Shown: positions 1-26,358 of the stretch, one piece after another
Layout: every line of letters starts with the position of its first letter
How positions within the stretch are numbered: the stretch's first letter is position 1
Virus record (IMG/VR): IMGVR_UViG_3300031673_000414
Coordinates: 1 to 26,358 of that record
DNA: 26,358 nucleotides
Source of the DNA: a virus
Direction: 5' to 3' (one strand)
Notes under the pieces: generated by a model
Seen by the model: the letters and a program-made list of their open reading frames with translations, nothing else
Database searches by the model: none
Told to the model about the DNA's origin: nothing
Made by a program: the position numbers and the translations under genes

Positions 1-142
1 TCACCGTGATAAAAGGGAGGTACTTAGGGAAAAATGACTTATATAGAGCGAACTCCCCAACAGCTTAGTAGGGGTGGCTGCTAGGGAGTCCACAGGTCGA
101 CCCCGATTATACCACAATTCACACAATTTGCAGGAGGTAGCA

Positions 143-901
143 ATGACTTACAATCCCGATAACCCGCAGGAGCATAGTGCTCCATTTGACCCATACGAAG
201 CGGCCATGACAGACCCGCCAAAGTGCTTCTTTGGCCTACTCCGTACCGAGACTTGGACCATCGTTGGCATCCGTGATGATACTAAGCGGAACGGCTGGCG
301 GGTGGAAGACTGGGTAGAGGAGTTGCATGGATCACAGGACGAAATCAAGAAGGACCGTGAAAACCGCTTCTTGGGCGCAACGAGCGAGTTCAGTATCACG
401 CCACTAGATCCTACTTACAAAGTTATCACTCGCAAAGTGGGTGTAACTAACTACAAGCAGAAGGAATTCCGCCAGGTTGTGCGTCCATCAATCGAGGCTC
501 TAGGCGAGCGGATTGCAGAAGTCAAGGGGCTTGTACCTGGTCAATTCAACTTGCTCAAAGAGTTTACCGATTTGTGGGTAAGTGGTGAGTGGGTTCCCAA
601 TCCTGACAACAAGGTGGATGAGAACTGGCGAACGCTCAAGTTTACCCATGTGTATCAGGACCAGGTGGCGTGCGCGGCAGCTTCCGCAGAGTATTACAAT
701 CGCGAGGTTGAAACTGAGGCACCTGCTGAGGACAATGGCCGCGATGCTGAGAAGGCCGCGCTCATCCCGTTCGTCAAGCCGCTGTGGGAGCAGGCGCAGC
801 ATGACCCTAGTAAAATGGCTGAACTGCTGGCCGCTAACCCGCTTCTCTCTATGTACTTCACGATGGACTCTCCCGAAGTCCAGCAGATCGTGAGCGAGTA
901 G
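143..901 (+). CDS. Hypothetical phage protein, 252 aa
   Basis: I do not recognise the family. The frame is open from 74, but the start at 143 is preferred because GGAGGT lies just upstream at good spacing. The upstream extension has no ribosome site. The protein is soluble and acidic, with no membrane segment, and Trp/Pro-containing motifs in the middle (VSGEWVPNP). The last 50 residues are rich in Ala and Glu and look like a flexible acidic tail followed by a helical end. It is the first complete gene of a same-strand run leading into recombination genes, so a DNA-metabolism accessory role is possible. That is inferred from position only. Confidence is high that it is coding and low for any function. 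Confidence 0.85.
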   Translation: MTYNPDNPQEHSAPFDPYEAAMTDPPKCFFGLLRTETWTIVGIRDDTKRNGWRVEDWVEELHGSQDEIKKDRENRFLGATSEFSITPLDPTYKVITRKVGVTNYKQKEFRQVVRPSIEALGERIAEVKGLVPGQFNLLKEFTDLWVSGEWVPNPDNKVDENWRTLKFTHVYQDQVACAAASAEYYNREVETEAPAEDNGRDAEKAALIPFVKPLWEQAQHDPSKMAELLAANPLLSMYFTMDSPEVQQIVSE

Positions 902-945
902 ATCCGTACTAGGTTGACCGTATATCGCAAGTAACAGGAGGTACT

Positions 946-1158
946 ATGCTACATAAGATGGCATTAGACCACATAAAGCACAGAAGTAAGTTCCTTTGGT
1001 TTGATGAGATGGGAATAGCATACTATGGCCCTGACGTTAACAATCTTGTTTACCCTGAAGTACTGGATGCCCTGAGTACGTTCCCTCTCACTCTTGCAGA
1101 TATCAAAAATGCCTTTGCTCTTGGCTTGTTAGTTGGGCGAGGGCAAACAGAAAGTTAA
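946..1158 (+). CDS. Small hypothetical protein, 70 aa
   Basis: Short soluble protein of unknown family. An AGGAGG ribosome site sits just before the ATG. The N-terminus is His/Lys-rich and the middle carries an aromatic stretch (FDEMGIAYYGPD). It lies between two other small unknown genes with short spacers, so it is probably co-transcribed with them. No catalytic or metal-binding motif is visible. Confidence 0.7.
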   Translation: MLHKMALDHIKHRSKFLWFDEMGIAYYGPDVNNLVYPEVLDALSTFPLTLADIKNAFALGLLVGRGQTES

Positions 1159-1172
1159 GGAGGATACAAGCA

Positions 1173-1529
1173 ATGTCTACTTACAAGATGGTCGAGAAGG
1201 ATGGCATCACAACCATTGAGGTTGGCGACCTGGATGCCGAGATGCTGGTGGCCGCCTATGTCCCAGACTTCCAGGAGTTGGGGCTGACGTTCGCTGAGGC
1301 GTATGACTTGGCGTGTGAGCGTGACCGTGATGCCGCTGATGGACTGGAGATGGATTGCTGCAATGGCACCCAGGACTTGACGGCTAAGGAACGCGCCTAC
1401 GCTGAGAAAGTCAATGCTCTCTTTGCACAGACTGAGAATGAAGACTTGCGGCAGGCAAAAAGAGACTATGGTTTCATCATGCGCACTCTGCGGAGCCAGC
1501 CTGTGGCAATGGAGGCGGTGGCGGCATGA
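1173..1529 (+). CDS. Hypothetical acidic helical protein, 118 aa
   Basis: Soluble, strongly acidic protein, mostly predicted helix, with a Cys pair (DCCNG) near residue 65. A ribosome site (AAGGAGG) precedes the ATG. The stop overlaps the next start as ATGA, so the two are translationally coupled. No known family recognised. It lies in the early small-gene block upstream of the ERCC4-like nuclease. Confidence 0.75.
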   Translation: MSTYKMVEKDGITTIEVGDLDAEMLVAAYVPDFQELGLTFAEAYDLACERDRDAADGLEMDCCNGTQDLTAKERAYAEKVNALFAQTENEDLRQAKRDYGFIMRTLRSQPVAMEAVAA

Positions 1530-1741
1530 CCGACCTTTCAGAAGCACTCACCGACCTCCAAGCCGCACTTACCAAACTCCAGGCAGCAAGCACCGCGCTT
1601 GATGAGGTAACCAGTGTGTTGGAATCCTTGCCAGAGTATAAAGCCTTTGAGAGAGCGCGAGATATACATCGAGAGGCTGGTATACTAGCAGAGGCCGCTC
1701 GTGACAATCTGATATCCGTTCTCTCTAATTCCTACTTTTAG
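1526..1741 (+). CDS. Small coiled-coil protein, 71 aa
   Basis: The N-terminal half has regularly spaced Leu/Ala residues (LSEALTDLQAALTKLQAAS), which suggests an amphipathic coiled coil. There is no membrane segment or Cys. It starts within an ATGA overlap with the preceding gene and ends 8 nt before the ERCC4-like nuclease, so it belongs to the same operon. Function unknown; an oligomerising accessory or inhibitor protein would fit the size, but nothing in the sequence decides. Confidence 0.7.
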   Translation: MTDLSEALTDLQAALTKLQAASTALDEVTSVLESLPEYKAFERARDIHREAGILAEAARDNLISVLSNSYF

Positions 1742-1749
1742 GAGGCAAC

Positions 1750-2436
1750 ATGCTAAAGGCGGTCATCCTCGATTCTAAGGAACCAGCAAGCATCAAGGCG
1801 TTAGATTTCGGTGTGCCTACGCTAGTCCAGCCGCTTAAATGTGGCGATTGCTGGCTGGCAACCGACAGTACCACACTTGTTGTAGAAAGAAAAACCTTGT
1901 CTGACCTGCTGGCCTCGATACGAGATGGCCGCCTTTTCGACCAGGCTGCCCGCCTCGTGGCACAAAGCAAGTGGTGCTACGAAGTCATCACAGAATTGCC
2001 AGTAGTGCGCTCTGGTTGCGTGTTCCTAAACGGGAAGATGAGCGAATGGAAATGGGCAAGCGTCCAGGGCGCACTACTCACCTTGCAGGAGATGGGTGTT
2101 GAGGTGGTATGGTGGGAAGGCGGTTACGTCCAGTGCTTGCAATGGCTGGCAGATCGTAGCCGCGATACCGTACACGTCAAACCTCAAAGGCGCGACATTG
2201 TAATGGAATCGCCTGCTGAGACTGTGCTTTGCTCACTTCCAGGCATAAGCGATGGTCGGGCAGGTGCTTTATTGGAACACTGCGGAACCGCCGCTTTTGC
2301 TCTGCAATTTCTCACTGGCAATGGTGGTGGAAGCATACCAGGTATTGGGCCAGGTACCAAGACCGCTGTAAGAAGCGCGCTGGGCCTGACAGACGATTTA
2401 GTGCTAACAGTTGTAGGAAAAGAGGAAACAGCATGA
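1750..2436 (+). CDS. ERCC4-family structure-specific nuclease with C-terminal HhH
   Basis: Seen: a 228-aa protein with the ERCC4 (XPF/Mus81) nuclease signature. An acidic segment around residues 33-39 precedes V-ERK (46-48), followed by D52 and S-I-x-DGRLFDQ (56-65). The C-terminus has two helix-hairpin-helix-like segments (LPGIS near 163 and IPGIG near 196). Known: ERCC4 nucleases cut branched or flap DNA, and phages use short versions like this as Holliday-junction or flap resolvases. Inference: it resolves recombination or replication intermediates together with the RecT-like protein and the PD-(D/E)XK nuclease encoded just downstream. An AGGAGG site precedes the ATG. The stop overlaps the next start (ATGA). 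Confidence 0.88.
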   Translation: MLKAVILDSKEPASIKALDFGVPTLVQPLKCGDCWLATDSTTLVVERKTLSDLLASIRDGRLFDQAARLVAQSKWCYEVITELPVVRSGCVFLNGKMSEWKWASVQGALLTLQEMGVEVVWWEGGYVQCLQWLADRSRDTVHVKPQRRDIVMESPAETVLCSLPGISDGRAGALLEHCGTAAFALQFLTGNGGGSIPGIGPGTKTAVRSALGLTDDLVLTVVGKEETA

Positions 2437-2639
2437 CCGACGAAGAAAAGCGCAGTTGCTATACCTGTGAACATCAAAGCCTGTGTTATCTCAAGCGCCA
2501 CATATACGATGCGTTGGTACCTAGCGCAGCATGGATGCTTGATAGCACGGGTTTACCACACGTATGGACGGATGTTTTTGACACGCTTGCAGAAGCGTGC
2601 AACCAGTACACGAAAATGAAAGGGGCAGAAACGAAATGA
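2433..2639 (+). CDS. Small Cys-containing hypothetical protein, 68 aa
   Basis: The start at 2433 is chosen because ATGA overlaps the nuclease stop; the open frame extends further upstream but only as a shadow of the nuclease gene. The N-terminus has C-x2-C-x5-C (CYTCEHQSLC) and another Cys near residue 58, possibly a small zinc site. The remainder is helical. It also overlaps the RecT-like gene by ATGA, so the three genes are translationally linked. Function unknown. Confidence 0.7.
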   Translation: MTDEEKRSCYTCEHQSLCYLKRHIYDALVPSAAWMLDSTGLPHVWTDVFDTLAEACNQYTKMKGAETK

Positions 2640-3484
2640 GCAACAAGAACTTAATCCCCGTCACCACGGGGGACACTTGGGCAACCATCAAGGCAATCGC
2701 GCCAGTGGCACAAGCATCAAGGATGTTTGGCGTTACCGAACAGCAAGCCGCGATTGTCATGCTTAAAGGTCACGAACTGGGCTTGGGCCTAGCAGGGGCC
2801 TTTGAGTTTATCCACGTTATTGACGGTAAACCTTCCCTCAGTCCCAAGGGGGCACTTGCCTTGATTCAGCGCAGTGGGGAACTGACCAGTTTGGAAATCC
2901 ACGACTTGACCGATGGCAAAGGCACTCCCACCCGTTGCAAAGTAACAATGAAGCGCAAGAATGGCTTTGAATACACGGTTGAATTCAGCATGGAGGATGC
3001 TAAACGCGCTGGCATAGTCAAGGACAAAGGTGCATGGGAAAAGTATCCTGCCAACATGCTCAGGTGGCGCGCAATAGGGTATTGCGCTGATGCGGTGTTC
3101 CCTGACGTGACTGGAGGCATGTTGAGGCCAGAGGAACTTGGCGCGGATGTGAACGCGGAAGGCACACCAATCGAGGCACCATCCTGGCATGTGGTAGAGG
3201 AAAAGCCACAACCTAACCCGCAATCTATCAAGGCAGAAGCACCTCCTGAGCCTGAGAAGGTAGAGCCAGCCAAGAACCCCGAGCCAGTCCAGGAGCCAGA
3301 AGCGCCAGCCAATGACATCCCCGACAACCTCACGGTGGCCGACCTTCTGAGCCGCGGTTATTCGGTGACCGACCTGCAGACGGCAATCCAGGCAATGCAA
3401 GCGGAAGGCGTAACGGTTCACTTCCCACCCGCTACGAGCGAAGAGTGCCGCTTAGTGCTGGAAAGGCTGGTGAAAAATGGTTGA
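2636..3484 (+). CDS. RecT-like single-strand annealing recombinase
   Basis: 282-aa protein. Residues 1-170 resemble the RecT/Bet family as seen in many phages: AFEFIHVIDGKPSLSPKGAL, then GFEYTVEFSMEDAKRAGI, then WEKYPANMLRWRAIG and a conserved VFPDVTGG segment. The stretch after about residue 185 is a Pro/Glu/Ala-rich linker, followed by a small helical C-terminal segment. Known: RecT-type proteins bind single strands and anneal complementary DNA in ATP-independent recombination. Inference: paired with the nearby Cas4/RecB-like nuclease, it forms a phage recombination system, the usual exonuclease-annealase pairing. The start at 2636 overlaps the previous stop by ATGA; an upstream in-frame ATG at 2597 has no support. 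The family call rests on motif memory, not alignment. Confidence 0.75.
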   Translation: MSNKNLIPVTTGDTWATIKAIAPVAQASRMFGVTEQQAAIVMLKGHELGLGLAGAFEFIHVIDGKPSLSPKGALALIQRSGELTSLEIHDLTDGKGTPTRCKVTMKRKNGFEYTVEFSMEDAKRAGIVKDKGAWEKYPANMLRWRAIGYCADAVFPDVTGGMLRPEELGADVNAEGTPIEAPSWHVVEEKPQPNPQSIKAEAPPEPEKVEPAKNPEPVQEPEAPANDIPDNLTVADLLSRGYSVTDLQTAIQAMQAEGVTVHFPPATSEECRLVLERLVKNG

Positions 3485-3674
3485 GTTCGTGCAAATTGCA
3501 GATGAGGCATTTAACCCTGCCTTGATAGAGTATGTGCGATTCTACACCAATGGACAGAAACGGGTGGCTGTTTGGTTCATAGGTGATGAAGAATGCATGG
3601 AATTTGCGGGCAGTAGTTATGATGCTTTTCTGGCTTGGTGGGAACGTCATGCCACTGTTAGGATGATGCCATGA
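3477..3674 (+). CDS. Small hypothetical protein, 65 aa
   Basis: Overlaps the RecT-like gene by 8 nt and the nuclease gene by 4 nt. The content is aromatic and acidic (VRFYTNGQKRVAVWFIGDEECMEF), suggesting a small beta-rich fold. It resembles KTSC-like small phage proteins in size and strand pattern, but the defining residues are not clear, so I leave the family open. Tight overlap on both sides supports it being translated. Confidence 0.65.
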   Translation: MVEFVQIADEAFNPALIEYVRFYTNGQKRVAVWFIGDEECMEFAGSSYDAFLAWWERHATVRMMP

Positions 3675-4489
3675 TGCAAGACCATCTTTCCCACTCCAGC
3701 ATAAACACCTACCTTCTTTGTCCACGATCGTGGCGCATGCGCTACGTGGACAAGGTACAGACGCCAAGCGCGTCAGCACTGGTTTTCGGCGGCGCTTTTC
3801 ACGACACTGTGGAGACCGCGCTTAGCGCGGTTGCTCAAGGCGAAACAAGTCCGCTTGCCACTTCTTGGCTCCTCAAGTTATGGTCAGAGAAGTGGCAAGC
3901 CAAGATTGCCAAAGAGCAAGTTGCCTGGGGTGACGAATCACCAGAAGAGTTGGCAGCACTTGGCGCGCGAATGCTAGGCAACAAGTTAGAAGTCTCGGGC
4001 GCTGGCCCGAACCGCATCGAAACTATGCCGCAGTTTCTCAGCAAGATTGTGCCTATGATGGACGATGACAAGCCAGCGATAGAGCGCAAAATCGAGTTGC
4101 GAGTGCCTGGCGTACCAGTGCCAGTGATAGGCTACATAGATATCGTTTGTGCCGATGGCGTTCCAGGTGACTTCAAAACAGCATCGCGCGCGTGGTATGC
4201 TGACAAAGCACACGAAGAAATGCAGCCTGTTTTCTATCTGGCAGCGCTCGCACAAATGGGTATGCCAGTACCCGATGGGAAATTCCGTTACTACATTTTC
4301 ACGAAAGCGCAGAAGCCAAAGGCACAAATAATCGAAACAAAACGCACACCCTCACAACTGCTATGGCTTTTTGAAGTCATCTCAGAAACTTGGCAGGCAA
4401 TCCAGGCAAGCAGTTTTCCCCCTAACCCGTGCACCTGGAAGTGCTCACCTGCCTATTGTGAATACTGGCAGATGTGCCGTGGTAAGTAG
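3671..4489 (+). CDS. PD-(D/E)XK exonuclease, Cas4/RecB-like, probable Fe-S
   Basis: 272 aa. Seen: N-terminal SINTYLLCPRSWRMRY (Cys17), G-x-x-FH-x3-E (H44, E48), VIGYIDIV with D157, DFKT with D167 and K169, and the QxxxY motif (Q185, Y189). The C-terminus carries four Cys (254, 258, 263, 269), which with C17 can supply a 4Fe-4S cluster as in Cas4 and AddB. Known: these enzymes degrade DNA ends to leave single strands. Inference: it supplies single-stranded substrate to the RecT-like protein two genes upstream. The start overlaps the previous stop (ATGATG). No Cas1 or Cas2 and no CRISPR array lies nearby, so a CRISPR-adaptation role is not supported. Confidence 0.85.
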   Translation: MMQDHLSHSSINTYLLCPRSWRMRYVDKVQTPSASALVFGGAFHDTVETALSAVAQGETSPLATSWLLKLWSEKWQAKIAKEQVAWGDESPEELAALGARMLGNKLEVSGAGPNRIETMPQFLSKIVPMMDDDKPAIERKIELRVPGVPVPVIGYIDIVCADGVPGDFKTASRAWYADKAHEEMQPVFYLAALAQMGMPVPDGKFRYYIFTKAQKPKAQIIETKRTPSQLLWLFEVISETWQAIQASSFPPNPCTWKCSPAYCEYWQMCRGK

Positions 4490-4496
4490 TTTCTCA

Positions 4497-4562
4497 GCTA
4501 GGTTAGTTTAATGCAAAACATCCGTTAACCGGAAATTCTAGGTTCGAGTCCTAGACCTAGCT
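4497..4562 (+). tRNA. tRNA-like element with shortened anticodon arm
   Basis: Fills the gap between two genes. Acceptor stem: GCTAGGT (4497-4503) pairs perfectly with ACCTAGC (4555-4561). T-arm: CTAGG/CCTAG with loop TTCGAGT, matching the TTCRANY rule. D-stem: GTTT/AAAC (4506-4509, 4516-4519) with a 6-nt loop. The central arm is abnormal: TCCG/CGGA with a 5-nt loop, or TCC/GGA with a 7-nt loop GTTAACC that would place TAA as anticodon (reading UUA). The whole is about 66 nt against the usual 72-76, and no CCA is encoded. Either a decayed tRNA or a tRNA mimic. Confidence is good for tRNA ancestry and low for a charged, working tRNA. Confidence 0.5.
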
Positions 4563-4598
4563 TTTAGTAAGACAGTCTTTTCAACAGGTGGTGTACTA

Positions 4599-4844
4599 AT
4601 GTGCGAGTGCTACGGTGATGCAATACGCCGGGAGATAGCCGAACAGGAGCGCGCTGCAATCGTGGCCGATGCACTGGAGGCTCTAAAACTGGCAACCGAC
4701 ACGCCAGCCAGCATAGTAAAAGTGGTGGCCGTGATTATGCCTAGAATAGAGTACGAGTGGGAAGCAATTGGTTGTGGACCTAATGTTGTGGGTGCAGAAA
4801 TAGTAACCAGAATGGATTGGGATTGGCTGGTCAAGCGGCCATGA
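4599..4844 (+). CDS. Small hypothetical protein, 81 aa
   Basis: Starts MCECYGD, with two early Cys, then an Ala/Glu-rich helical stretch (EIAEQERAAIVADALEALKLA) and a C-terminal half rich in hydrophobic strands. A weak ribosome site (AGGTGGT) lies upstream. It is the first gene after the tRNA-like element. No recognised family; no membrane segment strong enough to call. Confidence 0.65.
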   Translation: MCECYGDAIRREIAEQERAAIVADALEALKLATDTPASIVKVVAVIMPRIEYEWEAIGCGPNVVGAEIVTRMDWDWLVKRP

Positions 4845-4860
4845 TAATACCTACAGGAGA

Positions 4861-4953
4861 ATGATGGATATACTTGCCGTGCTTTTAATTGTGGTAGGCG
4901 CAATTGGACTGCTCATTGTGCTCACGGCGATTTTTAAGGCAATAAGGCGGTAG
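4861..4953 (+). CDS. Single-span membrane microprotein, 30 aa
   Basis: A very short frame with a clear CAGGAGA ribosome site immediately upstream of ATGATG. The product is one hydrophobic segment (ILAVLLIVVGAIGLLIVLTA, residues 4-23) ending in a basic tail (FKAIRR), the signature of an N-out, C-in single-pass peptide. The stop is 3 nt before the next start. Phages often encode such peptides, but the role here is unknown. Support is the ribosome site, the gap it fills and the biased composition. Confidence 0.5.
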   Translation: MMDILAVLLIVVGAIGLLIVLTAIFKAIRR

Positions 4954-4956
4954 AAA

Positions 4957-5226
4957 ATGAGGACAATAACCAGTATGTCACGATTCCGTTTTGAGGAACT
5001 GTGCAAGCAGATTGTAGATGGTAGTTTGGAGAAGAAATGGCGCATACTTGAAGGTCAAGAGAATTCATTGACCAAATCTCAGCAGGTGGAATTGCGCCAG
5101 ATCAGCGCAATAGCTGCTATCTATCGTGAGTCACCCGACACTATCACGCACGTAACCAGGACGGACTGGCGTGAGATTTGCTTCATGGTAAGAGGCGAAC
5201 AGTTACTTGTCAAGATAGTCAAATAG
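4957..5226 (+). CDS. Hypothetical protein, 89 aa
   Basis: Soluble helical protein with SRFRFEELCKQIVDGSLEKKW and a later strand-rich end (WREICFMVRGEQLLVKIV). An alternative start at 4975 (MSRF) is possible. The upstream ribosome signal is weak, so coupling to the preceding microprotein is likely. No family recognised. Confidence 0.65.
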   Translation: MRTITSMSRFRFEELCKQIVDGSLEKKWRILEGQENSLTKSQQVELRQISAIAAIYRESPDTITHVTRTDWREICFMVRGEQLLVKIVK

Positions 5227-5229
5227 ACA

Positions 5230-5271
5230 ATGAACATCAATGTTCTACCCTTATCTTACCAGTGGCAGATG
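5230..5271 (+). pseudogene. Remnant copy of helicase gene 5' end
   Basis: Fourteen codons starting at ATG 5230 encode MNINVLPLSYQWQM, matching the helicase start MNINFLPSQYQWQI at 5556. By eye 31 of 42 bases match. Four mismatched codons (3, 4, 7, 14) differ only at the third base, two codons are wholly different, and one differs at the first base. The remnant frame continues with no helicase similarity and stops at 5323-5325. It sits just before the MazG-like gene. The best reading is a leftover 5' end of a diverged helicase gene, displaced when MazG arrived. Confidence 0.6.
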
Positions 5272-5281
5272 TGGAGGAAGC

Positions 5282-5566
5282 ATGAAAACATTACAGCAGG
5301 CAGTCAAGCAATTATACCAAACTAGAGAATATACAAAGGCCAGTATACAAACATTAGTTCTGGGAGCGGTTGGGGAAATGGGCGAATTGGCAGAAGCAAT
5401 TTTATTGTCACAGTGCCCCGACTTCAAACCATCACTTAGAAAGCAAGCATTGCAAGTTGACAGACAAGATATAGCGCGTGAGGTAGGGGACTGTATCACA
5501 TACCTCTTGGGACTCTGTAATGCGCTGGATATAGAACCATATTTTGGGTGGCAGGATGAACATTAA
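5282..5566 (+). CDS. MazG-like nucleotide pyrophosphohydrolase
   Basis: 94 aa. All-alpha NTP-PPase motifs are visible: GEMGELAEAI (E32, E35, E38) and EVGDCITYLLGLCNALDIE (E67, D70), the paired ExxE / ExxD metal site. Known: MazG-type enzymes hydrolyse (d)NTPs to monophosphate and pyrophosphate. Phage copies are thought to adjust nucleotide pools or alarmone levels. The start at 5282 follows GGAGGAAGC; the frame opens earlier at 5240 but without a ribosome site. It overlaps the helicase start by 11 nt, and it is preceded by a remnant of the helicase 5' end, which suggests it was inserted here. Confidence 0.85.
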   Translation: MKTLQQAVKQLYQTREYTKASIQTLVLGAVGEMGELAEAILLSQCPDFKPSLRKQALQVDRQDIAREVGDCITYLLGLCNALDIEPYFGWQDEH

Positions 5567-8384
5567 CTTTCTACCTAGTCAGTACCAGTGGCAGATATTC
5601 GCTTTTGTCCAGGGTGGGCAAGGGCATGGCGTAATCGAGGCAGTCGCAGGCAGTGGGAAGACGACCACGATTGTAACTGCTACTCAGTTGACTAACCCGA
5701 CTGCTAAGGTGGCATTTGTGGCATTCAACAAGCACATAGCCGATACATTAGGCGACCGGGCACCAGCACACGTACATGCCTCTACTCTGCATAGCCTAGG
5801 CTTTGCGAACATCCGCCGGGCGTGGGGCAATGTCCAGGTTGACAAAGACAAGCTAAAGCACATCTTGGCAAACCACAAGGCCAATGGCTATGACAGTTCT
5901 GTGCTTAAGCTCGTTTCACTGTGCAAAGCTATTCTGCGCGAACCCGCTCCTATGACTCTTGATTACATAGCAGACAGATGGGACATAGATGTGCCCGAGG
6001 AAGAGCGCAATTCCATCTACCGTCTTACCAGCACAGTCTACCGCGAAAGCCTAGAGCAACACCAGACAATTGACTATGACGATATGATTTACTTCTGCGC
6101 TAGTGGCATGGTTGGCTGCCAGAAGTTTGACATTCTTTTTGGCGACGAAGTGCAAGATTGGAACCGGGCACAAATTGAGATGGCCTTGAAAAGTGTCAAG
6201 CCAAACGGCCGTATTATAGGGGTGGGCGACAGGAACCAGTCTATTTACGGATTCCGCGCAGCAGACGTTGACGCAATCCCCAATTTAATCAAGGCCACAG
6301 ACGCCAGTACTTTACCTCTAAGCATCTGCTACCGTTGTCCCTCTTCCCACGTGGCGCTTGCTCAACAGTTGGTGCCAGAGATTGAGGCCAGAGAGGATGC
6401 ACCGGAAGGCGTTATTGAGGACATAGAGCAATGGAAGTTAACTGAGCGCGTGCGACCAGGTGACTTAGTAATCTGTCGCTGCAACGCGCCTCTTGTGAGG
6501 CCGGCCATGCGCTTAATCTCACAAGGTATCAAGGCAGTCATCCTCGGTAGGGACATCGGGCAAGGTCTTATGGCTTTACTCAGAAAAGTACAGAAGCAGC
6601 GAAACACTTTTGATCTACTCTCTACCCTCATGGCATTAAGCCAGTATGTATCTGCTGAGAGTGCCAAGATGTATGCTAGTGGAAAGGCAATGAAAGCGCA
6701 AAGTCTGCAAGATAGGGCAGACACAATCGAGGCGCTGGCAGAAGGTTGCCAGTCTTTCAGCGACTTGGAAGCCAAGATAGCGCAAGTTTTCAGCGACGAC
6801 CAGCAAGGTATTACTTTCAGCACAGTACACCGCGCTAAGGGTACTGAGGCTGATAGGGTCTTCATCCTGGAGCCGCGGCTAATGCCCCACCCGAAAGCCT
6901 CCAAACCCTGGGAAGTGCAACAGGAACGCAATATCAAATATGTGGCACTGACTAGAGCAAAGCAGGAGTTGTATCTTGTCAATGGCTCTACTCCTGGTCA
7001 GCTCGCCTCGCTTCCCGAAGGCGACGCGCCGCAGGTGCCGCAGGCGGGCGCCGTGGTGTCAAGTATGCCGTTTCTTGACAATGGCAGGGGCGACCAACGG
7101 AAAAACGGCGGCATTACTGATCAAGACTTCCGGACCGATAGAACAGGGCAAGTTAGTGGGACATTTTATGGTCTCACTCCAGGCAACCTCGGCAACCTGC
7201 CCGCCGGCGATCCTCCCGCCAGATATACTAATTTTGAAGGAGTTAATCATGAGTCAGCAACAGAGAGTGCAGGAAATAGTCCAGATGTACCGTTCAGGAA
7301 TGAGCGGGATGGAGATAGCAGAAAAGCTCAATCTGACAGACACGAGAGTCTATCAAATACTCAGACAGGCTGGGCAGCCAACCAGGAACCAGAGCGATGC
7401 CTTGACGAATGCCTACCAGAGAGGACGGGCAACTCCGTCGGAAATCTTGACCAATTATCAATTGTCGCCAGAACAAATCGAGAAAAGGGCAGAGAAGATA
7501 CGGGGCAAGAACCACTGGAACTGGAAAGACGGCAAGGGCCAGAGAGGGTACAGGAGGATCAAAAAGAAAGAGGCTTGTGCGAATTGCGGGGCAATGAGCC
7601 GCCTAGTCATTCATCACTTGAATCTCGACCATTACGACAATCGGGAGGAGAATCTACAGGTATTGTGCAAGAGTTGTCATGCACGTCTCCATGCCGTGAT
7701 GCAAAACAGAGCGCGCAGGGAGGGGAAGCCAATACCGAAGTCAAATGGCCCGGTAGGATGGACAAAGTAGGTGACCCTCAACGGCGCGGCGACAGGAACA
7801 TGACGGCGGAGTATGGTGCGACTGAGGGCCAGTTGGGCGCGATGCGGGAGGGGGTGGCGGTACAGGTACAGGCGAGCGTGTCCAGTCCGCCATTTGAGGC
7901 AAGTGTAAATACCATGAGTGAAAAGGCGGTAAAGAGATACGATGGTTGGGCCAAGAACCCAGATGGCAGTAACCGCGTGGCCCGTTCACTCATCGGTAAT
8001 GGTTACGGCCAGGCGGACGGCCAACTCGGTACCGAGTCCGGCACCACATTTTGGGCCGCATCCGCCGAGATCATGCGCCAGGTCTACCAGGTCCTTGCGC
8101 CTGGAGCGGTTGCAGTGTGGGTGTGCAAAGCGTTCGTCCGCAAGGGTGAGCGGGTTGACTTCCCAGGCCAGTGGCAGGCACTTGGCGAATCCTGTGGCTT
8201 TGAAACGCTAGAGATAATCCGCGCGTGGCTGGTAGAAGATAACGGCGCGCAGCATACCCTCGATGGCGGCCTAGATATACGGCAAGTACAGCGCAAGAGC
8301 TTCTTTCGCCTGCTTGCCGAGCAGAAGGGTTCACCTAAGATAGACTACGAAATTGTATTGATTCAACGAAAAGTGAAGGAGTAA
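5556..8384 (+). CDS. UvrD-like helicase fused to a partial DNA methyltransferase
   Basis: 942-residue open frame. Residues 1-480: SF1 UvrD/Rep-like helicase with Walker A AGSGKT (31-36), DEVQD (197-201), GDRNQSIYGFR (224-234), TFSTVHRAKGTEAD and YVALTRAK (462-469). Then, without a stop, methyltransferase-type repeats appear: PGQLASLPEGD, VVSSMPF, YGLTPGNLGNLPAGD and YGATEGQLGAMREG. Motif IV SSPPF is at 776-780, followed by VYQVLAPGAVAVWVCK and a typical phage methylase end (RKSFFRLLAEQKG). A 'FxGxG' SAM-binding motif I is not obvious, so methylation activity is uncertain. Residues about 565-738 are low-complexity and coincide with an HNH gene in another frame. Start 5556 is chosen by homology to the remnant at 5230. 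Real product could be fusion, or helicase plus separately started methylase. Confidence 0.8.
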   Translation: MNINFLPSQYQWQIFAFVQGGQGHGVIEAVAGSGKTTTIVTATQLTNPTAKVAFVAFNKHIADTLGDRAPAHVHASTLHSLGFANIRRAWGNVQVDKDKLKHILANHKANGYDSSVLKLVSLCKAILREPAPMTLDYIADRWDIDVPEEERNSIYRLTSTVYRESLEQHQTIDYDDMIYFCASGMVGCQKFDILFGDEVQDWNRAQIEMALKSVKPNGRIIGVGDRNQSIYGFRAADVDAIPNLIKATDASTLPLSICYRCPSSHVALAQQLVPEIEAREDAPEGVIEDIEQWKLTERVRPGDLVICRCNAPLVRPAMRLISQGIKAVILGRDIGQGLMALLRKVQKQRNTFDLLSTLMALSQYVSAESAKMYASGKAMKAQSLQDRADTIEALAEGCQSFSDLEAKIAQVFSDDQQGITFSTVHRAKGTEADRVFILEPRLMPHPKASKPWEVQQERNIKYVALTRAKQELYLVNGSTPGQLASLPEGDAPQVPQAGAVVSSMPFLDNGRGDQRKNGGITDQDFRTDRTGQVSGTFYGLTPGNLGNLPAGDPPARYTNFEGVNHESATESAGNSPDVPFRNERDGDSRKAQSDRHESLSNTQTGWAANQEPERCLDECLPERTGNSVGNLDQLSIVARTNREKGREDTGQEPLELERRQGPERVQEDQKERGLCELRGNEPPSHSSLESRPLRQSGGESTGIVQELSCTSPCRDAKQSAQGGEANTEVKWPGRMDKVGDPQRRGDRNMTAEYGATEGQLGAMREGVAVQVQASVSSPPFEASVNTMSEKAVKRYDGWAKNPDGSNRVARSLIGNGYGQADGQLGTESGTTFWAASAEIMRQVYQVLAPGAVAVWVCKAFVRKGERVDFPGQWQALGESCGFETLEIIRAWLVEDNGAQHTLDGGLDIRQVQRKSFFRLLAEQKGSPKIDYEIVLIQRKVKE
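7249..7770 (+). CDS. HNH homing-type endonuclease nested in another frame
   Basis: 173 aa, in the +1 frame relative to the helicase-methyltransferase frame. Residues 8-42 form a helix-turn-helix (SGMSGMEIAEKLNLTDTRVY). Residues 110-148 form a zinc-bound HNH: CANC, VIHHLNLD, ENLQVLC, CKSCHARLH. An AAGGAG site (about 7237-7241) lies 7 nt before ATG 7249. The frame is open upstream to 6976, but that part looks like a shadow of the other gene. Known: HNH endonucleases of this kind spread by cutting and invading phage genes. Inference: it invaded between methyltransferase repeat units, and the host frame remained open through it. Very likely a real gene because all HNH residues are intact. Confidence 0.85.
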   Translation: MSQQQRVQEIVQMYRSGMSGMEIAEKLNLTDTRVYQILRQAGQPTRNQSDALTNAYQRGRATPSEILTNYQLSPEQIEKRAEKIRGKNHWNWKDGKGQRGYRRIKKKEACANCGAMSRLVIHHLNLDHYDNREENLQVLCKSCHARLHAVMQNRARREGKPIPKSNGPVGWTK

Positions 8385-8392
8385 ATTACAAA

Positions 8393-9733
8393 ATGGGGCA
8401 GCAAGTCGAAACTGAAAAAGAAACGAAAAAGAGAACGGCAGTAGCAACTCACACTGAGATAGCGCGGATGTATTGGATGAAGCGCATGGCCGACACCCTA
8501 TATAGTAGAGGTCAATTCTACCGCTATGGGGAAGGCGTGTGGGAACCGATTCATGACCTACTTATAAGCAGAGAGTTATGGCGACATCTAACAGCCTACG
8601 AAGAAAAAGGCGTTCGCCCAACTCGGGATGTGAAAAACTCGGTGGGTGATGCTATCAAGGCAGAGTTATTCATCCCAGAAGACTGTCTGGATGCGAATGA
8701 GAACTTAGTGAACTTAGCAAACGGTATCTACGACTTGAGTACCCAAACCTTGCTACCTCACAACCCGGCGCAGTATTTGACGACGCAACTGCCATTTGCC
8801 TACGATGCGCAAGCATCGGCAGTGACATGGCAAATGTACCTCATGTCTACGTTCGTCAAACCCAGGTCGGTAGAATACGACCAGGAACTTGCGGAATTTG
8901 TGCAAGAGGCTGTTGGCTACTCACTTACAACCTCAGTTTGCCATCACTGCACCTTCTGGTGCTATGGAGAAGGTGCAAATGGAAAGGGTGTGCTTTTCCA
9001 CGTTCTTGAGCAGTTGGGAGGTACCGCTTGCACACCTCTTAATGTCGGTATTCTAGGCCGCGAACAGTATCAACTTGCCAGCCTTGCTGGTAAGCGTATC
9101 GCACTTTGTACGGAGGCTAGCGCTACAAAGAACCTCGTTGCGGATGACTATGTTAAGATGTTGGTAGCTGGTGATTCCATGCCAGTCCGTCAGATTCGCA
9201 AGGAACCGTTTACATTGACACCAACAGTTCACTTATGGTGGGCCATGAATGAACTGCCAGCAGTCGCCGACTCGTCAGAAGGCTTCTGGCGTCGTGTGAT
9301 GGTTGTCCCATTCAACCGTCAATTTGCTACAAACGAGCGTATCCTAGACATGAAGGAGCGCTTGATACCCGAGTTGCCGGGCATTTTCAATTGGGCTATG
9401 CAAGGTCTGAAACGCCTACGAGATAGGGGCAGATTTGTGTTACCCTCTCAGGTGGCAGAGTCTACAAAGCAATATCGCCAGGACGCAAACCCTGTGGCGC
9501 TTTTCATTGCTGATGAATGCTACGAAGGCAAAGACTTGAAAGAACAATCATCAGTGCTTTATGATGCTTATAAGGCGTGGTGCTTTACAAACAATTACAA
9601 GCCCCACTCTAGCAGGAACTTTAAGCACGAAATGGAGCGCTTGAACCATCACTACAAGCCAGAAACAGCCTTTCGTACTTTTATGGGTGTTACGCTAAAG
9701 ATACCGCCACCGAAAGAAAAAGGCAAGTCTTAG
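8393..9733 (+). CDS. D5-type SF3 replicative helicase (primase-helicase C-terminal family)
   Basis: 446 aa. Contains the D5_N region with NLANGIYDLSTQTL (near 107-120), Walker A GEGANGKG (192-199), a later ALCTEAS acidic motif, WWAMNELPAV as sensor segment and FWRRVMVVPF. The last 90 residues resemble a winged-helix DNA-binding end. Known: these proteins form hexameric helicases in phage and plasmid replication (P4/D5 type), usually fused to or paired with a primase. Here the primase is the Prim-Pol gene 370 bp past the non-coding region. The ribosome site AAGGAG precedes the start, 8 nt after the upstream stop. Confidence 0.9.
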   Translation: MGQQVETEKETKKRTAVATHTEIARMYWMKRMADTLYSRGQFYRYGEGVWEPIHDLLISRELWRHLTAYEEKGVRPTRDVKNSVGDAIKAELFIPEDCLDANENLVNLANGIYDLSTQTLLPHNPAQYLTTQLPFAYDAQASAVTWQMYLMSTFVKPRSVEYDQELAEFVQEAVGYSLTTSVCHHCTFWCYGEGANGKGVLFHVLEQLGGTACTPLNVGILGREQYQLASLAGKRIALCTEASATKNLVADDYVKMLVAGDSMPVRQIRKEPFTLTPTVHLWWAMNELPAVADSSEGFWRRVMVVPFNRQFATNERILDMKERLIPELPGIFNWAMQGLKRLRDRGRFVLPSQVAESTKQYRQDANPVALFIADECYEGKDLKEQSSVLYDAYKAWCFTNNYKPHSSRNFKHEMERLNHHYKPETAFRTFMGVTLKIPPPKEKGKS

Positions 9734-10104
9734 GTATGGTAGATGTATGGCAGATATGTCACTTTCGAGCAAGAACTACAATGCTTTTGGTATGCCAAGT
9801 GCGGACTTTGTTACACCGCGACTGCGTGCACGTCGGCCTTACAATTCAGGCGTTGAAAGTGACATATCTGCCATAAAAGTGCAATGCTCAAAACCACTAC
9901 CTATAGGGGCACAGAATACATAAACCACCACATATAGGGGTATATGTCACATATTGCAGATATTGCAGATATTATATAGATAGTTCTGGAGATTACTGTT
10001 TACATTCTGTATTGTACTAAGTGTATATATACGGGGTTACTAGGAAAATGGTGACGTATCTGCAATAGTGCCATAGGTTGCAAATATAGAGAGGAGATGC
10101 AAAA
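9734..10104 (+). other. Non-coding region between helicase and primase: candidate replication origin
   Basis: About 370 bp without a credible gene, AT-rich in its second half. It holds a 21-bp perfect inverted repeat (9746-9766 with 9855-9875), tandem ATATTGCAG (9951-9959, 9960-9968), and related elements on both strands: GGCAGATATGTCAC at 9749, GTGACATATCTGCC at 9859, ATATGTCAC at 9942, GTGACGTATCTGCAATAG at 10051. TATAGGGG occurs twice, 31 bp apart (9902, 9933). A weak promoter-like pair TTTACA (9999) and TATATA (10024) may drive the primase. Repeated sites beside helicase and primase genes are typical of phage origins; this is an inference. Confidence 0.55.
9746..9875 (+). repeat. 21-bp perfect inverted repeat, 88-nt spacer
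   Basis: 9746-9766 (beginning TATGGCAGAT) is the exact reverse complement of 9855-9875. The spacer contains a smaller dyad (CGAC...GTCG around GTGCAC near 9827). The size (130 bp with perfect ends) could be a structured RNA, a replication-initiator site or a MITE-like insert. No flanking target duplication was seen. Confidence 0.85.
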
Positions 10105-10263
10105 ATGAACATCTGGCCTAGATTCGCTCGATTATTCGCGTGGTCTTGGGAGAGGCATTTACGGCAGAGGCACAACGCTGACTATGAGGCTTGTCCTTGT
10201 CGGATGTGTCGGGTGGGATGGTGGCTGGAAAAGTGGTTGTGGTACGGTGGTGAGGATGACTAG
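10105..10263 (+). CDS. Trp/Cys-rich small protein, 52 aa
   Basis: Preceded by GAGGAGAT at good spacing. The product starts MNIWPRFARLFAWSW and has CPCRMCRVGWW near residues 31-41 and a C-terminal WLEKWLWYGGEDD. Nearly a fifth of residues are Trp, which is unusual for a soluble protein. Three clustered Cys could bind metal. It overlaps the primase start by 8 nt, so it may be a leader that couples primase translation. No family recognised. Confidence 0.55.
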   Translation: MNIWPRFARLFAWSWERHLRQRHNADYEACPCRMCRVGWWLEKWLWYGGEDD

Positions 10264-11050
10264 CCTAGAATCAGCATTGCAGTGGCGCGCGCTCGGGATT
10301 GCTTGTATACCCATCTTGGCAGGTAGCAAGAGGCCAGCACTTGAAAGCTGGCACCAGTACCAGAACGAATTGCCAACAGAGGCGAAATTGAGAGCGTGGT
10401 TTTCGACCGGTTACAATATCGCCGTCATCACAGGTCACAGGAACTTGGTAGTGGTAGACGTGGACGATCCGACTTTGTGCAATGCGTGGGAAACGTTAGC
10501 CGAGATGGATACCTACCACGTCCAGACTGCGCGCGGATGGCATTACTATCTCTATATAGAAGATGAGGTAAAGTGCTGGAAGGGGGAGGGTGTTGACGTG
10601 AAAGCGGCCGGCGGATACGTGCTGGCACCTCCGAGCATTCACCCATCCGGTCATCAGTATCGAGGCTTTGGCTCACCTGAGTGCATCCTGAGAGTGCATA
10701 GCATTAAAGAGATCCTGCCAGAATACGAACCACCTGCTGTGATTGCGCGCGTATCGAGGCCGGCAGATCCGTATGATATGGCGATGCGCGACCCGGTAGG
10801 CTTTTCGGTAGCAGACATCAAGGCTACTTGGCACTGGGAAGATGTGCTACCAGTTAATGGAACCGCTCGCCGTGGGGTTGTAATGGTTAACTGCCCATTC
10901 CACGCAGACGAACACGCCTCGATGGCACTCTATCCCGATAAACACGCGCATTGCTTTGGATGTGGTCTACATTTATCCATCATAGATTTCTTTGCGCTGC
11001 TACATAACCTAACAATCCCAGAAGCGATGAGGAGCATGGCCAATGGCTAA
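10256..11050 (+). CDS. Prim-Pol type primase with C-terminal CHC2 zinc finger
   Basis: 264 aa. Residues 5-150 match the bifunctional primase-polymerase (AEP) fold: ALGIACIPILAGSKRPALESW, YNIAVITGHRNLVVVDVDD (catalytic D68, D70), TARGWHYYLY (H96), then GVDVKAAGGYVLAPPSIHPSG. The C-terminus has a CHC2-type zinc finger: CPFH (213-216) and CFGC (233-236), followed by IIDFFALLHNLTIPEAM. Known: Prim-Pol proteins make primers and sometimes extend them; CHC2 fingers recognise the template. The order is swapped from DnaG, where the finger is N-terminal. The start at 10256 overlaps the upstream small gene; an earlier in-frame ATG at 10184 lies inside that gene. The stop overlaps the HNH gene by 8 nt. 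Confidence 0.87.
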   Translation: MTSLESALQWRALGIACIPILAGSKRPALESWHQYQNELPTEAKLRAWFSTGYNIAVITGHRNLVVVDVDDPTLCNAWETLAEMDTYHVQTARGWHYYLYIEDEVKCWKGEGVDVKAAGGYVLAPPSIHPSGHQYRGFGSPECILRVHSIKEILPEYEPPAVIARVSRPADPYDMAMRDPVGFSVADIKATWHWEDVLPVNGTARRGVVMVNCPFHADEHASMALYPDKHAHCFGCGLHLSIIDFFALLHNLTIPEAMRSMANG

Positions 11051-11876
11051 AAAGACTTGTATTGATTGTGGGAAGCGAATTAGCAGAGGTGGCACCCGTT
11101 GTAAAAGTTGTGCTCAAAAAGCAATCTGGACACCTGGACGCAAAGCGCGATATTCTAAGCGTGTAAAGGCGGCTTGGCAAGAAGGGATATATGGGAATGA
11201 TGAGCATAGAGAGAAATTGTCAGAAGCCAAAAAGAGAGATTGGGAAAATGGAGTTTACAACGTAGAGCGGGCTTGCTATACTGAGTGCAAGATATGTGGG
11301 GAGAAGTTTCTTGTATTGCCGAGCCAAGTAGCATTGGGCTGGGGGCGTTTTTGTTCTATAGCTTGTAAAAATAAAGCGCAGTGTGGTGAGGGCAATCCCA
11401 TGAATGGCAAAGGGAAATTTGGTAAAGAAAACCCCAACTGGCGCGGTGGCATAAGTTCATCAGTAGTGGTCAGGATTTGCGAGGTATGCGGAAAGGAATT
11501 TGAGGCAACACCATATCAAATCAAATTAGGTACTGGCCGATATTGCTCAAGAAATTGTCAAGGCGTTTGGCTATCGGGGCATTTATCAGGTCCTAATAAT
11601 GTCAACTGGTGTGGCGGCCATGACTCATATCGAGGTCCTAATTGGCACAAGCAAGCCAAGAAAACACGCAAACGAGATGGGTATATTTGTCAAAGTTGTG
11701 GGCTTTCACAAGAAGGGGCTGGGCGCAAATTGGATGTGCATCATATAATGCCGTTTCGGGAATTTGAGAACTATCAAGATGCTAACCAGTTAGAGAACTT
11801 AATTACTTTATGCCAGTATTGCCATTTGACTATTGAACATGAACAACGAGTGCTACAAAAGGAGATGGCAAGATGA
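11043..11876 (+). CDS. HNH endonuclease with repeated zinc-binding modules
   Basis: 277 aa. Three N-terminal Cys modules (C6-x2-C9/C20-x2-C23; C82-x2-C85/C104-x3-C108; C146-x2-C149/C168-x3-C172) precede an HNH core: CQSC (216-219), DVHHIMPF (H233, H234), ENLITLCQYCH (N252, C257, C260, H261). NPNWRGG and GPNNVNW segments are typical spacers in phage HNH proteins. It overlaps the primase stop by 8 nt (ATGGCTAA) and the next gene by ATGA. Known: free-standing HNH genes are selfish elements within phage operons. It is not closely similar to the HNH at 7249, so two separate arrivals are likely. Confidence 0.88.
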   Translation: MAKKTCIDCGKRISRGGTRCKSCAQKAIWTPGRKARYSKRVKAAWQEGIYGNDEHREKLSEAKKRDWENGVYNVERACYTECKICGEKFLVLPSQVALGWGRFCSIACKNKAQCGEGNPMNGKGKFGKENPNWRGGISSSVVVRICEVCGKEFEATPYQIKLGTGRYCSRNCQGVWLSGHLSGPNNVNWCGGHDSYRGPNWHKQAKKTRKRDGYICQSCGLSQEGAGRKLDVHHIMPFREFENYQDANQLENLITLCQYCHLTIEHEQRVLQKEMAR

Positions 11877-12139
11877 CGATCTTCTCTGGTGTGCGGTGTT
11901 CTGTGACCTCTTGCCCCTTCAACAAAGGCCCGCGCGGTCTCACCTGCGGTTGGCTGACTGGCCCTAGCAAGAAATGTCATCACCCTATTTTCAGAGAAGC
12001 ATGGACACTGGGGCACGAACTGGAGCAAGCGCAAGAACTGCCAGTACAACCGTCAAGTCTAACCTCGCGGGCGACGGCGGCTAATGTGCCAGTATCACGC
12101 GAAAGGGCACGTCAATTGATTCTGGAGTTGGAGGCATAG
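11873..12139 (+). CDS. Small Cys-rich hypothetical protein, 88 aa
   Basis: Four Cys in the first 36 residues (C9, C14, C25, C35-type spacing, followed by HH) suggest a small zinc-binding fold. The C-terminal half is a Ser/Thr/Ala-rich helix ending in ERARQLILELEA. It overlaps the HNH gene stop by ATGA. Function unknown. Confidence 0.65.
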   Translation: MTIFSGVRCSVTSCPFNKGPRGLTCGWLTGPSKKCHHPIFREAWTLGHELEQAQELPVQPSSLTSRATAANVPVSRERARQLILELEA

Positions 12140-12141
12140 CA

Positions 12142-12333
12142 ATGCTAAAACGTGGTAAAACTGTAAAGTTCGCTGATTTGCCAATGGGTACAAAGTTTGT
12201 GTTCGTCGGCGACTGGCCTCTTGAGCAATTCTATACTAAACTCAATGCAGACAGAGCACAGCAGGATAGCATCACAATTCTGATGCGGTCATGGTGGGAA
12301 GTGGACATAGTAGAGGAGGCGCGCGGTGAGTGA
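12142..12333 (+). CDS. Small hypothetical protein, 63 aa
   Basis: Begins MLKRGKTVKFADLPMGTKFVFVGDW, a beta-rich pattern (F-x-D-L-x-x-G-x-x-F) seen in many small phage proteins of unknown role. It starts 3 nt after the previous stop and overlaps the next gene by 8 nt. Confidence 0.7.
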   Translation: MLKRGKTVKFADLPMGTKFVFVGDWPLEQFYTKLNADRAQQDSITILMRSWWEVDIVEEARGE

Positions 12334-12526
12334 CCTGGACGAACTGACTGACGAAGACATCTGGGCGTTGCCGTTGACTACGGAGACGTTCCGACGAAAA
12401 GCATACCTATTTGATGAGGTGAATGAGTATCTTGTTCATGAGATTCAGCGTCTTCGTCGTCGCCTGGAGCGGCAGTCGCGCAAGATGCGCAAGATTATAG
12501 AGGGGATGGAGGCGTGCGATGAGTGA
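12326..12526 (+). CDS. Small coiled-coil protein, 66 aa, GTG start
   Basis: GTG at 12326 has a strong AGGAGG site at 12312-12317. The acidic N-terminus (SDLDELTDEDIWALPL) is followed by a basic heptad-like helix (EIQRLRRRLERQSRKMRKI). The charge split suggests self-assembly or DNA contact. Function unknown. The stop overlaps a possible 31-aa frame. Confidence 0.65.
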   Translation: MSDLDELTDEDIWALPLTTETFRRKAYLFDEVNEYLVHEIQRLRRRLERQSRKMRKIIEGMEACDE

Positions 12527-12614
12527 CACTTTACTCCTCCCCCTCTTTGGCGGTCGCCTTAGCACTCTTGACAAGAGTGGGGTTTTCATTTATAATGACG
12601 GTATTACTAGATAG
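12519..12614 (+). CDS. Possible 31-aa peptide running through the promoter
   Basis: ATG 12519 follows GGAGG (12508-12512) at ideal spacing and overlaps the preceding stop by 8 nt. The peptide (MSDTLLLPLFGGRLSTLDK...) crosses the hairpin and promoter at 12563-12596. Its translation could block hairpin formation, so it might be a regulatory leader. Or the match may be chance. Low confidence. Confidence 0.25.
   Translation: MSDTLLLPLFGGRLSTLDKSGVFIYNDGITR
12563..12579 (+). promoter_or_regulatory. 17-bp perfect palindrome overlapping -35 (operator or hairpin)
   Basis: CACTCTTG-A-CAAGAGTG is an exact 8-1-8 palindrome that covers the -35 box at 12568-12573. As DNA it fits a dimeric repressor site, for example for the RHH protein encoded downstream. 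As RNA it forms a 7-bp stem followed by GGGTTTTCATTT, which could terminate the upstream operon. Confidence 0.65.
12568..12596 (+). promoter_or_regulatory. Perfect sigma-70 consensus promoter of the partition operon
   Basis: TTGACA (12568-12573), 17-bp spacer, TATAAT (12591-12596). Both boxes and the spacer are ideal. The predicted transcript starts near 12603 and leads into the chimeric small gene, the actin-like gene and the RHH gene. Strong unless repressed through the overlapping palindrome. Confidence 0.85.
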
Positions 12615-12635
12615 TATTAAATGAAGGGGGTAGAA

Positions 12636-12920
12636 ATGGTAGAAATGGTTGATTTGAACTTTTTGAGACGCGGTATTGAGGAAGGCGATTTTGACGATGC
12701 TACATGTGCGGGCCTGCTGGATGTACTGGCCGAGGTCGAGCACCTGCGGGCAGACCTTGGATTGGAGAAGGCACGGAAAGACGCGACTGTGCGCTATTCA
12801 ATATCCCTGGATGCTATCCAGGATGCTGACATTGTGCGGTGGATAACTGTGGCAGGAGCGCAAGAAGAGCTTGCTATCATGGCAAAGCGCGAGGGGCCTA
12901 TGCGCAAGGGGAAGAAATGA
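12636..12920 (+). CDS. Chimeric small protein carrying an RHH-gene fragment, 94 aa
   Basis: The start at 12636 is chosen because AAGGGGG lies 5 nt upstream; ATGs at 12621 and 12645 are alternatives in the same frame. Residues 1-49 are an acidic unknown helical segment (FLRRGIEEGDFDDATCAGLL). The next 20 residues (TVRYSISLDAIQDADIVRWI) are identical, down to every base, to the N-terminus of the RHH protein at 13916, after which the sequences part. It is therefore an RHH gene truncated after its strand and first helix, with a foreign N-terminus. It might still bind the RHH protein as a mixed dimer. Stop overlaps the actin-like gene (ATGA). Confidence 0.65.
   Translation: MVEMVDLNFLRRGIEEGDFDDATCAGLLDVLAEVEHLRADLGLEKARKDATVRYSISLDAIQDADIVRWITVAGAQEELAIMAKREGPMRKGKK
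12786..12845 (+). repeat. 60-bp perfect direct repeat, copy 1
   Basis: Identical over 60 bp to 13922-13981. It is in the same reading frame in both genes. Together the copies bracket the actin-like gene at an offset of 1136 bp. Confidence 0.95.
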
Positions 12921-13912
12921 ATTTGACAGCAGTTGATATCGGTTACAACTTCGTCAAGGCGCTTTCGGCTAACGGTCGGCAGGCGTATTTCCCTTCTGTG
13001 GTAGGTACGCCAGTTCGTGAAACCTTCTCGCTTTCCACTGCCAAGAGAGCCAAGCAGGTGATTGAATTGCCTAACAGCGCATCATGGCCAGTGGGTGAAA
13101 CTGCACTCCAACAGTCGGCCTATGTCACGGGCCGGCGCGATCCAGGCTGGGTACTCTCTCAGCAATGGGACATCCTCTTGTGTGCTGCTTTGTCAGAGTT
13201 GCATCAAGCGAGCGTGGAAACGTGCATTGTCACAGGTCTACCACTTGAGGACTGGCAATCGTGGGCTGAGAAGTTGCGCAAGCACCTCGTGAGTGATTGG
13301 AAGTTTCGACGCAACGGGGGGAACTGGCAAACCATCACAGTCAAAGAGGCTTTTGTCATTACTCAGCCATATGGGTCTTTGCTCAATATGGCTATGAGCG
13401 ATTGCGGTAAGATCCTCACGAATGCCTATAGCACAGGGATGGTCGGCATAGTAGACATCGGCGGGAACACTCTCAACCTCTTAGTGGCTGACTGTCTACA
13501 AGAAATCGGCCAATGGACTACCGGTGATGGGTTAGGCTTGCTCAAAGCACTTGACGCAACTGCTAAGAGCATTCACATTGAGCATCCTGGCATCAATCCC
13601 AAAACCCACGAAGTTGCGCAATGGCTTGCAACTGGCAAGTTTCCCTATGGTAGTGATGGCCTCGATATTATGCCTTTTGCACGTCCACACCTGGAGCCAC
13701 TTATCGAGATGATTCTAAACCGCCTCAGTGAAGCATGGCCAGAGCCAGGGCGGTATAGTGCGGTCCTTCTAACCGGTGGCGGGGCGCTGGCGCTCGGGCC
13801 AGTTCTAAAAGAGAGAATGAAAGGAGTTTATCCCAAAGTAGAAATTGCAAATGATGCGCAGTTCGCCAACGTGAGGGGATACTTGAAACTGGCACGCGAT
13901 ATGTGGGGGTAG
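12917..13912 (+). CDS. Actin-like ParM-type filament protein
   Basis: 331 aa. Phosphate-1 loop VDIGYNFVK (near residue 6), phosphate-2 VDIGGNTLNLLV (D180), and adenosine motif LLTGGGAL (T286, G287-289): the hallmark set of the actin/Hsp70 ATPase fold, closest in layout to ParM/StbA and archaeal-type ALPs. Known: ParM filaments push sister plasmids apart when bound to a ParR-centromere complex. Inference: the RHH protein encoded 3 nt downstream is the ParR partner. The start at 12917 overlaps the upstream stop by ATGA. The gene lies exactly between two 60-bp perfect repeats. In a phage genome this points to plasmid-like maintenance, although a cytoskeletal role during infection is possible. 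Confidence 0.85.
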   Translation: MNLTAVDIGYNFVKALSANGRQAYFPSVVGTPVRETFSLSTAKRAKQVIELPNSASWPVGETALQQSAYVTGRRDPGWVLSQQWDILLCAALSELHQASVETCIVTGLPLEDWQSWAEKLRKHLVSDWKFRRNGGNWQTITVKEAFVITQPYGSLLNMAMSDCGKILTNAYSTGMVGIVDIGGNTLNLLVADCLQEIGQWTTGDGLGLLKALDATAKSIHIEHPGINPKTHEVAQWLATGKFPYGSDGLDIMPFARPHLEPLIEMILNRLSEAWPEPGRYSAVLLTGGGALALGPVLKERMKGVYPKVEIANDAQFANVRGYLKLARDMWG

Positions 13913-13915
13913 ACA

Positions 13916-14215
13916 ATGCCAACTGTGCGCTATTCAATATCCCTGGATGCTATCCAGGATGCTGACATTGTGCGGTGGATAGAGGCGCAATCAAAAAGAG
14001 GCGCATCTGAGGCGATACGACAGGCGATACGAGCATACATTAGTCAGCCGACGATGGGCGACTTAGAGGAAAAACTAGATAATTTGTTTAACTTGATTCG
14101 TGGCTTGCGAGTGGTAGAGGCACAGACAGAAGAGCCACAAACAGAAGGTGACGAACCATCAGCAGCGAGACGCGGGCTGGAAGCGATGAAAAGGAAGTTT
14201 AGTGAAAATGTCTGA
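13916..14215 (+). CDS. Ribbon-helix-helix DNA-binding protein, ParR-like
   Basis: 99 aa. Residues 1-45 show an RHH layout: strand TVRYSISL, helix A DADIVRWIEAQSKR, turn GAS, helix B EAIRQAIRAYI. A linking helix (LEEKLDNLFNLIRGL) and an acidic, unstructured tail follow, ending in a basic helix. Known: ParR proteins use an RHH head to bind centromere repeats and a flexible tail to contact ParM. Being directly behind an actin-like gene supports that assignment, and it probably also represses the promoter at 12568. Overlaps the membrane protein gene by 14 nt. The first codons coincide with repeat copy 2. Confidence 0.75.
   Translation: MPTVRYSISLDAIQDADIVRWIEAQSKRGASEAIRQAIRAYISQPTMGDLEEKLDNLFNLIRGLRVVEAQTEEPQTEGDEPSAARRGLEAMKRKFSENV
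13922..13981 (+). repeat. 60-bp perfect direct repeat, copy 2
   Basis: Identical to 12786-12845. It encodes the strand and start of helix A of the RHH protein. Confidence 0.95.
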
Positions 14216-15371
14216 CGAGTTGCTAATAGAACGTAAGCCTTATACACCTGTCCAGGTAGAAGAAAAGCGCGAGGCTGGCCGGTCGCTTGACGTTGATGTA
14301 CCTCGGATGCAAGCAAACATTGTTTCGGTAGCAGCGGCGCGCATTCTGGCATCTATCATTTTGGCAATTGTAACTTTTGGGCCAATGGTGTTCTGGGGTA
14401 TTGCATTTGCCATTGGACTAACTACCTTTATCTGGTATATGGTACAAGCGCGCAAGTGGGTGGACGTGGATGCAAATGGCACCGAGCACAATTGCCTTGA
14501 CTTAGGCGCTATGGTACGTGGCGCGTTTCTTACCATGTTTGTGGCATTTTTGGCTTGGTGCTTGTGGCGCGTAGCATCATTCATGTTGCCATCAGTGTCC
14601 GTCAAGGCAGAGAAACTCATTGAGTTTGCAAGCACGGTGACCATCTTCGTCAAGGCAGCGATCGCGCTGGTGCTTGTGGTGATAGCTCTTTGTATTACTC
14701 TTGGCAAGAAATCGAGCCGACTATGGACTATCCTCTTAGGCATTGGCTTAATTCTAGCGTTGGCGCTCATATATGCTACTTTTAGCGAAGGGGATGCAAA
14801 GATACTGGCCGGGATGCTCAAATATACCCGTGGTATCCTGGCGCTGGGGGCCTTGCTTTTTCTGGTCTACTCCATTTTCAATTACGTGCACCTCGAGCTA
14901 GCCTTCGGCCAGGAACTCGCGTATCGTTCGCCACTGTTTGAACAACACTTCTTTGAGAAGTTCTTTGACTGGCTCTTTGGCTGGCTCTATCGAGGCAAAC
15001 CGGTGCCAGAGGGTTATAAACCTCCGCCAGTAGTTGAGGAAGTGCTTGTTGACTTCACCGAGCGCGGGGATAATGGTGGCACACCTAGAAACATCCGGCG
15101 CGGGGTGTTACTCAGTGGTTCTAGGGCTGGTGAAAAGGCGCGTCAAGTTGCGCGTATCATCATCGGCGGTGGTCAGTTTTCCGAGCCGATGCTAGTGACA
15201 GAGGGACCACTTAACCGGTCAGAACTTGAGGAGATGCGAGAGGGTTTGGAGATATCTGGATATGGTAAGTGGCGCGATCCTGACAATCACAATCTCGGCT
15301 TTGAAATTACAGCACGGGGCATGGCAGTTTTTCGTGTTCTTGCATCAGGGAATGGGCATGAAAGTGTATAA
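14202..15371 (+). CDS. Six-span membrane protein with soluble C-terminal domain
   Basis: 389 aa from GTG 14202 (AAGGAAG just upstream); ATG 14208 is an equally good start. Hydrophobic spans at about 44-60, 62-81, 105-128, 150-168, 174-194 and 208-228. The cytoplasmic tail from about 245 ends in a segment (LNRSELEEMREGLEISGYGKW, then GFEITARGMAVFRVL) that resembles a winged helix. The N-terminus is charged and cytoplasmic. Placed behind the actin/RHH pair, it might anchor DNA or filaments at the membrane. That is speculation based on position. No transport motif is seen. Confidence 0.75.
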   Translation: MKMSDELLIERKPYTPVQVEEKREAGRSLDVDVPRMQANIVSVAAARILASIILAIVTFGPMVFWGIAFAIGLTTFIWYMVQARKWVDVDANGTEHNCLDLGAMVRGAFLTMFVAFLAWCLWRVASFMLPSVSVKAEKLIEFASTVTIFVKAAIALVLVVIALCITLGKKSSRLWTILLGIGLILALALIYATFSEGDAKILAGMLKYTRGILALGALLFLVYSIFNYVHLELAFGQELAYRSPLFEQHFFEKFFDWLFGWLYRGKPVPEGYKPPPVVEEVLVDFTERGDNGGTPRNIRRGVLLSGSRAGEKARQVARIIIGGGQFSEPMLVTEGPLNRSELEEMREGLEISGYGKWRDPDNHNLGFEITARGMAVFRVLASGNGHESV

Positions 15372-15372
15372 G

Positions 15373-15396
15373 GTTCGTTCGTTCGTTCGTTCGTTC
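15373..15396 (+). repeat. GTTC tetranucleotide repeat, six copies
   Basis: Six uninterrupted GTTC units begin 1 nt after the stop of the membrane protein. Such tracts can slip during replication. Because it lies outside the frame, length change would not switch that protein. Confidence 0.9.
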
Positions 15397-15543
15397 GCTT
15401 CAAGAGGCTAAGGAAGGGACAGCAGCCAGGAATAGGGTAGGGGGATAAGATAATCGAGATTCGACCGCGTCGATTGCAAGGGCGGGAGATTATTGACTTG
15501 TGAGATGAGCAATGAAAAGAGGGAGCAACAAGGGGGATGCTAA

Positions 15544-15828
15544 ATGAAACCGAAAGACAATCTCGAGCACTGGGGCAACGTGATCAGCGCGGCCAATGAG
15601 CAAGCAGGACTTCCGCCTGTATCGCGCGGCATTGAATTACTGGACGGTCGGACGGCATTTGATGCAGTCATGCCTGAATCCGGGTTCGCCCAGAGGCTAG
15701 CGGGAGCGTTGGGTGTCCCGCATGTGCGCGTTATCCTGCGCGTAGAGGTGCCACCTGTAGAGCAAAAGGCCAAAAAACACGTTTTCATGGTCGTGGGGGG
15801 CGTTCCATGCGTGTGGGCGAAAAAGTAA
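15544..15828 (+). CDS. Hypothetical protein, 94 aa
   Basis: A GGGGG ribosome site precedes ATG 15544. Soluble alpha/beta protein, with a helical N-terminus (DNLEHWGNVISAANEQAGL) and strands VRVILRVEV and HVFMVVGGVP at the end. No recognised family. The 170 bp before it hold the GTTC tract and a short AATCGA/TCGATT dyad near 15453-15476, and no evident promoter. Confidence 0.65.
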   Translation: MKPKDNLEHWGNVISAANEQAGLPPVSRGIELLDGRTAFDAVMPESGFAQRLAGALGVPHVRVILRVEVPPVEQKAKKHVFMVVGGVPCVWAKK

Positions 15829-15861
15829 GTTGAGGTGGGTAGAAGGGCAGAAGGAAGGGGC

Positions 15862-16122
15862 ATGACTGATAAACTGACACGGGTAGAAATGGCCGCGCGT
15901 CTTGGCTGGTGGTTAGCTCACGGTGATGGAGTGACCATTGACCAGGTGGCCGGTGCACTCTACAACCTCAGTCAAGAGGAGTTTAAACGCCTAGATCGCC
16001 AGACCCGAAAAGACAGGCGACGGAAAGCTAAACATCTACTGCAGCAGGTTAGTAGGGTGTTGCCTATCGTTGACGAAGACGGGATATGGCAGGCATTTGA
16101 GGCAATCTCACCCGCTTTGTAA
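15862..16122 (+). CDS. Small basic protein with possible HTH, 86 aa
   Basis: ATG 15862 follows GAAGGAAGGGG; the frame opens earlier with GTG at 15835 but lacks a site there. Residues 6-40 (VEMAARLGWWLAHGDGVTIDQVAGALY) can fold as helix-turn-helix. A basic helix (DRQTRKDRRRKAKHLLQQV) follows, consistent with DNA contact. A regulator acting at the promoter 30 bp beyond its stop is possible but unproven. Confidence 0.6.
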   Translation: MTDKLTRVEMAARLGWWLAHGDGVTIDQVAGALYNLSQEEFKRLDRQTRKDRRRKAKHLLQQVSRVLPIVDEDGIWQAFEAISPAL

Positions 16123-16151
16123 AACTTCCCCAAAAGTGCAAAGTGAAAGTA

Positions 16152-16180
16152 TTGACAAGTCATTAGAAATGTGGTATAAT
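16152..16180 (+). promoter_or_regulatory. Second perfect sigma-70 consensus promoter
   Basis: TTGACA (16152-16157), 17-bp spacer, TATAAT (16175-16180). It lies in the gap after 16122; the transcript start is predicted near 16187, just ahead of ATG 16220. It would drive the small genes that precede the lysis cassette. Confidence 0.85.
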
Positions 16181-16219
16181 CTAACTAGATTTGAGGAATT
16201 GAGTGAGAAGGAGCGAGAG

Positions 16220-16474
16220 ATGGATAAGGCAGGGATGGCAAAAATCGCAGAGATGATAAGACAGGGGAAAACGGCGGCAGACCTGGGGCCAGTTATTCTC
16301 CCCACCCCCGCGCAGATGGTGGCACGGATGAGTGATAGCCGAGTGCGCGAGATCTTCGCGCAGGAAATCTGGGAGCAGGGTGACGAAGTAGCACGGGCGG
16401 CCTGCCTGGCGGAGTTTGACAAGCGCTTCGGCCTGGAGAACTGGCCGACGCACATTAGCCAAAGCTTGAGGTGA
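16220..16474 (+). CDS. Small hypothetical protein, 84 aa
   Basis: AAGGAG lies 9 nt before ATG 16220, and this ATG follows the promoter at 16152-16180. An upstream extension of the frame to 16070 would cross the promoter and is not accepted. Mostly helical, with AKIAEMIRQGKTAADLG and an acidic middle. First gene of a new transcript. Function unknown. Confidence 0.65.
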   Translation: MDKAGMAKIAEMIRQGKTAADLGPVILPTPAQMVARMSDSRVREIFAQEIWEQGDEVARAACLAEFDKRFGLENWPTHISQSLR

Positions 16475-16477
16475 GCG

Positions 16478-16780
16478 ATGGTTAGAGATCGTCGGAAGAT
16501 GAGTCACGAGGAGAGTTTCAATGCAATTATCGTTAATTTGGTGTGTCATCGGGTTGACGATGACCGTCTAGAGGACTTATACGAGGTCGTGCTAAAACAG
16601 GTGCGGCGCTTCCTGGTGGATCATGAGTTTACCTGGACTACAATAGAGATTCGCGGGCCATTCTACCACGAGCAGCCCGGTAGCGAGAATATCATTTTCT
16701 ACGAGGCCCATCTCGGGAGTCCCAACGGTCAATGCTTTGAGGCCAAGGACGAGTTGCAGTTAGTGGACTGGTGGAACTGA
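16478..16780 (+). CDS. Hypothetical protein, 100 aa
   Basis: A weak site (GGTGAG) precedes ATG 16478; ATG 16499 is an alternative. Mixed alpha/beta protein with an acidic centre (VDDDRLEDLYEVVLKQV) and aromatic strands (FYHEQPGSENIIFYEAHLG). The stop overlaps the next start (TGATGA). No family recognised. Confidence 0.65.
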   Translation: MVRDRRKMSHEESFNAIIVNLVCHRVDDDRLEDLYEVVLKQVRRFLVDHEFTWTTIEIRGPFYHEQPGSENIIFYEAHLGSPNGQCFEAKDELQLVDWWN

Positions 16781-17025
16781 TGACAGGTACAAAAGGTCAT
16801 TCGGGCGGTGCCCGTCAAGGCGCTGGTCGGCCTGCTGAGGCTTTGAGAATTGGCCGGCGCTTTACCATCAAGGCTGGTGAGACTGTCTTGGTGCATGAAT
16901 TTTGCCAGGATGGTATCGAGGCTGGCAAACTGGCAACCGTTCGCCTCGAAGGACGCGGGCGGAATCGGCAAATTGTGCTCCTGTACGAAGATGGGAGCGG
17001 TATAAGAATCGGATTGTATAGCTAA
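16780..17025 (+). CDS. Small protein with GGARQGAGRP motif, 81 aa
   Basis: Starts within the overlap with the previous stop. The N-terminus MTGTKGHSGGARQGAGRP is a recurrent phage motif, also found at the head of many small terminase subunits, probably a nucleic-acid-binding tail. The rest is a small beta-barrel-like segment (ETVLVHEF, LATVRLEGRGRNRQIVLLYEDG). Its position away from the packaging genes argues against a terminase role. Confidence 0.65.
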   Translation: MTGTKGHSGGARQGAGRPAEALRIGRRFTIKAGETVLVHEFCQDGIEAGKLATVRLEGRGRNRQIVLLYEDGSGIRIGLYS

Positions 17026-17057
17026 TGAGGGCTGCGGCTCTAACGCAGAGGAGAACC

Positions 17058-17243
17058 GTGTCCAAGATTGGAGAGCGAGTTGCCAAGAGTGGCAGGACAG
17101 GAACTGTAATCAGCACCCACGGCGATGCTTCTGATTGCGAGTACGATGAAGATCGCCCTAACCAGTACGGTGACTGCGTCGTCAAGTGGGATAGCGGCGA
17201 GGAGTTGTATGAGTGGGCAGGTGAACTTAAACCTGCTGAATAG
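17058..17243 (+). CDS. Small SH3/KOW-like protein, 61 aa, GTG start
   Basis: AGAGGAGAA stands 2-3 nt before GTG 17058. ATG 17025 in the same frame has no ribosome site but touches the previous stop, so it remains possible. The content (IGERVAKSGRTGTVIS, CVVKWDSGEELYEW) is the short beta-barrel pattern of KOW/SH3 domains, where G-x-x-G-x-V strands wrap a core. Last gene before a strong terminator. Confidence 0.6.
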   Translation: MSKIGERVAKSGRTGTVISTHGDASDCEYDEDRPNQYGDCVVKWDSGEELYEWAGELKPAE

Positions 17244-17295
17244 CCAATACGAGAAAGGAGGCCCCACTGCCACCCGTGCCAGGGAAAGCCTGGAT

Positions 17296-17323
17296 ACTCC
17301 ACCCTAAAAAGGTGGAGTTTTTC
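17296..17323 (+). terminator. Intrinsic terminator after early/middle gene block
   Basis: ACTCCACC (17296-17303), 7-nt A-rich loop, GGTGGAGT (17311-17318), then TTTTCTTTT. A perfect 8-bp stem with U-tract ends the operon started at 16152. Confidence 0.9.
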
Positions 17324-17384
17324 TTTTCCCCCATTCCGTAATTCCTAAAAATTGTGTGTGGTGTAGAATTCTGCCACCCGTTCG

Positions 17385-17393
17385 TGCTATAAT
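17385..17393 (+). promoter_or_regulatory. Extended -10 promoter candidate
   Basis: TGCTATAAT matches the extended -10 element; no good -35 is seen 17 bp upstream. It is framed by the dyad CGTGC...GGCACG and lies between two terminators, so a transcript from it would be short. Moderate support. Confidence 0.45.
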
Positions 17394-17398
17394 GGCAC

Positions 17399-17467
17399 GA
17401 TAGGCACGGACGGGCAGACCGTGTTTTCAGCAGCAATCGAGGCTCACCCGTTCGTGGTGAGCTTTTT
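17399..17467 (+). ncRNA. Candidate short RNA ending at a terminator
   Basis: From the extended -10 above, a transcript of about 69 nt would contain hairpin CACGG/CCGTG (17405-17409, 17419-17423) and then the terminator hairpin 17442-17462. The terminator loop repeats CACCCGTTCGTG found upstream at 17375-17386. It could be a small RNA or an attenuated leader of the lysis operon. Confidence 0.35.
17442..17467 (+). terminator. Intrinsic terminator before lysis cassette
   Basis: GCTCACC (17442-17448), 7-nt loop, GGTGAGC (17456-17462), then TTTTT. Only 20 nt separate it from the next small start, so lysis genes need read-through. Confidence 0.85.
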
Positions 17468-17487
17468 CCGTTTTCTGAGGCTGAAAG

Positions 17488-17571
17488 ATGCAGGATAAGT
17501 GGGCTAGATTCTGGATTGATGTATTGGGGGCAGCCATGATTGTGCTGGCTGTCTATATTCTGGCAAAGTGA
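17488..17571 (+). CDS. Single-span membrane peptide, 27 aa
   Basis: ATG 17488 opens MQDKWARFWIDVLGAAMIVLAVYILAK: amphipathic start then one hydrophobic span. The upstream GAGG is weak. Being directly before the holin-like gene, it may be a lysis-associated peptide, but the short length leaves doubt about whether it is a gene. Confidence 0.4.
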   Translation: MQDKWARFWIDVLGAAMIVLAVYILAK

Positions 17572-17596
17572 TAGAGAATTTCCAATGGAGGATACA

Positions 17597-17785
17597 GTGA
17601 AAAAGTGGTATCTCAGCCTAACGCTTTGGTTCAATGTTCTGGCCCTGCTCGTCGCCGTGGCGGTTGGTTTTGGCTTCGGTGAGTTCACACCTGATCCCTG
17701 GGTAGTACCGGTTGCCGCTGGCATCATCGCTATCATCAACCTGATCCTGCGGGCATTCAAGACCAGCACGAAACTGACCGCGTAG
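17597..17785 (+). CDS. Holin-like protein, two spans, 62 aa
   Basis: GTG 17597 follows GGAGGA at 5-nt spacing; ATG 17585 is inside that site and less likely. MKKWYLSLTLWFNVLALLV begins span 1 and VVPVAAGIIAIINLILRAF is span 2, with a short loop and basic end: the layout of small phage holin-like proteins with the KKWYLS-LW start. Known: holins permeabilise the membrane at lysis. It is followed by XhlA-like and M23 genes, which supports the role. Confidence 0.7.
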   Translation: MKKWYLSLTLWFNVLALLVAVAVGFGFGEFTPDPWVVPVAAGIIAIINLILRAFKTSTKLTA

Positions 17786-17795
17786 GTACGAATCA

Positions 17796-18140
17796 GTGCC
17801 GCTATCGTCGTTACAGCAACAGACGCACGACCTAGTACTCCAAGTGCTTGGGAGTCTACAGGAGACCAACAAGCAACTGGTTATTCTCAATGGCCGCACG
17901 CGGCACTTGGAGGAGCGGGAAGAAGCACACTCTCAACATCTCGGCTGTCTTGATGAGCAAGTTACCAAGTTGCGTGAGGCGCGAGAGGCAGCCAAGGTCA
18001 AGGATGAGGTACACGACAAAGAACTTGACTGGACGCGCGGCAAACTCTGGACGGCGGCCATTGAGATAGCCAAGATTGGGGCGGGGGCCGGTGTTGGAGG
18101 TGGGATTGTGGCATTGGTCTTGAAGGGGCTAGAAAAATGA
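17796..18140 (+). CDS. XhlA-like lysis accessory protein, 114 aa, GTG start
   Basis: A long coiled coil (residues 5-70, with LNGRTRHLEEREEAHSQHL) followed by a C-terminal hydrophobic segment IGAGAGVGGGIVALVLKGL. This soluble-coil plus tail-anchor design is that of haemolysin XhlA and related proteins that act with holins. No strong ribosome site precedes GTG 17796; coupling to the holin-like gene is likely. The stop overlaps the M23 gene by ATGA. Family call is by architecture. Confidence 0.65.
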   Translation: MPLSSLQQQTHDLVLQVLGSLQETNKQLVILNGRTRHLEEREEAHSQHLGCLDEQVTKLREAREAAKVKDEVHDKELDWTRGKLWTAAIEIAKIGAGAGVGGGIVALVLKGLEK

Positions 18141-18769
18141 CCCTGAGTGCTGAGCAACGCCAACACCTGGCCGACATTCAGCAGGCCGCCTGGGAGGTCA
18201 ATCAATCTGTGGCGGCTATCTTGGCGGCTGAAGTCGTGCCCGTGCCATCGGCGGTGTGGGCATTCCCTGTCGGCACGGAGAAGTATCCGCCAGAAATGTG
18301 GTATTGTGCACAGTATCACAACCCAATCGGCGCGAACGGCCACACGGGCATTGACCTTAACCTAGATGTGAGTCCCTGGGGCGACATAGACAGAGGTATG
18401 CCAGTCTGCACCGTAGCTGATGGCGTAGTATATGTAACAGGCTATTCCACTTCCTATCTCGGCAGCATCATCATTCAATCCGAACATGATAACAAGCCGC
18501 TGTGGATACGCTATTGGCACCTGGCCGACGATGCTCAGTTTCGGCTTTGGAAAGCTAGTAATCGTGTCTTTGCTGGTGAATGTTTGGGACACATCGGCAA
18601 TTACAAATTGGGCGAGGGTGGCGACCATTGCCACTTGGACATGCGCGACCAGCCGTTTGAGCCACACTGGTGGTTTACATCCCATCCCGGCGGATGGCTT
18701 GATCCTGTGCCAATTCTGGAAGCGCATCTCGACCCGCTGATAGTCAAGGCAATGCTGAAGAGAAAATGA
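18137..18769 (+). CDS. M23 (LytM-type) metallopeptidase endolysin
   Basis: 210 aa. Zinc ligands H69-x3-D73 (HTGID) and H166 of HCH (164-166), with a further conserved H128 (YWHLA). Core strands VADGVVYVTGY and GSIIIQSE match M23. Known: M23 enzymes cut peptide cross-bridges in peptidoglycan. There is no signal peptide, so release through the holin is expected. The first 40 residues are a helical non-catalytic stretch. It overlaps the following glycosidase gene by ATGA. Confidence 0.9.
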   Translation: MTLSAEQRQHLADIQQAAWEVNQSVAAILAAEVVPVPSAVWAFPVGTEKYPPEMWYCAQYHNPIGANGHTGIDLNLDVSPWGDIDRGMPVCTVADGVVYVTGYSTSYLGSIIIQSEHDNKPLWIRYWHLADDAQFRLWKASNRVFAGECLGHIGNYKLGEGGDHCHLDMRDQPFEPHWWFTSHPGGWLDPVPILEAHLDPLIVKAMLKRK

Positions 18770-19581
18770 GACGGGTGCCTCTCATCTTGGCACTTTTTCT
18801 CTTGCTGATGATGATGCTAATTCCTGCTCAGCGAGATATGCCAAGTCAGCAAGCACTTTACAAATACTATTTTCCCATTGCCGTGAAGGGTTGGCCGAGC
18901 AAGAAAGGCCTGGCTATGTACCCTGGCAGTCCGTGCCGCGATGCGCTGATGGTGGGGGCATCGTGGCAATACGGCTGGTGGTCACAACCGGCGCAATGTG
19001 ACGGCGTGGAGGATGTGCCGATGGTGAGTTGTGGCATAGATGCATCGATGATCATCGGTGGCATGATGAAAATTGGCGGCGATTCTGACTGGTTCATGCT
19101 CTACAATGAACCAGATCTGATTTTACCGATTACGCCCGATGAAGGCGCAATTCTGTATCATCGTTTGCTGCCTATCATCGGCAATCGCAAGGTTGTGGCT
19201 CCTGCACCATCTGAGTTGAACATTGAATGGTTGCCAGAATTTAGGCAGGCATACGTTAACATCTATGGCGAGCTGCCACAACTGGATGCTTTGGCAGCGC
19301 ATTGCTACAAGCAATCAGCGGCAGAATGTGAAGCGCTAGTCGGGCAATTCATCGTGTGGGCTGATGAGTGGGGCATTGGGGAAGTTTGGGTTACCGAGTT
19401 CTCTTTTACAGATTTAGCAGAAGCGCGTAGGTTTATTGCCTGGATAGAAGGCGAGCCAACAATAACGCGCTATGCCTGGTACACGAACCGACTGCCGGCA
19501 ACACATATTGACGATGCACCTTTGATAGAGTGGTCTACAGGCCATTTGACGGCTTGGGGAGTAATGTACAGTGGCAGATGA
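18766..19581 (+). CDS. Secreted Asl1-like (GH128-type) glycoside hydrolase
   Basis: 271 aa. N-terminal signal peptide or anchor (RR then LILALFLLLMMMLIPA). Catalytic-type residues are in LYNEPDL (E115, general acid) and WVTEFSF (E211, nucleophile), with VAPAPSE, DALAAHCY and YAWYTNR between and after them, as in the Asl1-like TIM-barrel family. Known: GH128 members act on beta-1,3-glucan. For a phage a cell-wall or capsule glycan is more probable, but the substrate is not shown. Coupled by ATGA to the M23 gene, so the pair likely forms a two-enzyme wall-degrading unit. Substrate confidence is low. Confidence 0.75.
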   Translation: MRRVPLILALFLLLMMMLIPAQRDMPSQQALYKYYFPIAVKGWPSKKGLAMYPGSPCRDALMVGASWQYGWWSQPAQCDGVEDVPMVSCGIDASMIIGGMMKIGGDSDWFMLYNEPDLILPITPDEGAILYHRLLPIIGNRKVVAPAPSELNIEWLPEFRQAYVNIYGELPQLDALAAHCYKQSAAECEALVGQFIVWADEWGIGEVWVTEFSFTDLAEARRFIAWIEGEPTITRYAWYTNRLPATHIDDAPLIEWSTGHLTAWGVMYSGR

Positions 19582-19792
19582 CAAAGAGCAATTGTGGAAC
19601 GAAATCAAAACGCTGACTACTCAAGCGGCACGCATCAAGGCAAAGCGTGACACTGATTGGTATTTGCGCGCTATTAGATTTGTGCGTAAAGCGGAGGAAG
19701 AATTACTTGCAGGATTGGTAGAATCAATCACGGCTTGGCGTGTTGCCAACGGCCTTGATGAAAGCAAAAAAGATGACCTGTTGAGAACATGA
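19571..19792 (+). CDS. Small helical protein, 73 aa, GTG start
   Basis: Overlaps the glycosidase by 11 nt, starting at GTG 19571. Helical and charged (EQLWNEIKTLTTQAARIKAKRD, then FVRKAEEELLAGLVESI). No recognised family. Confidence 0.6.
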   Translation: MADDKEQLWNEIKTLTTQAARIKAKRDTDWYLRAIRFVRKAEEELLAGLVESITAWRVANGLDESKKDDLLRT

Positions 19793-19802
19793 AAGGAGAA
19801 CT

Positions 19803-20288
19803 ATGCACGACCCAAATACTTTAGCCTTCGATATTCGCATTCGCGGCATCAGGATTGCAGAAATCTGGTACATTGACCCAGAAACTGATGGGACGGATGA
19901 CAGTTGCGGATGGACATATCCACACCTATCTGAAACTGAGATAGCCTTGGCAAATTCGCTCATGCATGATGAATATGATAACCTGCGGAATTGGTTTAAG
20001 GGTGTGTCTGACTATGATGCAATTTGCCATATTCAACAGATATTCCGCATTCACAAGGCGCATGTTCGCCCCTGGTGGCAGCATCCGCGCTGGCATATTC
20101 ATCATTGGCAGATTAAAGTTGTGCTTATCTTCCAGCTGAAACGCTGGCTGTTTAGCCGGTGCAAGTATTGTGGGAAACGGTTCACGTGGGGATATTCCCC
20201 CTGTGCGGATTGGGGGAATGCTGGCCCTCGATGGTTTAAATCGGAAGAGGCTGTCTATCATCATGAATGTCACATGGCGGCTAAATGA
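19803..20288 (+). CDS. Zinc-ribbon phage protein with HPRWHIHHW motif, 161 aa
   Basis: AAGGAG lies 7 nt upstream. The C-terminal half has PRWHIHHWQIKVV, a signature I associate with conserved phage proteins of unknown role, then CKYCGKRFTWGYSPC and HHECH, giving probable zinc ligands. The N-terminal half is acidic with strands and DEYDNLRNW. It ends 22 nt before a strong terminator. Role unknown. Confidence 0.7.
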   Translation: MHDPNTLAFDIRIRGIRIAEIWYIDPETDGTDDSCGWTYPHLSETEIALANSLMHDEYDNLRNWFKGVSDYDAICHIQQIFRIHKAHVRPWWQHPRWHIHHWQIKVVLIFQLKRWLFSRCKYCGKRFTWGYSPCADWGNAGPRWFKSEEAVYHHECHMAAK

Positions 20289-20310
20289 CGTGGTGTGCGC
20301 TTTCTTGGCA

Positions 20311-20373
20311 GGGGCGTGGGAATCCTCGGTGGGGTTTTCCCTCCTTTCCCCCACTGCCCACGCCCCTTTTTTT
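20311..20373 (+). terminator. Strong compound terminator before terminase genes
   Basis: Outer stem GGGGCGTGGG (20311-20320) with CCCACGCCCC (20357-20366), inner stem around GTGGGG/CCCCAC, then seven T. Terminase starts 15 nt later, too close for a promoter. Confidence 0.92.
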
Positions 20374-20387
20374 CTTTAGGGTGAGCA

Positions 20388-20831
20388 ATGGCTAGTCAAC
20401 AGAATGCAACGCCAGTCAACCGCCTGCAAGAGTTGGTCAAGAATTTCACAGTTGATCAACTTCGCTACTTGGCAGTACGGCCTTTTGTGCGTTTCAACAA
20501 GGAAGCAGCAGAGGCCACTGGCATAGCAGAAGAGACAGTTTGCAGGTGGAAAAACAAAGCAGATATTGATGAGGCTGTGCGACTAATGGTAGCAGATGGC
20601 ATTATCTTGGCCGCTGAGATTCTAAAGCGTTATGTGCCACAGGCAGCACAGGAGTTTGTGACTGAGTTGAGTGACATAGAAGTGAGCATGCGCCACAAAG
20701 CAGCAAAAGAGGTCCTTGACCGAGGCGGCTTGCCTGCCAAACAGCAGATGGACTTGACCACCGCTGGGCAACCGCTAAAAGGCTATGTTTCCATATCGCC
20801 TGATGACTGGCCCAAGAATGGCACAGAGTGA
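20388..20831 (+). CDS. terS: Terminase small subunit
   Basis: 147 aa, directly before and overlapping the large terminase by 14 nt. Residues 38-62 (EAAEATGIAEETVCRWKNK) form a helix-turn-helix, the DNA-recognising part of small terminases. A central oligomerisation helix and a conserved end (VSISPDDWP) follow. Known: TerS selects the phage genome end and stimulates TerL. GGTGAG precedes the ATG. The assignment depends on the neighbour plus the HTH. Confidence 0.8.
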   Translation: MASQQNATPVNRLQELVKNFTVDQLRYLAVRPFVRFNKEAAEATGIAEETVCRWKNKADIDEAVRLMVADGIILAAEILKRYVPQAAQEFVTELSDIEVSMRHKAAKEVLDRGGLPAKQQMDLTTAGQPLKGYVSISPDDWPKNGTE

Positions 20832-22086
20832 TGGAACTAGAGCACTTTTCCAACCTCTCGATTGGCAAATAGACCCTTGGCGGGATACCTTTCCCACGCT
20901 GGTACTGACTGGTAGTGCTGGAGGTGGTAAGTCACGCTTGGCTGCTGAGAAGATACACGGCTTCTGCATGCGCTACAAAAATGCAACTGGCCTGGTGCTA
21001 CGAAAAGCCTACGAGTATGCTACCAAGTCGGTGATTCCCTTCCTGGCACATACGGTCATTGCTGGAGATCCACTGGTACAGTATCGCAAGGCCGCCCGCT
21101 CGTTTCAATATTGGAATGGTAGTATAATCTACGCGGGGGGGATGAAAGATGATCGGCAACGAGAAGCATTGCGCTCGATGGGTGGGGAAGGCCGGCTTGA
21201 TATTGTGTGGATGGAGGAAGCGAACGCCTTCACCGAGGATGATTACAACGAAATCCTAGCACGTATGCGTGGCATTGCTGCTCCCTGGACACAAATCATT
21301 TTATCAACCAATCCCGATGCTCCCACCCACTGGATTAAGCGGCGGTTGATTGATGGTGGCAAGGCACATATATACTATAGTGGCGCATTAGATAATCCGC
21401 ACAACCCGCCAGCATATCTCGAGACGCTAGGTCAATTAACTGGCTTGCTGGCACTGAGATTGTGCAAAGGCCAATGGGTACAAGCAGAAGGGGCAGTATA
21501 CGACACATTTGACATGCGCTTGCACGTAGTGGAACCGTTCACAATTCCGTCAGAGTGGAAGCGCTTCCGGTCAATTGATTTTGGCTATACTAACCCGTTC
21601 GTTTGCCAATGGTGGGCGAGGGATGGTGACGGGCGGATGTACCTTTACCGCGAAATATACGTAACGCAATGCCTGGTGGAAGACTTGGCACGCCAGATTG
21701 TAGACTTAACTGGGTATGAGCGCATTGAGATGACAGTGGCGGACCACGATGCTGAGGATCGTGCAACCCTGGAGCGTCATGGCGTACCAACGCAACCCGC
21801 AGACAAGCGGGTGACAGTCGGTATACAAGAAGTACAGGCTAGACTCAGAAAAGCAGGCGATGGGAAGCCGCGATTATTCTTGTTTCGTGGAGCACTGGTA
21901 GAAGTTGACCGACGATTAGAAACGCGGAAAAGGCCGACATGTACGGAGCAGGAGTTTCCAGCCTATTCGTGGCCCAAGTCGCCACAAGGCAAATCGCTTA
22001 AAGAAATGCCAATTGATGAGAATGATCATGGCATGGATGCCATGAGATATGCAACGATGTACAAAAAGGCTAAACTACTAGGATGA
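20818..22086 (+). CDS. terL: Terminase large subunit (packaging ATPase/nuclease)
   Basis: 422 aa from ATG 20818, within the TerS end; an earlier in-frame ATG at 20785 is not needed. ATPase: Walker A GSAGGGKS (32-39), Walker B IVWMEE (129-134), coupling STNP. Nuclease: IDFGYTNPF (D254), ADHDAED (D309), and DENDHGMDAMRYA near 400. Known: TerL pumps DNA into the procapsid and cuts it. The layout is of the PBSX/Terminase_3-like type. The stop overlaps the portal gene by ATGA. Confidence 0.95.
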   Translation: MAQSDGTRALFQPLDWQIDPWRDTFPTLVLTGSAGGGKSRLAAEKIHGFCMRYKNATGLVLRKAYEYATKSVIPFLAHTVIAGDPLVQYRKAARSFQYWNGSIIYAGGMKDDRQREALRSMGGEGRLDIVWMEEANAFTEDDYNEILARMRGIAAPWTQIILSTNPDAPTHWIKRRLIDGGKAHIYYSGALDNPHNPPAYLETLGQLTGLLALRLCKGQWVQAEGAVYDTFDMRLHVVEPFTIPSEWKRFRSIDFGYTNPFVCQWWARDGDGRMYLYREIYVTQCLVEDLARQIVDLTGYERIEMTVADHDAEDRATLERHGVPTQPADKRVTVGIQEVQARLRKAGDGKPRLFLFRGALVEVDRRLETRKRPTCTEQEFPAYSWPKSPQGKSLKEMPIDENDHGMDAMRYATMYKKAKLLG

Positions 22087-24389
22087 GTGTTTTCAGACGC
22101 ATAGGGAACGCCGCGCGCGGGTTGCGCGCAGGCTGGACGTATCCAGTTAAGGTCTCACAAGGCCGTGTATCTCGCACACCTCGCGCGCGTTCCATCCTTA
22201 TGTGGCCTGAATACATGAATGCTCAGGCCCAATGGGTGATGCACGATTTGTCATCCTATGCCCGAGATGGCTTTGAGATTAACGCTGTTATCTACTCGGC
22301 TATTATGTTCAAAGTGAGAACGGCGTTTGGCTGCTTGCTCAGAGCCTACAGAGGCACTCGAGATGAGCCAGAACTGTTGCCAGCCAATAACGAATTAAGC
22401 AACCTTCTGGACCGGCCAAACCCACATCAGTCCTTTGCAGAATTGCAAGCCGAGATGCTTGTATTCTTTAACCTCTTTGGCGATTCCTATACGTGGTTTA
22501 AGAGGCGGGCTGGCCTAGAATTTCCAGAGTGCTTCTACACATTGCGTCCTGACCGTGTAATACACCTGTATGATACCGGTGAACTGAAAGGCTTTTTGTT
22601 CGTGCCCGAGGGCATGGCGATACAAGATGGCATCCCCCTATTGCCAGAAGATACCATGCACGTCAAGTTGCCCAACCCGTTAGACCCCTATCTAGGCTTG
22701 GGTAAGGGCCTCTCCCCTGTCGCACCAATGGCACAATCTGGTGACGTGGATAATGCCGCCACCTCTTGGCTAAAACTCTTCTTCGACCAGGGCACCATGC
22801 CCATGTCTATGATTACGACTGACATGCCCTTGACCGATGAGGATATTGCAGAAGCGCGCGAACGTTGGATGATGCAATATGGCAATTGGGCAAACTGGGT
22901 AGAGCCTATCATCATGGGCCAGGGAGCCAAGTACCAGAAGATTGGCGCCACTTTAAATGAGTTGGATCTAGGTCGCCTGGATGCACGCAACGAGAGCCGC
23001 ATGGTGATGCCGTTTGGCGTACCTTTAAATCTCATTGAGTCGCGTCCCGAACTGGTGCAAAGTACTTACTCAAATAAGGAAACCGATTACAAGTCCTTCC
23101 TCACGAACACACTCATTCCCGAACTACAGATGTTTGAGACTGAGTGGCGTTTCTTCCTACGTAGTGCCAACGGAAGGTATTTCGCTCAGTATGACTATAA
23201 AGGCATTCCAGGCTGGTGGAACAAGCGTGAATACATTGCCGACGTGGCTGCCGCCTGGACTGCCAGCGCCGTTACACGTGCTGAGTATAGGCAGGCGATT
23301 GGCTTGCCAGTGACTGAGGCGGATGAGATCTACCAGGTACCCGTTATGATACAGTTCGTGCCCGTCGGCGAATTGCCTGCCCCACCTGCCCCGCCCGCAT
23401 TGCCAGCGCCAGAAGAAACACCTCCCCCAGAACAAGCACCAGAGGGTGAGGAAGAAACTGAGACGGGAGCCGCCGGGGCAGAAGAGACGGCGGAAGAGGA
23501 AGCAACAAAAGCACTTCCCCTACCTACTGAGCAGAAACTAACCGACCAACAACGCGCTTTCGTTGCCCAGACACGCCAGATTGGCGAACGTTGGCAGGAC
23601 AAGGCCATCCTTGCTGCCCGCAAGTCATTTGAGCAAGATAGGCGCAAAATCCTGGCTATCATTACGAAAGCGCAGAAGGCCGCCTATAAGCAGAAGGCTT
23701 CTGTATCATGGCAAATTGCCCAGATGGAGATTACAGCCTACTTGCACGCAGATTCTAAAAAGTATTGGTCTGATGAATGGACGCCGCTCTTAGGTGGAAT
23801 CTCAGGCGCCCAAGCACAAGCCCTGGCAAGCACCTTTGGAAAGCCGCTCCAGGTAGACCAGTTCCTTTCAGAAGATTGGTTTCAGGCTTATAGGCTAGTA
23901 TTTGTGGATCCCATCTCGGCCACCTCAGAGCGAGAGATTGCCACCTTGCTCCAGACTGCCGCCGCCGAAGGTTGGTCAGTTCCCAAAGTGCAAGAGAATC
24001 TTGAGTTGCTTTTCCGCCAGTGGATTGCCGGGGATGCTTTGGCCGTGATGCAAGATATGAGCGAAGAGGAACTAGGGCGCTCCTACTTTGCAGAGCAACG
24101 CCTGCCACCTTATAGAGCCGAGATGGTAGCACGAACTGAGATTATGCGTGCTTCCAATGCCAGTTCGCACAACCTATACAGAGATTGGGGCGTGACACAA
24201 AAAGAGTGGTTTGCTGCTTTGGACGACCGCACAAGACCAAGCCACAGAGAAGCACATGGCCAGAGAGTAGGCATTGATGATACCTTCACTGTTGGCGGTG
24301 CCAAGATGCAGTATCCAGGCGACCCAAACGGGCCTCTTGATGAGTTTATAAATTGCAGGTGCACGGAATTGCCAGTGCTGGGGGAATAG
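22083..24389 (+). CDS. Portal protein fused to MuF-like minor head protein
   Basis: 768 aa. Residues 1-425: HK97-type portal (GFEINAVIYSAIMFKVRTAF, NLLDRPNP, YTLRPDRV, MHVKLPNPLDPYLGLGKG, FGVPLNLIE). Residues about 430-478: Pro- then Glu/Ala-rich linker. Residues about 600-768: MuF/SPP1 gp7-like domain (VARTEIMRASN, WFAALDDRTRPSHREAHGQ, FINCRCTELPV). Known: the portal forms the DNA-entry ring, and MuF is a minor capsid protein near it. Separate genes are the rule and fused forms occur in some phages. If uncut, each portal ring carries twelve MuF domains. Overlaps TerL by ATGA. Confidence 0.93.
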   Translation: MSVFRRIGNAARGLRAGWTYPVKVSQGRVSRTPRARSILMWPEYMNAQAQWVMHDLSSYARDGFEINAVIYSAIMFKVRTAFGCLLRAYRGTRDEPELLPANNELSNLLDRPNPHQSFAELQAEMLVFFNLFGDSYTWFKRRAGLEFPECFYTLRPDRVIHLYDTGELKGFLFVPEGMAIQDGIPLLPEDTMHVKLPNPLDPYLGLGKGLSPVAPMAQSGDVDNAATSWLKLFFDQGTMPMSMITTDMPLTDEDIAEARERWMMQYGNWANWVEPIIMGQGAKYQKIGATLNELDLGRLDARNESRMVMPFGVPLNLIESRPELVQSTYSNKETDYKSFLTNTLIPELQMFETEWRFFLRSANGRYFAQYDYKGIPGWWNKREYIADVAAAWTASAVTRAEYRQAIGLPVTEADEIYQVPVMIQFVPVGELPAPPAPPALPAPEETPPPEQAPEGEEETETGAAGAEETAEEEATKALPLPTEQKLTDQQRAFVAQTRQIGERWQDKAILAARKSFEQDRRKILAIITKAQKAAYKQKASVSWQIAQMEITAYLHADSKKYWSDEWTPLLGGISGAQAQALASTFGKPLQVDQFLSEDWFQAYRLVFVDPISATSEREIATLLQTAAAEGWSVPKVQENLELLFRQWIAGDALAVMQDMSEEELGRSYFAEQRLPPYRAEMVARTEIMRASNASSHNLYRDWGVTQKEWFAALDDRTRPSHREAHGQRVGIDDTFTVGGAKMQYPGDPNGPLDEFINCRCTELPVLGE

Positions 24390-24411
24390 ATAGGCCAACG
24401 GAGTTATCACT

Positions 24412-24615
24412 ATGACCAAGAGTTACTTGATGGACAACTTTGGTATAAAACTTGTCTTCTGCGTAGACTGCGGCCAGCCCAAGCACGAAGGCGAATACCT
24501 GGACCTGGAGCGCGGGCCGGTGTGCCGCGATTGCCTGCGGGCTAGGTTGAATGAGGCGGTTGGGCTACCGATACAGGCACAGCAGAAGCCGGCGGGGCCT
24601 AGTGAGACGAAATGA
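24412..24615 (+). CDS. Small zinc-ribbon protein, 67 aa
   Basis: CVDC (17-20) and CRDC (38-41) with GQPKHEGEY between form a four-Cys zinc ribbon. The tail is Gln/Pro-rich. It overlaps the next gene by ATGA. Location in the head operon suggests a morphogenesis accessory or a late regulator; neither is shown. Confidence 0.7.
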   Translation: MTKSYLMDNFGIKLVFCVDCGQPKHEGEYLDLERGPVCRDCLRARLNEAVGLPIQAQQKPAGPSETK

Positions 24616-24755
24616 GTACCATTGACGCGCATGCACAACAGGCGTATACTGAGCGCAACGAGTGGCGCGCTTTTGTGCGTGTGCTGTATCGCGCGCTGAG
24701 AATGATTGAGGTATACTTGCAGAAGCAAATCGAGAAATGGGGGGAAGATGATTGA
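24612..24755 (+). CDS. Small helical protein, 47 aa
   Basis: Frame starting with an ATGA overlap. Product: amphipathic helix with EWRAFVRVLYRALRMIEVYL. The stop lies 8 nt inside the next gene. Overlap on both sides supports translation; role unknown. Confidence 0.55.
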   Translation: MSTIDAHAQQAYTERNEWRAFVRVLYRALRMIEVYLQKQIEKWGEDD

Positions 24756-24915
24756 CAAAATAGCCACCTTGCTGGCAGCCGACCCTGCGCTATTTGCAGA
24801 GGTCTTCGTAGTAGAGCAAGTTTTTATTGTGATGTTTTTAGCTCTTTGTGTCCTTGTACTTATCCGCGTGACAGGGGACATTGAGAAGATAAAGAGGGTA
24901 TTAGGGAATGACTGA
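24748..24915 (+). CDS. Single-span membrane protein, 55 aa
   Basis: GGGGGAAG precedes ATG 24748, chosen over the upstream in-frame ATG at 24706. One span (VFIVMFLALCVLVLIRV) after an amphipathic start, then a basic tail (EKIKRVLGND). It sits among head genes and overlaps its neighbour by 8 nt. Role unknown. Confidence 0.6.
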   Translation: MIDKIATLLAADPALFAEVFVVEQVFIVMFLALCVLVLIRVTGDIEKIKRVLGND

Positions 24916-25219
24916 GAAAGACCGAGATGCCCTACTAGCTGCTGCCCGCGAGGTGTGGCCGCAGGTGAGCGAGGATACTAATCTAATCTTCACTCCCTGC
25001 AAACAAATACAGATAGCAGGGTCAGAGAGAGTATCGGTAAGGCAAGCTCGCAGGATAGTTGAGATAAGACAGGCTGACAATACTGTTACTGGAACGCCAG
25101 TTATAGTCGAAACGCTGGAATTACAAGTGCTTGCATCTGGCCCCATCATGGCATATTCGCCTACTCTGGATATTTTAGCAATTTACCGACCATTGAAAAT
25201 AGAGGCGCATGATGACTGA
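24908..25219 (+). CDS. Hypothetical protein, 103 aa
   Basis: Soluble alpha/beta protein. Overlaps the membrane protein gene by 8 nt and the next by 11 nt. A basic segment (SERVSVRQARRIVEIR) is followed by a strand-rich C-terminus. No recognised family. Confidence 0.65.
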   Translation: MTEKDRDALLAAAREVWPQVSEDTNLIFTPCKQIQIAGSERVSVRQARRIVEIRQADNTVTGTPVIVETLELQVLASGPIMAYSPTLDILAIYRPLKIEAHDD

Positions 25220-25364
25220 TGATTATGATATTCTGTTTGCCGCTACCCTTACTAAAATAGCGCTATTCATTCTTGCTTTTTTGCCTGTTCTTGCTGGGTT
25301 ATTTATGTGCCTTTTGGTTTATGTCATAATAATAGGACAATGCTTAGTTAAAGTCCTACACTAA
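25209..25364 (+). CDS. Membrane microprotein, 51 aa
   Basis: ATGATG at 25209 lies within the preceding gene's end. One long or two short hydrophobic segments (IALFILAFLPVLAGLFMCLL, then VYVIIIGQCLV) after an acidic start (MMTDDYD). Ends before the terminator at 25407. It could act as an additional holin or antiholin, but is far from the lysis cassette. Confidence 0.5.
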   Translation: MMTDDYDILFAATLTKIALFILAFLPVLAGLFMCLLVYVIIIGQCLVKVLH

Positions 25365-25406
25365 CTGACAACTGCATAACCTGGGCCGCATAGCCTAGAC
25401 TATCCC

Positions 25407-25456
25407 GCCCCACTTTGGAGGCCGTTTAAAAACCGCCCCCTGAGTGGGGCTTTTTT
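25407..25456 (+). terminator. Intrinsic terminator before prohead protease
   Basis: GCCCCACT (25407-25414) pairs with AGTGGGGC (25443-25450), then TTTTTT. The 28-nt loop may fold further. The protease ATG is 19 nt beyond the T-tract. Confidence 0.8.
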
Positions 25457-25474
25457 CGTTTATGGAGGTTTGAG

Positions 25475-26358
25475 ATGCCGAAACCGAAACCGGGCGAGAG
25501 TGAAGACGATTACGTGAGCCGTTGTATCCCTATCGTACTGAGCGAAGGGACGACGGATGATTCAAGCCAGGCTGCTGCTATCTGTCACTCCATGTGGCAA
25601 GAGGCGCGTAGCCAGGCAGGAGGTAGAACGATGGGACGTGAGTATAAATCATTCCCTGCTTTGGCTATCAAGGCAGGTGATCAGGGAGAAGTTGAAACTA
25701 TCTTCGCGGTATTTGGCAATGTGGACGAAGGTGGTGACATGATTCACCCAGGCGCGTTTGCCAAGACTTTTACAGAGCGGGGCAACAAGGTCATGGTCTT
25801 GGATGCGCACAACACCTCAAGTGTGCGCGATGTGATTGGTAAACCCGTGAGTCTAGAGGAGATTGGGCGCGATGAATTGCCTGAGAAGATTCTACAAGAG
25901 TTTCCCACGGTCACGGGTGGTGCAAAGGCACGCATTCAATTTCTAATGGATACACCAGAGGGGGAAGGAGCTTTCAAGCGCATTAAAGCCGATGCAGTTG
26001 GTGAGTGGTCCTTTGGCTACGATGTGCTTGACCAAGACTTTACCGACCAGGTGCACAACGGCGAACAAATGACCGTTCGCAATTTGCGCACTTTGAAACT
26101 ATACGAAATCTCTCCTGTACTTTGGGGGATGAATCCGGCGACGATGACCACGGGTGCTAAAGCGGCACAAGAGCCATTGCCCGAAGATGAAAGCATGGGC
26201 GATCCGCCAGCCGAGAGCAAGGAAGGCCGCGTACTGGCTGCCCGCAATGCTAGCCGGGCTGCTGCTGCCGTTACTGCCTTGATGGAAATCTTAGAAGATG
26301 CTGGCGTAGATACGGGCTGGCAAAAACGCCCGCCCCAAAATGAAGATGAGGAAGATGA
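25475..26358 (+). CDS. HK97-type prohead protease, cut by window end
   Basis: Open from ATG 25475 (GGAGG at 25463-25467) through the last base with no stop: at least 294 residues. Residues 1-52 form an N-terminal extension with CIPIVLSEGTTDDSSQAAAIC. From 53: serine protease core with ETIFAVFGNVDEGGDMI, catalytic H112 (DAHNTSS), catalytic S179 (EWSFGYDV) and LYEISPVLWGMNPATM. Known: it cleaves scaffold and itself during capsid maturation. A second in-frame ATG at 25631 (MGREYKSF) has a perfect AGGAGG upstream and could give a shorter protease. The major capsid gene is expected just beyond the window. Confidence 0.9.
   Translation, partial: MPKPKPGESEDDYVSRCIPIVLSEGTTDDSSQAAAICHSMWQEARSQAGGRTMGREYKSFPALAIKAGDQGEVETIFAVFGNVDEGGDMIHPGAFAKTFTERGNKVMVLDAHNTSSVRDVIGKPVSLEEIGRDELPEKILQEFPTVTGGAKARIQFLMDTPEGEGAFKRIKADAVGEWSFGYDVLDQDFTDQVHNGEQMTVRNLRTLKLYEISPVLWGMNPATMTTGAKAAQEPLPEDESMGDPPAESKEGRVLAARNASRAAAAVTALMEILEDAGVDTGWQKRPPQNEDEED

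Follow-up and report, generated by a model that had tools for sequence, protein, structure and literature searches.

How can an endonuclease gene lie inside another coding gene while the outer reading frame stays open? By the usual view, a homing endonuclease enters a coding gene in one of only two ways, by means of a splicing device (intron or intein) or by breaking the gene. The stretch of DNA analysed here (the window, 26,358 nucleotides) is a single 26-kb contig of an uncultivated tailed phage, in which a predicted HNH endonuclease gene is read out of frame within a much longer open reading frame. The features of the locus are listed below.

5556-8384, + strand: long host frame of 942 amino acids, open throughout (a helicase, then methyltransferase modules, the HNH region read in the alternate frame, and the C-terminus of the methyltransferase)
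5556-6983, + strand: UvrD/SF1-like helicase, residues 1-476 (Pfam UvrD, E 1e-17; phrog_1967, E 4e-88)
6984-7221, + strand: two methyltransferase-type linker modules (STPGQLASLPEGD..AVVSSMPF and YGLTPGNLGNLPAGDPP) without the AdoMet-binding core, assigned by module family and by identity to the methyltransferase ORF L001
7222-7770, + strand: putative inserted element of 549 bp (183 codons), made up of a leader and the HNH ORF, delimited by comparison with L001 4085-4260
7236-7242, + strand: Shine-Dalgarno sequence GAAGGAG of the HNH gene, read directly from the sequence
7249-7770, + strand: intact gene for a predicted HTH-HNH endonuclease of 173 amino acids, matching phrog_7545 and HTH_28
7771-8384, + strand: module DPQRRGDRNMTAEYG..VSSPPF and C-terminal domain of the methyltransferase, with 66% amino acid identity to L001

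The inner gene is predicted to encode a DNA-cutting HNH endonuclease. Its product starts with a helix-turn-helix (HTH_28, E 7e-7) and has the HNH domain at its C-terminal end (phrog_7545, E 2e-14), with the motif CxxC...HH...N...CxxCH, in which C110, C113, H123, N135, C140, C143 and H144 were invariant in the alignment. Six bases separate GAAGGAG from the ATG at 7249. The structure model contains a beta-beta-helix at residues 119-157 (pLDDT about 73-83), moderate in this region and of low confidence globally. Sequence and fold searches of the PDB yielded nothing convincing, the best fold match being an HNH nickase at a non-significant E value of 0.19. The intact ORF and the two family matches agree with an earlier sequence-only reading, which had placed a complete HTH-HNH gene in the +1 frame at this position. 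Searches of IMG/VR and of phage and plasmid records found no close relative of the protein, only distant matches to part of it, and no second copy of the element. The window contains another HNH gene, of the zinc-finger type and free-standing (11043-11876), which overlaps its neighbours by a few bases.

The host gene runs from the ATG at 5556 to the TAA at 8384 (942 codons). The sequence-only reading had called it a helicase-methyltransferase, a label that is only partly right because the helicase is complete while the methyltransferase is a C-terminal part without its AdoMet-binding half. In phage DNA methyltransferases of the L001 type, an N-terminal core (motif I DPFGG and the first SSPPY) precedes modules of the form YGxTxGQLGxMPxGD..AxVSSPPY, whose number varies, and these are followed by a C-terminal domain. 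Of the features expected of an N6/N4-type DNA methyltransferase, motif I for AdoMet binding (DPFGG) and the first catalytic SPPY are lacking, since the N-terminal core was absent from the whole window; the helicase is thus joined in frame to the module region. In the helicase relatives L008, L009 and L010, identified by tblastn, the gene ends within a few to about 20 codons of the point corresponding to 6983. The linker modules share 77.6% DNA identity with L001 over 85 nt from position 6989 (dN/dS 0.30), and the region 7771-8384 has a dN/dS of 0.28 against L001 (0.14 in its core) and a predicted fold that best matches the DNA methylase TTHA0409 (2zie, E 4e-3). The methyltransferase pieces on both sides of the HNH gene are collinear with L001 and share one frame. 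By its dN/dS, the C-terminal part looks like a protein that was under purifying selection in the past. Alone, it cannot be an active methyltransferase; it may be a dying remnant, and selection on the host frame would therefore be weaker.

Relatives of this methyltransferase without an HNH gene exist, and none was found with an HNH gene nested within it. A search of phage records with the methyltransferase C-terminus and the N-terminal core gave no match, nor did a search of genome contigs with the C-terminal profile. The methyltransferase ORFs (L001, L003, L012, L015, L017, L020, L022, L023, L025, L026, L027, L029 and L032) have variable numbers of diverse tandem modules, every one of which contains an SSPPY-like catalytic motif, and in L017 and L027 extra modules follow the C-terminal domain. 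The arrangement suggests target recognition that is modular and perhaps multi-specific. In L002 (482-1917), a frameshift between core and modules splits the methyltransferase into two overlapping frames.

Is the long frame open across the HNH gene by chance? The HNH gene is offset by +1 from the long frame or, equivalently, the long frame is +2 of the HNH gene. Within 7249-7770 the long frame contains no stop codon, the other alternative frame on the same strand contains 12, and the antisense frames contain 4, 10 and 4. We permuted synonymous codons within the HNH gene, preserving its protein and codon usage, and this predicted 5.3 stops in the long frame (p = 4.5e-4 to 7e-4). When codons were drawn from the codon usage of the phage, 8.9 stops were expected and 0 of 20,000 draws were open. 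The figure of 0.0002 originally estimated from uniform codons was thus roughly right. Stops were not generally depleted in the window's 32 remaining gene segments (observed/expected 0.98 and 1.02), and the HNH gene was the sole case below 0.001 among 66 gene-frame tests in the window. A Bonferroni correction for these 66 tests gives p of about 0.03; because the sequence-only reading had singled the case out, some look-elsewhere effect is left, and more across windows. The long frame is also the only frame in phase with both flanks and the only one for which selection would be predicted. In other genes of about 50% GC, none of 319 overlapping segments of 174 codons per frame had an open alternative frame on the same strand. 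We conclude that the openness of the long frame across the HNH gene exceeds chance; the invaded frame, as had been claimed, stayed usable in the sense that it has no stop and remains in phase on both sides. Its reading of the insert is strongly hydrophilic (mean hydropathy 0.35 versus 0.48 in the helicase), consistent with the disordered segment that had been suggested. The HNH frame is itself stop-free over the 99 codons that precede its ATG, which leaves the two frames jointly open from 6952 to 7767.

Comparison with L001 placed the left edge of the element near 7222, to within about 10 nt, leaving a leader of about 27 nt before the HNH gene. The right edge coincides exactly with the HNH stop codon TAG, and methyltransferase homology restarts at 7771 (GTGACCC). 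This edge lies inside a module, DPDKRGGLFR/DPKRRGDRN (spelled out as SDDPDKRGGLFR/DPKRRGDRN), that is present in 7 distinct relatives, as would be expected of a homing site, although this falls short of proof. At the insertion site, the window lacks about 24 codons that the L001 module has. Therefore, the insertion was not clean and came with replacement.

Insertion of an HNH gene out of frame into a phage methylase is not new. Arsenault, Gosselin and Gogarten (2025) described the ShiLan domain, a mobile element that sits in an actinophage methylase without introducing a stop into the methylase frame; its HNH gene starts 18 bp in and ends within the last four bases (PMC11855218). The same study reported a second, unrelated out-of-frame insertion in the helicase-methylase gene of Pacc40, gp60 (PMC11855218). 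Like the ShiLan insertion, the window element has its HNH gene in a DNA-modification gene, in frame as an insert, with a stop-free host frame, a short leader, a right edge formed by the stop codon, no sign of splicing, and a disordered-looking host-frame product. The two differ in that their HNH proteins share 33% identity over only 46 amino acids, the HTH-HNH protein of the window lacks the flanking zinc fingers of ShiLan, the host frame is +2 of the HNH gene in the window and +1 in ShiLan, and GC is 51% and 67%, respectively. The methyltransferase of the window belongs to a different family and is truncated, and the insertion site is another; neither the ALKP/EPIxxARKPL methylase site nor the +1 host frame of the ShiLan lineage was found for the window HNH gene. 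The ShiLan insertion is mobile (PMC11855218), whereas mobility of the window element, for which no second copy was found, is putative. Pacc40 resembles the window in having a helicase-methylase host with an out-of-frame ORF for a nuclease-like protein, but its host is a different helicase-type protein that contains an intein and in which DPFGG is intact, the helicase part is where the insertion is located, and the two nucleases have no detectable similarity. HNH endonucleases that are free-standing in phages (PHROG 7545 and others) share with the window protein the HTH-type N-terminus, the HNH domain and a start signal of their own, but they occupy their own gene slot; none of the 10 free-standing genes tested had an open alternative frame on the same strand. 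Because the match to ShiLan covers only 46 amino acids and the host offset is +2 and not +1, we conclude that the window element is an unrelated, independently evolved case of the published strategy, with a different HNH protein, host gene and frame offset, at 51% GC.

The same shuffle test gave 0 stops versus 1.8 expected for the ShiLan HNH frame (p 0.034). It was uninformative for Pacc40 (0 versus 0.0 expected), where amino acid and codon content fully account for the openness. The ShiLan paper reports no detectable ribosome-binding site (PMC11855218); contrary to this, GGAGG is present a few bases before the GTG start of the ShiLan HNH gene (L036, 6580-6594).

To extend the comparison beyond single cases, we searched IMG/VR with a profile built from nested HNH proteins and obtained 80 loci, with 73 usable ShiLan-type HNH genes. 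In 17 of the 73, all from uncultivated viruses (L043-L050, L052-L054, L056, L058, L059, L061, L062 and L066), the HNH gene is nested in a different frame of a longer ORF, which extends 104 codons or more beyond it on either side. Throughout these 17 loci the host offset is +1 and the methylase-like flanks align at one site (ALKPxxExVxxAxKP / EPIxxARKPL), while GC ranges from as low as 0.36 up to 0.66; the lowest chance probabilities of openness (P0) were 0.001 (L058) and 0.005 (L062). Open +1 frames numbered 18 in the survey versus 6.1 expected from synonymous shuffles, and 9 versus 1.36 among the 63 genes with P0 below 0.2. The total of +1-frame stops over all 73 genes matched expectation (300 versus 300), so that it is the nested copies that are depleted in stops, not the family in general. 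The excess among the 63 genes makes it plausible that openness of the host frame is selected. This evidence is strong but not clean, since loci that are related do not count as independent and since nested cases went into the profile.

Other arrangements came to light elsewhere. The DNA methylase of Cylindrospermopsis phage Cr-LKS3 (L037, 1977-3827) contains an out-of-frame HNH gene whose product is 48% identical to that of ShiLan and which is absent from the 2025 paper. Gordonia phage GAL1 (L039, 1329-2216) has an out-of-frame HNH gene in the middle of a nucleotide-kinase-like gene, an instance of the strategy beyond methylases, with the host frame at +2 of the HNH gene and 0 stops versus 3.0 expected (p 0.03). 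In MKC-IRE-02 (L038), an HNH gene (2495-2863, + strand) lies antisense within a methylase gene (1947-3500, - strand) whose frame is open across it (0 versus 1.8 expected, p 0.09). Bombitas (L040) was rejected as a nested case; its host gene seems to be broken, because the annotated methyltransferase continues in the next gene. In phage Jung (L033, gp55 and gp56), the HNH start resembles a copy of the adjacent methyltransferase start (1345-1390 and 1806-1850; MTKPYYQDDQVTLY / VTLYYEDDQVQLF).

Our favoured reading, with a probability of about 0.62, is that 7222-7770 is an insertion of the homing type that does not splice and follows the strategy of ShiLan, in which a compact HNH gene, preceded by a short leader, interrupts a coding gene without shifting its frame. 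Ribosomes from the helicase start would read on to 8384 and produce a 942-residue protein with about 183 residues of disordered insert, while separate ribosomes would initiate at 7249 to produce the endonuclease. This enzyme would cut alleles free of the insertion, and repair would copy the element into them. An open host frame would limit the damage to the host gene, which is our proposed reason for the absence of stops. Of this scheme, the data show the intact frames, the start signals, the lack of a splicing signature and the non-chance openness; that the two frames are both translated, that the enzyme cuts and homes, and that the C-terminal tail has any function is inferred. Against it stand the lack of a close HNH relative, the unclean insertion, the absence of motif I, the look-elsewhere factor of 66, and the HNH structure model, with its low global confidence and lack of a significant PDB fold match.

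The chief alternative is that the HNH gene was inserted recently into a methyltransferase that the helicase fusion had already truncated, with a frame open by luck owing to T-poor and G-rich third positions and with a useless tail past residue about 480. We consider it unlikely. The missing AdoMet-binding core fits a host that was already damaged, alternative frames are often open in GC-rich genes, and the open frame of Pacc40 needs no selection. The probability of about 5e-4 on the gene's own codon usage must also be set against the many genes and windows that were looked at. Luck explains less well why none of the 319 segments of this length per frame from other genes at about 50% GC was open, why the open frame is the one in phase with both flanks, and why open host frames exceeded expectation in the class survey. 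A misassembly, in which the helicase of one phage was joined to a methyltransferase piece of another, is improbable. It would account for the missing N-terminal methyltransferase half and for the rise in GC over 7800-8250, and it gains some room from the window being a single uncultivated contig and from the search of other viral contigs, in which the helicase/methyltransferase junction did not turn up. However, the two parts meet in frame, near the point at which the helicase relatives stop, and the neighbourhood fits, as L012 has a homologue of the window exonuclease gene (3671-4489) upstream of the same methyltransferase family. An artefact of this kind would, moreover, leave the HNH region itself unexplained.

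Two further rivals have very little probability. Phage group I introns commonly carry HNH endonucleases, so that a self-splicing intron or an intein comes to mind, but no Rfam match was found in 5000-9000 at E values up to 1, and no group I or group II catalytic RNA core was detected. The non-ORF sequence of about 27 nt is too short for a ribozyme. No intein was found at the element, and the HNH gene cannot be part of one because it is out of frame. Equally remote is a +1 frameshift before 7249 that would yield a helicase-HNH fusion. The shared stop-free stretch from 6952 would permit it, but the good Shine-Dalgarno sequence and the ATG serve the HNH gene directly, and the openness of 6985-7221 is uninformative since only 0.7 stops are expected there.

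Beyond this locus, a broader possibility, which we put forward tentatively and at somewhat less than even odds, is that unrelated HNH lineages have independently arrived at stealth overprinting as a general strategy, with synonymous sites selected to keep the host frame open and the insert translated without splicing. The window case would then exemplify it outside the ShiLan lineage, in another frame and at moderate GC. Out-of-frame insertion represents a third route by which homing endonucleases enter coding genes, and the window case together with the survey makes this route quantitatively testable, as host frames are open above the shuffle level where GC makes openness unlikely. If true, annotation pipelines that retain only the longer ORF would hide such nucleases, and the synonymous sites of an endonuclease gene would be shaped by the gene it has invaded.
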